Positions 1 to 64,000 of a DNA stretch of 64,000 bases are shown one piece after another (positions within the stretch are counted from its first letter, which is position 1; the number at the start of each line of letters is the position of its first letter). Origin of the DNA: Arthrobacter sp. MYb213. GTDB taxonomy: Bacteria > Actinomycetota > Actinomycetes > Actinomycetales > Micrococcaceae. The DNA lies in contig NZ_PCQA01000006.1 in assembly GCF_002979915.1 (NCBI RefSeq), positions 218,226 through 282,225 on the forward strand, read 5' to 3'. The translations under genes and the position numbers were made by a program. The notes below the pieces were generated by a model. The model had not been told where the DNA came from. It did no database searches and saw only the letters and a list, made by a program, of their open reading frames with translations.

Positions 1-2
1 AA

Positions 3-1358
3 AAAATCCGTGGCAGTTCGGTGGTCATGATTCTGCAAGATGCGCTGATGGCCTTAGACCCCTTGCGCCCGGTGGGACGTGAAATCGAAGATGTCCTGAA
101 AGAACACGGCACGCTGAACAGCAAAGCCCGCCGCGTCCAGGTGATCGAGGCTCTAGCCTCCGTGGATCTGCCGGATCCCGAGCGTCGCATGAAACAGCGC
201 AGCACCCAGCTTTCCGGTGGGATGCGTCAGCGCGTACTGATCGCTCAAGCACTGATTGGCGACCCACAAATTGTCATCGCCGACGAGGCCACTACCGCAC
301 TGGATTCTCGCCTCGCAGCCCTAGTACTTAAGCAGTTGGCAGCGCTCAAAAATGAGGGCCGTGCTGTATTGATGATCAGCCACGATCTGGCTCAAGTGGC
401 CCAACTGGCAGATCGCATCGCGGTGATGCGAGCCGGAAAAATCGTCGAGTCCGGGACCACGGAACAGATCTTGAACCACCCGCAACATGAATACACGCGC
501 ACTTTGTTGCGGGCCATCCCTTCGGGGGTGCCACGCTTTGCTCCCTTGAGCATCAAGGCCACAGCAAGTGAACCCCGCCAGTTGCCGCCGACCGAACCGG
601 ACACCACTCCCGCCTTGGTCGTAGAAAACCTGTCTAAGTCCTTCGCAAAGCACCCCGCCGTGATCGAGGCGGGCTTTGTGCTTCCCCGAGGTTCGACGCT
701 AGGCCTGGTGGGAGAATCTGGTTCAGGAAAAACCACTACTGCACGGATGATTCTTGGCTTAGAACGCCCGGATGCCGGCAGCGTCACCCTGCTCGGTGAG
801 CGTTTCGTCCCGCACAGCGAAGCAGCCCGGCGTAGCTTGCGAGAGAATATTGGCGCTATTTATCAGAACCCATTGGGCTCTTTTGATCCGCGCTACTCGG
901 TGGGCCAGATCCTCACCGATGCGTTATCTGCAGGTCGCAGCAAGCGCGCCTCAGGATACAAAGACCAGGTTGCCCGGCTACTGGAACAAGTGGAGTTGGA
1001 TCCCGCATTAAGCGGGCGTAATCCTCGTGAACTCTCCGGTGGACAACGCCAACGCCTGGCGATTGCCCGCGCGCTGGCACCGGAACCCCAGGTACTTGTA
1101 CTCGACGAACCAGTCTCCGCCTTGGACGTTTCGATTCAGGCAACCATTTTGGATCTGCTGGACCGATTACAACAAGAGACCGGAACCAGTTATCTGTTTA
1201 TCAGCCATGATCTGTCGGTCATCGAGCATATGAGCGATTTGGTAGCCGTGATGTATCAGGGCCGAATCGTCGAGCAGGGTAGCACTGCGGAAGTCTTCGG
1301 CGACCCTCAGCATGAATACACCCGGTCTCTACTGACAGCAATGCCGCGGCTGCGTTAG
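3..1358 (+). CDS. Dipeptide/oligopeptide ABC transporter, fused two-domain ATPase (5' end missing)
   Basis: This is the energising subunit of a peptide-type (Dpp/Opp/Nik-like) importer in which both nucleotide-binding domains sit on one chain. The open frame reaches the window edge without a start, so the first Walker A lies outside. The first domain retains the Q-loop (ILQDALMALDP), signature LSGGMRQR, Walker B IVIADEATTALD and switch ISHDL. The second domain is complete: GESGSGKTTT, IYQNPLGSFDP, LSGGQRQR, VLVLDEPVSALD and ISHDLSV. Each domain ends with the HEYTR-LL tail typical of oligopeptide ATPases. Binding protein and permeases are presumably upstream. The substrate cannot be read from this subunit. 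The last 28 bases of the gene plus flank are repeated at 2699-2726. Confidence 0.92.
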   Translation, partial: KIRGSSVVMILQDALMALDPLRPVGREIEDVLKEHGTLNSKARRVQVIEALASVDLPDPERRMKQRSTQLSGGMRQRVLIAQALIGDPQIVIADEATTALDSRLAALVLKQLAALKNEGRAVLMISHDLAQVAQLADRIAVMRAGKIVESGTTEQILNHPQHEYTRTLLRAIPSGVPRFAPLSIKATASEPRQLPPTEPDTTPALVVENLSKSFAKHPAVIEAGFVLPRGSTLGLVGESGSGKTTTARMILGLERPDAGSVTLLGERFVPHSEAARRSLRENIGAIYQNPLGSFDPRYSVGQILTDALSAGRSKRASGYKDQVARLLEQVELDPALSGRNPRELSGGQRQRLAIARALAPEPQVLVLDEPVSALDVSIQATILDLLDRLQQETGTSYLFISHDLSVIEHMSDLVAVMYQGRIVEQGSTAEVFGDPQHEYTRSLLTAMPRLR

Positions 1359-1359
1359 C
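1332..1359. repeat. 28-bp direct repeat, left copy
   Basis: The copy begins CTGACAGCAATG and covers the last codons and stop of the ABC ATPase gene. An identical copy lies at 2699-2726 on the other side of the toxin-antitoxin module. The arrangement resembles the att-type repeats left when an element integrates at, and restores, a gene's 3' end. Confidence 0.85.
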
Positions 1360-1672
1360 GCCGTAGCTGGTCCGCTCGATCGCTCAATAAGTTGCCAGCG
1401 ATTTCAATTTTCTCTGGTCGCAAGAATTTTTATCGCTTCGAGCAAGTTCTTATCATCAGATTGCAGAGCAGATGGTGCGACATCGTCGTTGTGCGGGCTT
1501 ACAAGGCCGTCATTTTCGCATTCAAATATCTCCTATATCAGCAGATCGTCACGGTGCCGAGAACGAAAAATGATCTCATCAGAGAGATCTTTTCCGCTCC
1601 AAGCTCTGACCATCCATAGGTATTGAGACACTTCCTATTCTAAATCTAGGTAGAAATCTATATAGTTTTTAT
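1360..1672. other. Intergenic, AT-rich leader of the toxin-antitoxin module
   Basis: About 310 bases without a convincing gene; a 75-codon open frame inside it has no ribosome site and no recognisable composition. The stretch is more AT-rich than the flanks. Runs such as TCTATATAGTTTTTAT just before the antitoxin start may contain its promoter, but no clean -35/-10 pair could be assigned. Confidence 0.5.
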
Positions 1673-1981
1673 ATGACCGCTCTCAGTATCACCGAAGCAT
1701 CCAAGGCAGGGATTTCAGCGCTCATCGCTACGGCAGAAGCTGGCCACGACGTTCCCTTGTCACGGCATGGAAAAGTCGTGGCTGAAGTAGTCTCTGCCAA
1801 AGAAATCGCTGAATTACGCCACAATAGGGAGCTGCTACGAGAGGCTGCGCTAGTCATGGCCCGCTTTGCCACTGATAGTGGTGTGCGCACTAGTTTGGAT
1901 CAAGCTATGGAATTATTTGGCTTAAGCCGTTCAGAACTTGAAGCAGAAAACGCTCAAGAGACCGCGTCTAAAAGTTCGTGA
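1673..1981 (+). CDS. Phd/YefM-family antitoxin
   Basis: A 102-residue protein with the Phd/YefM N-terminal fold: the opening TALSITEASKAGISALI and the later PLSRHGKVVAEVVS follow the usual 'SxTEAR..L..L...V..GE.V.ITRhGkPVAvlvs' pattern. The C-terminal 40 residues are helical and acidic, as expected for the part that wraps the toxin. It would dimerise, bind its own promoter and neutralise the RelE-like partner. The gene lies directly upstream of the toxin and its stop overlaps the toxin start. No SD sequence is visible upstream of the ATG, so the message may be close to leaderless. Confidence 0.82.
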   Translation: MTALSITEASKAGISALIATAEAGHDVPLSRHGKVVAEVVSAKEIAELRHNRELLREAALVMARFATDSGVRTSLDQAMELFGLSRSELEAENAQETASKSS

Positions 1982-2544
1982 AGCAACCGCAAAAACGGTT
2001 GTGTATCGTCCGACTAACCGAAGACGCAGTAGCTGACCTGTACCGGCTACACAAAAAAGACCCGAGCATTCTTCGTGCCGTATTTAAGACCATGCTACTG
2101 CTAGAGCATTCGCCTACTGCTGGCGAGCCTCTCCTTGGCGCCCTGGTTGGATTTCGAAAATTAGTTGTCGGCGATCGGGACTGGAGAATCGTTTGGCGCA
2201 TCACTGTAGATGCCACAGGGACCCCCATACTCGATATATCTGAAGTGTGGGCCGTCGGGGCACGTTCAGACGGTGCTATCTATGACGAGCTGACTTCCCG
2301 CGTTGCGCGTATGGGCGATGATCCCAAGATTCAGCCACTCAAAGATGTCATCATCCAAATGGGTAGACTCTATGAATCGGTCGAAGCGACTGCCGAACCC
2401 TCTAGGACACCAAGCATTCCAGGATGGATGGAGACTGCGCTGAAAGATCAGCTGCACCTGTCGGCGCAAGACATCTCGATACTTACAGAGCCACAAGCCC
2501 AAAAACTGCTCATGGAACATTGGTCCCAAAATCCTCGTCATTAA
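1978..2544 (+). CDS. RelE/ParE-superfamily toxin, long form
   Basis: The start is GTG overlapping the antitoxin stop (GTGA), the standard antitoxin-toxin coupling. The first ~95 residues read as a RelE-like fold: VRLTEDAVADLYRLHKKDP, then HSPTAGEPLLGALVGFRKLVVGDRDWRIVWRI, with the conserved 'gfRklrvGdyRvvy' strand. The protein is 188 residues, about twice the usual RelE size; the extra C-terminal half (from about residue 100) has no motif I recognise. RelE-type toxins cut mRNA on the ribosome, but that activity is only inferred. The module is bracketed by the 28-bp direct repeats. Confidence 0.78.
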   Translation: MKQPQKRLCIVRLTEDAVADLYRLHKKDPSILRAVFKTMLLLEHSPTAGEPLLGALVGFRKLVVGDRDWRIVWRITVDATGTPILDISEVWAVGARSDGAIYDELTSRVARMGDDPKIQPLKDVIIQMGRLYESVEATAEPSRTPSIPGWMETALKDQLHLSAQDISILTEPQAQKLLMEHWSQNPRH

Positions 2545-2698
2545 AACACTAGGTATCGCTAGAGACATTGAGCATCCGGGCGGAGCCGGTTCCTATCAGG
2601 GTCAAGTGGAAGGAACCGTGGAAACCTTATAAATCACACCCTAAACGTATGCCGAAATCAATGGCAGATTGGGGTGCAGGTAGTGTCCTTCCACCCTG

Positions 2699-2726
2699 CT
2701 GACAGCAATGCCGCGGCTGCGTTAGC
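2699..2726. repeat. 28-bp direct repeat, right copy
   Basis: Identical to 1332-1359 and re-encoding the tail LLTAMPRLR-stop of the ABC ATPase, although no reading frame leads into it here. The distance between the two copies is 1367 bases, which defines the putative inserted unit carrying the toxin-antitoxin genes. Confidence 0.85.
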
Positions 2727-2736
2727 AACCGCGGCA
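2709..2736. terminator. Possible bidirectional hairpin terminator
   Basis: TGCCGCGG and CCGCGGCA form an 8-bp perfect stem around a 12-base loop. It sits between the end of the plus-strand block and the convergent acyl-CoA ligase. Half of the stem is the direct repeat itself, so the hairpin would have belonged to the ABC gene before the insertion. No strong T-tract follows. Confidence 0.4.
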
Positions 2737-2756
2737 CCATCAGCCGTAAATTCGAT

Positions 2757-4445
2757 TTAGACTTTGTCGCTGAACTCTTCACGGACCTGCTTGCGCAAGA
2801 TCTTGCCCAGCATGGAGCGTGGCATCTCTTCGATAGCGACGATGCGCTTAGGCACCTTATAAGCGGCCAATTGACCGCGGCAGTGCTCGCGCAGTGCCGC
2901 CTCATCCAAGGTTGCCCCCTCGTCGAGTTGAACCGCTGCCACCACCATTTCACCCCCGCGTTCCAGCGCCTTGCCGAAGACCGCAGCGTCCGCAACATCT
3001 GCGTGTTGACGCAGTGCGTTTTCAACTTCAGTCGGTGACACGTTAAACCCGCCGGTGATAATCAGTTCCTTGGCCCGGTCCACAATCTGCGTGAAGCCAT
3101 CTTCGTCCACGGTGACCACGTCTCCGGTGTGCAGCCAGCCGTCTTCGGTCAGAGTTTTTGCGGTCTCTTCCGGGTTGTTCCAGTAGCCCGCAAATACCTG
3201 TGGTCCCTTGATCAGTAATTCGCCTGGTTCACCCTGAGCTACTTCTCGGCTCGGATCATCCACGTCGACTACCTTCATCAGGGTCGAGGGGAAAGGTACT
3301 CCAATGGTCCCGTTACGCCGCGAAGGATGAAATGGGTTACCCAAGGCCACCGGCGAGGACTCGGTCATCCCGTAGCCTTCCACCAATAAGCCGCCGGACA
3401 TCGATTCCCACAGTTCCACCACGTGATCTGGCAGGTTCATCGCCCCAGAGATGCAGTACTTCGCCGAGCGCAACGAGATACCCTGCTCTTTGGCTGCCAT
3501 CGCGGTGCGTTCATAAATGGGCGGAACCGCGCAGTACACGGTGGCCGGAGACTTCTTCCAGGCATCCAAGATTAGCTGCGGATCAAACTTCGGGAAGAGC
3601 ACCAATAGTCCTTGCTTCTTGATCCCGAAAGTCAGATACAAGGTCATACCAAAAGCGTGGAACATCGGCAGGATTGCGTAGAGAATTTCCTTGCCCTGCT
3701 GCGCACCTTCCATCCATGCTTCACCCTGCAATGCGTTGGAATACAAGTTGAAGTGCGTGAGCATCGCACCCTTGGGGCGTCCAGTGGTGCCCGAGGTGTA
3801 CTGGATAACCGCAAGGTCGTCCACGGTTGGGAATGGATGCTCGGAGCCCAAGCTTCCGGAGGCCAACAGCTGCTTCCAGGCCATGGTGCCGGCGGTGGGG
3901 GCGGTCAACGATTTTTTGGTTTCACGCAGTTTTTTCAGTGGAAGATTCAAGGCCATACGCTTGACCGCAGGGAAGGCTTCAAGCAGGTTCACCGCGATGA
4001 TCGTATCGATCTGCACGTCGCCGGGAAACTTCTGCACGCTGGAGACTACCTTGTCCCAGGCGATGACCACGCGTGCCTGGTGGTCTTCAAACTGGTGGCG
4101 AAGTTCGCGAGAGGTGTACAGCGGATTGTGCTCCACCACGACCGCGCCCAAACGCAGCACCGCATAAAAGGCGACCACGTGCTGTGGGCAATTCGGCAAG
4201 ATGAGAGCCACTCGGTCTCCGGCTTTCACACCGAGTTTGCGCAATCCTTCGGCTGCTTGCAAAACTTGTTCGCCAAGGTCCGCGTAGCTGACCTGGCGAC
4301 CGAAGAATTCGGTGGCCGGACTCTGACCGGCTTCGCGCACGGACCGCTCGAACATATGGCTCAACGATTCGGTGGGAAGCTCAATCTGTGCAGGAACGCC
4401 TGGCTGATAGTTAGCTACCCAGGCCGGTGCGGCAGTATTATCCAT
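2757..4445 (-). CDS. fadD: Long-chain acyl-CoA ligase (AMP-forming)
   Basis: An ANL-superfamily enzyme of about 560 residues that activates a fatty acid with ATP and CoA. The ATP/AMP motif YTSGTTGRPKGAM, the GYGMTESSP segment, the TGDV aspartate, the hinge RAKELIITGGFNVSP and the C-terminal catalytic lysine (SMLGKILRKQ) are all present, so the enzyme should be active. The frame is open upstream to a TTG at 4505; ATG codons at 4457 and 4445 fit family N-termini better (MDNTAAPAW). None has a strong SD. The gene stands alone and converges on the toxin-antitoxin insertion. Confidence 0.9.
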   Translation of the reverse strand: MDNTAAPAWVANYQPGVPAQIELPTESLSHMFERSVREAGQSPATEFFGRQVSYADLGEQVLQAAEGLRKLGVKAGDRVALILPNCPQHVVAFYAVLRLGAVVVEHNPLYTSRELRHQFEDHQARVVIAWDKVVSSVQKFPGDVQIDTIIAVNLLEAFPAVKRMALNLPLKKLRETKKSLTAPTAGTMAWKQLLASGSLGSEHPFPTVDDLAVIQYTSGTTGRPKGAMLTHFNLYSNALQGEAWMEGAQQGKEILYAILPMFHAFGMTLYLTFGIKKQGLLVLFPKFDPQLILDAWKKSPATVYCAVPPIYERTAMAAKEQGISLRSAKYCISGAMNLPDHVVELWESMSGGLLVEGYGMTESSPVALGNPFHPSRRNGTIGVPFPSTLMKVVDVDDPSREVAQGEPGELLIKGPQVFAGYWNNPEETAKTLTEDGWLHTGDVVTVDEDGFTQIVDRAKELIITGGFNVSPTEVENALRQHADVADAAVFGKALERGGEMVVAAVQLDEGATLDEAALREHCRGQLAAYKVPKRIVAIEEMPRSMLGKILRKQVREEFSDKV

Positions 4446-4551
4446 GACTCTAATCATGCCCGATACCGATGGTTTCGGGTTAAACGTCGAGGCTGAATCT
4501 CGCAAAATTTCTATTCAACTGACTGCCGGGAAAGCCGGGCCCTGCCGGGAT

Positions 4552-5478
4552 TTAGTGGGGTTGCGAATGATCTTCGGCGACCGGGGCCAGCGAAATTACG
4601 GCAGGTGAATCAATACTTTTCGGCACACGCTGGCCGGTGCGAGTGGCACCGATTCCTGCCAAAATTACCAGCGCAATGCCCACTATCGCGGCGGGACGTG
4701 GCACCTGGTGCAAGATCAGTAGTCCAACGGTCATCGCGATGGCCGGTTCCAGGCACATCAGCGTGCCGAAGGCCGCGGTGGTTAGCCGGCGCAATGCGAA
4801 GATTTCCAAACTAAACGGGATCACCGGCAATAACAATGCCAGTCCCACACCGATAACCAGGGTCTGCATGTCAATGGCAGCAAGCACGCCCGGACCTACC
4901 ATGAACGTTGCAGCGATGGCGGCCACTGGCATTGATACCGCCAAGGCGCCGACACCCTCGACCGCGTCCCCGGCTCGTTGGGTCAGCAGCACATACACCG
5001 CCCAGCAGACAGCTCCACCCAAGGCATAGAGCACGCCGGTCAGATCTACCGCACCATGCCACGGTTCGGTCAATCCAAGTACGCCTAGCGCGGCGATCAC
5101 AGCCCACCACCGGGCGGAGCCACGGCCTTGAATAATTGCCACCGCTAGCGGACCCATAAATTCAAGTGCGCTGGCGGTGCCCAGTGCAATGGTCTCCACT
5201 GACTTCATGAAGCTCACCGTCATACCTGCGGTAGCCAGACCCAAAAGCGCGCAGATCATCAACGTGTTTCGAGTGAATTTGAGCTTCCAAGGTCGGGCAA
5301 TAACAACCAGAATGACCGCGGCCCAGGCTAGGCGCAACCAGGCAACGGCCTCGGAACCAATGTTCTCAGCCAAGACGATAGAGGCGGCCAGTCCCAATTG
5401 GACACAACTCATCGCGCCGAAGGCCATCATTGAGCCCATCGAGGCGGAGCTGGGTGCGGGTACTGACCGGAAGTTCAT
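4552..5478 (-). CDS. EamA/RhtA-family exporter (DMT superfamily)
   Basis: A 308-residue integral membrane protein with about ten hydrophobic segments in two homologous halves. The segments around LRLAWAAVILV and GTASALEFMGPLAVAI, and the second-half ALRRLTTAAFGTLMCLEPAIA, match RhtA-type amino-acid (threonine/homoserine) exporters of the drug/metabolite transporter superfamily. It is divergent from a LysR regulator, the usual layout for an inducible exporter and its activator. The substrate is not determined by sequence. Confidence 0.85.
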   Translation of the reverse strand: MNFRSVPAPSSASMGSMMAFGAMSCVQLGLAASIVLAENIGSEAVAWLRLAWAAVILVVIARPWKLKFTRNTLMICALLGLATAGMTVSFMKSVETIALGTASALEFMGPLAVAIIQGRGSARWWAVIAALGVLGLTEPWHGAVDLTGVLYALGGAVCWAVYVLLTQRAGDAVEGVGALAVSMPVAAIAATFMVGPGVLAAIDMQTLVIGVGLALLLPVIPFSLEIFALRRLTTAAFGTLMCLEPAIAMTVGLLILHQVPRPAAIVGIALVILAGIGATRTGQRVPKSIDSPAVISLAPVAEDHSQPH

Positions 5479-5562
5479 AATTACCAGTAGAACTCACGCC
5501 GGCTATTCGCGTCCACGCGAGAATCTCGAACACACCATTCGGTAATCATGGACAATGACTTT

Positions 5563-6462
5563 ATGGAAACCCGCCGTTTACAGTACCTCTACGAACTATC
5601 ACGCATGGGCTCGATGCGCGCAGTGGCAGACATCCTGGGTGCCACCACCTCCACGGTCTCCCAACAAATCGCGCAGCTTTCCCGAGATGTAGGCGTCACT
5701 CTCATCGAATCGGAAGGTCGTGGGGTGCGGCTAACTCCGGCCGGTCTGCGGCTTGCCGAACATGCCCGCAGTATTTTGGCTGCCGTCGATTCGGCACGCC
5801 TGAGTCTTGATTCCGAAGCTGAGCCTGCCGGAACGGTGCGCGTGGCCGGATTTGCGACAGCGATTCGCCGGTCCTTGATGCCGATTATTGAGGATTTGGC
5901 CGTGCACCATCCGCGGGTAGATATTGTGGTGCTCGAACATGAACCCGCCGAGGCGCTGAACCAGTTAGCCGTCGATGGCATAGATCTGGCGCTGACCTAT
6001 GACTACAACTTGTCCCCGGAGCAGGTGGCCCCGGGAGTGGAAACGCTCGCCTTGTGGAGTAACGAGTGGGGTTTGGGCGTTCCTTCGGCGCTGGCAACGC
6101 CGTTCACCTCGCACCCCCTCGCTGCGGACGCCGCAACCGTCTTTGCCGCCTTCGCGCAGCATGACTGGATTGGCAATTCACGCAATATCGCCGACGAGAA
6201 GGTGTTGCGACTGATCTCCTCAATGTCCGGCTTCGAGCCGACGATGCGTCACCAGTCCGACAGCCTCGATCTGGTGGAAGACCTTATCTTGGCAAATCTT
6301 GGTGTGGGCCTGCTTCCGCGTGATCGTCCACCGCGCCAGGGGCTGACCATTTTGCAGTTAGCCAATCCGAACCTCGAGCTGCGCGCCTACGCCCGCACCC
6401 GTCAAGGACGAAGCACCTGGCCGGCCTTGGCTCTAGTTCTCCAGCGACTGCGCGGAGAATAG
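5563..6462 (+). CDS. LysR-family transcriptional regulator
   Basis: The N-terminal winged helix-turn-helix is clear (RRLQYLYELSRMGSMRAVADILG, then TTSTVSQQIAQLSRDVG and VRLTPAGLRLAEHA), followed by a periplasmic-binding-like effector domain from about residue 90. An in-frame ATG lies 15 bases upstream (5548); neither start has a good SD. The intergenic region shared with the EamA exporter gene is only about 85 bases, so this regulator probably controls the exporter and itself. The effector is unknown. Confidence 0.88.
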   Translation: METRRLQYLYELSRMGSMRAVADILGATTSTVSQQIAQLSRDVGVTLIESEGRGVRLTPAGLRLAEHARSILAAVDSARLSLDSEAEPAGTVRVAGFATAIRRSLMPIIEDLAVHHPRVDIVVLEHEPAEALNQLAVDGIDLALTYDYNLSPEQVAPGVETLALWSNEWGLGVPSALATPFTSHPLAADAATVFAAFAQHDWIGNSRNIADEKVLRLISSMSGFEPTMRHQSDSLDLVEDLILANLGVGLLPRDRPPRQGLTILQLANPNLELRAYARTRQGRSTWPALALVLQRLRGE

Positions 6463-6553
6463 GAATTATGTCCGGGACCTACCGCAGGAGCCACGAAAAT
6501 GTAGTGCCCGCCACATAGACTTCGACCAAGCGCATCTTATTCGAGGGGGATCG

Positions 6554-8230
6554 ATGGTCCACTGCATTCCGCAGGAGCCAGAATTTTCAGATGGCCAGTC
6601 GGCTGAAAAGGCGGTGTGGGAACAGCTGCGTCTTTCTTTGCCCGATGACGCGGTCCTTGCCCATTCGGTATCGGTGCGCCACGGCGCCGTGGAGCACGAG
6701 ATTGACCTGCTCATCTTGTGGCCCGGGGTCGGTCTTGCCGCCATCGAGGTCAAGGGCGGGTTAGTCGGTGTGGAAAATGGCGCCTGGTATCAGTCAGATG
6801 CCAAGGGCCGGCACCCGATGAAAGACCCGATGGCCCAGGTGCAAAGCGCCTCCCATGCGTTTAAGAAGTGGATAGCTGAGCAGACCGGCACCCCGTTGAA
6901 CAGCCGTTTTGCCCATATAGTCTGTCTTCCCTACACAGAAGTTCCAGCGGACTGGGCGAAGGCAGATCTTCCGCGTGATCTATTAATGGATCAAAAAGAT
7001 CTCCTGCACAGCGCCAATTCCGTGCGCCGTGCGATCCAAGAACAAGGTGGCGGTTATTCCGCCCTGGCGCCAGCCTTTGCGGACCGCATCTGCCGGCACC
7101 TCGCTGCCGACTTTGCACCCGAGCATTTACAGGCCTCCGAGGCGTTGGAAAATGAGGATCTTCAAGAGCATCTCACCGCACGCCAAGCTATTTTGCTAAG
7201 CGCCACACGTTCGCTTCCCCGAGTGAGATTTATTGGTGGCGCCGGGAGCGGTAAAACCTGGATGGCAGTTGAAAAGGCCAAGCAGTTGGCCAAGGATAAC
7301 GAGCGGGTGGGACTCTTTTGCTACAACAAGGGTCTTGGCCACTACCTGAAAAAGCAGGTCGGCTCTTGGCGCCAGAATAAGCCCGTACATGTGGGAGAGT
7401 TCCACGAGTATGCGCGCAGCCTCGGGGTGCCCGATGGCACCGGACAAGACTATTTTGATGTGCAAATGCCCCGGCTATTGCGCGAGCTGGCGCTGAAACT
7501 TCCCGAAGCGCAGAAACTCGACGCGATCATCGTCGATGAGGCTCAAGACTTTGCCCCCGAATGGTGGGAAGCGCTACTGGCCTGTACCAAAGACCCGTTA
7601 CAGGGCAAAATTTATGCCTTCATGGATGTGCGGCAAAACGTGTATCGGCGCTGGAACGGTGAGGACCTGGGAGCAAGCTTTGGCCCCGCGGCCGCGCTGG
7701 TTCCAATTCATGTTGATGACAACCTGCGCAACACCCGACGCATTGCGCAAACCTTCAAGAATCTTGCTGGAGATCAGGTCAAGCCCCGCGGCGGTCAGGG
7801 CATGCCGGTACGGTTCGTTTCCTGCGCCACCGAGGACGCGGTAGAACTGGCCTCGGACTGTGTTGATCCACTGATCGAAGAGGGATGGGCGAACAACCAG
7901 ATTGCGCTGCTCACCACCAACCGACGCCACCCTATCCATCAGGAACACTACGATCTAAACACCATAGATTCGGCATATTGGCCGGCCTTCCATGCGAATG
8001 AGGAAGAATTCTACGGGCACGTGCTCGGCTTCAAAGGCCTAGAACGGTCGGTAGTGGTGCTGTGCGTTAATGGGTTTAAAGATATGTCGCGTGCGGTCGA
8101 GCAACTCTATGTGGGGCTCTCGCGCGCCCGAAGTTTGCTGGTGGTCGTCGGTGACAAGGAACTAATTGATGAAGCCTGCGGCACCGAACTTCATGCAGCC
8201 CTCACCTCGGCAACACCTTGGTCTCCCTAG
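6554..8230 (+). CDS. NERD nuclease-like domain fused to UvrD-type helicase
   Basis: A 558-residue protein. Residues ~15-130 form a NERD domain (VEHEIDLLIL and the catalytic-type AAIEVKGG strand, i.e. the D...ExK restriction-nuclease pattern). From residue ~215 it becomes a superfamily 1 helicase-like ATPase: Walker A GGAGSGKT at 228-235, Walker B IIVDEAQDF, and the C-terminal VLGFKGLERSVVVL and LYVGLSRAR motifs of UvrD/Rep proteins. A strong SD (GAGGGGGATCG) sets the start. Its stop overlaps the convergent next gene by 3 bases. Such proteins occur in DNA repair and defence contexts, but there is no partner gene here. Confidence 0.85.
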   Translation: MVHCIPQEPEFSDGQSAEKAVWEQLRLSLPDDAVLAHSVSVRHGAVEHEIDLLILWPGVGLAAIEVKGGLVGVENGAWYQSDAKGRHPMKDPMAQVQSASHAFKKWIAEQTGTPLNSRFAHIVCLPYTEVPADWAKADLPRDLLMDQKDLLHSANSVRRAIQEQGGGYSALAPAFADRICRHLAADFAPEHLQASEALENEDLQEHLTARQAILLSATRSLPRVRFIGGAGSGKTWMAVEKAKQLAKDNERVGLFCYNKGLGHYLKKQVGSWRQNKPVHVGEFHEYARSLGVPDGTGQDYFDVQMPRLLRELALKLPEAQKLDAIIVDEAQDFAPEWWEALLACTKDPLQGKIYAFMDVRQNVYRRWNGEDLGASFGPAAALVPIHVDDNLRNTRRIAQTFKNLAGDQVKPRGGQGMPVRFVSCATEDAVELASDCVDPLIEEGWANNQIALLTTNRRHPIHQEHYDLNTIDSAYWPAFHANEEEFYGHVLGFKGLERSVVVLCVNGFKDMSRAVEQLYVGLSRARSLLVVVGDKELIDEACGTELHAALTSATPWSP

Positions 8231-9327
8231 AAGTTCAACCCGCGGGCCGCCACATCCCATTCTTCGACCACTTCGCCATCTCGCACCACTAAGACCTGAT
8301 CGACCAGATTCACTGTCACGCACACATGGTTTGGAATGACCCGTAGCTGCTCCCCATGCTCCGGAAGTCGCTGCCCCTCGGGCCAGATTATGGTTGCGTG
8401 ATGTTCAGAGATAGCGCTGATCCGTGCCTCCGGATTTTCAAGAATCCGACCAAAACCGGACGCCCAACCAGGCCTGTCCGAGCCAAGAATTTTACTTCCC
8501 GCATCCACAACGATTCTGCGCGGATTCTGCTCATCACCCTCATGGCGGCTGATCACCGTGGAGGCTACGCTGAGCGCAAGGTCTTCCCAACGGCAACGTC
8601 CCAACTCAAACTGTTGCGCATCACCAAAAACATACACTCCGGGACGCACTTCGGTGAGCAGATCATTATTCGCTAATTCCGCGGTGGGAGTTGATCCCCC
8701 ACTGATACGTTTGAGCTCGAAACCGTCCGCACGCAGCAACGCGGCCGCTTCACCGAGCGCATACTGCTCTTGGTCTGTGACTTCTTGGGGCTTTCCCAGG
8801 GCGTAACTATGGCCCGGAAAGGTGAAGATTCCGATGACGTTCAGGCCAGCTTCACGAGCGGCCCGAGCAACGTCGAGCGCTTCACCTGGCAGCACACCAC
8901 TGCGATGATGTCCGCTGTCGATCTCGATCATCAGCCCAAGTTTGTCTTTTTTATCAGCGAGCTGACGGGCAAGCTGTTGAACCGCGGCAATTGAATCGGT
9001 ACCGAGGGAAAGTTTGACGTAGCTCAGTAGTTCGCGGATCCGCTTGGCTTGCGCATCGGAAACCCACAGTGGGTAGGCCACAAACAGATCACCCACGCCA
9101 TGCAATGCAAAAGTTAGCGCCTCACCAATGGTGGCAACGGTTAGCCCCACGGCTCCGGCCTCCAGCTGACGCCCGGCAATCTCATGCATCTTATGTGTCT
9201 TGGCGTGTGGGCGTAGCGCTAACCCCTTGGCGGCGACATTCTTGGCTACCCGATCGATATTCCGGTCTAAAATATCAAGATCTATCAAGATCTGCGGAGT
9301 TAACAATCCCTGCGGGAGCCCAGTCAT
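8227..9327 (-). CDS. DSD1-type PLP enzyme (D-threonine aldolase / D-serine dehydratase-like)
   Basis: A fold-type III (alanine racemase-like) PLP enzyme. The lysine that binds PLP is in RPHAKTHK (K43 from the chosen start); the C-terminal HVCVTVN segment matches the zinc-binding His/Cys of zinc-dependent D-serine dehydratases. It probably cleaves or dehydrates a D-beta-hydroxy amino acid. ATG at 9327 with GAGAAAG upstream is preferred to a GTG at 9348. Neighbours give no pathway hint; the stop overlaps the NERD-helicase stop tail to tail. Confidence 0.83.
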   Translation of the reverse strand: MTGLPQGLLTPQILIDLDILDRNIDRVAKNVAAKGLALRPHAKTHKMHEIAGRQLEAGAVGLTVATIGEALTFALHGVGDLFVAYPLWVSDAQAKRIRELLSYVKLSLGTDSIAAVQQLARQLADKKDKLGLMIEIDSGHHRSGVLPGEALDVARAAREAGLNVIGIFTFPGHSYALGKPQEVTDQEQYALGEAAALLRADGFELKRISGGSTPTAELANNDLLTEVRPGVYVFGDAQQFELGRCRWEDLALSVASTVISRHEGDEQNPRRIVVDAGSKILGSDRPGWASGFGRILENPEARISAISEHHATIIWPEGQRLPEHGEQLRVIPNHVCVTVNLVDQVLVVRDGEVVEEWDVAARGLNF

Positions 9328-9396
9328 AAACGCCAACTTTCTCAACACCTACCGATGATCCATCTTGTACGTTACCTGCCTCAAGCCCATCGCAAG

Positions 9397-10185
9397 TTAT
9401 CGTTGCCCCGAAAGCGCGGTGCCACGTAACTTCATCGAAAGTTCGTGGGCATGATGCAGTAGTAATTTCCCTAAGGCTTCTTGGCGGGAGGGTTCGAAGC
9501 GTGACTCGATCCCGGTTAAACTCAATGCCCAGGCAGGCTGCCCGGAGGCATCAAAAACCGCGGCGCCAATGCCCCAGCTGCCTTCCACGATCAACCCTGG
9601 GTTCAACGAATACCCCAACGTACGAGTTTGATCAATCTTGCTTCGCACCTGCTCGGCACCGTGCGCCTGACCATATTCGGCCACCAAATTGCTGGATTCG
9701 AGGTAGCGCTCCATCGCCTCTTCGGGCAGGAATGCCAAGATGGCGATGCCCGCCGAGGCTACCCCTAACGGGAATCTTCGTCCTTCATAGAGCACAAATG
9801 AACGGATCGGGAAGGCACCATCTTGACGCAATAGGCAGACTGTTTCGTCGCCACGGCGGGCGGACAGAAATGCGCTCTCCCCAGTTTCTTCGGCGAGCGC
9901 CGCGACGTGTACGCGAGCCAACTCGCTGATGTCGTAGCGTTCTGCGGCTACCGCGCCCATCAAATATAGTTCTGGCCCCAGCAGCCAGCGTCCAGCTTGG
10001 TGGTCGTGGTCGCAGAATCCTTCGGCGGTCAGCGCCGAGAGTAGTCGGTGCACGGTAGGTCTAGCTAATCCGGTATGCCGGGCGACCTCAGTGGTGGTGA
10101 TCCCTTGGGGCATCGAGGTACTGACCGTTCGCAATACCGCAGCCAAGCGTCCGACTACTTGGGCACCGGCAGGAGTTTTACTCAT
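9397..10185 (-). CDS. IclR-family transcriptional regulator
   Basis: The N-terminal winged helix (TTTEVARHTGLARPTVHRLLSALTAEGF) is followed by the IclR effector domain (GESAFLSARRGDETVCLL, then FPLGVASAGIAILAFLP and the GYSLNPGLIVEGSWGIGAAVFD segment). Length of ~262 residues is normal. A GTG two codons upstream (10191) is an alternative start. The gene is divergent from the CoA-transferase/thiolase operon, and two similar dyad sequences (10187-10199 and 10307-10319) lie at either end of the shared intergenic region. The first overlaps the regulator's own start, which suggests autoregulation. Confidence 0.88.
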   Translation of the reverse strand: MSKTPAGAQVVGRLAAVLRTVSTSMPQGITTTEVARHTGLARPTVHRLLSALTAEGFCDHDHQAGRWLLGPELYLMGAVAAERYDISELARVHVAALAEETGESAFLSARRGDETVCLLRQDGAFPIRSFVLYEGRRFPLGVASAGIAILAFLPEEAMERYLESSNLVAEYGQAHGAEQVRSKIDQTRTLGYSLNPGLIVEGSWGIGAAVFDASGQPAWALSLTGIESRFEPSRQEALGKLLLHHAHELSMKLRGTALSGQR

Positions 10186-10186
10186 A

Positions 10187-10199
10187 TCCACATTATGAA
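10187..10199. promoter_or_regulatory. Candidate IclR-type operator, site 1
   Basis: TCCACATTATGAA is closely related to the reverse complement of site 2 (TCCACAATATGGA). It overlaps the start codon of the IclR gene, where binding would repress the regulator. Confidence 0.4.
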
Positions 10200-10306
10200 C
10201 GATTTACGGATAGATCATCACCTATCGAGCAATATTGAGCAGTTCACGCAGAACTATTGAGCTATCTACTTGGAGTTACTACGGTCTAAGTTAAGCAACA
10301 CTCAAA

Positions 10307-10319
10307 TCCATATTGTGGA
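10307..10319. promoter_or_regulatory. Candidate IclR-type operator, site 2
   Basis: TCCATATTGTGGA is a dyad with TCCA/TGGA arms, about 17 bases ahead of the CoA-transferase start. The position suits control of the operon by the divergent IclR regulator. IclR-family operators are short imperfect palindromes of this size. Confidence 0.45.
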
Positions 10320-10335
10320 CGGATAGGGTATGAAG

Positions 10336-11040
10336 ATGTCAACGAAGTATCGTGAGGACGCCGCGAGGGAACTTGCCGCGGTGGTCAAAGATGGAATGAT
10401 CATTGCCGTGGGCGGCTTTGGGCTCAGCGGCATTCCCAACCGGCTGATCACCGCGTTACGCGACTCCGGCGCCAAAAACCTGACCATTGTTTCCAACAAT
10501 ATGGGCGTCGACGGCAAGGGCTTAGGCGTCCTGTTGGAAAACAAACAGGTGGCCAAGGTACTCGCCTCATATGTTGGGGAAAACAAACTTTTCGCCCAAC
10601 AGTTCCTCAACGGTGACTTAGAGGTCGAATTTGTACCGCAGGGCACGCTGGCCGAACGCCTCCGTGCAGGCGGCGTGGGCGTACCGGCCTTCTACACTCC
10701 CACGGGGGTGGGCACCCCCATCGCCGAGGGCAAAGAGGTGATGGATTTCGACGGGAAACCTGCCATCTTAGAGCGCGGCATCGTCGCAGACATCGCCCTG
10801 GTACGTGCGCACCAAGCCGATAGCGAAGGTAACCTGCGTTACCGAATGACCTCGAAGAACTTCAACCCGATGGTCGCCATGTCCGGTAAGCACACCTTCG
10901 CCGAGGCAGAGGAAATCGTTGACGGTTACCTCGACCCATCATTAGTGGAAACCCCCGGAATTTTCGTCCAGACCCTCGTCGACACCGACGACGTTAAGGA
11001 CATCGAACAGCGCACCGTCCGCCCCAAGCAGGAGGCCTAA
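10336..11040 (+). CDS. scoA: 3-oxoacid CoA-transferase, subunit A
   Basis: The alpha subunit of the heteromeric CoA-transferase that moves CoA from succinyl-CoA to a 3-oxoacid. The CoA-transferase family I start ([20 protein letters not shown]) and the segment [26 protein letters not shown] are diagnostic. The ATG at 10336 is chosen because AGGG lies 7 bases ahead; ATG 10330 is also open. Followed within 2 bases by subunit B and then a thiolase, so acetoacetate is the more likely substrate; 3-oxoadipate (PcaI) is possible but no other aromatic-degradation gene is present. Confidence 0.9.
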
Positions 11041-11042
11041 TC

Positions 11043-11693
11043 ATGTGGACCAGAGATCAAATGGCTGCCCTGGCCGCCAGTGAACTAACCGATGGGCAAT
11101 ATGTAAACCTCGGCATCGGTATCCCCACCTTGGTAGCGAACAACCTGCCCGAAGGTGTCTCGGTGAAGCTGCAAAGTGAAAACGGGCTGCTGGGTATGGG
11201 CCCTTTCCCCTTCGAAGGCGAAGAGGACGCTGACCTGATCAACGCGGGCAAGCAGACCGTCACCATCCTGCCCGGTGGCAGCTTCTTCGACTCGGCCACC
11301 TCTTTTGGCATGATCCGCGGCGGGCATGTGCAAACCGCGATTTTGGGTGCCTTACAGGTCGCAGCTAACGGCGACCTGGCCAACTGGACCATCCCGGGCA
11401 AACTGGTCAAGGGCATGGGCGGAGCCATGGATCTGGTCGCCGGTACCCCGCGAGTCATTGTGCTCACCGACCACGTCGCCAAGGATGGCACCTCCAAGAT
11501 CGTCGAGTCCTGCGATCTTCCACTGACCGGTGTGGGCGTAGTGAATCGAATCATCACCGACCGCGCGGTTTTTGACATCATTAATGCCAAACTGGTGTTG
11601 CGTCAGGTAGCACCGGGGGAAACCCCGGACAGCATCAAGGACATCACCTCAGCGAAATTCACCGTAGAACTCCAGGAGGACCTCACAGCATGA
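11043..11693 (+). CDS. scoB: 3-oxoacid CoA-transferase, subunit B
   Basis: The beta subunit supplying the catalytic glutamate in the family II motif [10 protein letters not shown]. The N-terminal [15 protein letters not shown] and the glycine-rich [18 protein letters not shown] segment are as in ScoB/PcaJ. An AGGAGG site lies 6 bases before the ATG. The stop overlaps the thiolase ATG by 4 bases (ATGA), so the three proteins are translationally linked. Confidence 0.92.
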
Positions 11694-12859
11694 GCGTCAA
11701 AATTGTAGGTTACGCACGCACCCCTTTCATGAAATTTAACGGTGCACTCGCGGCCATCCCGGCCACCGAGCTAGGCGCCCACGCCGCCAAGGCAGCATTG
11801 GAACGTGCCGGAGTTGATCCGAGCGAAGTGCAACGCGTTTTTGCCGGTCAGGTGTTGCAAGCCGGCGCCGGACAGAACCCTGCACGGCAGACCTCCATCG
11901 GTGCAGGCATTGGGCTCGATGTCCCGGCAATCACGCTCAACGCGGTCTGCCTTTCCGGCGCCGAGGCGGTAGTGGCCGGAGAGCGTTTGATCAACAGCGG
12001 CGAGGTAGATGTGGTCTTGGCCGTCGGCCAGGAGTCGATGTCTTTGGCCCCGCATGTGCAGCGCGCCCGCGCCGGCACCAAGTACGGCGCCATCGAAATG
12101 ATCGACACCTTGGAATACGACGGACTCACCGACGCCCACGAGAAACGCTCTATGGGCGTATCCACCGAGGAACACAACACCACCTTGAAGCTGGACCGTG
12201 CATCTCAGGACACCGTCGCGGCGCACTCGCACCAGCGTGCTGCCGCGTCAGAAGAATTTTTCGCCGGCGAAATCGCACCGTTCACCATCACCACCCGCAA
12301 GGGCGAGACCGTGCACAGTAACGATGATGGAATCCGCCCGCAGACCACCGTTGAGTCCCTCGGCGGCTTGCGTGCCGCCTTCGCCAAGGATGGCACCGTC
12401 ACCGCGGGTAACTCCTCGCAGATCACCGACGGCGCGGCAGCTGTAGTGCTCGCTTCAGATGCGGCAATCAAACGCCTAGGACTAACTCCTATGGCCGAGA
12501 TCTTGTCTCACGCATTTGTTGCAGGACCGGACCGCACCCTGCATGATCAGCCCTCCAACGCAATCAACACCGCGCTGGCCAAGGCCGACGCAAAAGCCGC
12601 GGACCTGCAGGTTGTCGAGATCAATGAGGCTTTCGCGGCCGTGGCCGTGCAGTCCACCGCAACTTTGGGGATCAACCCCGAGATCGTGAACCCACACGGT
12701 GGAGCCATCGCATTGGGCCACCCCATCGGTGCTTCCGGTGCACGTATTATCGGCACGCTAGCCCGTCAGCTTCAGGAGCTCGGTTCCGGGTCCCTAGGTG
12801 CGGTAGGCATCTGTGGTGGCGGCGGTCAGGGCACCGCGGTAGTGCTGCGTTCGCTCTAA
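11690..12859 (+). CDS. Acetyl-CoA C-acetyltransferase (thiolase)
   Basis: A 389-residue thiolase cleaving a 3-oxoacyl-CoA with CoA. The nucleophilic cysteine is C87 ([11 protein letters not shown]), the histidine motif is [19 protein letters not shown] and the second cysteine is in [11 protein letters not shown]. Coming after the CoA-transferase genes, it would split acetoacetyl-CoA into two acetyl-CoA and complete ketone-body use. PcaF-type thiolases are typically a little longer and have an 'NRLCGSG' nucleophile motif, which is not seen here. Confidence 0.9.
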
Positions 12860-12887
12860 TCACCGGCGACTCGTCGCGTTGACGCAC

Positions 12888-12920
12888 AAAACCCCACGTT
12901 GAAGTTCAACGTGGGGTTTT
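12888..12920. terminator. Bidirectional rho-independent terminator
   Basis: AAAACCCCACGTTGAA and TTCAACGTGGGGTTTT are perfect inverted arms, giving an A-tract on one side and a T-tract on the other. It lies between the convergent thiolase and histidine phosphatase genes and can stop both. Confidence 0.92.
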
Positions 12921-12934
12921 GACCGTTTATTGCC

Positions 12935-13495
12935 CTAGTGCCACAGCGGCTCGCGAGCCACATGATCTGTCAGTAGCTGAGCTTCCACGCGCAGTACCTG
13001 ACCATTAGGCACCCACTCATGTCGAGTTCCATGCAGTGCGCTGAGCACCGAACGGATCAGCGAGCCGTGACTGACCACCACCACACGCTGGCCCGGATGT
13101 TGCACACTGATTTTGAACAACACATTAATGGCGCGTTCCACCAGATGTTCTTCGCTCTCCCCTAGGTCCATGAGGCGTCGCACGTTTTCCTCGCTCAACC
13201 CGGTGACGACGGTGCCCTCCGCGTCGCCGTAATCGCGCTCCATCAGTTCCGGAAACTCTTGCACACGCGGAGCTCCGAGCAGATCCGCGATGATCTGCGC
13301 GGATTGCCGGGCACGGAATAACGGGGACGATACCACCACATCCCAGGGACCGGTTCCGGCAAGTTCCAGCGCCGCGCCGGTTGCCTGGCGTCGTCCGGTT
13401 TCATTCATCGGTAGGTCGCTGCGTCCTTGCAAGCGTCCTGCCCGGTTGGATTCGGTTTCTCCGTGCCTCACGAAGACGATCTCTGCTGCATTCAT
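12935..13495 (-). CDS. Histidine phosphatase (phosphoglycerate mutase-like)
   Basis: A 186-residue branch-1 histidine phosphatase. The nucleophilic histidine is in FVRHGETESN near the N-terminus, with the second catalytic histidine in VVVSHGSLIRSVL. It could act on sugar phosphates or other small phosphoesters; the substrate cannot be predicted. It is the last gene of a three-gene operon and its ATG overlaps the preceding stop by 4 bases. Confidence 0.9.
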   Translation of the reverse strand: MNAAEIVFVRHGETESNRAGRLQGRSDLPMNETGRRQATGAALELAGTGPWDVVVSSPLFRARQSAQIIADLLGAPRVQEFPELMERDYGDAEGTVVTGLSEENVRRLMDLGESEEHLVERAINVLFKISVQHPGQRVVVVSHGSLIRSVLSALHGTRHEWVPNGQVLRVEAQLLTDHVAREPLWH

Positions 13496-14352
13496 GGTGT
13501 TCTACCTTTCGAATGCGCCGGAATTCTGGCGCGTGTTGCGTTTTTAGTGGTGCTTGCCTGCTGGTTTTTAGGTTTACGTGATCCGTGGCGTACCGGGATC
13601 GGGGTGCTGCTCATCGAGTGCGAATCGATCTGGAGCAGCGAGAACCACGAGCCTTCGGGCCCGCTAAGGAACTGCTGGGGCGCGTACACGTCGGTGTTAT
13701 ACGAGGTCGCCGGCGCCATGTAAACGTTGGTGCCCTTGAGCTGTCCCACGCCAGCCTGGTGAAAATGTCCGCACAGGATACCGCGCACGTCACTGCCGCT
13801 CAGTACCAGCGCAAGATCCTGGGGATTCGCTAGTCCGCGTCCGATCATTCGCTCATTCATCGAATCCACCGGCGGGTGGTGCAAAGCAATGAGCGAACCA
13901 CGCGGCGCCGGGACCCGCAACAGGCCCGAGAGCCACTGCAGCTGATCCAGATCCAGCCACCCCTGAGATTCGCGATAGCCGCCGCTATCTAACCCGATGA
14001 TGCGTAGCCCGTTGATCTCGTGGACGGTGTTTGCGATGCGCGGTCCGGTTGAGAGCCGGTAAACGTTAAACGCCTCGTTGATTGAATCTTGCGGGTCGTG
14101 GTTGCCAGGCACGGTAATGATCGGGCAGCCAAGCTTGTCTTGGAACTTGGCGAAAAGTTTGGCCGCCCGGCCGTGGATCGGTGCCCCGCGGTCAGCAATA
14201 TCCCCGGTCACCACCACCACGTCGGGATTAAAATGTTTGGCCGAATGCAATGCCGCGCGCAAACGTGCCCAGGCGTCGATGGTGCCGTGCAGTAGTTTTC
14301 CCTCGGCACACAGGTGCGGGTCACTGAGCTGCACCACATTGAGCCTTTTCAT
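13492..14352 (-). CDS. Calcineurin-like metallophosphoesterase
   Basis: All the metal-binding blocks of the family are present: SDPHL at residues 10-14, GDIADRG, GNHDP, the HHPP block and GHFHQAG. The layout resembles CpdA-type cyclic nucleotide phosphodiesterases. The start at 14352 is chosen because its ATGA overlaps the stop of the upstream phosphatase; a few codons upstream remain open. The C-terminal ~25 residues are basic (RKPKNQQASTTKNATRAR) and look disordered. Confidence 0.88.
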   Translation of the reverse strand: MKRLNVVQLSDPHLCAEGKLLHGTIDAWARLRAALHSAKHFNPDVVVVTGDIADRGAPIHGRAAKLFAKFQDKLGCPIITVPGNHDPQDSINEAFNVYRLSTGPRIANTVHEINGLRIIGLDSGGYRESQGWLDLDQLQWLSGLLRVPAPRGSLIALHHPPVDSMNERMIGRGLANPQDLALVLSGSDVRGILCGHFHQAGVGQLKGTNVYMAPATSYNTDVYAPQQFLSGPEGSWFSLLQIDSHSMSSTPIPVRHGSRKPKNQQASTTKNATRARIPAHSKGRTP

Positions 14353-15011
14353 GAGCTGGCCGCCAGCGGCCACACGGTGCTTGCTGGTGCATCGGTGCCT
14401 AGCTCCAGCAGTCGATGAAGTTCGGCCCCGGCCAACCCCTTGCTCAGCAGGTAGCCGGTCACCGACCCATAACTTTCAACCAGCCAATCCAGGGTGTCAT
14501 TTATGGTCGCCGCGACTTCTCCGGGCAGACCATAACCCGGTTCACGAACCGCAGACGCATAGTCCGCGATGATCAATTCGCGCGCAACTCCCATCGCTTC
14601 GAGCAGTAACGCGATCACCAGCCCGGTGCGTTTTCCACCGCTGCGGCAGATCACCGCGGTGTTTCCCTGCGCCGGCTGCGCGATCACTCTTAGGGCCGCA
14701 ATCAGGCGTGCCCCACGGCCATCGAGCAAGATCCGCTGGTTCTGACTCAGTGTTCGATCGTTAGGATTTTGCCCACAATAGAGCGGGATCCCGCGGTAGC
14801 GTAGCCCGGGGATGTCCACCAGTGGTTCGCGTGAAATTTCGCTTGGTTCACGCAGATCAATCAGCGTGGTTATTCCGCGCTCGCTCAGTTGCCCGGCGTA
14901 TGCGGCGTCCGTGGCTTGTGGTGCCACACCGCGGTAAATGGTTTTTGTTCCGAACCCCGGAACCGGGCGCAGGCTCGTGAGTTCGGCAGTTGCGACCTGT
15001 AGTGGTGACAT
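14349..15011 (-). CDS. Tyrosine/dual-specificity-type protein phosphatase
   Basis: The P-loop is VICRSGGKRTG with the nucleophile C122 and arginine R128 of the CX5R motif; the N-terminal half carries ITTLIDLREPSE, as in actinobacterial PtpB-like/DSP phosphatases. The residue before the cysteine is Ile rather than the common His. A good SD (AAGGGGAG) precedes the ATG. It is the first gene of an operon in which phosphatases of three unrelated folds overlap by 4 bases each. Confidence 0.82.
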   Translation of the reverse strand: MSPLQVATAELTSLRPVPGFGTKTIYRGVAPQATDAAYAGQLSERGITTLIDLREPSEISREPLVDIPGLRYRGIPLYCGQNPNDRTLSQNQRILLDGRGARLIAALRVIAQPAQGNTAVICRSGGKRTGLVIALLLEAMGVARELIIADYASAVREPGYGLPGEVAATINDTLDWLVESYGSVTGYLLSKGLAGAELHRLLELGTDAPASTVWPLAASS

Positions 15012-15036
15012 CGTGCTCCCCTTGCCTCAATTCCTT

Positions 15037-15060
15037 GTGCAATGCTTCCCACCATTGCAC
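15037..15060. promoter_or_regulatory. Inverted repeat upstream of the phosphatase operon
   Basis: GTGCAATG and CATTGCAC are perfect 8-base arms around an 8-base spacer, 26-49 bases ahead of the first phosphatase start. It could be an operator or a leader hairpin; no T-tract argues against a terminator. Confidence 0.4.
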
Positions 15061-15263
15061 CGCAGTGGGTTGGCCGGCAGATGAACGATGAGCCACCGCG
15101 TCATGAACCTACCGAGAAAAACGGTTAATCTGGCCGGTTTTGCGGGCGTTGAGCCGGTTTTTGCCATATTGGCCCGGCGCTCGAGTCCGTTGTGAACGGC
15201 AAGTAGGCTCTAAAACGACTAACCTTGAGAGCAAGAGTGTTCATTTCCCAAGGAGTTAAACTC

Positions 15264-16214
15264 ATGACCGGCAGCAAAGTCGTAGCCTTTGGCCATTTCC
15301 AGCCTGAGCGCATCGTACCCAACACCGAGTTGGAAACGCTGGTCGAGACCAGCGACGAGTGGATTACCCGCCGCGTAGGGATTCAAGAGCGTCGCTGGGG
15401 AACCGGCGTCGAGACCGTTGATTCGATGGCGATCAAGGCTGCAAAGATGGCTTTGGACAATGCCCCGGACATCAACGCCGAAGACATCGACCTGATCATC
15501 GTCGCCACCTGCACCGCGACGGATCGCACCCCGCATATGGCCGCCCGCGTAGCCCTAGGTCTTGGCATGGATCAGGGTCCGGCCACCATGGATCTGAACG
15601 CCGCCTGCTCCGGGTTCGCTCACGCGGTAGGCATGGCACAGGGTGCCATCGCCGCCGGCAGTGCCACCAAGACACTTGTGATCGGCTCGGAAATGCTCAC
15701 CGATTACACCGATTTCACCGATCGCAGCACCTGCGTGTTGACCGCGGACGGCGCCGGGGCATTCATCATTACCGCCTCGGACACCGCAGAAATTTCGCCC
15801 GTGGTCTGGGGTTCGGTTCCTTCGCTGTCCGACGCGGTACGCATCGAGGCGGACAACGACATGAAGTTCGCGCAGAATGGGCAGAGCGTTTACCGCTGGA
15901 CCGTCACCCAGCTGCCAAAGATCGCTTCGAAGATCATCGACCGTGCGGGCATGAAGCCCGAAGACCTGGATGCGATCATCCTGCACCAGGCTAACCTGCG
16001 CATCATCGAGCCGCTGGCCGAGAAGATCGGTGCACCGAACGCTCGCGTGGCCACCGACGTGGTCTACTCCGGCAACACCTCGGCCGCCTCAATGCCGCTG
16101 GCGCTGTCCAAGCTGATGGCTTCCGATGAGCCTCTGGCCTCGGGCGACAAGGCTTTGCTCTTCGCCTTTGGTGGCGGCCTGTCCTACGCCGGACAGATCA
16201 TCACCATTCCTTAA
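15264..16214 (+). CDS. fabH: 3-oxoacyl-ACP synthase III (FabH-type)
   Basis: A 316-residue ketoacyl synthase III with its catalytic triad in place: C115 (LNAACSGFAHA), H241 (ILHQANLRII) and N271 (YSGNTSAAS). It would condense an acyl-CoA primer with malonyl-ACP. The ATG at 15264 has an AAGGAG site; the longer frame upstream is not needed. It stands alone rather than in a fab operon, so it may be an accessory KASIII homologue rather than the housekeeping one. Confidence 0.88.
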   Translation: MTGSKVVAFGHFQPERIVPNTELETLVETSDEWITRRVGIQERRWGTGVETVDSMAIKAAKMALDNAPDINAEDIDLIIVATCTATDRTPHMAARVALGLGMDQGPATMDLNAACSGFAHAVGMAQGAIAAGSATKTLVIGSEMLTDYTDFTDRSTCVLTADGAGAFIITASDTAEISPVVWGSVPSLSDAVRIEADNDMKFAQNGQSVYRWTVTQLPKIASKIIDRAGMKPEDLDAIILHQANLRIIEPLAEKIGAPNARVATDVVYSGNTSAASMPLALSKLMASDEPLASGDKALLFAFGGGLSYAGQIITIP

Positions 16215-16231
16215 GCGCAATTTACCGCAGA

Positions 16232-16263
16232 GGGTATGCACGGGCTTGAGCCTGTGCATGCCC
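16232..16263 (+). terminator. Hairpin after fabH
   Basis: GGGTATGCACGGGC and GCCTGTGCATGCCC pair over 14 positions with two G-U pairs and a 4-base loop. It starts 18 bases after the fabH stop. No T-tract follows, so termination would be weak or factor-assisted. Confidence 0.55.
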
Positions 16264-16346
16264 ATCGCTTTGAGCTCTCCATGCATCTTCAGCGCTATTT
16301 CAAGCGTCCTACGCTCCTTGTTGGTGTTTAGTTCTCCTCCACGGCA

Positions 16347-16583
16347 TCAAAACCGCCACACTAAGGTATTTAATTCAGCGGTCTGGTTCCATCGAACGCG
16401 CGGCGATGTTAGCCCCTGAATTCTTCTATCTCCGTTAATCCGCGATCGCACAGTACTGAAACTTTTCTGCGGTAGTTGAGCTACGCCACGGTTGCAAGAG
16501 CAAAGGGCCGCTTCCCGCGCAGGACCCAGCTCAAGTCCTGGTAGTCCGTCGAGTAAAGTCTGCGCGGATTCGAATCCAGTCAT
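16347..16583 (-). CDS. Small ORF of unknown function
   Basis: A 78-codon frame on the minus strand preceded by an excellent SD (AGGGGG, 6 bases before ATG). Its ATG overlaps the stop of another small frame (16580-16687), as in coupled operons. The product starts MTGFESAQTLLDGLPG and contains ALCSCN; I recognise no family. The C-terminal half looks low in order, so it may be a truncated remnant. Confidence that it is expressed is low. Confidence 0.3.
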   Translation of the reverse strand: MTGFESAQTLLDGLPGLELGPAREAALCSCNRGVAQLPQKSFSTVRSRINGDRRIQGLTSPRVRWNQTAELNTLVWRF

Positions 16584-16687
16584 TTTCTTCCCCCTGGACG
16601 ATGTCTTCTCCGCAGGGCATCGACGATAACCTGAATCATGCCAAGAGTGACGAAGGTCGGCCTCCGTTCAGTCAATAGATTGAGCAT
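16580..16687 (-). CDS. 35-residue ORF coupled to the next small ORF
   Basis: The frame begins MLNLLTERRP with GAAGAGGA about 8 bases upstream and ends RHRPGGRK, its TGA overlapping the next ATG (ATGA). It is too short to classify and may be the surviving end of a longer gene. The overlap and SD are the only support. Confidence 0.25.
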   Translation of the reverse strand: MLNLLTERRPTFVTLGMIQVIVDALRRRHRPGGRK

Positions 16688-17304
16688 TTAGGAGTCCTCT
16701 TCAAGCGACCTCCGAAGCACCTCGGAACCGGGTACTACCTGCAAACCACCAGGGCACCACACTATGACCAAGCCTCATGGGGCAAGAGCCTTGACCATGA
16801 AACAGTCAATCCAATTTGTTAGCATGCCATTCAGGATGACCAATGAAATAAATCCCCATCGACACTGCGGTCTTAGCGCACTGACCTAGGCATTATCCGA
16901 GCCTGAACCTAGTCCATTTGGGGATTCTGAGTCCAGGGTTTCTCCCAGCCTGATACCAGTCGATATATCCACGATGAACAGCAAATCTGCGGTTTAGCAT
17001 TCAACAGCTGGACCATCAAGGATTCCCTGGCCCTCGAAGCTTCGGAATTACCCTAAGTCAAGATTCATCGCCGGTAAGCACTTTCTCAAGAGAGACTCAA
17101 GAGCGCCCAGATCCTCTATAAAAGTGTGGAGTTAATTAGCTGGGCTAAATAATTTCGCACCCCTGGTTACATGTTCCGTTTGACCCTATAGTTCATCCAT
17201 TTTTAGGGTTCAAGGGTCATGAATCTTTGTCGTCTGGGTCTTTGCACAAAAGAGTAAGAACTGTCCGCAAGTATTCGTTTCTCGCGTTTTGAGACTTTGA
17301 AATA

Positions 17305-17354
17305 TTCCTCGACAAGAACTTCTTCGAATCGAGGAACAGCGCACATAGTTCCTC
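17305..17354. promoter_or_regulatory. Triple inverted-repeat element upstream of the peptide gene
   Basis: TTCCTCGA (17305) can pair with TCGAGGAA (17329-17336), while the same GAGGAAC (17331-17337) can instead pair with GTTCCTC (17348-17354) across a 10-base spacer. The two pairings exclude each other. It may be a multi-site operator or a switchable leader for the downstream operon. Confidence 0.4.
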
Positions 17355-17377
17355 TGATTTATCAGTCCATCGCAGAA

Positions 17378-17402
17378 TAGAATCTAAAAGATGTGCTTGA
17401 CG
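17378..17402 (+). promoter_or_regulatory. Weak promoter-like hexamers for the peptide operon
   Basis: TAGAAT (17378-17383) is one base from a consensus -10, and TTGACG (17397-17402) resembles a -35. Neither has a good partner at normal spacing, so the transcription start is unresolved. Both lie within ~120 bases of the peptide gene. Confidence 0.2.
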
Positions 17403-17497
17403 TCACATGTAAACAATGGAAGTGTGGCTCTTGTACAAATGCTGTTGCGAATAAGGACTAGTCGAACCAGCATTCATCCAGAGAAAGCGTGCGCACC

Positions 17498-17620
17498 ATG
17501 AGTAACACTTCTGACACCGCTACGACGATTGAGCAGTCTATCGAGATCGAAGATCTAATCATTACTGATGAAGACCTGATGGATGTACAGCTTCGGGCTC
17601 GAATGGATGTCGGTCACTAA
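17498..17620 (+). CDS. 40-residue RiPP-type precursor peptide
   Basis: This short gene encodes MSNTSDTATT, a strongly acidic middle (IEQSIEIEDLIITDEDL), then a C-terminal part MDVQLRARMDVGH. The split between an acidic helix-prone N-terminal half and a short Arg-containing tail is what is expected of a ribosomal precursor with leader and core. There are no Cys and few Ser/Thr in the tail, so lanthipeptide or azole chemistry is unlikely. The tail offers two Arg for the downstream arginase-like enzyme and Arg, Asp, Met, His or Asn-free positions for the oxygenases. A modest SD (GAGAAAG, 10 bases upstream) precedes ATG. A hairpin separates it from the enzyme genes. Confidence 0.75.
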   Translation: MSNTSDTATTIEQSIEIEDLIITDEDLMDVQLRARMDVGH

Positions 17621-17631
17621 GCCAGTTTCAT

Positions 17632-17669
17632 CAATCCAGCCTCGGTCGCAGAATACTGAGGCTGGATTG
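17632..17669 (+). terminator. Hairpin between precursor and enzyme genes (attenuator-like)
   Basis: CAATCCAGCCTC and GAGGCTGGATTG form a perfect 12-bp stem with a 14-base loop, starting 12 bases after the precursor stop. There is no T-tract, so partial termination or mRNA protection is more likely than full termination. Such hairpins commonly raise precursor levels over enzymes in peptide operons. Confidence 0.65.
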
Positions 17670-17686
17670 GTTCGAGAAAGTACAGG

Positions 17687-18847
17687 ATGACTACGATTAA
17701 AAACGATGCTTGGTCGCGATTTGCACAAGAGCATGGGCCGGACTTTGCAACGGTGAAGTATATTCCCTCGCTTGTCACTGAACCCGAAGCAGTAGCCTCC
17801 GCGATCGGTCATTCTTTAAAGAATGCGACCGATCCCCACGTGCATGAAGCTACAGGACTCCCTCGGATCAGGGTTTTCGGTCCTTCTCAGCTAGATTATG
17901 AGGCCTCAGAAGCAGTAGTACATTCCAAATACGATGGCTCCAATCTGGTCGATTGGCTACAAGTAGTTACGGGCCGCAAAGATGTGTGCGCCGCGTTCAA
18001 TGGGGTGGAGACCTGGTCGTCAAAAACCCGTTCCATCATCTATCGAAGTATTGTCGAGCCGATGGTCACGGCTTGTGGTGTTCCACCACGAGGATTAGAC
18101 TTTTATTCTTTTATTGCGATGTCCGGGTTCACTCCCTTCGGCATACATTCGGATCCCGAGCCGTCATTTATTTTCCATCTGGGGCCAAACACGAAAACTG
18201 TGTGGGTTTGGGAAAAAGACACGTTACCGAAATTGCCGGATAATCGCGAGATCAGCCTCCATACGGACAAATATCTGAAGTCTGCCGATCATGAGTTCAC
18301 GCTCGGCCCTGGAGATTTCTTATGCATACCCGCAGGTCGTTTTCATCTATTCCGAAACAATGGACCGGCTGTCTTTCTAGGAATGTCCTACTATCGGGAG
18401 AATAACCACGACGAATTGCTTCAAGCAATTTCAGCGCTGGTCCGCCGGTCAGGAGATCAACACGACCCCGTGAACACAGCTCTGGCTGCGGCTGCTAATG
18501 GTGAAATCCGTCGTGAACTGGATCGCCGTCAATCTCAACGTTTAAGCAGGGGCCATCTGGGGCCTTATCGAATATTGCCAGTTGAACTCTTTAACGTCGA
18601 CCTCCCCGCTGAATGCCTAGATGTCCCTTTCACTGTCAACAACAACCAAATTTCGGTCATGGGCCAGAGTCTTTCGATACCAGAGAATATCTCAAATGAA
18701 GATATCTCTCGCTTTTTCCAACCGGGAAAAGTACTCCGGGCTGTCGACCTTCAAAAACTAACGGATGATTCTTCCGCGGGGAACGCTCTCTTTATTGCAT
18801 TACTACGTGTGGGTGCAACCTTCCAGACTGCTGAGGTAGGTTCATGA
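17687..18847 (+). CDS. JmjC/cupin-fold Fe(II)/2-oxoglutarate oxygenase-like protein A
   Basis: A 386-residue protein with the facial-triad pattern of JmjC/cupin oxygenases: H154 and D156 in FGIHSDPEPSFIFHLG and a distal H220 in GDFLCIPAGRFHLF, with the strand TVWVWEKD between them. The likely role is side-chain hydroxylation of the precursor peptide; this rests on context. The C-terminal ~140 residues (from about 245) have no motif I know and may bind the peptide or mediate dimerisation, as in ribosomal oxygenases. ATG follows a GAGAAAG site. The stop overlaps the next ATG (ATGA). Confidence 0.75.
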   Translation: MTTIKNDAWSRFAQEHGPDFATVKYIPSLVTEPEAVASAIGHSLKNATDPHVHEATGLPRIRVFGPSQLDYEASEAVVHSKYDGSNLVDWLQVVTGRKDVCAAFNGVETWSSKTRSIIYRSIVEPMVTACGVPPRGLDFYSFIAMSGFTPFGIHSDPEPSFIFHLGPNTKTVWVWEKDTLPKLPDNREISLHTDKYLKSADHEFTLGPGDFLCIPAGRFHLFRNNGPAVFLGMSYYRENNHDELLQAISALVRRSGDQHDPVNTALAAAANGEIRRELDRRQSQRLSRGHLGPYRILPVELFNVDLPAECLDVPFTVNNNQISVMGQSLSIPENISNEDISRFFQPGKVLRAVDLQKLTDDSSAGNALFIALLRVGATFQTAEVGS

Positions 18848-19881
18848 GTACCTGGGAAGCAGTTCAAGCAGCACTAGGTGTGGAATTATTTCCCTTCGGC
18901 GAATTTAGGTCAGGTCATGTAGATCCTTCGACTCTGACGGCTTTGGGCTGGCCCTCTGTCAACCGCATAATCAAGTACTCGAATTTCGAACCGGGAACCA
19001 TCAAAGTAGTTCCGGAGACGGATCTGGACCCCGGACTCTACATTGAAGCGAAAATGGGTGGCGGAACGATTATTGAACGTCAGCCAAGAACTAGGCCCTT
19101 CACTGAACTACTCCGGGAAGGGGCAACCCTTGTACTCAACAAAGCAGATCGGGCCTTACCTGAGCTTTCTGACTTCGTAGAACGGTTGATGTATACACAA
19201 AATGAAGCGGCCTGGGCCAACGGATATGCGTGCTGGTCCAAGAATTCGGCTTTTGGGCGGCATGCCGATTCCCACGACACCATAATTGTGCAAACGGAAG
19301 GTCGAAAGCATTGGCGCGTATACCGCGGCAATGGATCTGACGCCGAGCTAGTCTTCGACGATATTCTTGAAATCGGTGACTTTATACATGTTCCTGTCGG
19401 CTGGGATCACGAAGTAACAGGTGTCGGATGCGAAAGTCTTCATTGGACTTTCGGCGTTGCTCATACCTCGCGCACCGAAACGATAAAAGAACTCATTAAT
19501 TTCGGATGGAGTCTTGGCCAAATCGATCGTTTGACTGAGGAATCCCTACGCGGTCGTCTTTTACACTTGCGCGGAGAACTTAGCACAGAACACCGAAAAG
19601 GACTCTCACTCCCGTGGCGCGTACATGACTCCTCATTAAGTGGCGCAGTCATCCGCTGGGCTGGACGCTTCAAGCCCAGCTTAGAAATTAAAGAAGAACA
19701 GTTCCATATCAGAGGGTTAGGGAAACTGGTAAAACTCCCATTGACCATGCGACCTGTTCTCGAAGTGCTCATTTCTGGTGAGGGCTTGCACTTTGATAGC
19801 TTGCCTAACTCCGCGCAGGAAGTCGTACTTTCCATGTTTATCGCCGAGCTATTGATTGCGGAGCATGCAGACCAAAAATAA
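18844..19881 (+). CDS. JmjC/cupin-fold oxygenase-like protein B (ribosomal-oxygenase type)
   Basis: 345 residues. The motif FGRHADSHDTIIVQTEGRK followed by WRVY, then GDFIHVPVGWDHEV, closely follows the cupin_4/JmjC pattern of YcfD/NO66/MINA53-type enzymes: H140, D142 and H189 as iron ligands and K155 placed for 2-oxoglutarate. Known relatives hydroxylate Arg or His in ribosomal proteins; the precursor tail offers both residues. The C-terminal winged-helix-like part (LTMRPVLEVLISG...) also resembles ribosomal oxygenases. It overlaps protein A by 4 bases and the arginase gene by about 17-26 bases. Confidence 0.78.
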   Translation: MSTWEAVQAALGVELFPFGEFRSGHVDPSTLTALGWPSVNRIIKYSNFEPGTIKVVPETDLDPGLYIEAKMGGGTIIERQPRTRPFTELLREGATLVLNKADRALPELSDFVERLMYTQNEAAWANGYACWSKNSAFGRHADSHDTIIVQTEGRKHWRVYRGNGSDAELVFDDILEIGDFIHVPVGWDHEVTGVGCESLHWTFGVAHTSRTETIKELINFGWSLGQIDRLTEESLRGRLLHLRGELSTEHRKGLSLPWRVHDSSLSGAVIRWAGRFKPSLEIKEEQFHIRGLGKLVKLPLTMRPVLEVLISGEGLHFDSLPNSAQEVVLSMFIAELLIAEHADQK

Positions 19882-21022
19882 TGCAACTAACGACGTTGAG
19901 TGGGTGTGGCATCCCGCATTGCTCGAACAAGACTCAAAACTCTTTAATCCAGCCGAGGGTTCTTCTCTGGAATTAAACGAGGCAGTGTTAAAACTTCGTG
20001 CCCGCTCTTCTGTCGCGCGTTCAGAACTAAACCCTGAAGTTTTCGACAAACTTAGTCGCTGTCGTTTCCTTATCCCCAAAGAATGTGCGCTCGTTGCAAC
20101 GCATGGACTCCTAAAATCAGCCAAACCCGTCGTCGAAGTCGAATGCGCTCAACATTCGACACCTTGGGGCCTGATTGGTGCGGGTGTTTGGCAAAACCCC
20201 GACCCAGATCTCGCAGTTCACGACGTGCTCGCCGGACTCCGCCGCGGACTGCAACGCTCTCTCGCTACCGTCACAAATGCCAATTCTTGGGACTGGAATG
20301 AGATGAGCACTGCGGAAAATCCTCCTTGTAGCGTCGTTGACCATGGAAATCTTATCGTTGATTCGCGCGTTGACACGGCACAAGACATCGCAACCAGACT
20401 TTTAGCGGCAACGCGCACAGTTGGTGCCCAAGGCCACAACCCAGTTGTCATCGGCGGAGATCATTCTATTGCCTATCCCGTTATCACTGCGCAACGAGAA
20501 CGATGGCAGCAGCTAGTAGTGGTGCACCTAGATGCCCACGCAGATGCTCGTCCAATTCCTCAAGGACAAGAGACTGCTGATTGTGGAAACTTCGTCACTT
20601 GGTGTTTGGCAGACGAGCCGGACTTGCCATGGCTAACTCTTGGAGTGCGCGGTTACGACCCAGAGTTTTCGATGTCTTCACCTTCAAATGCAAAGCATGT
20701 CTCCTTTATCAAAGCATCAGATCTTGGATCTAAACAATGTTTCGATGAAATTGACCGGCATTGCCAGGGACGCCCAGTGCATCTGAGTATCGATATCGAT
20801 GTCCTTGATCCGGTCTTCGCACCTGAGGTTGCTTACCCGGCCATTGGAGGGGCGGATCCAGACATTATTAAGGAAATTATCAACCGAATAAGTTCAACGG
20901 GAACAATCGTAGGAGTCGATTTCACCGAGGTTTGCGGCCCAATGACCCGACGAAATTTGGCTGCAATGCATGCCATAGACATGCTCACTCACATTTTAAC
21001 GCCGAAAAGGACTATTTCTTGA
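19865..21022 (+). CDS. Arginase-superfamily enzyme, probable peptide arginase
   Basis: The ureohydrolase core has all Mn-binding motifs: GGDHS, VHLDAHADAR and SIDIDVLDP (H203; D226, H228, D230; D313, D315 counted from a TTG three codons upstream at 19856). At ~385 residues it is longer than free arginases or agmatinases (about 300); the first ~110-150 residues have no family motif and could bind the precursor. Coming between two oxygenases and after a peptide with two Arg, the likely reaction is Arg to ornithine in the peptide, as reported for the OspR peptide arginases. A role in free arginine or agmatine breakdown cannot be excluded. Confidence 0.75.
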   Translation: MQTKNNATNDVEWVWHPALLEQDSKLFNPAEGSSLELNEAVLKLRARSSVARSELNPEVFDKLSRCRFLIPKECALVATHGLLKSAKPVVEVECAQHSTPWGLIGAGVWQNPDPDLAVHDVLAGLRRGLQRSLATVTNANSWDWNEMSTAENPPCSVVDHGNLIVDSRVDTAQDIATRLLAATRTVGAQGHNPVVIGGDHSIAYPVITAQRERWQQLVVVHLDAHADARPIPQGQETADCGNFVTWCLADEPDLPWLTLGVRGYDPEFSMSSPSNAKHVSFIKASDLGSKQCFDEIDRHCQGRPVHLSIDIDVLDPVFAPEVAYPAIGGADPDIIKEIINRISSTGTIVGVDFTEVCGPMTRRNLAAMHAIDMLTHILTPKRTIS

Positions 21023-22338
21023 CATCTCAATCCGTTCGAAGTGGAAATCCTTTTCGATTAAGCAGTTTCCGCCTCTACTACTTGGGCCAGTCGATCTCAT
21101 TCTTGGGCGATGGAATCGTCCCGATGACCTTTGCGTTCGCGGCCCTCGCCGTGTCTGATTCAGGATGGGGTATGCCTATCGTGCTTCTGTCGTTGTGGGG
21201 AACACGCATGTTGCTCATTGCTCCAGGAGGGAACGTTTCAGACAAGTACAACCGTGTCACCGTCATGGTTGTTGCTGATCTGGTCCGTCTCTTGGCTCAA
21301 ATCATTCCGGTCTTTGCTTTCATCACAAATACAGCAACGTTATGGCATCTGGGGATCTCAGCGGCGCTGTACGGTGTCGGAACTGCTTTCTACATCCCCG
21401 CTAGCATTGGCCTGTTGCCACGGATTGTGCCAAAAGAATCGCTGCAAAAAGCGAATTCGTGGATCGATTTAACCCTAAACACAGGGCTTCTAGCTGGTCC
21501 AGCATTAGCAACGATTCTTGTCTCACTAGGCGGAATACCCACTGCATTACTCTTTGATATTGCAACGTTCCTCGTTTCCATAGCATGTTTGTCATTCCTA
21601 TTCCGCTTGTCCAAGGGTCAGCTTTTGATCAATGGCTTCGCGGAAAGCGATGACGACAAAACCGCAGAATCCGTAAATGAGAAAAAAGAAGACGAGATAC
21701 CCCCAGGTTTCCTCAATGGGTTGCGCCTCTTGCCTCGCTACCCGGGTGTTTTGTGGCTGATGTTACTTTCGTGTCCCGTGCAGTTGAGTATCGCTTCCAT
21801 TAGCGTCCTCGGCCCAATAATTGCTAGAGATAGATTGGGCGGTATCGCATTCTGGGCCAGCCTTGCGACCGCACTTGCCGCCGGAGGGCTTGTTGGTTCT
21901 TTCCTTGCCGGATGGGTCAAAGTTAAAAAGCCGGTAGTGCTTGTTCTGGTCGTATTGGCGATTTGCCAGCCTATACAGCTGGTTCTCTTTGGCTTAGGAC
22001 TGAATATTATTGTTCTGGCCGTTTCCTTTGCAGCTACAGCCATCCTTGTAACCGTTGCTGGAATCCTTTTTGACACGTATGTCCAAATGACGGTGCCTGA
22101 TTCGGCATTATCCCGGGTGGGATCAATCGAACAAACGTTGATGTCTGTCATGGTTCCGATTGGGTTCGCAGTCAGTTTGCCCATGGCTCAGTGGATGGGG
22201 TCTTCGCAGTATCTATATTTGTTAGCGGCAGTCATTGCTTGTTGCGCACTGATAGCCATGTTTTTCCTCTTCCCTCGTCAGTCAAGAATTGATGAGTCCC
22301 AAACACGAATGATCCAAAGAGTAGGGAGCCACAAGTGA
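21019..22338 (+). CDS. MFS exporter of the peptide cluster
   Basis: A 12-helix major-facilitator protein of ~440 residues related to the EntS/MFS_3 efflux group, with the loop motif GGNVSDKYNRVTVM after helix 2. A TTG whose TGA overlap (TTGA) joins it to the arginase stop is the most economical start; the frame is open upstream to 20932. A charged cytoplasmic loop near residues 210-235 (SDDDKTAESVNEKKEDE) separates the two halves. It would export the finished peptide and give some immunity. Confidence 0.8.
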   Translation: MTSQSVRSGNPFRLSSFRLYYLGQSISFLGDGIVPMTFAFAALAVSDSGWGMPIVLLSLWGTRMLLIAPGGNVSDKYNRVTVMVVADLVRLLAQIIPVFAFITNTATLWHLGISAALYGVGTAFYIPASIGLLPRIVPKESLQKANSWIDLTLNTGLLAGPALATILVSLGGIPTALLFDIATFLVSIACLSFLFRLSKGQLLINGFAESDDDKTAESVNEKKEDEIPPGFLNGLRLLPRYPGVLWLMLLSCPVQLSIASISVLGPIIARDRLGGIAFWASLATALAAGGLVGSFLAGWVKVKKPVVLVLVVLAICQPIQLVLFGLGLNIIVLAVSFAATAILVTVAGILFDTYVQMTVPDSALSRVGSIEQTLMSVMVPIGFAVSLPMAQWMGSSQYLYLLAAVIACCALIAMFFLFPRQSRIDESQTRMIQRVGSHK

Positions 22339-23363
22339 CAGAGCTGAGAGATTTGCTAACGCAACTGGGAATGCCCACTGGAGCGGAGCTAAATTGGACC
22401 ACCACGGCCGAAGGGCGTCCCGGAAGAATCGTCGCCATGCATGGACGACAAGTAGAAGTCATCGCGGTGAATGGTGGTGCGCTGGAACATATTGTACTTG
22501 ACCTTTCGCGCAACCTCGCCACTACCCCGGTGACTGGAGATTGGGTGATTGTCAACGCCGATCGAGTTGTCGCTCTCGGTGGTCGCACTACCAACCTTTC
22601 GAGACCAGACCCAAGCGGTCAAGGAGTTCAAGTTCTTGCCGCCAATATCGATCACGTGATGATTGTCCTCTCGCTGGAGCGGGGACTGAATCTTAAGTCC
22701 TTGGAACGCCTTTCGGTCATGGCCTGGGACAGTGGCGCATTGCCGATTACGGTGCTCACCAAAGCCGATACCGTCGAGAATCTCACGGAAGCAGTTGCGC
22801 AGGCAGCGCTGGCTGCGCCCGGAACTGAGGTTTTATTGACCAGCTCACTGACCGGACGCGGTTTGGAGCGACTGCGCGAAATTATGGCTGTCGGGACTAC
22901 GACCACCATGCTTGGCGCTAGTGGGGCAGGCAAAACTTCCTTACTCAATGCGCTAGAAGACAAATCAGAAAAGGTCCGTGAAGTTAACACTTCTGGCGAA
23001 GGGCGTCATGCGACTTCTGCACGCCGCCTCTACCGATTATCAAGCGGAGGGGTATTGCTTGATCTGCCCGGTATTCGCTCACTTGATTTGCTCGCCACCG
23101 ATGAAGGAATGGAGGAGACTTTCGTTGAAATTGCAGAATCTGCTCTGCGTTGTCGTTTCCATGACTGCGAGCATGGCACCGAACCGGGATGCGCCGTCCA
23201 GGAAAGTGTCAAAGCAGGGGAAATCCTCCAACGACGTCTCGATAATTGGCACAAAATCCGCAGAGAAATGTCTTATCAAGAACGCAAAGGTGACGCAGCG
23301 TTAATGGCAAAACAACGAGCGGAGTGGAAAAATATGACTAAGAGCCATAGGTCAAGAAAATGA
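22335..23363 (+). CDS. RsgA-like ribosome small-subunit GTPase
   Basis: A circularly permuted GTPase of 342 residues with an N-terminal OB-like region, G4 TKAD (142-145), G1 GASGAGKTS (194-202), a GEGRHATS switch (usual RsgA: GRHTT), G3 DLPG (243-246) and a C-terminal zinc knuckle (C273, C278, H280, C286). RsgA acts late in 30S maturation near the decoding centre. Its GTG overlaps the exporter stop and its TGA overlaps the next oxygenase ATG, so it is a built-in member of the operon. A second, cluster-linked copy would fit a self-protection role; if it is the only copy in the genome this idea fails. Confidence 0.85.
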   Translation: MTELRDLLTQLGMPTGAELNWTTTAEGRPGRIVAMHGRQVEVIAVNGGALEHIVLDLSRNLATTPVTGDWVIVNADRVVALGGRTTNLSRPDPSGQGVQVLAANIDHVMIVLSLERGLNLKSLERLSVMAWDSGALPITVLTKADTVENLTEAVAQAALAAPGTEVLLTSSLTGRGLERLREIMAVGTTTTMLGASGAGKTSLLNALEDKSEKVREVNTSGEGRHATSARRLYRLSSGGVLLDLPGIRSLDLLATDEGMEETFVEIAESALRCRFHDCEHGTEPGCAVQESVKAGEILQRRLDNWHKIRREMSYQERKGDAALMAKQRAEWKNMTKSHRSRK

Positions 23364-24121
23364 TGCCTCAGCGAATACCCGTAGTCGAGCAGTGGCCGCT
23401 TACTGCATCGGCACTAGATGGGCCGATTTGTGTGAAATCGCAAACAGATGAGTGGCCAATTAATCGGCTCGTGCGCTCCCAGACGCTCCAAATCGTCTAC
23501 GCAGAACAAACCGTTAATGTCGAAACTCAGGATGGAACGATCTCCTCAACGGTGGGTGACTACTTTCAATTGCTCGCAAAAGGAGACGGGCTAGATACTT
23601 ATTTGAAGGGTTGGACGGTCTCAAACTACCTCTCCGACTTCGCGAAACTACCGTTACCAGCTGTATTTCAGAGCTGGTTTGGCGACCTTCCCCACGGATC
23701 ACGACCTGACTGGAATTGGATTTTCGTCGGGCCCAAAGGTAGTAACTCGGCATTGCACATCGATGTGATGTGCAGTTCTGCATGGAATCTTCTGGTGAGC
23801 GGAAGAAAGAAATGGTTATTCCAGTCTCCGGCGCTCGCTGCTGACGCAGGATTGCTGCAAGATTCTCTGGTGGTGTCTTCTGGAAACGAAGCCCGAATCC
23901 AATACACGCATATTCAAGAACCTGGCGATGTAGTCATCGTTCCGGGCGGGTGGGCCCACGCAGTGGAGAACTTGGATCTGACAGTTTCGCTCACTGGCAA
24001 CTGGGTCAATAGTTCTAACGCACAGTTGGTCGAAGCAGATCTCGCGCTCCATGAATCGGACCCTTGGCGCCAAGTGATGGCTTCGCTACGCGCGCGATAT
24101 CAAATCGGCTTCAAAATTTGA
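23360..24121 (+). CDS. JmjC/cupin-fold oxygenase-like protein C (JMJD6-like)
   Basis: 253 residues. The core SNSALHIDVMCSSAWNLLVS with GRKKWLF and then GDVVIVPGGWAHAVENLDL contains H133, D135 and H200 of the iron triad, lysine K150/K151 near the 2-oxoglutarate site, and the NW ending (TGNWV) common in JMJD6-like cupins. It is smaller than oxygenases A and B and lacks their C-terminal domains. ATG overlaps the RsgA stop. The last ~45 codons are duplicated just downstream. Confidence 0.78.
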   Translation: MMPQRIPVVEQWPLTASALDGPICVKSQTDEWPINRLVRSQTLQIVYAEQTVNVETQDGTISSTVGDYFQLLAKGDGLDTYLKGWTVSNYLSDFAKLPLPAVFQSWFGDLPHGSRPDWNWIFVGPKGSNSALHIDVMCSSAWNLLVSGRKKWLFQSPALAADAGLLQDSLVVSSGNEARIQYTHIQEPGDVVIVPGGWAHAVENLDLTVSLTGNWVNSSNAQLVEADLALHESDPWRQVMASLRARYQIGFKI

Positions 24122-24299
24122 TTTAGGGTACGTCACACCCGTTTCGCTCACTGACAACTGGGTTAATAATTCTCACGCACAGTTGGTCGAAGCAGATTTC
24201 GCGCTCCAAGGATCAGGCCCTTTGGCGCCAAGTGATGGCTTCACTTGGCGTGCGACATCTATTCGGCTTCAAAACTTGACGTTGGGTGCATCACACCCG
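23985..24299. repeat. Tandem duplication, two copies of ~157 bp
   Basis: Copy 1 (23985-24141) is the 3' end of oxygenase gene C plus 20 bases; copy 2 (24142-24299) follows directly and agrees with it at roughly 85% of positions by eye. Both begin TTTCGCTCACTG and end TCACACCCG. Confidence 0.9.
24142..24299 (+). pseudogene. Decayed duplicate of the oxygenase C 3' end
   Basis: The segment repeats codons for TVSLTGNWVNSSNAQLVEADL and the following tail, but substitutions and a one-base length change have broken the frame and it lacks any start. It forms the right boundary of the AT-rich island and supplies the sequence upstream of the GntR gene, including a TTGACG at about 24276. Confidence 0.75.
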
Positions 24300-24312
24300 C
24301 ACACTGGTAACC

Positions 24313-25017
24313 ATGAACCTGTCAGACAGCTGGACAGCCGGACAGCAACCGATCGCGCGGACCAACGCTTCCGAGGCCGTGTTTAACACCCTGCGCACCG
24401 CCATCGAGGCCCAAGAGATCCCGCTGGGCGCCAAACTCGGCTCCGAAGCCAGCCTCGCCGCGACCTATGGGGTCAGCCGCTCGGTGGTACGCGAGGCGCT
24501 ACGTTCCTGCGCCGCCCTAGGGCTGACCCGCACCGAAACTGGTCGCGGGACCTTTGTCATCGCCCACCGGCCCACCCGCGATCTGGTCCTTGGCACGTAC
24601 TCCTCGGCAGATCTCTACGAGGCCCGCCCGCATATCGAAATACCGGCGGCGCAGTTGGCCGCTACCCGGCGCACCAGCGAAGATCTGGAACGACTGACCG
24701 GGCTCATCGAAGACATGGAAGCAGAGGATGGCTCCGAGGCATGGGTGCAGCTAGACGCTGCCTTCCATGCGGCGGTAGCCCGAGCCAGCGGCAACTCGGT
24801 CTTTGACCGCGTCGTGGGCGATATCCGCGACGCGATGTCGCGCCAGTCAGAAACCGTCAACCTGGTCACCGGCCGCCGCTCCCCCTCAAATTCCGAACAC
24901 CGCGCCATCGTTGAGGCCATCCGTGCCGGACAACCGGAGGCCGCCGGACAAGCCATGGCCGACCACCTGAGCGCAGTGCAACACGCAGTATCCACCATCG
25001 TCAGGAGCACCAAGTGA
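24313..25017 (+). CDS. GntR-family (FadR-type) regulator of asparagine use
   Basis: The N-terminal winged helix (LGSEASLAATYGVSRSVVREALRSCAALGL, then GRGTFV) is followed by an all-helical FCD domain (WVQLDAAFHAAVARASGN, later SEHRAIVEAIRAGQPEAAGQAMADHL) with the His/Asp ligands typical of metal-assisted effector binding. An ATG at 24286 is open, but it would lie in the duplicated oxygenase remnant; 24313 is preferred. The TGA overlaps the asparaginase GTG, so it probably regulates its own operon in response to an amino acid or dicarboxylate. Confidence 0.87.
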   Translation: MNLSDSWTAGQQPIARTNASEAVFNTLRTAIEAQEIPLGAKLGSEASLAATYGVSRSVVREALRSCAALGLTRTETGRGTFVIAHRPTRDLVLGTYSSADLYEARPHIEIPAAQLAATRRTSEDLERLTGLIEDMEAEDGSEAWVQLDAAFHAAVARASGNSVFDRVVGDIRDAMSRQSETVNLVTGRRSPSNSEHRAIVEAIRAGQPEAAGQAMADHLSAVQHAVSTIVRSTK

Positions 25018-26012
25018 ATCCCTCGCCAGCAACATCTGCGGCGCGCCCCTCCGCGGCAGTGACACTGCCGGCCCACATTCCACTGGTCGCAGCCAGCCGC
25101 GGAAACGTGGTGGAATCCATCCATTATGGGTCGGCGGTGGTGCTTGACCCGCACGGCCAACCGCTCATGACCCTGGGCGATCAGCAGGCACGCTTCTACC
25201 CGCGCTCGGCACTGAAGCCACTCTTCGCCGTCGCCATCCTTCGCTCCGGTCTCACGCTCAATGACGAGCAGATTGCCCTGGCCGCCGCCAGCCACTCGGG
25301 CTCCCCCCGCCACCAGCAGGTCGCCGAATCCACGCTGCAGACTGCCGGACTTTCCGTCGCGGACCTGGGCAACTCCACCGACCTGCCCTACGGCGTGGAA
25401 GAACGCGCCGCCTGGCTGGCCCAGGGCGGCACCGCCACCCAACTGGCACAGAATTGTTCGGGCAAACATGCGGCGCTACTGGCCATGTGCAAACATAACG
25501 GCTGGGATACCCAAAACTACCTCGCCGCCGATCACCCGCTGGCCGCCACGCTGCGCGGGATTATCGAGGAATTGACCGAAGAAAAAATCCTCAGCTCCAG
25601 CACCGACGGCTGCGGTACGGAGGTCTACCCGCTGACCTTGGCCGCGTTGGCTCGCGGTTTTGCCAAGCTCTCTAGCGCCGCCAAAGACACCGCAGAAGGC
25701 CGGGTCGTACACGCCATGCGCACCCACCCGGAACTGGTGGCCGGCGAGGGGCGCGATGTCACCGCGCTGATGCGTGCACTACCCGGCTCCGTGGCCAAGG
25801 ACGGCTTCGAGGGCATCCAAGCCGTCGGCCTAGCCGACGGATCGTCACTGGCGGTGAAGATTTCCGACGGCGGGGATCGGGCTCGCATGCCGATCACCGT
25901 CAAGCTGCTCGGCGAGTGCCTCGGCGAGGAAGCACACCGCAAATTACACACGCTCGCCTCCACCGACTTACTTGGTGGCCCAGATGTCGTCGGCCAGCTC
26001 CAAGCGCTCTAA
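25014..26012 (+). CDS. Asparaginase II family protein
   Basis: A 332-residue member of the thermolabile asparaginase family (Rhizobium etli type), distinct from E. coli AnsA/AnsB. Family segments include SRGNVVESIHYGSAVV, FYPRSALKPLFAV, NCSGKHAALLAMC, and TDGCGTEVYPLTL, which contain the catalytic Ser-Lys residues. It hydrolyses L-asparagine to aspartate and ammonia, feeding the aspartase encoded next. GTG overlaps the regulator stop. Confidence 0.92.
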   Translation: MNPSPATSAARPSAAVTLPAHIPLVAASRGNVVESIHYGSAVVLDPHGQPLMTLGDQQARFYPRSALKPLFAVAILRSGLTLNDEQIALAAASHSGSPRHQQVAESTLQTAGLSVADLGNSTDLPYGVEERAAWLAQGGTATQLAQNCSGKHAALLAMCKHNGWDTQNYLAADHPLAATLRGIIEELTEEKILSSSTDGCGTEVYPLTLAALARGFAKLSSAAKDTAEGRVVHAMRTHPELVAGEGRDVTALMRALPGSVAKDGFEGIQAVGLADGSSLAVKISDGGDRARMPITVKLLGECLGEEAHRKLHTLASTDLLGGPDVVGQLQAL

Positions 26013-26083
26013 ACACACCAAAAATTTAGTTTCATCCAACACCTAGGGTGCGCTCAGTGCGCCCAAAAATCAGGAGTGAAGAC

Positions 26084-27499
<1,416 letters not shown>

Positions 27500-27514
27500 T
27501 AGTTAAGGTTTACG

Positions 27515-29029
27515 ATGGAGCATTCCACCACCCGCGCTACCGCTGCGCACGTCCCAGATGCCGGCCTGACCGCCGGCGACGGGGACTACCACAAGGGACT
27601 TTCCTCCCGCCAAATGCAGATGATCGCCATTGGCGGCGCCATCGGCACTGGCCTGTTCATGGGCGCCGGCGGGCGTCTGGCGGCCGCCGGCCCAGGCATC
27701 GTCATCAGCTACGCGGTCTGCGGATTTTTCGCATTCCTGATCTTGCGCGCCCTGGGCGAGCTGGTCATGCACCGCCCGTCCTCGGGCTCGTTCGTCTCCT
27801 ACGCCCGCGAATTTTACGGTGAGAAGGCCGCCTTCGCTACCGGCTGGTTGTACTGGCTGAACTGGGTGATGACCTCGATCGTGGACATCACCGCGGTGGC
27901 GCTCTACATGGCGTTCTTCGGTAAATATGTGGCGTGGATTGGCAGCGTTCCGCAGTGGCTTTGGGCGCTCGCGGCGCTGGCGTTGGTGCTGGGCATGAAC
28001 CTGGTCTCGGTTAAGGCCTTCGGCGAGATGGAGTTCTGGTTTGCGCTGATCAAGGTGGTCGCGCTGGTGGGCTTCTTGATCGTCGGCTGCTACTTTGTCA
28101 TCTTCGGCACCCCGATCGACGGCCACGAGGTGGGCTTCTCGATCCTGTCCAACAACGGCGGGCTGCTACCCAATGGGTTGCTTCCGGTGCTGGTACTGAT
28201 GCAGGGTGTGGTCTTCTCCTACGCGTCGATCGAGCTGATCGGTACCGCTGCAGGCGAGACGGAAAACCCCGAAAAGGTCATGCCGAAGGCGATCAACACG
28301 GTAATCATCCGCATCGCCGTGTTCTACGTCGGCTCGCTGGTTCTGCTCTCACTCTTGCTGCCGTACACCGCGTACAAGGCCGGCGAATCCCCGTTCGTGA
28401 CCTTCTTCGGCTCCATCGGCATTCAAGGCATGGACGTGGTGATGAACCTGGTGGTGCTCACCGCCGCGCTCTCCTCGCTGAACGCCGGACTGTATTCCAC
28501 CGGGCGCATTATGCGTTCGATGTCGCTGAACGGCTCGGCCCCACGTTTCGCCGGACGCATGAACAAGTCCGGGGTGCCCTATGGTGGCATCCTGATTACC
28601 GCCGCCGTGGCGGTGCTCGGTGTGGTGCTCAACGCCTTTGTTCCGGCTGCCGCCTTTGAAATCGTGCTGAACTTCGCGGCCGTGGGCATCATCGCCTCCT
28701 GGGGCATGATCGTGCTATGCCAGATGGCGCTGGTGAAGGCCGCACGCCGCGGAACCCTGGCCCGGCCAAGCTTTAGGATGCCGCTGGCTCCGATCTCCGG
28801 CTGGGTGACGCTGGTCTTCCTCGCCGCGGTATTGATCCTGATGGCCTTCGATAATCCGGTAGGCACCTGGACGATCGCCTCGCTGGCCATCATCATCCCG
28901 CTGCTGATTCTTGGCTGGTACGCCAGCCGGAAGCGGATCAACGAGCTGGCCGATGTGCGCCTCGCAGCGCAGGCGCAACACACCGATGAATCAGGCAACG
29001 ATTCGGGCAATGAGAAGGCCTCGGTATAA
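27515..29029 (+). CDS. ansP: L-asparagine permease (APC family)
   Basis: A 504-residue amino acid permease with 12 predicted membrane helices. The first helix motif [16 protein letters not shown] and the later segment [25 protein letters not shown] are those of the AnsP/GabP/CycA amino-acid transporter group. Location 15 bases after aspA and behind asparaginase supports asparagine as substrate. Confidence 0.9.
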
Positions 29030-29051
29030 CAACCGAAAACCTCGCAGGATA

Positions 29052-29088
29052 ATCCGGCGGGAGCTACGGCTCTCGCCGGATATTTTTA
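29052..29088 (+). terminator. Rho-independent terminator of the asparagine operon
   Basis: ATCCGGCGGGAGC and GCTCTCGCCGGAT form a 13-bp stem with one G-U pair, a 4-base TACG loop and a following ATTTTT tract. Confidence 0.93.
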
Positions 29089-29107
29089 ACTTCTCACGCC
29101 GGCATGG

Positions 29108-29875
29108 TTAGCCGTCCGTCTGGCGCACGCTGAGCAAGATCGCCTCCACGGTTTGGTACTGCTCGCTGGCCAAGAACTTGTCCACCCCTGCCCGGGTGGG
29201 GTCATCGCCGATCCCCTGATCCTCCATATACTCGTCATCTACCCAGAACATCGGGGCTTGGGAATCACCGATCTTGAAGTACTCAAGATCGGGCATTTCG
29301 CTACGATCGGCAAGCACCTGGTCATCGATCAGCGCCAGCGAGAACCCGGTTTCCTGCTTGCCATCTTCTTGACTTGTCCCGGTCCAAAATTCGGCCAGCA
29401 GGCTGGTTGGAGTCTTCAGCCCTGGCACCGGAACCTGTTTGAGCACCTCGCGTTCGTACAGGTTCGGATCCCCATCCGGGGAGGTGGCGGTATTGGGGAT
29501 CAACGTCAGCACGTGCTCCCCGCGCCGATCCTTCACCTCCCAGTTGTCATACTCGGTACATTCGCCCTGACAGTCATCGCCGGCCACGGACCAATCTTCG
29601 GGAAGTTTAAATCCGATGCCCATCACCTCTTTGCTCACCGTCAGCTCGGCTGCCATATCCTTCGACGGTTGCGCACTAGCAGACGGCTCGGTAGTTGAGG
29701 CGGTTGCGCTGGCATCGGTACTCGGTGCCGGTGAGCTGGCCGAGGCTTGCGGGCTCTGCGCTGGCTCGCTGCCACCAGAATCCGGTGCTGGATCGGCGGT
29801 TGAACACCCAGAAAACAGTAGCGCCGAGGCAGCGGTAAAGCACAGCAGTCGAAGACGGTACGGACGTTGTTTCAT
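29108..29875 (-). CDS. Secreted lipoprotein of unknown function
   Basis: The start at 29875 is set by a GAGGAGAG site. The signal peptide (MKQRPYRLRLLCFTAASALL) ends with the lipobox FSGC, so the mature N-terminal Cys would be lipidated. A Ser/Ala/Pro/Thr-rich linker follows (about residues 28-70), then a folded domain with a probable disulfide segment DDCQGECTEYDNW. No family recognised. It is divergent from the S9 peptidase. Confidence 0.85.
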   Translation of the reverse strand: MKQRPYRLRLLCFTAASALLFSGCSTADPAPDSGGSEPAQSPQASASSPAPSTDASATASTTEPSASAQPSKDMAAELTVSKEVMGIGFKLPEDWSVAGDDCQGECTEYDNWEVKDRRGEHVLTLIPNTATSPDGDPNLYEREVLKQVPVPGLKTPTSLLAEFWTGTSQEDGKQETGFSLALIDDQVLADRSEMPDLEYFKIGDSQAPMFWVDDEYMEDQGIGDDPTRAGVDKFLASEQYQTVEAILLSVRQTDG

Positions 29876-30021
29876 TTTTCTCTCCTCAGCGTGAGCCATT
29901 GGGTGAGCGTTCTCTAAGCTACGATCCCTCATCACTCGCTCGATTCCAATATCGATAGCATTAAATCTTGGTCGCAAATTCGGCATTTCGCTTGATAGTG
30001 CATTAAAGCTGGGGTGCCCGG

Positions 30022-30033
30022 CGCACTAGTGCG
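30022..30033. promoter_or_regulatory. 12-bp palindrome in divergent promoter region
   Basis: CGCACTAGTGCG is a perfect palindrome 30 bases ahead of the S9 peptidase start, within larger CCGG-bounded symmetry. It is a candidate operator for the peptidase or the divergent lipoprotein gene. Confidence 0.35.
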
Positions 30034-30062
30034 TGCCGGACATTAGTGGAAAGATGTGAGCT

Positions 30063-32120
30063 ATGACATATGCCAAGCAACCATTTCACAATCTCGATGA
30101 GTACATCGGCCTCCCGCGGGTAGCTGGCCTAGCGCTGTCCCCCGACGGCACCAAACTTGTCACCACGCTGAGCACCCTTCGCCCCGATCAAACCAAATAT
30201 TCCTCCGCGCTGTGGCAGCTGGACCCGCAGGGCAAAACAGCTGCCCGGCGGCTAACCTTCGGAGAAAACGGCGAATCACAACCGAGCTTCAGCGCCGACG
30301 GCGACCTCTTTTTCCTCGCCAAACGCGGCACCGACGAGGATGCTAAACCCGAGGCTTGGCGTTTACCTGCCGCCGGCGGAGAAGCCCGATCGATCCTCAG
30401 CCATCCGGCGGGAATCGGATCGCTCACCAGCTTCGCCCGGAACAACGACCGCGTGCTGGTCTGCGCTGCGGGTATGCCACGCGCCACCGATCTGGAACAC
30501 GAAGCGAAAATCCTTCAGGAGCGGAAAACTAAAAAGATCTCCGCCATCCTCCACACCGGCTACCCGGTGCGATATTGGGACGCGGACCTAGGACCACAAA
30601 CCCCGCACTTTTATACCGCAGCCCTTGACCCTGAGGCGAATGCCGAATCCGCGACGCTGAAGGATCTGACCCCCAGCAGCGGCGTGCAGCAAACCGATAC
30701 CGCCTTCACCGCGGCGGATAACGGCGAATTTTTGATCACCGAATGGCTCGTTCCCGAGGGACGCGGCTCACTTGCCACCGGCCTCATGCGCTTAGATCTG
30801 CACAGCGGGGCGCAAGAAATGCTGCTGCAGCCCGATGAGACCTACGAATACACGGTCGGCAAAATCAGCCCGGATTCCAGCAAACTCATCTACGCCCGAT
30901 GGACCCGCTCCACCCCGCAGCGTGCCGGAGCCATGACCCTATGGCTCATGGAGCTCTCCAGCGGCGAAACGCATCAGATCGCCGTCGGCTGGGATCGCTG
31001 GACTAACGACATCACCTGGTTCCCCAACGGCCACTCGCTGCTATTGACCGCGGATGAGCACGGCCACGGCCCGATCTTCCACCTCTCCCTTGATAGCGAT
31101 AAGATCACCCGGCTCACCGCGGATGGCGCCTATACCAACGTGCTGATCAGCCCGGATTCGCGCACCGCCTACGCGCTGCGCTCCAGCTACGAGTACCCCA
31201 CCGAACCGGTGTCCATCGAACTCACCCACCTAGCTGAGCTGGAATCGGGTCAATACGCCGCGTTGACCGGGCTACTGTCCCCGGCCGAACAACCTGCACT
31301 GCCCGGCACGCTGACCGAGGTAAGCACCACCGCGGAGGATGGCAGCACGATCCGCGCCTGGCTGGCCCTGCCGCAGGATGCATCCCCCAGCAACAAGGCG
31401 CCACTCTTACTCTGGATTCACGGTGGACCACTGGGTTCGTGGAATGCCTGGAGCTGGCGTTGGAGCCCTTGGTTGGCTGTCGCCCAGGGCTACGCGGTGC
31501 TGCTGCCGGACCCGGCACTGTCCACCGGTTATGGTCAAGATTTCATCCAGCGCGGTTGGGGCCGGTGGGGCGAGGAGCCCTACACCGACCTGCTGGCGAT
31601 CACCGATGCGGCCGAGGCGCGCGCGGACATCGATCAGAGTCGCACCGCGGCCATGGGCGGATCCTTCGGCGGTTATATGGCCAATTGGATCGCCGGACAT
31701 ACCGACCGCTTCAAGGCAATCGTGACTCATGCGAGCCTCTGGGCGCTGGATGGTTTCGACAAGTCCACCGATGCCTCGTTCTACTGGACCCGGGAGATGA
31801 GTCCGGAAATGATCCAGGCCAATTCCCCGCATCACCACGTGGCGCAGATTGTCACCCCGATGCTGGTCATCCACGGGGATAAGGATTACCGCGTGCCAAT
31901 TAGCGAGGGGCTCAAGCTCTGGTATCAGTTGCTGGCCGATTCCGGTCTGCCGCAAGCGCCCGATGGCACCACCGATCACCGGTTCCTCTACTTCCCGGAC
32001 GAGAACCATTGGATCCTCAGCCCGCAGCACGCGAAGATCTGGTACCAGGTGGTCTTCGAGTTCCTCTCCCAGCATGTGCTGGGCAACGAGCCAGGCGAAC
32101 TGCCCGAGGTACTGGGCTAA
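30063..32120 (+). CDS. S9 family prolyl-oligopeptidase-like serine peptidase
   Basis: The N-terminal ~400 residues form a beta-propeller with WD/PD40-like repeats (LSPDGTKLVTTLS, SPDSSKLIYARW); the C-terminal alpha/beta hydrolase has the nucleophile S534 in MGGSFGGYMANW, D608 in HGDKDYRVP and H649 in DENHW. 685 residues is typical of acyl-aminoacyl/dipeptidyl peptidases. No signal peptide is visible, so it is probably cytoplasmic and trims peptides. Confidence 0.92.
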   Translation: MTYAKQPFHNLDEYIGLPRVAGLALSPDGTKLVTTLSTLRPDQTKYSSALWQLDPQGKTAARRLTFGENGESQPSFSADGDLFFLAKRGTDEDAKPEAWRLPAAGGEARSILSHPAGIGSLTSFARNNDRVLVCAAGMPRATDLEHEAKILQERKTKKISAILHTGYPVRYWDADLGPQTPHFYTAALDPEANAESATLKDLTPSSGVQQTDTAFTAADNGEFLITEWLVPEGRGSLATGLMRLDLHSGAQEMLLQPDETYEYTVGKISPDSSKLIYARWTRSTPQRAGAMTLWLMELSSGETHQIAVGWDRWTNDITWFPNGHSLLLTADEHGHGPIFHLSLDSDKITRLTADGAYTNVLISPDSRTAYALRSSYEYPTEPVSIELTHLAELESGQYAALTGLLSPAEQPALPGTLTEVSTTAEDGSTIRAWLALPQDASPSNKAPLLLWIHGGPLGSWNAWSWRWSPWLAVAQGYAVLLPDPALSTGYGQDFIQRGWGRWGEEPYTDLLAITDAAEARADIDQSRTAAMGGSFGGYMANWIAGHTDRFKAIVTHASLWALDGFDKSTDASFYWTREMSPEMIQANSPHHHVAQIVTPMLVIHGDKDYRVPISEGLKLWYQLLADSGLPQAPDGTTDHRFLYFPDENHWILSPQHAKIWYQVVFEFLSQHVLGNEPGELPEVLG

Positions 32121-32132
32121 AAACCGCTTTAA

Positions 32133-32190
32133 ACGTCGACGGCGGTCAGCATTACCCTACTCACTAGGGGATGCGGACCGCCGTCGACGT
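32133..32190. terminator. Long hairpin between convergent genes
   Basis: ACGTCGACGGCGGTC and GACCGCCGTCGACGT are perfect 15-base arms, and the 28 bases between them can pair further (GCATTACCCT with AGGGGATGC). It lies between the convergent peptidase and membrane-protein genes. There is no T-tract. Confidence 0.6.
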
Positions 32191-32199
32191 GGAAGCCTA

Positions 32200-34761
32200 C
32201 TAGCTGGGCAGTAACACCGACGCCGGTTCGTCGCCGCCGGCCCCACGAGTGGCCGCCACTAGGTCATTCGCACGACGAGTGACATCTTGATCGCGTTCGC
32301 CCAGGCGCGCCACCAAACGCTCAAGGTGCGCCACCCTACGGGCAAAAGACTGTCCCAACCGCTCATCCAAGGGCAGTTGTGAGAGTTCTTGCGCCTCATG
32401 CCAGGCCATCACCAACGCACGCTCAAAGAGCCGTTGCCCCGCCTCATCGGCGCGCCCGTGAGTATCTGCACCGAGCACCGCCACCGCGTTAATCTGCGAA
32501 TCCTCCAACCCGAGCATTAACGCTTCTAGCTGACGCTTCGCCTGCGCCAGGCTCCGTGCGCCACGCCCGAACCGGCCCAGCCTGGTGGCCGTCGAAAGTA
32601 GGTAACGCGCCACCAGTACCAGGTTGATCACGGTCAAGCAGAACAGGAACGTGAGCATCCAGAATAGCGACGTGGCAGAAAAATTGACCGGCTCATAGCC
32701 GTTGCGCGCTAGTGCGTTGTTGTAGTCGTCTAAGGCCCCGGCAACTTCCATCTCCAGATACTTAGACTCGCTAATCGAGCCGTGCTCCCAGGCGACCAGC
32801 CGCCCCCACCCGTAATCACCGCGCTGCAGCTGCGCGGAGATCACCCCGGGCACGACGGTTCGTTCATCGTCGGCCAGTAGCACCGGGACGATCACCTCGC
32901 CCTCGCGTAGCTCCCCGGTGAGCGGATTTACCTTGTCCTTAAATTCGCTTTTCAGCCGCCATTTGGCTTCCAAAATACTGCGCGGACGCACCTGATGGAA
33001 GCTTCGCCCCGCCTCAAGCGGAAGGAAATCCAGGTAGCTTTCGGCATCACGTACGGCCAGGGTAAAGCTGGTGTCGGTCTGAAAATCGGTGTCCATATAA
33101 CGCAGCACCTCATCTTCATCGAGCAGCTTGGCCGGATCATCCACCTCGAAGCTGACCCCCTGACCGCTACCGCCTCGTGAAACTTCGGGTTTGGCGGTCA
33201 ACGTGCCCACGCTCAGCCCGGCGACGATCATCGCGGCAATGAGCGTCACGACGGCCCCGGCAATGCGCAGCCCACGACGTCGCGGGGCAGGTTCATCCAT
33301 GCCAGGTGAACGCGCTGTGCGTCCGCGAGAAGTTTTGCTGGCGACAGGCAGAGCGTGCGGCAGCTGCGGCGCCACCCGAGTATCGGAGGCGAGCGTATCG
33401 CCCAGGGTGGCACGGACCAGCGCGTTGGCTAGCCCCAACTGGTACAGGGCGCTGGACTGTTCGGCGGTTTTTAGGCCCAAACTTTCACGCAGCTGAAGAT
33501 GTTCCGTGGGAACCGGCGTCACGGCGGGGATTTTTCCGCGCGGGTAGCGGCGCAGGCTCTGCGTCAACGCTTTACCGTGTGTGGCCAGCTGCTTTTCGGC
33601 CTTGCGCCAGCGGTCAACCGCCTGCGAACTATCGACCTCTAAGGCCGAGGCCTGCAGCAATTCGCCCAAGTCATCACGCAGCCTGCGCACATCGCTACCG
33701 GAAACCATTTTTCCCGGGGCCTGCTCCAGGCGAATCAACAAGGCGGTTGCCGCATCGTTGATCGGCCGGCTCAATTGGTCAAAGGTGGAACCGGTCCCCG
33801 CAAGGTTTGCATGCACCGACCCGGCTCCCAGCAACGCGTCGGCGAGCTGGGTCAGCGTGCGAGTGCTCGCCTCGAAGGCGGCCAGCTGGGCACCGGTGCG
33901 TGCACCGAGCGCCTCCTTTTTGGTAAACAGCGAGGCGACCAGCGGATCTTCGCCGCGCGCCGCCTGCAGGGACAGGCTTTGCAGCTCCTCCCAGTTTTTG
34001 CTGAACCCCGCCGGGCGTGAAGCAGCCGGCGCCGCAGCATAGGTCGCCTCCAAGGCTTCGAGGTCCAGCAGCACCCGGGCCAGTTTGCGTTGCGCGGCAA
34101 TCAGCCGACGATGCCGCGATCCCCACCGCGAACGGTAGCGCAGCGCAACATAGAGCAGCGCGGCGGTCAGCATCGCGCAGAGGCCAATCGCACCAAACCA
34201 GTAGACCGGGTTTTGTACGCCCTGTTCGGAGAGCACGATCGCGGCGCGCTCGGCGGCCGCCACCACCGCCTGCGGACCATGCCCTAAGCCCAGGTTGTCG
34301 CGGAAGGCCCCGCTAATTTCAAAGCGGGCATCGGTATATTCATCGCGCCCGTCCACCAGCTCCGAGTTCAGCGCGGCCCCGGTAAACCGCTGCTGCACGG
34401 TACTGTTTTCGGTCTTGAGATTCTCCAGCTGTGTGGAGAGCAGCACCTGGCCGGCGGGCAGCTGTCCGCGCAACAGCTCATCACCGCTCAGGTGCCGGTC
34501 GGTGACTATCAGTCGCAGCGGCCGATGCGTTTTGATCGGTTCGCTTAGCGCCGCGTCAACCGTGGCCTGGCTAATGTTCCACTCCGGGGTACCCTCAACC
34601 ACGATCGCCACCTCAAAGCCTGGCTCTTCGGGAATCGATTGGAAGCCCTGCACCGCCACCAGGGTGGTCACCAACGCCATTAGCAGCGCGCCGAGCGCGG
34701 CCCAGGACCGTGGCCGGTGCAGCTTGCGGCCCCGCGAATCGTATAACCCTCGCCGGCTCAT
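32200..34761 (-). CDS. Large membrane protein of unknown function
   Basis: 853 residues with hydrophobic segments near 20-42, 185-208, ~505-525 and ~690-715, separated by long soluble regions rich in helices; the region 215-470 looks coiled. The first extracytoplasmic part (about 45-180) resembles the TPM-like domain in the upstream neighbour. It may belong to an actinobacterial membrane-protein family such as DUF5129, but that is from memory and unverified. Its ATG overlaps the upstream stop by 4 bases, so the two are expressed together. Confidence 0.7.
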   Translation of the reverse strand: MSRRGLYDSRGRKLHRPRSWAALGALLMALVTTLVAVQGFQSIPEEPGFEVAIVVEGTPEWNISQATVDAALSEPIKTHRPLRLIVTDRHLSGDELLRGQLPAGQVLLSTQLENLKTENSTVQQRFTGAALNSELVDGRDEYTDARFEISGAFRDNLGLGHGPQAVVAAAERAAIVLSEQGVQNPVYWFGAIGLCAMLTAALLYVALRYRSRWGSRHRRLIAAQRKLARVLLDLEALEATYAAAPAASRPAGFSKNWEELQSLSLQAARGEDPLVASLFTKKEALGARTGAQLAAFEASTRTLTQLADALLGAGSVHANLAGTGSTFDQLSRPINDAATALLIRLEQAPGKMVSGSDVRRLRDDLGELLQASALEVDSSQAVDRWRKAEKQLATHGKALTQSLRRYPRGKIPAVTPVPTEHLQLRESLGLKTAEQSSALYQLGLANALVRATLGDTLASDTRVAPQLPHALPVASKTSRGRTARSPGMDEPAPRRRGLRIAGAVVTLIAAMIVAGLSVGTLTAKPEVSRGGSGQGVSFEVDDPAKLLDEDEVLRYMDTDFQTDTSFTLAVRDAESYLDFLPLEAGRSFHQVRPRSILEAKWRLKSEFKDKVNPLTGELREGEVIVPVLLADDERTVVPGVISAQLQRGDYGWGRLVAWEHGSISESKYLEMEVAGALDDYNNALARNGYEPVNFSATSLFWMLTFLFCLTVINLVLVARYLLSTATRLGRFGRGARSLAQAKRQLEALMLGLEDSQINAVAVLGADTHGRADEAGQRLFERALVMAWHEAQELSQLPLDERLGQSFARRVAHLERLVARLGERDQDVTRRANDLVAATRGAGGDEPASVLLPS

Positions 34762-36224
34762 GAATTCTCCTGCAGGTTTTCACCCTTGAGCGTCTGCGCC
34801 CGCACCAGGGCTGCGTCCACGGCGGTCAAGGGATCTGAAAATACCTGCCGAGCGCCGTGCGCATCCATTCGCTGACGGAGCGAATCAACCACTTCGAGCC
34901 GTGCCTCGCGCGCCTGAGTGAGGGCGGCGCTATGGTTTTGCTGCAGTTCGGCACGCATTTGCCAGAGCTGGTCTAAAACCTGCACCGGGCTTTGCTGACG
35001 GGACGCATCGGCCTGCACCCAGTGCTGGATCTCGTCTAACCGGTTGGTGTGTTCGATAATCATGGTCCGCAATTGCGGCAGACAGTGCAGCTGACCCACG
35101 GAGTCTAAGTTGAGGAACTGCGCGGTGTCTTCGAGTCGTTCCCGGTGGGTAATCACGATGGCTTTCCAGTCGGTGCTCTGCCCGCGTTTTGCCTCAAGCA
35201 GCGTGTTGAGCGCCTTCGTGGCGGCGACCAGCAGCTCCTGATCGGCGAGGCTAGCTTCCATCCGCGCTAGCTCTTCGACGCGCAGCGCGCCACCGTCCTG
35301 ATAGTTCTGCGCAAGTAATAAGGCACGCGCGTTCAGCGCAGGTATCGCCGCGTTGATGGCCTCGCTGGCCCGCCTGGTAGGCCCATTTGGCTCGCCCGCA
35401 GGCAGTGGTGCACGATATTTTTCCAACCGGAAGGCGCGATGTCGGAGTAAATCGACGAGCTGCGCTCCACGCTGGGCACGCTTGTTCGCCGCCTTGGCGC
35501 GCACCTTGCGCCGATGCATGATGAAAACTACGAGCACCAAGCCCATTACTAGCAGTGCAAGTATTCGCACACCTTGCCAGCTGCGGAACATGGCTTTTTT
35601 GGGTGCCTGCAACTGCGTTGCGCTCGCCTTGCTCACCTCGATGATCCCCTGGGTGTACTTTTGGGAATCAAAATATTGTTGGCCCGCGCGGCGAATTCGC
35701 TCGGTCGCGCCCTCGGCCTTGGCCCTGACATCTCGGCCCGGATCCACAAAAACTTCGGTGGGTGCACCGGCGCGTTCGGGAAGCATCACCCCCACCACGA
35801 TCCACCCTTTGCCGACGTAACCGCGATCTTTGCCGTGTTCCAACCAGTCATCGCTCAACGCATCGCTGTCACCAAAGAGCAGCAGGCCGCGCACTAACTG
35901 CGCGGCACCCTTGAGATTATTGGGTTTTTTATCCACCCCCACCAGGATCTTTGCGTGGGTTGCTCTCATCGATTCGCGCACCTGGTTAACGATCGCCTGT
36001 TGATCGACCGAGCCTTGGGCCGCGTCGCTGACCGCCAGATAAAAGTTGTCTTCTTGCGCGCTAATCAACGGGATCAGCACCGACTCGTTGTCTTGAGCCG
36101 GGGCGCTGGACTCGGTGGTGGGATACACCGGCGCCGGCGCCGGCTGCGTCACGGGCGCGTTCAATGGCGACATGAAAAACGTCAGCACTAGCGCGAAAGT
36201 GGCTGAAACAAGCGGTCGAATCAT
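34758..36224 (-). CDS. Membrane protein with signal peptide and TPM-like domain, function unknown
   Basis: 488 residues: a signal peptide at 1-24, an extracytoplasmic domain to ~215 that recalls TPM-fold proteins (GKGWIVVGVMLP, VFVDPGRDVRAKAEG), one membrane helix (LALLVMGLVLVVFIMHRRK at ~222-240), then a helical cytoplasmic region. It is the first gene of a two-gene operon with the larger membrane protein. No catalytic motif seen. Confidence 0.7.
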   Translation of the reverse strand: MIRPLVSATFALVLTFFMSPLNAPVTQPAPAPVYPTTESSAPAQDNESVLIPLISAQEDNFYLAVSDAAQGSVDQQAIVNQVRESMRATHAKILVGVDKKPNNLKGAAQLVRGLLLFGDSDALSDDWLEHGKDRGYVGKGWIVVGVMLPERAGAPTEVFVDPGRDVRAKAEGATERIRRAGQQYFDSQKYTQGIIEVSKASATQLQAPKKAMFRSWQGVRILALLVMGLVLVVFIMHRRKVRAKAANKRAQRGAQLVDLLRHRAFRLEKYRAPLPAGEPNGPTRRASEAINAAIPALNARALLLAQNYQDGGALRVEELARMEASLADQELLVAATKALNTLLEAKRGQSTDWKAIVITHRERLEDTAQFLNLDSVGQLHCLPQLRTMIIEHTNRLDEIQHWVQADASRQQSPVQVLDQLWQMRAELQQNHSAALTQAREARLEVVDSLRQRMDAHGARQVFSDPLTAVDAALVRAQTLKGENLQENS

Positions 36225-36267
36225 AGTCCTGCGAGTATATCAACAATACTTTGAGTAACCGGGAATG

Positions 36268-36314
36268 AAAAAACCCGCCCGATGCATGCCTTGCGGGCAC
36301 CCACCGGACGGGTT
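36268..36314 (-). terminator. Rho-independent terminator of the 2-oxoacid dehydrogenase operon
   Basis: On the minus strand AACCCGTCCG pairs with CGGGCGGGTT (one mismatch), an inner GC-rich hairpin fills the loop, and a TTTTTT tract follows. It starts 12 bases after the E2 stop. Confidence 0.85.
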
Positions 36315-36325
36315 ACTTCGTGGTT

Positions 36326-37750
36326 CTAGTCAAGCAGCAATGCAGGTTCTTCCATGATCGAGGCGACATCGGCCATGAACCGTGCGGACAGATCCCCGTC
36401 CACCACCCGGTGATCAAAGGAGCCGCCCAGCGTGGTGATCCAGCGTGGCACTACCTCGCCGTCGACCACCCATGGCTTCTGCTTGATCGTGCCGAAGGCG
36501 ACGATCGCAACCTCACCGGGGTTGAGGATCGGCGTTCCGGTGTCGATGCCCAACACCCCGATATTGGTGATGCTCAACGTGCCTTCGCGCATATCCTCCG
36601 GGCTGGTCTTACCGGCCCGGGCGGTCATCGCCAAGTCGTTGAGTGCAATCGCCAGCTCGCGCATATTCAACGTGTGGGCGTTCTTGATATTCGGCACCAG
36701 CAACCCGCGCGGGGTGGCTGCCGCGATACCCAGATTCATGAAGTGTTTCTGGTGGATCTCCGCGCCGGATTCGGTCTCCACCCAGGAGGCGTTCACCGAC
36801 GGGTTACGCGCCGCAGCCCAAATAACCGCGCGCGCCAAAACCAGCAACGGGGAAACCTTAATTCCCTCAAAATCGCGGGACTTCTTCAGCCTAGCCACGT
36901 ACTCCATGGTGCGGCTAGCATCCACGTCGACGAAGATCGACACGTGCGGGGCGCTAAACGCCGATGCAACCATCGCCTTCGCGGTGGCCTTGCGCACCCC
37001 ACGAACCTGCGAACGTTCGATCAGTGCGCCGCCTTGGGCACCATGGCCCCAGTAGGTCGGTGCCGCATCGCGTTCGGCTTCGCGCTGTCCCTGGTAACTG
37101 TTGACGTCTTCGCGGGTCACCTCACCTTGCACCCCGGTGCCGATGACCTCGTTGATGTCTACGCCGAGGTCTTTGGCCAACCGGCGCACCGGCGGTTTAG
37201 CCAGCACGCGGTCCATAAAGTTCGCCATCGCAGGCTTGCGGCGATCCACCTCGCGGGCCACCGCCTGCCCCAATCCCTGGGCACGACGAGAAATAGTATC
37301 GGCTAGACCGGCGGCACTGGCGCCAGCCTTGTTCGCCGCGCTGGTGCGTTCGGCACCGACCGACGGGGTTGGACGGCTGGTCCGCGCGCGGCGCACCGCC
37401 GAATCCGCGGCCGGGCCGGAACCAACCAACGGGCCAGGCTCCTCGCTATGGTTCGGAGTTTCGGTGTTGGCAACCTGCACCGGTTCGGGCACGCCGGTAG
37501 GAAGCACCGGGTCGCCTTCCTCATTGATGGTGATCAGTGGCTGATCTACCAACACGGTGTCACCCTCGGATGCATGAAGTTCGGTGACCACCCCGGCGAA
37601 AGGGCAAGGCAGCTCCACGAGCGACTTCGCGGTTTCAATTTCGACAAAGATCTGGTTGACCTCAACGGTGTCGCCTACTTGGACCTTCCATGAAGCGATA
37701 TCGGCTTCGGTCAGCCCCTCGCCCACATCGGGAAGATTAAAGACAGTCAT
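36326..37750 (-). CDS. 2-oxoacid dehydrogenase E2 (dihydrolipoamide acyltransferase)
   Basis: 474 residues in the usual order: lipoyl domain with the modified lysine K42 ([12 protein letters not shown]), a flexible Ala/Pro-rich linker, the subunit-binding domain near 190-225 ([18 protein letters not shown]), and the acyltransferase domain with H447 in [10 protein letters not shown]. It transfers the acyl group from E1 to CoA. Actinobacteria normally use AceE for pyruvate, so this E1-alpha/beta set is more likely for branched-chain 2-oxoacids (Bkd). Confidence 0.9.
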
Positions 37751-37773
37751 GTTTTTCTCCTTGAATCCGTCGC

Positions 37774-38751
37774 TTAGTAGGCGAAGGACCGGTCGAGGGC
37801 TTCGAGTAGCTTGTCGATGTCCGGCAGGTACTGGGATTCGACCTTAGAGATCGGGTACGGCATATGGAATCCGCCCACACGCAGCACCGGCGCCTCCAAC
37901 GAGAGGAAGGCGCGTTCGGTGATTCGTGCGGCGATCTCCCCGCCGATCCCACCAAAGGTCGGCGCCTCATGGGTCACGATCAGCCGTCCGGTCTTCTGCA
38001 CCGACTCGGTGATGGTGTCAAAATCAATGGGTGACAGCGAGCGTAGGTCGATCACTTCTACCGAGCGGCCATCTTCACGCGCCGCCTCGGCAGCGGCCAG
38101 GGCGATCGGCACCAGCGGACCGTAGGCCACGATGGTCGCGTCATCCCCGGGACGAACCACCTGCGCCTTGAACGCGTCCAGCGCCGGAGTTTCGGTATCT
38201 ACCTCACCCTTGAGCCAGTAACGGCGCTTGGGTTCCAGATAAATCACCGGGTCCTGGCAAGCCGCGGCCTGCTGGATCATCCAGTACGCGTCGTGCGCGT
38301 TGGACGGGGTGATCACGCGCAGCCCGGCGGTGTGCACAAAGAGCGCCTCAGGAGATTCGGAGTGATGTTCGATCGACCCGATCCCGCCGCCATAAGGAAT
38401 GCGGATGACCACCGGAACCGTCAGCCGGCCTTCGGAACGCGCATGCATTTTGGCCAGCTGCGTGGTGATCTGGCTGAAGGCGGGGAACACAAAACCATCA
38501 AACTGGATTTCCACCAGTGGGCTGATCCCGCGCAACGCCATACCTACCGCGCCGCCGACGATCCCGGCCTCACCCAGTGGGGAGTCGATCACGCGGTGTG
38601 CGCCGTATTTGTCGATCAGCCCGTCGGTGATGCGATACACGCCACCGAGGCGGCCAATATCTTCACCCATGAGGATCGCGCGGTCATTGGATTCGAGTAT
38701 CTTGTCCAGGCCGGTGGTGATGGCCTTGGCAAGCGTCATAGTTGTCGTCAA
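37774..38751 (-). CDS. 2-oxoacid dehydrogenase E1 beta subunit
   Basis: A transketolase-like beta subunit with [12 protein letters not shown] near the N-terminus, [17 protein letters not shown], and [17 protein letters not shown] in the C-terminal domain. TTG at 38751 has GGAG 7 bases upstream and is my choice; ATG at 38739 is also plausible. It lies between the E1 alpha and E2 genes, with only a few bases to E1 alpha and about 23 to E2. Confidence 0.9.
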
Positions 38752-38752
38752 T

Positions 38753-39898
38753 TTACTTCTCCCCCGCGCCTGATTCATCCGCAAACCCGGCCTCGTATTC
38801 CAAATGCCAAGCCAGCTCTTCCTGAATCAGCGGGTGCGCCTCGGCGTACACCTGCTCGAAGGATTTGGCCAGCGGTGGCACAGGGAAAGCCATGGCGTCC
38901 TTGCGAACCTTTGCTGCCATTTCATCGCCGTCGGTAGCCAGCTGCGTAAAGAATGCCTCGTCAACAATCTTGTTTTCACGCAGGTACGTTTCTAACCGAA
39001 TCAGCGGATCCTTCGGAGCCCAGGCGAGCTCATCTTCGCTCATTCGGTATTTGGTTGGATCATCTGCGGTGGTGTGTGCACCTAGGCGGTAGGTCATCGC
39101 CTCGATGAGGACCGGCCCCTTGCCGCTGCGTGCATGTTCCAGCGCCCAGCGAGTTGCTGCCAAAACCGCGAGCACGTCGTTACCGTCTACCTGGATGCCT
39201 GGCATCCCGTAACCGGCCGCGCGGTGAACCAAATCCACCTTCGACTGCACGTCGAATGGTACCGAGATGGCCCACTGGTTGTTCTGGCAGAAGAACACCA
39301 CCGGAGCGTTGAAGGAGTTCGCGAATACCATCGCCTCGTGGGTTTCGCCCTCGGTGGAGGAACCGTCGCCGAAGTAGGCCACCACCGCGTCGCCTTCGGC
39401 GGCACGTTTAGCTTCGTCCCAGCCATGCTGGTCAAGGTTGATCGCCATTCCATAGCCCGAGGCGTGCGGCATCTGCGCCGCAAGCACCATCGTGTACATG
39501 TGGAAGTTATTTTCCCGTGGGTCCCAGCCGCCACCGGAGATTCCACGGAAGAGCCGCAACATCTCGGAGAAGGAGACGTTGCGGGTCAGTGCCACACCGT
39601 GTTCACGGTAGGTCGGGAAGATGTAATCGCTAGGACGGGTGGCTCGACCCGAACCGATCTGCGCCGCTTCTTGCCCACGCAACGGGACCCAGAGGCACAG
39701 CTGCCCTTGGCGTTGCAGGGCCGTAGCCTCTTGGTCGAATCGGCGAGTCAACGCCATATCGCGGTAAAAACCACGCAACATGTCGTCGTCAACGTCACCC
39801 AAATACGCATCGTACATTTGGTTGGGAAGACGCTGGCCTTCCGGAGTCAGAATCTGCACTAGACCCTGCTCCGTCGCCTCATTCGCGGCACGCGACAT
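38753..39898 (-). CDS. 2-oxoacid dehydrogenase E1 alpha subunit
   Basis: The thiamine-diphosphate motif is present (YFGDGSSTEGETHEAM ... FCQNNQWAIS, the GDG-X~26-NN pattern). YREHGVALTR and the regulatory-loop region RLGAHTTADDPTKYR match branched-chain and pyruvate E1 alpha subunits. The ATG at 39898 follows a GAAGGA site. It is the first gene of the operon; a long palindrome lies 23 bases upstream of the start. Confidence 0.9.
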   Translation of the reverse strand: MSRAANEATEQGLVQILTPEGQRLPNQMYDAYLGDVDDDMLRGFYRDMALTRRFDQEATALQRQGQLCLWVPLRGQEAAQIGSGRATRPSDYIFPTYREHGVALTRNVSFSEMLRLFRGISGGGWDPRENNFHMYTMVLAAQMPHASGYGMAINLDQHGWDEAKRAAEGDAVVAYFGDGSSTEGETHEAMVFANSFNAPVVFFCQNNQWAISVPFDVQSKVDLVHRAAGYGMPGIQVDGNDVLAVLAATRWALEHARSGKGPVLIEAMTYRLGAHTTADDPTKYRMSEDELAWAPKDPLIRLETYLRENKIVDEAFFTQLATDGDEMAAKVRKDAMAFPVPPLAKSFEQVYAEAHPLIQEELAWHLEYEAGFADESGAGEK

Positions 39899-39920
39899 AA
39901 AACATCCTTCAATCATTCAT

Positions 39921-39954
39921 ATGCCCCTTCAGGAATACATTCCCTATGGGACAT
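39921..39954. promoter_or_regulatory. Palindromic operator candidate upstream of the dehydrogenase operon
   Basis: The 34-base element has outer arms ATGCCCC/GGGACAT and a core GGAAT-AC-ATTCC. The two halves agree at about two thirds of positions. The location between E1 alpha and the upstream gene suits a local repressor or Lrp-type regulator. Confidence 0.45.
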
Positions 39955-40019
39955 ATAGCGGCTTAACTACTAAACAGCCTATATCTTTCGGCCTCTAAAA
40001 CGCGAGAATTAGAAGCACG

Positions 40020-41135
40020 TCAGCCGAGCTTTAAATCCTCAGAATTCTTGCACAATTCGATGAAACGATCATTCGCTTCAACCTCCGCGATCGAGATGCG
40101 CACACCCTCGGAGCCAAACCCACGAACCGACAACGCCCGCGCCTGGGCACGCTGCACGAACTCTTGGGTGTTTTCACCCAACGGCAACCAGATGAAGTTC
40201 GCCTGAGTTTGCGGGAATACCCAACCCAGCGCTCGCAAAGCGGCCACCACACGCTCACGTTCCTGAACTAAACTCTCCACGCGTTCAAGCACCTTATCGA
40301 TGTTTGCCAACGAGGCAACGGCGGCATCTTCGGCGACCGAAGAAACAGCAAACGGGGTCGCCACCACACGAATATTTTCGGTGATCTCCGGGTGTGCAAC
40401 ACTGTAGCCAACGCGAAGGTTAGCCAAGCCGTGCGCCTTGGAGAACGTGCGCAACAACACCACGTTTGGATTCTTGCGGTAGGTGTTCACACCGTTCACA
40501 GAATGCTCATCGCGAACAAACTCGATGTAGGCCTCATCTAAGACGATCAACACGTTGCGTGGCACACGGGCGATGAAGTCATCAACCTCTGCCTGCGTCA
40601 GGATGGGGCCGGTGGGGTTATTCGGAGTGCACAACAAAATCACCGAGGTGTTTTCGTTAACTGCTGCGATCATCGATTCCAGATCGTGACGACCATCAGA
40701 CAAGACCGGAATTTCCACCGGCAGCGCCCCGGCGCTTTGCACCAAGATCGGGTAGGCCTCAAATGAGCGCCACGCGTAGATGACCTCATCCTGAATTCCG
40801 TCCTCGTTCTGTCCCGCGAAAGTGGTCAGAATCTGAGTCAGTGCGCCAAGTGAACCGGCACCGGAGACGATGTCTTCGGCCGGCACGTCAAGATACTCGC
40901 TCAGGCTCGTGCGCAGCTTCGTCGACAGGCTATCGGGGTAGCGGTTCAGCGCATCCTGGGCCAAGACCGCCTGACGCACCTCATCGATTGGGCCAAAAGG
41001 AATCTCATTCGACGAAAGCTTGAATGATTCAAGCCCTTCGACCGCTACCGGTGGTTTGCCGGCGGCGTACTTAGGCAAGCGCGCAACGATGGAACGAGGT
41101 TGCACCAGATCTTGGATTACAGGGTTCTCACTCAT
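40020..41135 (-). CDS. HisC-like aminotransferase (histidinol-phosphate / aromatic)
   Basis: A fold-type I PLP enzyme of 371 residues. Key motifs are KLSSNEIPFG, GAGSLGALTQIL, CTPNNPTGP, VLDEAYIEF and the PLP lysine in RTFSKAHGLANLRVGY. It is close to both HisC and the actinobacterial aromatic (phenylalanine) aminotransferase Pat. No other his gene is near, so the aromatic-aminotransferase role is at least as likely. Confidence 0.88.
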   Translation of the reverse strand: MSENPVIQDLVQPRSIVARLPKYAAGKPPVAVEGLESFKLSSNEIPFGPIDEVRQAVLAQDALNRYPDSLSTKLRTSLSEYLDVPAEDIVSGAGSLGALTQILTTFAGQNEDGIQDEVIYAWRSFEAYPILVQSAGALPVEIPVLSDGRHDLESMIAAVNENTSVILLCTPNNPTGPILTQAEVDDFIARVPRNVLIVLDEAYIEFVRDEHSVNGVNTYRKNPNVVLLRTFSKAHGLANLRVGYSVAHPEITENIRVVATPFAVSSVAEDAAVASLANIDKVLERVESLVQERERVVAALRALGWVFPQTQANFIWLPLGENTQEFVQRAQARALSVRGFGSEGVRISIAEVEANDRFIELCKNSEDLKLG

Positions 41136-41216
41136 AGCTCAAGCCTAGTGCCCGGCGGCGCAATCGGCAGATTCCTTTTCCACCGATCGTCCAGTCTTCT
41201 ATGACAAAGTTGGCTT

Positions 41217-41603
41217 ATGAGTTTTTTGATTCGAGTCATTATCAACGCCCTCGCGCTTGCCGCGGCCGTGTGGGTTGTCCCCGGCCTTCATATCTCGGCG
41301 ATGAGCGATGACCTGATGGGATCCGTCATTGCCTACCTGATCATTGGCCTGATCTTCGGTCTGATCAACGCCTTAGTGCGTCCGATCGTCGCGTTCTTCA
41401 CGCTGCCCATCACCTGCCTGACCTTGGGCTTGTTCACCGTGATCGTCAACGCCTTGATGCTCTTACTCACCAGCTGGCTGACACAGTTCACTCCGGTCGG
41501 ACTAAGTATCGACAAATTTTGGTGGGATGCAATCGCTGGCACCATCATCATCTCGATCATTTCCGCGGTCCTCGGCGTATTTGTGGGTAAGGAAAAACGT
41601 TAG
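41217..41603 (+). CDS. Phage holin family (four-helix) membrane protein
   Basis: 128 residues, almost entirely four hydrophobic helices (INALALAAAVWVVPGLHI, IAYLIIGLIFGLINALVRPIVAF, LTLGLFTVIVNALMLLL, IISIISAVLGVFVG). This is the widespread chromosomal family named after holins; no phage gene lies nearby, so a lytic role is doubtful. Confidence 0.82.
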   Translation: MSFLIRVIINALALAAAVWVVPGLHISAMSDDLMGSVIAYLIIGLIFGLINALVRPIVAFFTLPITCLTLGLFTVIVNALMLLLTSWLTQFTPVGLSIDKFWWDAIAGTIIISIISAVLGVFVGKEKR

Positions 41604-41741
41604 CCACCTCCGCTACACCGGTGTCCGTTGGACGATGAAATAGTTCAGCGTCCAACGGGCACCGAAAATACTCAGCTGGCGAGTTTTCCACAACTTGCAC
41701 GTTGGCCACCCACGGCGCAGGATCCAGTTCATACTCAACTC

Positions 41742-43481
41742 ATGAACACCACTGCCGGGGCCACCGCCCTCACCGAACTGCACACGACGCTCACCGAGCT
41801 CGCCGCAGCCACCAGTGAGCCACAAAACCTCACCGGCGAAATCTTGCGCAAACTCGCCACCACCGGCACCGCACTGTTCACCTTCCTGCGCTTACACCTG
41901 GCAGAGACCACCGATCCCCGTCTCGCCCTGGAACTAGCCACCACCGGCCAACAGCTAGAGGATGAAGCAGCCCGGATCCGCGTCACCGGTGCTGACCGGC
42001 TCGCAGCTACCAACGCCCACACCCTGAACGAAACAGAACTCGACACATTACGCACCACCGCCCCAGACACCACCCGCCAGCCTCACCGTTGCGCAGGTAA
42101 AGCAAGCTTCCAAACCCCCGCCGCGCTCTTAGCTTCTTGGACTCATATTCCCTTTGGTGAAGCGAGCAAACTCGTCGGCGACGCCAGCGACCTGATTAGC
42201 CGCCGGGATATGGCTGGTAACCAGCTTCCACCGCGCTTTGAACACCTAGCCACACTATTCACCACCCCAGACACTGAACAATCCCCGGCGTTGCATCCGT
42301 CGGTGGTGCGGGAGATCAGTCAGAAACTGGCTAAGCGTGAACCTAAGGACCAGACCTTTGACGGGATCCGTACCGAGCCAACCTTGTTTCATACAGATGG
42401 CCGCCCGGTCGAAGAACACGCAGCCACCCTGCTTACCGGCGGGCAGAGTGTTGCCGAAACCAACAAACAGGTCAAAGAACTAATCACCACCGCGAGCACC
42501 ACTGCAGGTACTGCGACGTCCTCCTCGCTGCGGCGTGGGTTCTTTCCGTTGCCGATTAAGAACGAGTTCACCCGCGAGTTTTTACTACGCGTCACCACGG
42601 TGGAGGGCGAGTATTTTGATTCGTTGGCCGCTCATGCGGCTAACGGACGCACCCGTGCCGGGGCGCAGGCTCGGGTCAACCGACCGCCACAGGCCGGCCC
42701 GGTCACCGAACCTGATACCGGTACAGAATCCAACGCTGAGCAAGCTACCGTTACGGAATCCACCGAGCATGCAGCCGCTGATGCTGAGCCAACCACCAAC
42801 CCAGAATCAGAAACACTAGACGAAGCACCAGCACAGATGGCCGTAGAGGAAACTAGCATCCTGGACTTCTTACCCGAAGGGGCATTAGAGGAAGCGATCT
42901 GGGAACCAGAAACCACCGAGGTCCCGGCGACGGTCCCCGAACGAGCGTTGAACGCGTTGATGGACATCCTCACCATGGTTCCGACCGGTGGAGGTGGCAG
43001 CCAACGGATTAGGCCTGAGGTGCTGGTGCATTTGAAGCTCGAAAATTTGCAAGACCTCGCCTCCGGTGATGCGCGCACTGCTCACGGGGTGAAACTCCCG
43101 CCCGGGGATTTGAGACGGTTGTTATGCGAAGCAGATATTATCCCGGCGGTGTTCAATTCGAAGAGTGAACTGCTCGACTATGGTCGAGCCCAACGGCTAG
43201 TACCGGAGAGGCTCAAGCGTGCGGTCCTGGCGCGTGATCACGGGTGTATTGTGCCTGGTTGCACCGAGCCGCCGGAGAAGATTGAGTTTCACCATATTGA
43301 TCCGTGGTGGATGGGCGGCGAAACGAAGTTGATCAATTTGGCTGGCCTGTGTCGTGGTGGGCATATGGATGCTGATTCGGGTCGGATCAAGGTCGCGATG
43401 CTTGAGGGGTTGCCGCACGTGATCTTGCCGAAGCATATTGATCCTGCGCAGGTGCCGCGGCGTAATACTTACTGGGACTAA
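41742..43481 (+). CDS. DUF222 domain HNH endonuclease-like protein (13E12 type)
   Basis: About 580 residues: an N-terminal DUF222 helical domain (to ~300), an acidic Thr/Glu-rich linker (about 320-430), and a C-terminal HNH domain, CIVPGCTEPPEKIEFHHIDPWWMGGET followed by LCRGGH. The two CxxC-like cysteine positions and the HH pair suggest a zinc-bound active nuclease. The frame is open upstream to a TTG at 41628. These genes are multicopy and mobile-like in actinobacteria; a 42-bp perfect palindrome follows. Confidence 0.85.
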   Translation: MNTTAGATALTELHTTLTELAAATSEPQNLTGEILRKLATTGTALFTFLRLHLAETTDPRLALELATTGQQLEDEAARIRVTGADRLAATNAHTLNETELDTLRTTAPDTTRQPHRCAGKASFQTPAALLASWTHIPFGEASKLVGDASDLISRRDMAGNQLPPRFEHLATLFTTPDTEQSPALHPSVVREISQKLAKREPKDQTFDGIRTEPTLFHTDGRPVEEHAATLLTGGQSVAETNKQVKELITTASTTAGTATSSSLRRGFFPLPIKNEFTREFLLRVTTVEGEYFDSLAAHAANGRTRAGAQARVNRPPQAGPVTEPDTGTESNAEQATVTESTEHAAADAEPTTNPESETLDEAPAQMAVEETSILDFLPEGALEEAIWEPETTEVPATVPERALNALMDILTMVPTGGGGSQRIRPEVLVHLKLENLQDLASGDARTAHGVKLPPGDLRRLLCEADIIPAVFNSKSELLDYGRAQRLVPERLKRAVLARDHGCIVPGCTEPPEKIEFHHIDPWWMGGETKLINLAGLCRGGHMDADSGRIKVAMLEGLPHVILPKHIDPAQVPRRNTYWD

Positions 43482-43543
43482 CCCCGGCAGGTCAACTAGG
43501 GCAACACCGCACCTACCCCGCACAGATACCTATCCACTCACCG

Positions 43544-43585
43544 CCAGTAGCAACCCTCGACAGGCCTGTCGAGGGTTGCTACTGG
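43544..43585. repeat. 42-bp perfect palindrome
   Basis: CCAGTAGCAACCCTCGACAG is followed after GC by its exact reverse complement. It lies 62 bases after the HNH gene; TTCTTT follows, so it may terminate that transcript, or mark the end of a 13E12-type unit. Confidence 0.85.
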
Positions 43586-43926
43586 TTCTTTACTGCCCAA
43601 TTTCTTCGTCAAATCGGCGACATCTTCCACATTGTCGCATGCATTGTATGTAACGACTTTCGACGTCCAAAGCCATGCAAACAACGGGTTAGATCCAGCT
43701 CCCTGAATGCGCAAAGTTACTCTGCACTCTTACTGTTCTGATGAGCGCAGGAGTAAGTCCATCCGGTACCCGCCAGGGCAAGGACAATGACAGCGGTCTT
43801 GCAGACAATTGTGTGTCAGTGCTTCGCGACAAGTAGTCACCGCTAGCTGATGCAACGGCTCGCTATCGTGCCGTGATTCTTCAGCGTCGAGGCAAAACTC
43901 TGAATTGCCAGGGCTGATGGACAAGA

Positions 43927-43958
43927 CAAAACCCACGCCCGAATGGTTCGGGGTGGGT
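43927..43958 (-). terminator. Rho-independent terminator of the WXG100-lipase pair
   Basis: On the minus strand ACCCACCCCGAA pairs with TTCGGGCGTGGGT (one bulge) around a 3-base loop, followed by TTTTGTCTTG. Confidence 0.8.
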
Positions 43959-43986
43959 CAAACAATGTACGAGTGCGTATTCGGGA

Positions 43987-45333
43987 CTACCGCCCCATCC
44001 GATATTTTTCTGCTTCCCATTCTTCGTGCTTCGTATTCTTGGGGCGTTCTTTGCGTTCGATCTTGAACTTCCGATAGGTCAGTGGTCCCGGGGGGATTGC
44101 GAATTCCCGCAAATTATCCTGCAAATCTGGAACCGGATTCTCGACCATCTCTTTTAAGTGATCCCCATAATTATCTAAATCGTGGGGCTTGCCGAAAAGT
44201 CCGTCATCGAGTTGATCTTCAATCCGTGGACCGTCAAATTTCACCGTGATTTGATCTTTCTTCCGCGTATTCTCCGTACCATCGGTCCCAGGAACCATGT
44301 CTTTGGAATCCTCAAGGGATAGGCTGCGGATATCTTCGGGAAGATCGATGTGCCCAATGGGCGAGCCAAAGGTCAGCATCTTTTTCATTTTGAACTTTTT
44401 GCGCAGGAACTTGTTCTTCATCAGGTTCGCGATGTGTATCCCACCCTGCGAATATCCACTAAGAATCACCTCGTCGCCGTCCTGCGCTCCACTAATTTCA
44501 AGTGCTTCAGCAATCGGCCCCGCAAAGTTTTCCGAATCCAAACCAAATCCGTCGATGATTCCATACGTGTCAAAGGGGTTCTGCCCGTCTGAGTCCGGCT
44601 GAGTTCCGGGAAGAATCACCAGGTGGACGTTCTTTCCGTCCTTCTCTGCCTCAGCAATCAGAATCTTCCCGTCCTCTTCGGGGCCTGCATCGTTGAGGAC
44701 CTGATGCAGCTTGTAGAACGTATTGACCGTTCCATCGGACTCAAATTTCTCTATCGGGTCCGAGTCGCTCAGCTTCAACTCTTTGTTACGAAATGGCCCC
44801 CAGATCTTGAGGAACTCTGCGAGGTTCTGCGTAGTTTCATGCATCATCTCTGGTTGTGGTCGGGCAAAGCCAATACGGTCACGAGGAGAGGAAAGCAAGA
44901 CAAAAAGTTTGAGAATATTTTCCATGTCTTGGGTGGGCGGACGTGAATCGTTTTGACGCGTGTTGTTCCATAGGTCCACCAGAATCTGCCATTTCCCGGA
45001 AACCAGAATTGCATTTTCGATCCGGGTTTCGGCCCTGACATAATTCTCGATCGCGGCGGAAACTTTCTCTTCCAGCCGACGCGCATCGAGCACCGCCTCG
45101 GTGGCGTGGTGATACCCGGTGCGCAATTTATCCGCCAGAACTCCGACCGCATACCCCTGGTTCGCTATCCCATTAGCTAGGCATTGGCTTTGTGATTGTC
45201 GTTGGCATTCTTGGGCGCGTACCGAAGCCCTGAGCAGTTGTGCCTGAACATCTTGAATTTGTCCATATACTTGTTGGCAAATTTGACGTGATTGGGCGTA
45301 ATCCAAGGAGTTGTAATTGACGTCATACCCCAT
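43987..45333 (-). CDS. Alpha/beta-hydrolase (cutinase/lipase-like) with WXG-type helical N-terminus
   Basis: 448 residues. Residues 1-110 are helical and polar with many Gln, like ESX/LXG-type N-terminal regions. From about 230 comes an alpha/beta hydrolase: HLVILPGTQPD as oxyanion strand and the nucleophile S295 in ILSGYSQGGIHIAN, the GYSQG form seen in cutinases. No classical signal peptide is present. With the WXG100-like gene 2 bases upstream it may be a type VII-secreted lipase or toxin. Confidence 0.7.
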   Translation of the reverse strand: MGYDVNYNSLDYAQSRQICQQVYGQIQDVQAQLLRASVRAQECQRQSQSQCLANGIANQGYAVGVLADKLRTGYHHATEAVLDARRLEEKVSAAIENYVRAETRIENAILVSGKWQILVDLWNNTRQNDSRPPTQDMENILKLFVLLSSPRDRIGFARPQPEMMHETTQNLAEFLKIWGPFRNKELKLSDSDPIEKFESDGTVNTFYKLHQVLNDAGPEEDGKILIAEAEKDGKNVHLVILPGTQPDSDGQNPFDTYGIIDGFGLDSENFAGPIAEALEISGAQDGDEVILSGYSQGGIHIANLMKNKFLRKKFKMKKMLTFGSPIGHIDLPEDIRSLSLEDSKDMVPGTDGTENTRKKDQITVKFDGPRIEDQLDDGLFGKPHDLDNYGDHLKEMVENPVPDLQDNLREFAIPPGPLTYRKFKIERKERPKNTKHEEWEAEKYRMGR

Positions 45334-45335
45334 GG

Positions 45336-45608
45336 CTAGGACGCCATTCGCTGGTCAAGGATTTGTGCCTCTAACGCATTCATTTCACGAATAGCCAACG
45401 ACAGATACGATTCAGCTTCGCCCAATGCTTTGGTCAGCGCAATGAGCCTGTCGCTGAGTTGACTCACTTCCGAAGCGAACGCCTTACCAGCCGTAGACCT
45501 CCAAGTCAGGGTGTTGATTGAAGATAGTTGTTCGATCGCGAAGTGGGTCGTCGACTGGGCATCATCCAATTGGAAGGCCACCGAATCTAAGGTCGCCTGA
45601 AACATCAT
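45336..45608 (-). CDS. WXG100-like small protein
   Basis: About 90 residues, two helices around the turn LTWRSTAGKAFASEV, which has the W-x-S-x-A spacing of WXG100 proteins (canonical WxG is WRS here). ATG at 45608 has a GGGAGAAAA site. It ends 2 bases before the hydrolase gene. WXG100 partners help export ESX substrates; no secretion genes are in the window. Confidence 0.62.
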   Translation of the reverse strand: MMFQATLDSVAFQLDDAQSTTHFAIEQLSSINTLTWRSTAGKAFASEVSQLSDRLIALTKALGEAESYLSLAIREMNALEAQILDQRMAS

Positions 45609-45761
45609 GGTTTTCTCCCAGCGGTCATTCTTCACCGGGGAGTCGGTGAAAATATGCCTCCATCTTCGCGCTGTTTCTGCGCTAGCTGAGGTGTTGGACT
45701 ACGGGCTGTGGAAAGATCGTCGACCGTAAAAGATGTGATGTGCACCGAGTAATGAAAGAAT

Positions 45762-47177
45762 ATGAGCATGGCTGAGATTGCGCGCACTTCCCTTGCTAAT
45801 GAACCCCTGGCACTTGGTGCCCTCGACGGACGCTACCGCAGTGCGGTGGCACCGTTGGTTGACTACCTTTCCGAAGCGGCACTGAACCGCGATCGTGTCC
45901 ACGTGGAAGTCGAATGGCTGATCCACCTGGCCGAAAACTCCGTACTTCCAGGTACCTCCCCGTTTACCGACCAGCAGCAGGCCGCCCTGCGCAAGATCGT
46001 CACCGACTTCGACGCTGACTCGGTGAAGGAACTTGCCGAGATCGAAGCCGTCACCGTGCACGATGTGAAGGCCGTCGAGTACTACATCGCGAACCGTCTG
46101 GATGCGATCGGCATCGGCCAGCTTAAGCCGATGGTTCACTTCGGTTGCACCAGTGAAGACATCAACAACCTGTCCTACGCGCTGGGCGTGCAGGGTGGCG
46201 TGACCCAGGTGTGGCTGCCGGCAGCACGCGCGTTGGTTACCCAACTGACGGCGATGGCCGAGGAGTCCCGCGAAGTGCCGATGCTCTCGCGCACCCACGG
46301 ACAGCCAGCCACCCCCACCACCTTGGGCAAGGAGCTCGCGGTTCTCGCTTGGCGCCTGACCCGCCAGCTGGACCGCATCGAAAAGACCGAATACTTAGGC
46401 AAAATCAACGGTGCCACCGGTACCTACGCGGCACACTACGCCTCGGTGCCAGGTGCCGATTGGCAGCAGGTATCCAAGTCCTTCGTCGAGCACCTTGGTC
46501 TGACCTGGAACCCGCTGACCACCCAGATCGAATCCCACGACTGGCAGGCCGAAGTTTACGCGGATATTGCTCGTTTCAACCGAATCTTGCACAACCTGTG
46601 CACCGACGTGTGGAGCTACATTTCCATCGGCTACTTCGCGCAGATCCCGGTGGAAGGTGCGACCGGCTCCTCCACCATGCCGCACAAGGTCAACCCGATC
46701 CGCTTCGAGAACGCCGAGGCGAACCTGGAGATTTCCAACGGTCTGCTCGACACCCTGGGTGCGACCCTGGTGACCAGCCGCTGGCAGCGCGACCTGACCG
46801 ACTCCTCCTCGCAGCGCAACATCGGTACGGCCATCGGCCACTCGGTGCTTGCCATTTCCAACGTGGCCAAGGGCCTGGATCGTTTGGATGTTGCCGAGGC
46901 AGTGCTCGCGGACGATCTGGACCACAACTGGGAGGTGCTCGCCGAGGCCATTCAGATGGTCATGCGCGCCGAGGCCATCGCCGGCGTCGAAGGCATGGAC
47001 AACCCGTACGAACGCCTGAAGGATCTGACCCGTGGACACCGCGTGGATGCGGTGCGCCTGAAGGAATTTGTGGGCGAGCTGGGGCTGTCGGCGGCCGCCG
47101 AGGCGCGACTGCAGCAGCTGACTCCGGGTAGCTACACCGGTATCGCTTCGCAGTTGGTTGACCACCTGAAGAAGTAG
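45762..47177 (+). CDS. purB: Adenylosuccinate lyase
   Basis: A fumarase-superfamily lyase of ~470 residues that makes AMP and AICAR in purine synthesis. The signature GSSTMPHKVNPIRFENAEANLE-type loop, SRTHGQPATPTTLGKE and FGCTSEDINNLSYAL identify PurB of the E. coli-like group. ATG at 45768 is an alternative start. It is monocistronic with its own terminator. Confidence 0.95.
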   Translation: MSMAEIARTSLANEPLALGALDGRYRSAVAPLVDYLSEAALNRDRVHVEVEWLIHLAENSVLPGTSPFTDQQQAALRKIVTDFDADSVKELAEIEAVTVHDVKAVEYYIANRLDAIGIGQLKPMVHFGCTSEDINNLSYALGVQGGVTQVWLPAARALVTQLTAMAEESREVPMLSRTHGQPATPTTLGKELAVLAWRLTRQLDRIEKTEYLGKINGATGTYAAHYASVPGADWQQVSKSFVEHLGLTWNPLTTQIESHDWQAEVYADIARFNRILHNLCTDVWSYISIGYFAQIPVEGATGSSTMPHKVNPIRFENAEANLEISNGLLDTLGATLVTSRWQRDLTDSSSQRNIGTAIGHSVLAISNVAKGLDRLDVAEAVLADDLDHNWEVLAEAIQMVMRAEAIAGVEGMDNPYERLKDLTRGHRVDAVRLKEFVGELGLSAAAEARLQQLTPGSYTGIASQLVDHLKK

Positions 47178-47186
47178 GTTTAACCG

Positions 47187-47225
47187 ACTATCGCCCCGGA
47201 CAATGGCCCGGGGCGATAGTTATTT
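47187..47225 (+). terminator. Rho-independent terminator of purB
   Basis: ACTATCGCCCCGG and CCGGGGCGATAGT form a 13-bp perfect stem with an 8-base loop, followed by TATTT. Confidence 0.88.
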
Positions 47226-47231
47226 AAGCGC

Positions 47232-48005
47232 TTAGAACTCGAAGTCGTTCAAGGGTGAGTCGCCGCCGAAGTTTCCTCCGGCGCCGCCAAGGAAGTCACC
47301 AAAGGTTCCGCCTGCTTGGTCAGCGAACCCCTCGCCGGCCGCCGAGAATTGCTCTCCGGCTCCCGCTACGGTCTCCCCGAGGCCATCTGCCATCGAACCG
47401 AATTCTTCGCCGATTCCGGCGAAGCCATCGAGCAGCGGGCCGGCGATGGCGGTGCCGATGAACGCGCCTGCCACACCACCGAGCAGACCGATGCCCAGTC
47501 CCCCGGCAGCCCCGGCGGCCATTGAACCCATCGATTTTCGACCCGCGCTGCCCTGGCCGGAACCACCCTGGCCCAAAATCCGCTCCATGAAGCCGGGCTG
47601 GGAAACCTCCGCGCGAGTAGCCGCGCGCGCCAAATCCTGGGGATCTTGCGTGGTCGGACGCTCGGTGGCCGGCAATTGCGCGGATAATTCGCCATGCAAC
47701 AGCTCGCACTGCTGGGGAGTTAGCCGGGCAAAAGCCTCGGTGTGAGCGCGTTCCATATCCTGCGGCGGAGCGGTGCGCAGCATGTAGCGGTACTTCTCCA
47801 CCGCCGCCTGGTCCGCGCGCGAGGCCGAGGTGCGGCGGACATCGGAAGTGTGAGGCTGCGGCTGCCGGTAGCCCTGATTGTTTTGGTTGTACTGGTTATT
47901 TTGGTTGTTTTGGCCGCCTTGCGAGGTGCGCTGGTTCAGTTGCTCACGCACGTACTCACCGGCAAGCTGCTTGCCCTTGCGCAGTAATTTGTCGAACAGT
48001 GCCAC
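47232..48005 (-). CDS. Hypothetical Gly/Gln/Asn-rich protein
   Basis: 257 residues: a basic start, an Asn/Gln-rich low-complexity stretch (about 26-52), a conserved-looking helical block (RYMLRTAPPQDMERAHTEAFARLTPQQ), and a Gly/Ala-rich hydrophobic segment (AAGAAGGLGIGLLGGVAGAFIG) that may span the membrane, ending in a Gly-rich acidic tail. GTG start with AGGAGG. Similar actinobacterial proteins exist, but no function can be assigned. Confidence 0.7.
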   Translation of the reverse strand: MALFDKLLRKGKQLAGEYVREQLNQRTSQGGQNNQNNQYNQNNQGYRQPQPHTSDVRRTSASRADQAAVEKYRYMLRTAPPQDMERAHTEAFARLTPQQCELLHGELSAQLPATERPTTQDPQDLARAATRAEVSQPGFMERILGQGGSGQGSAGRKSMGSMAAGAAGGLGIGLLGGVAGAFIGTAIAGPLLDGFAGIGEEFGSMADGLGETVAGAGEQFSAAGEGFADQAGGTFGDFLGGAGGNFGGDSPLNDFEF

Positions 48006-48066
48006 GAAGCGGCCTCCTAGTGATCGGGCGACGGCGCAATAGCTACCGTCTTGCCTTGCTTAACTC

Positions 48067-49557
48067 CTAGCCTGCCCGCGAAGTTCCCGCCGTATCGTGA
48101 GACAACTCTCGCTCGCCGCGTTGTGGGCTGAACACCCCCGGCCCGTGACGCCAACGGTAATACCCCAGGCAGGCCAGCGTGAACGGAATACCGAACCAGA
48201 GCGCGGGGCGCTGCACCGGGTCGAACCCAACGCCGATCAGGGAGATCGTGAGCAAGATGAGCGCAATAATGGGGAGGACCGGGAACCACGGCGCCCGGTA
48301 CGGCAAGCTGGTGGTATTTCCATAAACCCGGACATGGTGGCGCCGGAAGGAAAGATGCGAGGCGCAGATGACGATCCAGACCGCCACCACCGCGAACCCT
48401 GAAATGGACACGAGAGCCAGAAACAGCGAGCCGGGCGCGATGACGCTGGAGAGTAACGAGGCCAAGCCACCGAGTATTGACAGGCTCAGCGCCAGCATCG
48501 GCACCGCCCGGCGGTTGGTTTTGGACAAGATCTTCGGCGCCTGACCGGCGAGCCCCATGGAATGCAGCATCCGCGAGCACGAATAGAGCCCCGAGTTTCC
48601 GGCCGAAAGCAGGGCGGTGATGATCACGAAGTTCATAATGTCCGCTCCGGCAGGCAGCCCGGCGGCATCAAACACGGTGACAAACGGGCTCTCATCGGTC
48701 CCCGCCTCGGAAAAGGGTACGATCGCCGCAATCACCACGATCGCCCCGATGAAGAACACCGCCAGGCGCACCACCGCGGTACGGATCGCCCGCGGAATGC
48801 TGCGCTGTGGATCTTTAGCCTCCCCGGCGGCCACCCCGATCAATTCCGTGCCGCTAAATGCGTAGAACACCGCCAGGATGGTGACCAGCACACCGCTGAA
48901 TCCCATCGGAAATAACCCCTGATCGGTGTGGAAATTCGCGAAGCCGAGGGGTCCTGCGTCGCTTACCGGGTTAAGCCCGATCAGCGTTGCGGCGCCGACC
49001 ACGATCACCACCAGCACCGCCGCCACCTTGATCAGCGAAAACCAGAATTCGGTTTCGGCAAAAACGCGGGAGGAGATCGCGTTGAGCGTGAACAGCAACG
49101 TGGCGAAGGCCAGGGACCACACCCACACGGGCACCTCGGGGAACCAGCGCTGCATCAAAATGCCCGATGCGGTGAATTCGCTGGCCAGCGCCACCGCCCA
49201 GCACATCCAGTACAGCCAGGCCGTCGCAAAACCCCAGGCTGGGCCCAGATCGCGGGTGGCGTGAGCGTGAAATCCGCCGGCCACCGGATGACGTGCCGAA
49301 AGCTCCCCGAGCCCACTCATCACCATGTAGGCGACCAGCGCGCCGACGGTGTAGGCCAGCACCGCGCCCAACGGTCCGGCCTGCGCAATGGTGTACCCGG
49401 AGGAGACGAACAGCCCCGAACCGATCACCCCACCCAGCGCGATCATGACCAGGTGGCGCGAGGTCATGGATCGGCGCAGCCCGCTCGCCTCCGGCTGGTG
49501 CTGCGGCGGGTGCTGCGGCGGGGTCTTTTCCGCGTGGCCTTGGCTCAGCTGACTCAT
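48067..49557 (-). CDS. mmuP: Amino acid permease, probable S-methylmethionine transporter
   Basis: A 496-residue APC-family permease with 12 helices; MIALGGVIGSGLFVSSG, GTELIGVAAGEAKDPQRSIPRA and NSGLYSCSRMLHSMGLAG are typical of the GabP/MmuP group. It is divergent from a homocysteine S-methyltransferase gene, the partner of MmuP in E. coli, which is the basis for the substrate call. Another amino acid remains possible. Confidence 0.8.
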   Translation of the reverse strand: MSQLSQGHAEKTPPQHPPQHQPEASGLRRSMTSRHLVMIALGGVIGSGLFVSSGYTIAQAGPLGAVLAYTVGALVAYMVMSGLGELSARHPVAGGFHAHATRDLGPAWGFATAWLYWMCWAVALASEFTASGILMQRWFPEVPVWVWSLAFATLLFTLNAISSRVFAETEFWFSLIKVAAVLVVIVVGAATLIGLNPVSDAGPLGFANFHTDQGLFPMGFSGVLVTILAVFYAFSGTELIGVAAGEAKDPQRSIPRAIRTAVVRLAVFFIGAIVVIAAIVPFSEAGTDESPFVTVFDAAGLPAGADIMNFVIITALLSAGNSGLYSCSRMLHSMGLAGQAPKILSKTNRRAVPMLALSLSILGGLASLLSSVIAPGSLFLALVSISGFAVVAVWIVICASHLSFRRHHVRVYGNTTSLPYRAPWFPVLPIIALILLTISLIGVGFDPVQRPALWFGIPFTLACLGYYRWRHGPGVFSPQRGERELSHDTAGTSRAG

Positions 49558-49695
49558 CGGGCTCCTGGGACGTAGTGAAAAGGTGAATGCGCTTCAGAAT
49601 ATCGATCCGGGCCCTGCTGCCCGTCGGTGTTTGTCATGTTCGTTCATACGGCGTTATAGTCGGTCATCGAACCGTTAGCGCGGTACCCTCGGAGC

Positions 49696-50685
49696 GTGAA
49701 TATTCCACCTCAGCCCAGCAATTTCAGCGACGCGCTCAACGCTACAAGCGGTGCCCCGCTGATCCTCGACGGTGGCCTCGGGACTCATCTGGCGGACCGC
49801 GGAAACGACGTGACCGGCGAGCTCTGGTCCGCGCAGATCCTCAAACAGGCCCCTGCCGAGGTACGTGCCGCCCATGAGGACTTCTTCGCCGCCGGCGCGC
49901 AACTGGCCACGAGTTGCTCCTACCAGGTCAGTTTTGCGGGTCTATCCCGGGTTAATGGCGACGCCGATGCGGCGGAAACCTCGGCCGAGGTCAAAAACCT
50001 GTTGTTAGCCAGCGTGCGTCTGGCGCGCGAAGCGGCGCAGTTAGCTGCCGGTTCGACTACCGGCTCAACTGCCCGCTGGGTCGCCGCATCGGTGGGACCC
50101 TATGGTGCCGGCCCGGGAGCTGGAACCGAATACGACGGCGCCTATGGGCTGAGCACCGCACAATTGACCCAGTGGCACCGCGACCGGTTTGAAATTCTTG
50201 CCGAGTCCGGAGCGGACGCGATCATCTGTGAAACCGTGCCGAGCCTATCCGAGGTGCATGCGCTGAGCGCTTTGGCGGCGCAAGCTCAGATTCCGGTACT
50301 GCTCAGCCTCACCGTGCGCGCCAGCACCGAGGACGCAGCGGTGGTGTTGGGTGACGGCAGTGACTTGCGTCAGGTGGCCCGGATCGTGCAGGATTCCGGT
50401 GTTTTTGCGGGCCTCGGGGTCAACTGCTGCCCCGTTCCGCTCGCGGTTTCTGCGCTGAAATTGTTCGCCCAGGAAACGGATCTGCCACTGTTGGCTTACC
50501 CCAACAGCGCTGAGATTTGGGATCGTGAGGCGCGCCGCTGGGTTCCGGGAACCGCACACAGCGACCTACCCGGCGCGGTACCCGAACTGATCGACGCCGG
50601 CGCCAAGCTGATCGGCGGGTGTTGCAGGGTCGGGCCGGAGCAGATATCACGGGTCAAGCACGAGGTTCAACGTCGCGGGTACTAA
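49696..50685 (+). CDS. mmuM: Homocysteine S-methyltransferase
   Basis: 329 residues; zinc-binding cysteines are in LGVNCCPVP and IGGCCRVGPEQI, and the N-terminal ILDGGLGTHLADRG and SCSYQVSFAGLSR are diagnostic. It moves a methyl group from S-methylmethionine (or SAM) to homocysteine, giving methionine. The GTG start follows CTCGGAGC. No B12 or folate domain is present. Confidence 0.9.
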   Translation: MNIPPQPSNFSDALNATSGAPLILDGGLGTHLADRGNDVTGELWSAQILKQAPAEVRAAHEDFFAAGAQLATSCSYQVSFAGLSRVNGDADAAETSAEVKNLLLASVRLAREAAQLAAGSTTGSTARWVAASVGPYGAGPGAGTEYDGAYGLSTAQLTQWHRDRFEILAESGADAIICETVPSLSEVHALSALAAQAQIPVLLSLTVRASTEDAAVVLGDGSDLRQVARIVQDSGVFAGLGVNCCPVPLAVSALKLFAQETDLPLLAYPNSAEIWDREARRWVPGTAHSDLPGAVPELIDAGAKLIGGCCRVGPEQISRVKHEVQRRGY

Positions 50686-51030
50686 CTTGGGGCCGGTTGT
50701 GTAGCCTCGCTTCCCACGGTTGGGACTGTCAACTTTGTTTGGCGGTTAACGCAGCTCTAAATGGCGATTTGTGGGGCATCCCCGAGAGAAATGCCCCACA
50801 GAACACCGTGAGGTCGGAACTAGCTTATTTGCTGAGACCGCTAAGCGGTAGATACGTGTCAGAAGTCGTGATCGTGCCACATCATCATCACCGCCGAGCG
50901 TGAAGCTAAGCTATCCGGCACGATGAACTGACGCAGAATTTTCCGAATGAAAATTGGTAACGGTGTCAGGGAGATAGTTGGGACCGGCTATCTTAGAAGC
51001 GATAGCCGGTCCCGTTCAATTCATTTGCAT
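50686..51030. other. Intergenic region with hairpin
   Basis: No gene seen over 345 bases. A 13-bp perfect hairpin (GGGACCGGCTATC / GATAGCCGGTCCC, 50980-51013, loop 8) lies just after the end of the CorC-like operon and probably terminates it, although the T-tract is weak. Confidence 0.6.
50980..51013 (-). terminator. Hairpin terminator of the CBS/CorC operon
   Basis: 13-bp perfect stem with 8-base loop, 18 bases beyond the last stop. No clear T-run on either side. Confidence 0.65.
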
Positions 51031-52065
51031 TTATCCCGCGTCGTGACGGATCTGTCCGACCAGTTCTTCGAGCATATCTTCCAGGGTGACCAGGCCGGTG
51101 ACAGCGCCAGTTGTTGAGTCGCGGACCAATGCAAGGTGGGCGCCACTACGCTGCATCGATTGCAATGCAGGACGAACACTTTGCTCCGGAGCGAATTCCG
51201 GCAGCTCTCGTATCACCGACTCTTCCAGAGGCAATAAACGAGCGGTACCGTCTCGGCCCAACACATCCTTAATATGCACATAACCAACAGGAGTCCCTGT
51301 GGTATCTGTTAGTGGGAAGCGAGAGAAACCCTGGGCTGACGCTTCTTCCACCTGTGCGACCGTCGCGTGAACCGGCAAGGTCTTCACCACAGCGAAGTCA
51401 ATCGCCACGGATCCGATAGTTCGCGCATCAAAGCTCAACGCACCCAGCAACAGACGTTCATCTTGCCGGTCCAACAATCCGCCCTCGCGCGATTCAGCAA
51501 CCATATTTGCCACTTCGTCGCGCGTAAAAGTACTAGCAACCTCGTTCTTAGGAGTTACACCCATCGCACGGAGAACCAGATTGCCCATGGCATTCATCGA
51601 CCAGAGCACCGGGCGAAGTACCTTAACCAGAACCACCATGCTTGGTCCAAGAATCAGCGCCATACGTTCAGGTCCGGCCAAAGCCATATTCTTCGGAACC
51701 ATTTCCGCAAGAACCACATGAAGATACGTCACAAGGGCTAAAGCGATGGCATAAGAGAGCGGATCAATCCACGACACCGGAATGCCCATCGATTCGAAAG
51801 GGTCCGCAACGGCATACTTCACCAACGGTTTAGTGACGTAGCCCAAGGCAAGCGAACATACCGTAATGCCTAGCTGCGCACCGGCCATAACCAATGAAAC
51901 GTTCTCAATAGCCCACAAGGTCATCTTTGCACTTCGACTGCCATGCTCAGCTTTTGGCTCGATAATGCTCCTGCGCGCTGAGATCAAAGCGAACTCTGCT
52001 CCGACAAAGTAGAAGTTCGCTACCAAGAGCAAAATGGTGACAATAATTCCTGTCAGGTCGCTCAT
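51031..52065 (-). CDS. CNNM/HlyC-CorC family membrane protein (second copy)
   Basis: 344 residues: a DUF21 transmembrane domain (about 1-185; NFYFVGAEFALISARRS, GAQLGITVCSLALGYVTKPL) followed by a CBS pair (LPVHATVAQVEEASAQGFSRFPL ... AVTGLVTLEDMLEELVGQI). It lacks the C-terminal CorC/HlyC domain of its upstream partner. Relatives are linked to Mg or other divalent cation efflux. ATG overlaps the upstream stop by 4 bases. Confidence 0.88.
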   Translation of the reverse strand: MSDLTGIIVTILLLVANFYFVGAEFALISARRSIIEPKAEHGSRSAKMTLWAIENVSLVMAGAQLGITVCSLALGYVTKPLVKYAVADPFESMGIPVSWIDPLSYAIALALVTYLHVVLAEMVPKNMALAGPERMALILGPSMVVLVKVLRPVLWSMNAMGNLVLRAMGVTPKNEVASTFTRDEVANMVAESREGGLLDRQDERLLLGALSFDARTIGSVAIDFAVVKTLPVHATVAQVEEASAQGFSRFPLTDTTGTPVGYVHIKDVLGRDGTARLLPLEESVIRELPEFAPEQSVRPALQSMQRSGAHLALVRDSTTGAVTGLVTLEDMLEELVGQIRHDAG

Positions 52066-53408
52066 CGGGAGCCCTCCTCATCAGATAGCTCAACGGCGGT
52101 AACGTCCAGCGTGGCGATTCGTGGCCCATCAACGGCATAAACCAGCAAAGTCAACTCATTGTCTGGCCTTCCTGGCAGGCCGGGAACTGTGAGAGTTACT
52201 AAGTCCCCGATCTCACCGAGTCTGCCGAGGTGTACTGTGACCAAGCCTGCGAGAGTTTCATAGTCCGAGTCATCAGGAATTTCGCACCCGATGATTTCGT
52301 TAGCTTCATAGGGGTGCAGGGAAGCATCTAGTCGCCATGAGTTGCCAGAGAGAATTTCGACGGTCTTCTCCTCTGGATCGTGTTCGTCCCTCACTTCGCC
52401 CACGATCTCCTCAACCAGATCTTCGAGCGTCAACAAACCCGCGACGTCACCGGTCTCATCGATGAGTATCGCCATCTGGGAGCCTTGTTGGCGTAGCTGG
52501 TCCATGAGCTCATCGAGTTCAATGGTGTCGGGAACCAAAATAGCTGGATCAGCATAGTCGCCTACGGGAGTGAGCTCTCGCTCGGTATAAGCGATACCAA
52601 GGAGCGTACGAATATGCACCAGGCCGTGAACTTCATGCCCCTCCTTACTGGTCATCGGGAATCTGGAATGACCCGAATCAGCAGCCATCGCCAGCACCTG
52701 GTCGACCGTGTGAGTAGGGCTCACCGTGACCATTCGAGTCCTCGGCGTCATGACGTCATGCGCTCGCCGATTTCCGAAAGCAACCGTGCGCCGGAGCATC
52801 TCTGCCGTTTCCGAAGGAAGTACTCCCTCTCGTGCTGAGTGGCCGACAAGAGCGACGAGTTCTTCAGCAGAACGCGTCGAGGCAAGCTCTTCTTTCGGTT
52901 CGATACCGAAGCGCCGAACGATCCAGTTGGCGTTACCGTTAAAAAAGGAAAGCAAGGGTTTCGTCACCGTGCTAAATCCACGCTGGAATCCCACAACAGC
53001 TTTGGCAGTAGCGAAAGGTTTGGCAATCGCCAGGTTCTTAGGGACCAATTCACCGAAAACCATGGTCAAAATAGTTGCCAGAACCAAAGCTAGACCGATC
53101 GATACTGAACGGGCTAGCGCTTCGGAGAGACCAGCCGATTCAAGGGGTCCTTCCAGCAGGGCTGCGATAGCAGGCTCGGCGAGGAAACCGATGCCAAGAT
53201 TAGTCAGGGTGATTCCGAGCTGGGCTCCGGAGAGCTGGGTCGACAACGTGCTCATACCTTTAAGCACTCCGACCGCGCGTCGGTCGCCCTGGTCTGCTGC
53301 GTTTTTCACCTCATTGCGGTTCACCGTGATGAGAGCGAACTCTGCAGCTACGAAAAGTCCACAAGCGAGAATGAGGACAATAGCAAGAAGCAGTGATATC
53401 CATTCCAT
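52062..53408 (-). CDS. CNNM/HlyC-CorC family membrane protein (first copy)
   Basis: 448 residues: DUF21 transmembrane domain (to ~190; FVAAEFALITVNRNE, GAQLGITLTNLGIGFLAEPA), CBS pair (AMAADSGHSRFPMTSKEG, LTLEDLVEEIVGEVRDEHD) and a C-terminal CorC_HlyC domain. Paired CNNM-type proteins are often co-transcribed and may form a heteromeric transporter. The SD GGGGGTG could be masked by an upstream CCCCCTG. Confidence 0.9.
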   Translation of the reverse strand: MEWISLLLAIVLILACGLFVAAEFALITVNRNEVKNAADQGDRRAVGVLKGMSTLSTQLSGAQLGITLTNLGIGFLAEPAIAALLEGPLESAGLSEALARSVSIGLALVLATILTMVFGELVPKNLAIAKPFATAKAVVGFQRGFSTVTKPLLSFFNGNANWIVRRFGIEPKEELASTRSAEELVALVGHSAREGVLPSETAEMLRRTVAFGNRRAHDVMTPRTRMVTVSPTHTVDQVLAMAADSGHSRFPMTSKEGHEVHGLVHIRTLLGIAYTERELTPVGDYADPAILVPDTIELDELMDQLRQQGSQMAILIDETGDVAGLLTLEDLVEEIVGEVRDEHDPEEKTVEILSGNSWRLDASLHPYEANEIIGCEIPDDSDYETLAGLVTVHLGRLGEIGDLVTLTVPGLPGRPDNELTLLVYAVDGPRIATLDVTAVELSDEEGSR

Positions 53409-53412
53409 TATT

Positions 53413-53466
53413 TACACCCCCTGCCGAATTGCATTCCTGAGGTTTGCATACCTAACAGGGGGTTTG
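53413..53466 (-). promoter_or_regulatory. Possible RBS-masking leader of the CNNM operon
   Basis: On the minus strand CCCCCTG lies upstream of CAGGGGG, the latter being the SD of the first CNNM gene; pairing would hide it. An inner AGGT...ACCT dyad is also present. No known riboswitch consensus was recognised. Confidence 0.35.
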
Positions 53467-54201
53467 GACTGTGATAGTGACTGTCGCTAGTAGCGTTCAT
53501 CATTCCTTTCCGCTCGGAGTATCTTCCTCGGAGCAAACTACTGCCACTAATTATCCAGTAGATTTTGCGCTTTTCTTCAAATTTGCATTTAGTTTGCTGA
53601 ACCCCCTCCAAATTCACAGAGATTTCATAAGTAAGCGTTACGAGATCCGGGAGATCCGCGAAATCAAAGTAGAACCTATCGGTGCAATCTCCCATACCGA
53701 ACAAATAGTCAGGTTCGTTACTCACCAGCATGCAAGCAACTAGAAACCTGTGCCTAGAAGTGGATTTCTAGCTCTAACATTTTGCAACCAATGGGTTGGA
53801 AATCGATCTGCATCCACCACGCATCTCGATACTCTTGGCGCCACGACGAGCCCGATGGATCAAGACAAACATATTGAGCTGAACATCATCGACGAGTCTG
53901 AGCGTCCCAATGCCACTGCTTTAGAAGTTCTGCGCGATAGGAACGACCGGAACAATATCGCTCTGGTACTGATTTGAATGGCCATGATCGACAAGCAGTT
54001 CGGCCGTTACCCTCTGCTCCCTAGCTGTGTTGTGTTCGCCCGTGAATACCACCCGATTGCCAAGGATGAACTGGTTTTTCCTTGCAACGAAAGTGGCGCA
54101 GTCTCCGTCAGGCTCTGGTTATGAAAGACTTCACGGGTGCCCAAGTTATCGGAATCAGTCGAGCCGCCATTACGAGCTGCGCAGAAAACCGTCAACTGAA
54201 G
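53467..54201. other. Gene-poor, AT-rich region with possible gene remnants
   Basis: Several short plus-strand frames occur (53750-53977; 53978-54124; 54121-54240), none with good SD or family motif. The piece KDFTGAQVIGISRAAITS resembles a helix-turn-helix fragment. The region looks like decayed DNA rather than functional genes. Confidence 0.35.
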
Positions 54202-55008
54202 CTAACAGTCACAGCTCACGGTGGATCCCACGCGTTGTAGCAACTGCGCGGCCACGCTGAGCGCGATCATCGCCGGGTCCTTGCCAGGCATCTCGCGCAG
54301 TCCGATCGGGCAGCTAATTTGTTGGATCTGTGCCTGATCGTGCCCGCTGGCGGCAAGGTTCTTCTCGAAGCGCACCCACTTGGCGCGCGAGCCGATCAGC
54401 CCGATGGAGCCAAGCCCCCGATGCGCCAGCGCCGCATCGCACAGGTGAAAATCCTCGGCATGATCGTGCGTCATGATCACCACGTGCGCGCCGTCGGGTA
54501 ACTGCGCGATGACCTGTTCGCCGATCACCGCCAGCTGCGCGTGCACCCGGGCCACGGCGGGTTCAAGCACATGCAGTTCGGCCAGGAATTCGGGGCGCGA
54601 ATCGCTCAGGTACAGCTCCAGATCGTGCCGCGACAGGATGCGCGCAAGTTCCAACCCGACGTGCCCGATCCCGAAGATCGCGATGACCGCCGGCACCGGC
54701 ATGGGTTCGAGCAACACGCTGATTTCTCCCCCGCAGCACTGGCGCCCATAGTGCCCGTTCGCCTTATCGCTCAGCTGCAGGCTCAGGCTTTGCGGTTCGC
54801 GCTGAAGTTGCGCGAGCATTTCTTGCGCGCGGTTGATGACCACCATCTCCAGGTTGCCGCCGCCGATGGTCCCGAAGGATTCGTGCGCGGCGATCACCAT
54901 CTTCGTTCCGACCTCCCGCGGGGCGTGCCCGCGCACGGTGGTAATGGTGGCAAGTACCGCGGCCCGGCGTTGCTCACGCAGCGCGGTGAGCGCACTGAGC
55001 CAGATCAT
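54202..55008 (-). CDS. xdhC: Xanthine dehydrogenase accessory protein XdhC
   Basis: 268 residues; N-terminal XdhC domain (VLATITTVRGHAPREVGTKMVI, GTIGGGNLE, QCCGGEISVLLEP) and a C-terminal Rossmann domain (IAIFGIGHVGLELARIL, THDHAEDFHLCDAAL). It binds and sulfurates the molybdenum cofactor before insertion into XdhB. It is last of three genes whose ends overlap by 4 bases. Confidence 0.93.
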   Translation of the reverse strand: MIWLSALTALREQRRAAVLATITTVRGHAPREVGTKMVIAAHESFGTIGGGNLEMVVINRAQEMLAQLQREPQSLSLQLSDKANGHYGRQCCGGEISVLLEPMPVPAVIAIFGIGHVGLELARILSRHDLELYLSDSRPEFLAELHVLEPAVARVHAQLAVIGEQVIAQLPDGAHVVIMTHDHAEDFHLCDAALAHRGLGSIGLIGSRAKWVRFEKNLAASGHDQAQIQQISCPIGLREMPGKDPAMIALSVAAQLLQRVGSTVSCDC

Positions 55009-57341
55009 GACCCGGGGTTCCGTACGGTGTCGATCGCCCAGAACACCGCTTCCGGGGTCGCCGGAGACGCCAGCGGCACCGACCGCCCCCAGGGGCCGAA
55101 CTCGGCGATGGCCTGGCGCAGCGCCTCACGCACCGAGAAGGCGAGCATCAGTGGCGGTTCGCCCACCGCCTTGGATCCGTACACCGCGCCCTCTTCATGT
55201 GCCTTGTCCAGCAGGTTCACGTTGAACACCTCGGGCATTTCGGAGAAGCTCGGGATCTTGTAGGTGCTGGCCGCTTGGGTGGCAACCCGTCCACGGCCCG
55301 GACCATCGGAGGTATCCCAGCGCAGGTCTTCCAGGGTCAACCAGCCGGTGCCCTGCACAAATCCACCCTCGATCTGCCCCAGATCCACCAGCGGCGAAAG
55401 CGAATCCCCCACGTCATGGACGATGTCTACGCGACGCAGCACGTAGGATCCGTCAAAACTGCTCACCTCAACTTCGCTGGCGGCCACCCCGTAGGAGAAA
55501 TACTTGAACGGACTGCCGGTCATCCGCGCCAGATCCCAGTGCAGTCCCTCGGTGCGGTAGAAGCCGGCGGCCGACAGCTGAATGCGCTGCATGTAGGCCT
55601 CACGTACGACCTCACTCCACTCCAGCTCGTCGCGTTTGCCCAACGCGGTGATCTTGCCCTGGGCAAAACGGATATCTTGCGCCGGGACCCCCAACTTGCC
55701 GGCCGCTACCGCAGCCAACCGGGCCTGGATCTGCTCGCACGCATCCTTCACCGCACCACCGTTCAGGTCGCTGCCCGAACTGGCGGCGGTGGCCGAGGTA
55801 TTGGGCACCTTATCGGTGCGCGTGGGAGCGATGCGCACCTTGGACAGCGGCACGCCCAAGGCGGTGGCGGCCACCTGCAGCATCTTGGTATGCAGGCCCT
55901 GACCCATTTCGGTGCCGCCGTGATTAACCAGCACCGAACCGTCCTTATACACCAGCACCAGCGCGCCACCCTGGTTAAAGGCGGTGAGGTTAAAGGAGAT
56001 GCCGAATTTCACCGGCGTCATCGCCAGCGCCCGCTTGCTGTAGTGATTATCGGCGTTGAACTGGGCAATTTCCGCTTCGCGCCGTGCCACGTCTGCCGAA
56101 TCGAGAACCTGCTGCCAGGCAGCATCAATGCGTTCGGGATGCCTCACCGGCTGGTAGTACGGGGTGTCCTGTCCCGCGGTGTAGAAGTTGCGCCGGCGCA
56201 GTTCCCTGGCCTCCAAGCCCAGTTGCGGGGCCACCCGGCCGAGGATATCTTCCATCACCAGCATGCCCTGCGGACCGCCGAAGCCGCGGAACGCGGTCTG
56301 CGAGGTCTTATGGCATTTGGCCACGCGCCCGTTGACCCGGATATTCGGGATCCAATAGGAATTGTCGATATGGCACATCGCGCGGGTCAGCACCGGCTCG
56401 GACAGGTCCAGGCTCCACCCGCCGTCGGCGGTCAGCTGGGCCTGCAGGGCTAGGATCTTGCCGCCCTGGTCGAACCCGATTTTCCAGGTCGCATAGAATC
56501 CGTGGCGTTTGCCGGTCATGGTCATGTCCAGGTTGCGATCCAGCCGTACCCGCACCGGACGCCCGGTGAGCACCGCGCCCAGGGCCGCCAGCGCGGCGTA
56601 GCCATGGGGCTGCATTTCCTTTCCGCCGAATCCCCCGCCCATGCGCAAAACCTGCACGGTCACCTCGTGGGCGCCGATACCCAACACATGCGAGACGATG
56701 TCCTGGGTCTCGGTGGGATGCTGGGTGGAGCAGTGGACCATAATCTGCCCGCTCTCATCGACCAGGGCCAGCGAGTTCTGGGTTTCCAGGTAGAAGTGCT
56801 CCTGCCCGGCGAACTCGAAGTCGCCCTCGAAAACATGGGTCGCCTGCGCAAAGGCGGCTTGCGGGTCGCCCTTGGCGATCTCGGGCTGGATGCCGTGGAA
56901 GCTGTTGGCCGCGATCGCATCCTTGATGGTGATCAGCGAGTCCAGCGGCTCGTAGTCCACGCGCACCGCCTTGGCCCCGGCCTTGGCCGCTTCCAGGTTT
57001 TCGCCCAGTACCCACGCCACCGGCTGGCCGAAGAACATCACCTCGTGAACCGGGAGCAAGGGTTCGTCATGCTTGGCGCCCTGGTCGTTGACCCCGGGAA
57101 TGTCCTGTGCGGTGATCACCCGGATGACCCCGGGAACCTGCTGCGCCGCGCTGGTATCCAAGCCCAGGATTTTTCCATGCGCGCAGGTGGACTGCACCGG
57201 GTAGGCGTGCAGCACCCCGGTGAGCCGCGCGGCCAGGTCATCGGTATACAGCGCGGTGCCGGTAACGTGCGCGGCCGCGGATTCATGGCGGTGACGCTGG
57301 CCGACCACCGGTGCGTCGGGGCGTTGGGATAGCTGGCTCAT
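55005..57341 (-). CDS. xdhB: Xanthine dehydrogenase, molybdopterin-binding subunit
   Basis: 778 residues of the large molybdenum subunit. RMGGGFGGKEMQ, FRGFGGPQGM and VNHGGTEMGQGLHTKM are the cofactor- and substrate-binding motifs, and KAVGEPPLMLAFSVREA carries the catalytic glutamate (GE). It oxidises hypoxanthine/xanthine to urate with XdhA. Confidence 0.95.
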   Translation of the reverse strand: MSQLSQRPDAPVVGQRHRHESAAAHVTGTALYTDDLAARLTGVLHAYPVQSTCAHGKILGLDTSAAQQVPGVIRVITAQDIPGVNDQGAKHDEPLLPVHEVMFFGQPVAWVLGENLEAAKAGAKAVRVDYEPLDSLITIKDAIAANSFHGIQPEIAKGDPQAAFAQATHVFEGDFEFAGQEHFYLETQNSLALVDESGQIMVHCSTQHPTETQDIVSHVLGIGAHEVTVQVLRMGGGFGGKEMQPHGYAALAALGAVLTGRPVRVRLDRNLDMTMTGKRHGFYATWKIGFDQGGKILALQAQLTADGGWSLDLSEPVLTRAMCHIDNSYWIPNIRVNGRVAKCHKTSQTAFRGFGGPQGMLVMEDILGRVAPQLGLEARELRRRNFYTAGQDTPYYQPVRHPERIDAAWQQVLDSADVARREAEIAQFNADNHYSKRALAMTPVKFGISFNLTAFNQGGALVLVYKDGSVLVNHGGTEMGQGLHTKMLQVAATALGVPLSKVRIAPTRTDKVPNTSATAASSGSDLNGGAVKDACEQIQARLAAVAAGKLGVPAQDIRFAQGKITALGKRDELEWSEVVREAYMQRIQLSAAGFYRTEGLHWDLARMTGSPFKYFSYGVAASEVEVSSFDGSYVLRRVDIVHDVGDSLSPLVDLGQIEGGFVQGTGWLTLEDLRWDTSDGPGRGRVATQAASTYKIPSFSEMPEVFNVNLLDKAHEEGAVYGSKAVGEPPLMLAFSVREALRQAIAEFGPWGRSVPLASPATPEAVFWAIDTVRNPGS

Positions 57342-58843
57342 GAGTTCTGCTCCTGTCCCGCGCCCGAGCGGCGCGCAAGCTGCTGAGCATAGAACCGTTC
57401 AAGTGAGGAGGCCAGCATGGCCTTGCGGTAGTCCGCACTGGCACGGTGGTCATCCATCGGGGTTCCTTCGTGGCCCATGGTGTGCGCCGCGGCCCGGATG
57501 GTTTCCAGGTTCCACGGTTTACCTTCGAGCATGGCTTCGGTTGCCACGGCGCGCAGCGGGGTCGCGGCTACGCCGCCCAGCCCAATCCGCGCCTCGGTGA
57601 TCATGCCGTTCACTACCGTGAGTGCATAGCCGATGGCTACCGAGGAGATGTCGTCGAAGCGCCGCTTGGAAATCTTCTGGAAGCTGGTCAGCGGCGCCAA
57701 CGGCAGCGGGATGCGGATCGCGGTGATCATCTCCCCCGGCTCGCGCACGGTCTGCCGGTAGCCGGTGAAATAGTCCTCCAGCGCCACCACCCGATTGCCG
57801 CGGATGCTGGAAAGCACCAGCTCGGCGTCCAGTGCCAGCAGTGCCGGCGGGGTGTCGCCAATGGGTGAGCCGGTGCCCAGGTTCCCGCCGATACTCGCGC
57901 TATTGCGGATCAGCCGCGAGGCGAACTGCCCGAAGAGCGCGGAGAGCAGCGGAACCTTCCCGGCCAGCTTGCGTTCCAGCTCGCTCAGGGTGCAGCCGGA
58001 TCCGAGTTCCAGGTACCGCTCGTTCCAGTGGATCTGGCGCAGCTCGTGCAGCCGGTCGATGGCCAGCACCGAGCGGGCGCGGGCGCCCTTGATGTTGACC
58101 TCCACACCCCAGTCGGTGCCGCCGGCCACCAGCACGCTCTCTGGTTCGGCGGCCAGGATCTGCAATACCTGGTCCAGGTCCGCAGGACGGCGGAAACGGC
58201 CCAACGCCCCGGTGGGGGTATCGGCGCGCGAGATGTCTGTGGCCACCGGCGCCGGGGCCCGGTGCTGGGTCCGGGCTGCCAGTTGGTCGTCCCCGGCGGG
58301 GTCGCCCAGCGCGTAGGCGGCGTCGCGGATAGGGCGGTATCCGGTGCAGCGGCAGAGATTGCCCGACAATGCGTGCAGGTCGAATCCATTCGGTCCGCAC
58401 TCGTGCGCTCCGCCATCGCCCGCGCTGACTGCGGGGGTGCCGGTTCGCTCGGGACGGTAGTATTCGGCGGCCATGGAGCAGACGAATCCGGGGGTGCAAT
58501 AACCGCACTGGGATCCGCCGCGGTTGGCCATCTCTTCCTGCACCGGATGCAGGTCCGCGACGCTACCCAACCCTTCGGAGGTGATGATTTCCTGACCGTC
58601 GAGCGAGGCGGCCGGCAGCAGGCAAGCGTTCAACGCCGTCCACCTGCTACCTTCCCCATCGCTGCGCGCCACCAGGATCGAGCAGGCGCCGCATTCGCCC
58701 TCGGCACAGCCTTCCTTGCATCCGATCAATTGCTGCCCGCGCAGGAAATCCAGCGCGTTGGTATGTGGTGGCCCGTCGAATTCCCGGACCGTTCCATTGA
58801 CCGTAACCAGGCATTTTGTCTCTTGCGTTGCCTCGGCGCTCAT
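57338..58843 (-). CDS. xdhA: Xanthine dehydrogenase, FeS/FAD small subunit
   Basis: About 500 residues: an N-terminal plant-type [2Fe-2S] cluster (GCKEGCAEGECGACS), a second cluster (CGYCTPGFVCSM ... LCRCTGYRPI), then the FAD domain (VLVAGGTDWGVEVN, IRNSASIGGNLGTGSPIGD). The ATG at 58843 has an AGGAGG site; the longer frame to 58945 is unnecessary. It passes electrons from XdhB to NAD. Confidence 0.94.
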   Translation of the reverse strand: MSAEATQETKCLVTVNGTVREFDGPPHTNALDFLRGQQLIGCKEGCAEGECGACSILVARSDGEGSRWTALNACLLPAASLDGQEIITSEGLGSVADLHPVQEEMANRGGSQCGYCTPGFVCSMAAEYYRPERTGTPAVSAGDGGAHECGPNGFDLHALSGNLCRCTGYRPIRDAAYALGDPAGDDQLAARTQHRAPAPVATDISRADTPTGALGRFRRPADLDQVLQILAAEPESVLVAGGTDWGVEVNIKGARARSVLAIDRLHELRQIHWNERYLELGSGCTLSELERKLAGKVPLLSALFGQFASRLIRNSASIGGNLGTGSPIGDTPPALLALDAELVLSSIRGNRVVALEDYFTGYRQTVREPGEMITAIRIPLPLAPLTSFQKISKRRFDDISSVAIGYALTVVNGMITEARIGLGGVAATPLRAVATEAMLEGKPWNLETIRAAAHTMGHEGTPMDDHRASADYRKAMLASSLERFYAQQLARRSGAGQEQNS

Positions 58844-59115
58844 GCCGCTGACACCTCCTGCGCCCGGGTATCGCCCGGCGCACCATGAATGAATTGGATG
58901 ATGGGTGGGATCTGGCGCCCTGCCGGAGGTTTCAGGCTCGGCCAAGGTGCCGCCGCGTGCTGCGGCGGGGTCAGTCTCCGTGCGCGATCTGGCCCTTGGA
59001 CCAGGCGAGGCATCCGCCCATGATTACCCTCCAGAATTCGGATCATTCATATCCATGCAATCCATCAAAGTGAGCCAGCTCACCGTGGTGGATCCTTACT
59101 ATAGCCCGGATCGAC

Positions 59116-60618
59116 TCAGGCCAGTAGGGCCGTGATGGGACCCCGCGCGAAGTACACCAGGAAGCCCAATGCCACCACCCACAGCAGCGGGTGGATCTTG
59201 GAATATCGCCCGGCAGCGGTGTTCACCACCACCCAGGCGATGAACCCGGCGCCAATGCCGTTGGCGATGGAGTAGGTCAGCGGCATGGTGATCAGGGTGA
59301 GGAATGCCGGCATGGCGCTGGAGAAGCGCTTGAAGTTGATCTCGCGGATCTGCGCGCACATCAAGGTGCCTACCAGCACCAGGGCCGCGGCGGCCACCTC
59401 GATGGGCACCACCGAGGTCAGCGGCGTGAAGAACATCGACCCCAGGAACAGCACCCCGGTGATCACCGAAGCCAGCCCGGTGCGCGCCCCTTCCCCGATG
59501 CCTGCGGCCGAATCCACGTAGACGGTATTGGAGGAGGACGAGCCCATTCCGCCGGCCACCGCGCCCAGCCCCTCGACGACGAACGCGGCCTTCAGCCGCG
59601 GGAAGGTGCCGTCCTTGCGGGCCAGCCCAGCATTCTTGGCCAGGCCGGTCATCGTGCCCATGGCGTCGAAGAAATTCGTGAACACCAGGGTGAAGACCAG
59701 CATCGTGGCAGCCAGCGCGCCGATCCGCCCGAAGGAACCGAACAGGTCGAACTCCCCGGCCAGCGACAAATCCGGCAAGGAGACGATATTGCCCTGGAGT
59801 ACCGGCATATTCAGATGCCAGCCATGCGGGTTATCCGCGCCTCCGGGGCCGATCTTGAACACCAGCTCGGCGAGCATCGCCAGCACCGTGGAGATCACGA
59901 TGCCGATCAGGATCGCGCCCTGCACCCCGCGGGCCACCAGCGCGCCCATGATCAGCAGTCCCACCACAAAAACCATGGTGGGGATCGAGACGATCGACCC
60001 GCTGTCGCCCAGCTGCACCGGAGGCCCGGCGGCGGTACGGGTGACGAAGCCCGAGTCCACGAACCCGATGAAGGTGATGAACAGCCCGATGCCCACCGTG
60101 ATGGCGGCCTTCAGGTCCTTGGGGATGGCCCGGAAGATCGCGGTGCGCACCCCGGTCATCCCGAAGAGCACGATCAGCACGCCGTTGATCACCACCAGCC
60201 CCATGGCCTCGGGCCAGGTGACGTCCTGGATCACCGAGACGGCCAGGAAGGAGTTGATGCCCAGCCCGGCGGCCAGACCGAAGGGCAGGTTGGCGACCAG
60301 CCCAAAAAGGATGGTCATCACCCCGGCGGTCAGTCCGGTCATGGCTCCGACCTGCGCGGCCGGAAGCCAGTTGCCGGCCACATCCACGGGTGCGGCGTCG
60401 GCGCTGAATCCGCCGAGAATCAGCGGGTTGAGGATCACGATGTAGGCCATCGTGAAGAAGGTGACGATCCCGCCGCGCATTTCCCGCGCCAGCGTGGACC
60501 CGCGTTCGGTGATGCTGAAGAACGCATCCAGGATGCTGCCCGGTCCCCGCGGACGGCGCGGCTTGGTACCGCGCTGCGCACCCTTGGGGTCAGCTGGCAA
60601 GCGACTTGTCGTGGTCAT
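59116..60618 (-). CDS. NCS2-family purine permease (AzgA/GhxP-like)
   Basis: 500 residues, about 12-14 helices. MRGGIVTFFTMAYIVILNP, NTVYVDSAAGIGEGARTGLASVITG and FFDAMGTMTGLA are typical of the AzgA-like hypoxanthine/guanine/adenine transporters. Between guanine deaminase and xanthine dehydrogenase genes, it probably imports guanine or hypoxanthine. Confidence 0.92.
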   Translation of the reverse strand: MTTTSRLPADPKGAQRGTKPRRPRGPGSILDAFFSITERGSTLAREMRGGIVTFFTMAYIVILNPLILGGFSADAAPVDVAGNWLPAAQVGAMTGLTAGVMTILFGLVANLPFGLAAGLGINSFLAVSVIQDVTWPEAMGLVVINGVLIVLFGMTGVRTAIFRAIPKDLKAAITVGIGLFITFIGFVDSGFVTRTAAGPPVQLGDSGSIVSIPTMVFVVGLLIMGALVARGVQGAILIGIVISTVLAMLAELVFKIGPGGADNPHGWHLNMPVLQGNIVSLPDLSLAGEFDLFGSFGRIGALAATMLVFTLVFTNFFDAMGTMTGLAKNAGLARKDGTFPRLKAAFVVEGLGAVAGGMGSSSSNTVYVDSAAGIGEGARTGLASVITGVLFLGSMFFTPLTSVVPIEVAAAALVLVGTLMCAQIREINFKRFSSAMPAFLTLITMPLTYSIANGIGAGFIAWVVVNTAAGRYSKIHPLLWVVALGFLVYFARGPITALLA

Positions 60619-60631
60619 GGTCCTGGACCTT

Positions 60632-61117
60632 CTAGTAGTCGGTCCGGGATTCTTGCGAATCCCATGCCTTGAACGGCTTCAGATGCTCATTGCTTTCGGA
60701 CTGGAAGCAGTTCACCGGCATCAGCGAGCGGTTGGATTTAGCCTCGAAGTATTCGTAGAACACCGCGTCATCAAATCCGGCGGCAGCCGCATCATGCCTA
60801 TTGGCCGCGAAGAAGACCTTGCCGATGCGGGCCCACAACGAGGTGGCCAGGCACATCGGGCAGGGTTCGCAGCTGCTGTAGAGCACGCAGCCGCTCAAAT
60901 CGAAGGTCCCCAGCGCAGCGGCTGCGGTGCGGATGGCCACCACTTCGGCGTGCGCCGATGGGTCATTGTTGGCCGTGACGCGGTTGACGCCTTCGAAGGT
61001 CTGGCCGTCAGCCGTGACCACGACGGCGCCAAATGGCCCGCCGGCGTTGTGGACATTTGTGGTGGCAATATCGATGGCCATCGAAAGATAGTCTTGGCCA
61101 GTGGTAGTAACGCTCAT
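60632..61117 (-). CDS. guaD: Guanine deaminase (CDA fold)
   Basis: 161 residues of the cytidine-deaminase superfamily. Zinc ligands are in PSAHAEVVAI (H and catalytic E) and SSCEPCPMCLA (two Cys). The C-terminal FDDAVFYEYF segment is characteristic of guanine deaminases rather than tRNA adenosine deaminases. ATG at 61117 follows GAGGAGCC. It makes xanthine for the XDH encoded downstream; the permease starts 13 bases after its stop. Confidence 0.9.
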   Translation of the reverse strand: MSVTTTGQDYLSMAIDIATTNVHNAGGPFGAVVVTADGQTFEGVNRVTANNDPSAHAEVVAIRTAAAALGTFDLSGCVLYSSCEPCPMCLATSLWARIGKVFFAANRHDAAAAGFDDAVFYEYFEAKSNRSLMPVNCFQSESNEHLKPFKAWDSQESRTDY

Positions 61118-61562
61118 CGCGTGGCTCCTCATGCTTTGGACAAGACCACCGCAGCGCGCTGTTTAGCGCTAACTACCGGTTGCACTTGTCACCTGAAATC
61201 GATCAGTTGCATGCCCGGTAGATAGCGACCCATTCGGTGGGTGCCCGCCATAGACAGCTACGAGATTATCAGTGGATTGTGACGCACGCAACACTTATTT
61301 TGAAATCACTTTTTCGCATCATGAATAAAAAATTGCCGTTTCACCGCTCATCCGGTCTCCCACTAGCTGCGATCCGGGTGGCGTGATCCTTCCCGTCAGC
61401 ACCTCAAATCCCGGAACTAACCGTTTGACTCGACGCTCCGGTTTCCAACACGTTACGGCCGACTATCGGCACATCGATCCCCCGCGTGAATTTAAGTTCC
61501 CTTCGGCGCAACAACCCGAGCATCTAGGCGAAATGCCGGTTTGAGAAGCTCAGAGACATCAA
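61118..61562. other. Divergent promoter region between guaD and the nitrate genes
   Basis: About 440 bases with no gene on either strand. A TTAGCGCTAA palindrome occurs near 61155 and an AT-rich stretch near 61290-61335 may hold promoter elements. No convincing GlnR- or NnaR-type box could be assigned. Confidence 0.5.
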
Positions 61563-62963
61563 GTGTTAGAGAAGGGATCAGGTAACGTGAGCGCACAGCT
61601 AGAAGCATCTGCCACATCGCAGGCACTACAGGTCCAGCCGGGACGCTGGGTCAGCAACTGGACTCCTGAGGATCCAGAATTCTGGAAGCACACCGGGGCG
61701 GCGGTAGCCAGCCAAAACCTCAAGTGGTCTATCTTTGCCGAGTTCCTCGGATTCAGTGTTTGGCAACTTTTCGCCATCGTCGTGGTCTATCTTCCGGTGG
61801 CCGGATTCAGCTACAGCACCACCGAGTTGTTCTGGCTGATCTCCATTCCAAGCCTCGTCGGAGCGACCCTGCGCATCCCCTACACGTTCATGGTTGCCCG
61901 TTTCGGCGGACGCAACTGGACGGTGATTTCCGCGTTGCTCTTGCTGATTCCGACCGGCGGAATTTCCATGGCATTGGCTGATCCGTCCACTGAATTCTGG
62001 ATCATGCTCAGCCTTGCGGCGCTGACCGGCTTCGGCGGCGGAAACTTCGCTTCATCGATGGCTAATATCACCTACTTCTACCCTGCTTCCCGCAAGGGTT
62101 GGGCGTTAGGCCTGAACGCAGCCGGCGGCAACCTTGGAGCGGCGGTCGCCCAACTGCTCGTACCGGTCATTGTCACGGTCTTCGCAGCCGGGGCGTTGCA
62201 ACTTCCGCTAGCAGGTCTGCTCTGGATCCCACTGATTCTGGTGGCCGCGTGGGGTGCGTGGAAGTACATGCACAATCTGACTTCTGCACGCTCAGATATT
62301 CGCGGAGCAGTTGCCTGCCTGAAGGTAAAGCACCTGTGGATCATCTCCGCACTGTACGTGGGAACATTTGGTTCCTTCATCGGATTCTCCGCAGTATTCC
62401 CCAAACTGATCGTTGACACTTTCCCCGAATATGCAGCCTTGCCGCTGGGAACCGCAACCATTACCCTGGCCTTCCTCGGCCCACTGGTCGCTTCCCTGGC
62501 CCGTCCATACGGTGGCAAGATCGCTGACAAACTCGGCGGTGCACGCATCACGGTGGCAACCTTCGCGGCCATGGCCTTGATTACCTGTGCGCTAGTGCTC
62601 AGCCTGCCGCGGGCGAACTTCTGGATTTTCCTCTTCTTATTCTTACTGCTCTTCACCGCAAGCGGCATCGGCAATGGGTCGACCTATCGCATGATCCCGG
62701 CAGTTTTTGCCCTGAGCGACGAGGGAAAACAGGCAGGCCAGGTAGATTCTTCCCGCAAGGCTGCCGCAGCCCTCGGTTTGATCTCAGCCATCGGCGCCTA
62801 TGGCGGCTTCCTAATTCCCCAGGCCTTGGGCCTGTCTATATCAAGCACCGGCGCCTACACCGCGGCATTTATCATCTTCATCGCTGTCTACCTGCTGCTC
62901 ATGGTCACTGCATGGTTCACCTATGCCCGCTCAGGCAGCCGATTCGCCAAGCACGGAGTCTAA
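61563..62963 (+). CDS. narK: NarK-type nitrate/nitrite MFS transporter
   Basis: About 460 residues with 12 helices. The nitrate signature-like segment GFGGGNFASSMANITYFYP and the second ASGIGNGSTYRMIPAVF are characteristic of the NNP family, with the substrate-binding Arg in helix 2 (TLRIPYTF). GTG at 61563 or 61587 could start translation. It lies 1 base from a nitrate reductase gene, so nitrate uptake for assimilation is likely. Confidence 0.92.
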   Translation: MLEKGSGNVSAQLEASATSQALQVQPGRWVSNWTPEDPEFWKHTGAAVASQNLKWSIFAEFLGFSVWQLFAIVVVYLPVAGFSYSTTELFWLISIPSLVGATLRIPYTFMVARFGGRNWTVISALLLLIPTGGISMALADPSTEFWIMLSLAALTGFGGGNFASSMANITYFYPASRKGWALGLNAAGGNLGAAVAQLLVPVIVTVFAAGALQLPLAGLLWIPLILVAAWGAWKYMHNLTSARSDIRGAVACLKVKHLWIISALYVGTFGSFIGFSAVFPKLIVDTFPEYAALPLGTATITLAFLGPLVASLARPYGGKIADKLGGARITVATFAAMALITCALVLSLPRANFWIFLFLFLLLFTASGIGNGSTYRMIPAVFALSDEGKQAGQVDSSRKAAAALGLISAIGAYGGFLIPQALGLSISSTGAYTAAFIIFIAVYLLLMVTAWFTYARSGSRFAKHGV

Positions 62964-62964
62964 G

Positions 62965-64000
62965 ATGACCGCCACACACTGTCCCTACTGCGCCCTGCAG
63001 TGCGGCATCACCCTTGAACCGAACTTGCAGGAAAACAGCCCGGAACCCGTGAGCCTAACGGGCCGCGACTTTGAAACCAATGGAGGGGCGCTGTGCCGAA
63101 AAGGATATAGCGCCGCCAAGCTGCTGGCTCACCCCGAACGCCTGCAGGCACCCCTGCTTCGCCAGGCCGACGGAAACTTTGCCCAGATCAGCTGGGAGCA
63201 GGCGCTGGATCTAGTTGCCCAGAAGGCGCTGAACATCCGTGCTGAATCCGGAGCCGACGCACTAGCGGTCTTCGGCTCCGGCTCATTGACCAATGAAAAG
63301 GCCTACCAGCTAGGCAAGTTCGCACGGCTGGCCTTGGGCACCTCGCGCATCGACTACAACGGCCGATTCTGCATGTCCTCGGCTGCCGCCGGCACCAACC
63401 GCGCCTTTGGCTTGGACCGGGGCCTGCCCTTCCCGCTAGCCGATCTGGATGGGGCCGGGATGATCCTGATGCTCGGTTCCAACGTGGCCGATACGATGCC
63501 TCCCTTTGTCCGGCATTTGGCCGGGGCCCGGGAAAACGGCGGCCTGATCGTAGTTGATCCGCGGCGTTCTGCAACAGCCAAACTCTGTGCCGATAATGCT
63601 GGCTGGCACCTGCAGCCAACCCCGGCCACCGATCTTCCGCTCCTGCTGGGTTTGGCTCACGTGCTGGTGACCGAGTCCCTGGCCGATACCGGCTATTTAG
63701 CCGCCCGCACCAACGGTTTCGACTCACTGAGAACTTCACTGGCTGGCTGGTGGCCGGAACGAACTGCCCAGGTCACCGGCGTCCCTGCCGAACAGATTCG
63801 GCACACCGCCAGAGCTCTGGCCCAAGCGGCCAGCGAGGCGAAGGCCGGCGGCAAGCCGGTCTACATACTCACCGGCCGCGGCATTGAACAGCATTCCAAC
63901 GGCACCGATACGGTCACCGCCGCGATCAACCTCGCGTTGCTGCTCGGCTTGCCCGGAACCGTCGCCGGCGGCTACGGCACCATCACCGGCCAGGGCAATG
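62965..64000 (+). CDS. Assimilatory nitrate reductase, molybdopterin subunit (3' end outside window)
   Basis: The first 345 codons of a molybdopterin oxidoreductase. The N-terminal [4Fe-4S] motif CPYCALQCGI with a later ALCRKG cysteine, the RIDYNGRFCMSSAAAGTNRAFG segment and IVVDPRRSATA match NasA/NarB-type assimilatory nitrate reductases. It is directly behind narK and no twin-arginine signal is present, so it is cytoplasmic. The gene continues past the window edge. Confidence 0.9.
   Translation, partial: MTATHCPYCALQCGITLEPNLQENSPEPVSLTGRDFETNGGALCRKGYSAAKLLAHPERLQAPLLRQADGNFAQISWEQALDLVAQKALNIRAESGADALAVFGSGSLTNEKAYQLGKFARLALGTSRIDYNGRFCMSSAAAGTNRAFGLDRGLPFPLADLDGAGMILMLGSNVADTMPPFVRHLAGARENGGLIVVDPRRSATAKLCADNAGWHLQPTPATDLPLLLGLAHVLVTESLADTGYLAARTNGFDSLRTSLAGWWPERTAQVTGVPAEQIRHTARALAQAASEAKAGGKPVYILTGRGIEQHSNGTDTVTAAINLALLLGLPGTVAGGYGTITGQGN

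What the first reader, a model, noticed from the sequence alone, without database searches (positions are those of the whole stretch)
17498..24121. Apparently undescribed RiPP-type cluster: small peptide, three JmjC/cupin oxygenases, peptide-arginase-like enzyme, MFS exporter, RsgA paralogue
Seven genes in one direction, six of them joined by 4-bp (or slightly larger) stop/start overlaps, encode a 40-residue peptide plus a coherent modification, export and possible immunity set. Each enzyme keeps its metal-binding residues (HxD...H in all three oxygenase-like proteins; GGDH, DAHAD and DIDVLDP in the arginase-like protein). No lanthipeptide, lasso, radical-SAM, YcaO or protease gene is present, so it does not match a RiPP class known to me. 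The predicted chemistry is Arg to ornithine with hydroxylation of nearby side chains.
Basis: partly seen in the sequence, partly recalled or inferred. Interest (0 to 1): 0.93.

Follow-up and report, generated by a model that had tools for sequence, protein, structure and literature searches.

The report
Unknown modified-peptide family with ribosome guard
This gene cluster, like relatives in Streptomyces and Pantoea/Klebsiella plasmids, encodes a small peptide with the same tail (Arg-x-Asp-Val/Thr-Gly-His) beside enzymes predicted to hydroxylate it and turn one arginine into ornithine, and it likely makes an undescribed antibiotic that would act on the ribosome, with a spare ribosome-clearing GTPase likely protecting the maker.

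Summary
All seven genes are present. Arginase-bearing clusters carry an extra Arg (R-x-R-x-D); Streptomyces peptides lack it and, where checked (7 of 15), the arginase too. A third oxygenase goes with Val at position 4; enterobacterial clusters have Thr and none. The arginase is PF00491, not the OspR/PF12640 family; its N-terminal domain models as an RRE-like winged helix, pointing to a peptide substrate. Oxygenase 1 models like ribosomal oxygenases (YcfD/NO66). RsgA paralogues of actinobacterial clusters form one clade apart from housekeeping RsgA. Best reading: an undescribed RiPP family making a hydroxylated, partly ornithinylated C-terminal peptide exported by an MFS pump. A 30S target with RsgA self-protection is inferred. 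Product, leader cleavage and activity are untested. Biphenomycins share Arg-to-Orn and JmjC hydroxylation, but their other hallmark enzymes are absent here.

The parts
17498..17620 (+). Likely precursor peptide, 40 aa, tail RARMDVGH; predicted acidic leader plus C-terminal core
   Evidence: ORF; tail conserved in 23 of 23 records examined; protein-database relatives P0007-P0030; 10 synonymous / 2 non-synonymous codon changes against G. ardleyensis
17687..18847 (+). Oxygenase 1 (J1), ROX/JmjC-type, predicted peptide hydroxylase of the R-x-D motif
18844..19881 (+). Oxygenase 2 (J2), JmjC_2/PF08007, nearest solved relatives NO66 and YcfD; predicted peptide hydroxylase
   Evidence: Pfam 4.2e-16; NO66 3.1e-5; homologue in Curtobacterium, Streptomyces and Pantoea clusters; ligands invariant in 9 of 9
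19865..21022 (+). PF00491 arginase with an N-terminal RRE-like winged-helix domain (about residues 11-80); predicted Arg-to-Orn on the precursor
   Evidence: Pfam 3.3e-40; model and fold comparison; metal-binding residues invariant in 6 of 6 cluster arginases aligned
21019..22338 (+). MFS exporter
   Evidence: PF07690 4.2e-26; 38% to Streptomyces and 62% to Curtobacterium cluster MFS
22335..23363 (+). Second RsgA (ribosome small-subunit GTPase); predicted self-protection factor
   Evidence: TIGR00157 above cut-off; housekeeping copy elsewhere at 35%; 8 RsgAs labelled cluster form one clade, 99/97 (one of the 8 lies on a separate contig and its label is assumed); G-motifs and Cys/His zinc ligands kept in 4 of 4 cluster copies aligned
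23360..24121 (+). Oxygenase 3 (J3), JMJD6-like JmjC; predicted hydroxylase of Val (or of the Orn)
   Evidence: PF02373 3.5e-11; JMJD6 2.9e-17; 52% homologue in the Curtobacterium cluster

Best explanation
The cluster encodes a conserved small peptide, likely a precursor, and a set of enzymes predicted to hydroxylate its C-terminal Arg-x-Asp-Val-Gly-His core and to convert the preceding arginine to ornithine, likely giving a small ribosomally made antibiotic. Shown by sequence: the fixed tail next to the enzymes in three lineages, the gene order, and the clade of cluster RsgAs. Predicted from models and homology: the arginase holds the leader through an RRE-like domain and acts on the first Arg of R-x-R; the ROX-type oxygenases J1 and J2 hydroxylate residues of the fixed R-x-D...H core (J1 at Arg or Asp, J2 perhaps at His); J3 hydroxylates Val (or Orn). 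Inferred and untested: proteases of the host remove the leader, the MFS pump exports the product, the product binds the 30S decoding region, and the RsgA paralogue protects the maker by clearing it from the 30S. Enterobacterial relatives would use an acetyltransferase instead (3 of 5 loci annotate a GNAT, a fourth a same-sized unannotated gene in its place, the fifth has none).
For: Peptide beside J1 in 23 of 23 records examined: window, G. ardleyensis L005, Curtobacterium L009; the same 11 of 11 Streptomyces plasmids hit by J1 and, at adjacent coordinates, by the peptide (tail letters read directly in 3, the rest by alignment over residues 1-31); the same 5 of 5 Pantoea/Klebsiella plasmids hit by J1 and by the peptide (tails read in 4, the fifth has the same protein accession as L017); 4 of 4 strong hits among 392 genomes of an unnamed genus taken as Streptomyces. 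Tails R-x-D-[VT]-[GS]-H in 24 of 24 database peptides, one with Ser for Gly, though shared words are how that search finds them. Arginase with R-x-R-x-D in 8 of 8 arginase-bearing loci; no PF00491 on 3 of 3 whole Streptomyces plasmids and no arginase-like ORF in 4 of 4 Streptomyces genome loci (one cut by its contig end), which all have PRxD. Third oxygenase with Val: window, G. ardleyensis, Curtobacterium and 6 of 7 fetched Streptomyces loci (the seventh ends at a contig end); Thr and no third JmjC/2OG oxygenase annotated in 5 of 5 enterobacterial loci. RRE-like domain: 29 of 36 rows are RiPP enzymes (my count and classification; several rows are repeat entries of one protein). J1 as ROX fold. 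RsgA clade; RsgA homologues in Glutamicibacter, Curtobacterium and Streptomyces clusters.
Confidence: 0.7

Rival explanations
1. Same peptide chemistry, but the product is a metallophore or signal rather than a ribosome inhibitor; beta-hydroxy-Asp, hydroxy-His and hydroxy-Orn are metal ligands, and RsgA has another role.
For: Predicted hydroxy-acid ligands; the MFS matches the EntS siderophore-exporter model (NF007792, 7.9e-17, but 61 bits against a cut-off of 324); enterobacterial clusters have no annotated RsgA.
Against: No TonB receptor or ABC importer is annotated in the fetched plasmid clusters (the plasmid gene table is incomplete); an RsgA gene is kept in Glutamicibacter, Curtobacterium and Streptomyces clusters.
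Confidence: 0.14
2. The enzymes act on free amino acids (arginase, hydroxylases) and the peptide is a regulator or an unrelated small protein.
For: The arginase belongs to PF00491, whose solved relatives are small-molecule ureohydrolases.
Against: Tail conserved to the last residue in 23 of 23 records while leaders diverge; RRE-like domain on the arginase; J1 has the fold of protein hydroxylases; tail changes with enzyme content.
Confidence: 0.05
3. The peptide is modified as above, but only a fragment or single amino acid is released (peptide used as scaffold), and the small molecule is the bioactive product.
For: Very short fixed core; no protease; hydroxylated Arg/Orn units are common building blocks (recalled).
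Against: R, D, G and H are fixed at set spacing to the C-terminus (13 of 13 aligned), which suggests that the whole hexapeptide matters; no lantibiotic-dehydratase-type peptide-extension enzyme is among the cluster proteins.
Confidence: 0.11

Closest known systems
Biphenomycin RiPP clusters (bip/pbs; PMC12707348, PMC12257519, passages read)
   Same: Short C-terminal core with Arg converted to Orn by an arginase and hydroxylated by a JmjC/cupin oxygenase (BipG/PbsQ); MFS exporter in bip
   Different: Biphenomycins need an MNIO, a B12 radical SAM and a TldD protease and an FRF core; none is here. Their arginase is of the UPF0489/PF12640 kind. 'RsgA' occurs 0 times in both papers
KgrD of enteropeptin (PF00491 arginase in a RiPP; read in the introduction of PMC12703449)
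   Same: Arginase of the PF00491 family acting in a RiPP pathway
   Different: KgrD needs a thiomorpholine-modified Arg made by other enzymes; no such enzyme here; whether KgrD has an RRE was not examined
OspR/FlmR/OhkR/PbsE peptide arginases (PF12640)
   Same: Predicted reaction, peptidyl Arg to Orn
   Different: [quoted passage not shown] this one has GGDHS, DAHAD, SIDIDVLDP
Ribosomal oxygenases YcfD, NO66, MINA53
   Same: J1 models with their architecture, J2 matches them by sequence
   Different: Those hydroxylate ribosomal proteins; here a precursor peptide is the predicted substrate
RsgA (30S biogenesis GTPase)
   Same: Family membership, G-motifs and zinc ligands
   Different: Cluster copies form their own clade in addition to a housekeeping copy

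Membership tests
RiPP (general) | Precursor gene with variable leader and conserved core next to modifying enzymes | tested here: met
   23 of 23 records examined; tail fixed, leaders divergent
RiPP (general) | RRE-like winged-helix fold on a modifying enzyme | tested here: met
   [not shown]
RiPP (general) | Modified mature peptide detected | not testable with these tools
   No mass data available
Peptide arginase PF12640 | EEH(N/H)EAF, DXHXD, LDIDLDYFSC motifs | tested here: not met
   GGDHS, DAHAD, SIDIDVLDP instead; Pfam hit is PF00491 only at E up to 1 (motifs read in PMC10028609 and PMC12703449)
Biphenomycin-type RiPP | MNIO plus B12 radical SAM plus TldD protease, FRF core | tested here: not met
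   None among the seven cluster proteins; core is RxDVGH
Enteropeptin-type RiPP | Thiomorpholine made from a Cys next to Arg | tested here: not met
   No Cys in the 40-aa peptide and no radical SAM family among the cluster proteins
Ribosomal oxygenase (ROX) family | JmjC domain, dimerisation helices and C-terminal winged helix | tested here: met
   [not shown]
RsgA | RsgA GTPase domain with C-terminal zinc-binding Cys/His | tested here: met
   PF03193 6.7e-37, TIGR00157 147 bits over cut-off 100; C-x4-C-x-H-x5-C in 4 of 4 aligned
RsgA-type self-resistance | Confers resistance to the cluster product | not testable with these tools
   Only association: clade conserved with actinobacterial clusters

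The most novel reading that the evidence does not exclude
A new RiPP class in which ribosomal-oxygenase-type hydroxylases, recruited from enzymes that decorate ribosomal proteins, and an RRE-fused conventional arginase turn a C-terminal RxD[VT]GH peptide into a 30S-binding antibiotic; producers are immune through a dedicated RsgA paralogue that ejects the drug from the ribosome, a target-protection mechanism not described for RsgA.
Probability: 0.4. Interest if true: 0.93.

Novelty: new variant of a known kind. Interest (0 to 1): 0.82.

Why it matters
It defines by sequence a RiPP family shared by actinobacteria and enterobacterial plasmids, with a core readable from DNA, so the product can be sought directly by mass. 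It would add ROX-type hydroxylases and RRE-fused PF00491 arginases to the RiPP toolbox, and the RsgA paralogue offers a testable hint of both the target (30S) and a new immunity mechanism.

Tried and rejected
Peptide-arginase family (PF12640): rejected on motifs. Phage carriage: the J1 alignment found no relative in viral contigs; phages held only weak arginase matches, 5 records. E. coli genomes hold no near match to the Klebsiella cluster DNA. Pfam on the arginase N-terminus and the J1/J2 C-termini: no informative family, so the RRE claim rests on the fold comparison alone. L025 and L051, weaker J1-like loci, have neither tail type. Of the 15 weaker J1-like plasmid records, 6 were fetched; weak genome hits G533 and G598 were not followed. 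Wider surveys found no further strong J1: 197 relatives apart from G000 and G009, 396 of the phylum apart from G000, 394 of the class apart from G000, 66 of the Curtobacterium genus apart from G926, 297 of the order apart from G000. RsgA tree: the split matches of G1135 (L057, L064, L068, L073) and its housekeeping piece (L072) were left out; the G1240 cluster label (L054) is assumed, as it lies on another contig than J1. Literature: no paper held 'peptide arginase' with cupin, RiPP and ornithine, RiPP with cupin and hydroxyarginine, or the core motifs; heme oxygenase-like with RiPP, cupin and arginine gave one review, whose passages were not on this system. RsgA with biosynthetic gene cluster and self-resistance gave one paper, where rsgA is a duplicated core gene outside the cluster; the 14 papers with RsgA and RiPP were judged by title and listing only, none relevant. 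The GMRPD motif search returned 35 papers, 20 listed, none relevant by title. No preprints and few subscription papers are held, so 'undescribed' is limited to this library.
Full report
What is there. The seven ORFs stand as described. In the genus, 2 of 18 genomes have the cluster. It is a stretch of lower GC. In 6 of 16 cluster-less genomes the left flank gene (a ketoacyl-ACP synthase III-like ORF) lies within the 1.5 kb upstream of the right flank GntR gene, so those sites look empty; in the other 10 it was not within the fetched 1.5 kb.

The peptide is real and conserved. Oxygenase 1 (J1) is rare: 6 proteins in about 5.8 billion at E 0.001, later widened by tblastn and an alignment. Upstream of every close relative whose locus I read, a small ORF ends in the same tail. 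Glutamicibacter: RARMDVGH. Curtobacterium: RNRMDVGH, with database relatives RTRMDVGH and RNRQDVGH. Streptomyces: [GS]PR[QR]DVGH. Pantoea and Klebsiella: RDRRDTGH or RDRSDTGH, on the divergent strand. In the plasmid collection the J1 search and the peptide search hit the same 11 Streptomyces records and the same 5 enterobacterial records, at adjacent places. With the window, G. ardleyensis, Curtobacterium and four genomes of an unnamed genus taken as Streptomyces (their J1 is 67-77% identical to that of the named plasmid L015) this is 23 of 23. Loci of four J1 proteins known only from the protein search (P0001, P0003, P0005, P0006) were not fetched. Leaders share no clear sequence between lineages while R, D, G and H are invariant in the 13 aligned; one database peptide has Ser for Gly (P0030). 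The Streptomyces peptide has no listed feature in 10 of 11 plasmids.

Gene content tracks the tail. I read 15 loci (window, L005, L009, L015, L016, L027, L042-L045, L017, L019, L020, L022, L094). All 15 have J1, J2 and an MFS gene (cut in L044, split between frames in L045; in L022 annotated only as hypothetical, with a sub-threshold PF07690 match). Curtobacterium has the full set in the window's order. Streptomyces clusters have J1, J2, MFS, a 2OG-Fe(II) oxygenase of another family and RsgA. Enterobacterial plasmids have arginase, J1, J2 and MFS, with a GNAT between J2 and MFS in three, an unannotated same-sized gene there in JZ29, and none in FDAARGOS_680. Arginase goes with R-x-R-x-D: 8 of 8 arginase-bearing loci have the extra Arg. 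The Streptomyces peptides lack it; PF00491 is absent from 3 of 3 whole Streptomyces plasmids and from the ORFs of 4 of 4 Streptomyces genome loci. For the other 8 Streptomyces plasmids arginase absence was not checked. A third oxygenase goes with Val at core position 4; enterobacterial clusters have Thr, which already bears the beta-hydroxyl, and no annotated third JmjC/2OG oxygenase. I infer that arginase acts on the first Arg and that the third oxygenase makes a hydroxyvaline. The alternative for J3, given its JMJD6 likeness and the Orn hydroxylase BipG (PMC12707348, passages read), is Orn hydroxylation. These are three lineages, so few independent events.

Enzymes. The arginase carries the conventional motifs and an extra N-terminal domain of about 100 residues. 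The modelled fragment is confident over residues 11-70 (10-residue means 78-84) and poor beyond 80. The fold comparison lists 36 entries, of which I count 29 as RiPP enzymes (TigE, MibB, MadB, NisB, MccB, TbtB, lasso B1, PbtF, McbB, cyanobactin enzymes and others; repeat entries included; that the matches fall on their RREs is recalled for most); the other 7 are five YcfD entries, BmdC and Rv2067c. Plain Foldseek has several of the same proteins on top but no significant E. This is the best evidence that the arginase takes a peptide. PF00491 arginases in RiPPs have a precedent, KgrD (introduction of PMC12703449, read in full). J1 models at mean pLDDT 81 and matches YcfD and NO66 over 300-337 residues. 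J2 matches NO66 and YcfD by sequence. These are protein hydroxylases of Arg and His, fitting the fixed R-x-D...H core. Weaker relatives of J1 sit beside multicore peptides with G[MV]RPD repeats in 10 of 12 such loci examined, which shares R-x-D and suggests that the J1 family reads Arg-x-Asp.

RsgA. The genome has a housekeeping RsgA at 35%. Eight RsgAs labelled cluster form one clade (99/97), nine housekeeping copies another, and four further Streptomyces copies a third, sister to the cluster clade in the midpoint-rooted drawing; one of the eight (G1240) lies on a separate contig, and the split G1135 copies were left out. GTPase and zinc motifs are intact in the four aligned. A spare ribosomal GTPase beside an exporter suggests self-protection at the 30S subunit; that RsgA binds the decoding region is recalled knowledge. 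This step is inference.

Known or not. Biphenomycins share Arg-to-Orn and JmjC hydroxylation but not the other hallmark enzymes or the core (passages). No paper in the held library carries the core motif, and searches for this combination found only the biphenomycin work as relevant. The class looks undescribed within that library; preprints and most subscription journals were not searchable.

Limits. No product, no protease, no assay; the residue assignments of J1, J2 and J3 are predictions.

Noticed in passing
In the aligned members (L018, L023, L024) the HxD motif reads HxG (HRGFE/HEGYE), so the facial-triad Asp seems lost, as in 2OG halogenases (recalled), or Glu158 takes over. Looks like a second RiPP-type family.
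   Followed up: partly
window 24121-24290: Partial duplication of the 3' end of oxygenase 3 just downstream of its stop; in the G. ardleyensis locus only 6 bp separate that stop from the GntR ORF.
   Followed up: partly
L058, L061, L062, L063: Streptomyces-type genomes carry another RsgA-like paralogue (40-44% to the window copy), present also in G363, where no strong J1 cluster was found; its neighbours were not examined.
   Followed up: partly
L044, - strand, stops at 3350 and 3084: Two precursor ORFs in tandem, tails SPRQDVGH and GPRQDVGH, before one J1.
   Followed up: no
L017:5399-8059, L020:4397-7057, L094:6836-9448: Three Pantoea clusters have an FAD-dependent oxidoreductase, a hypothetical protein and an EamA transporter next to the precursor; not annotated in the Klebsiella locus L019.
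   Followed up: no
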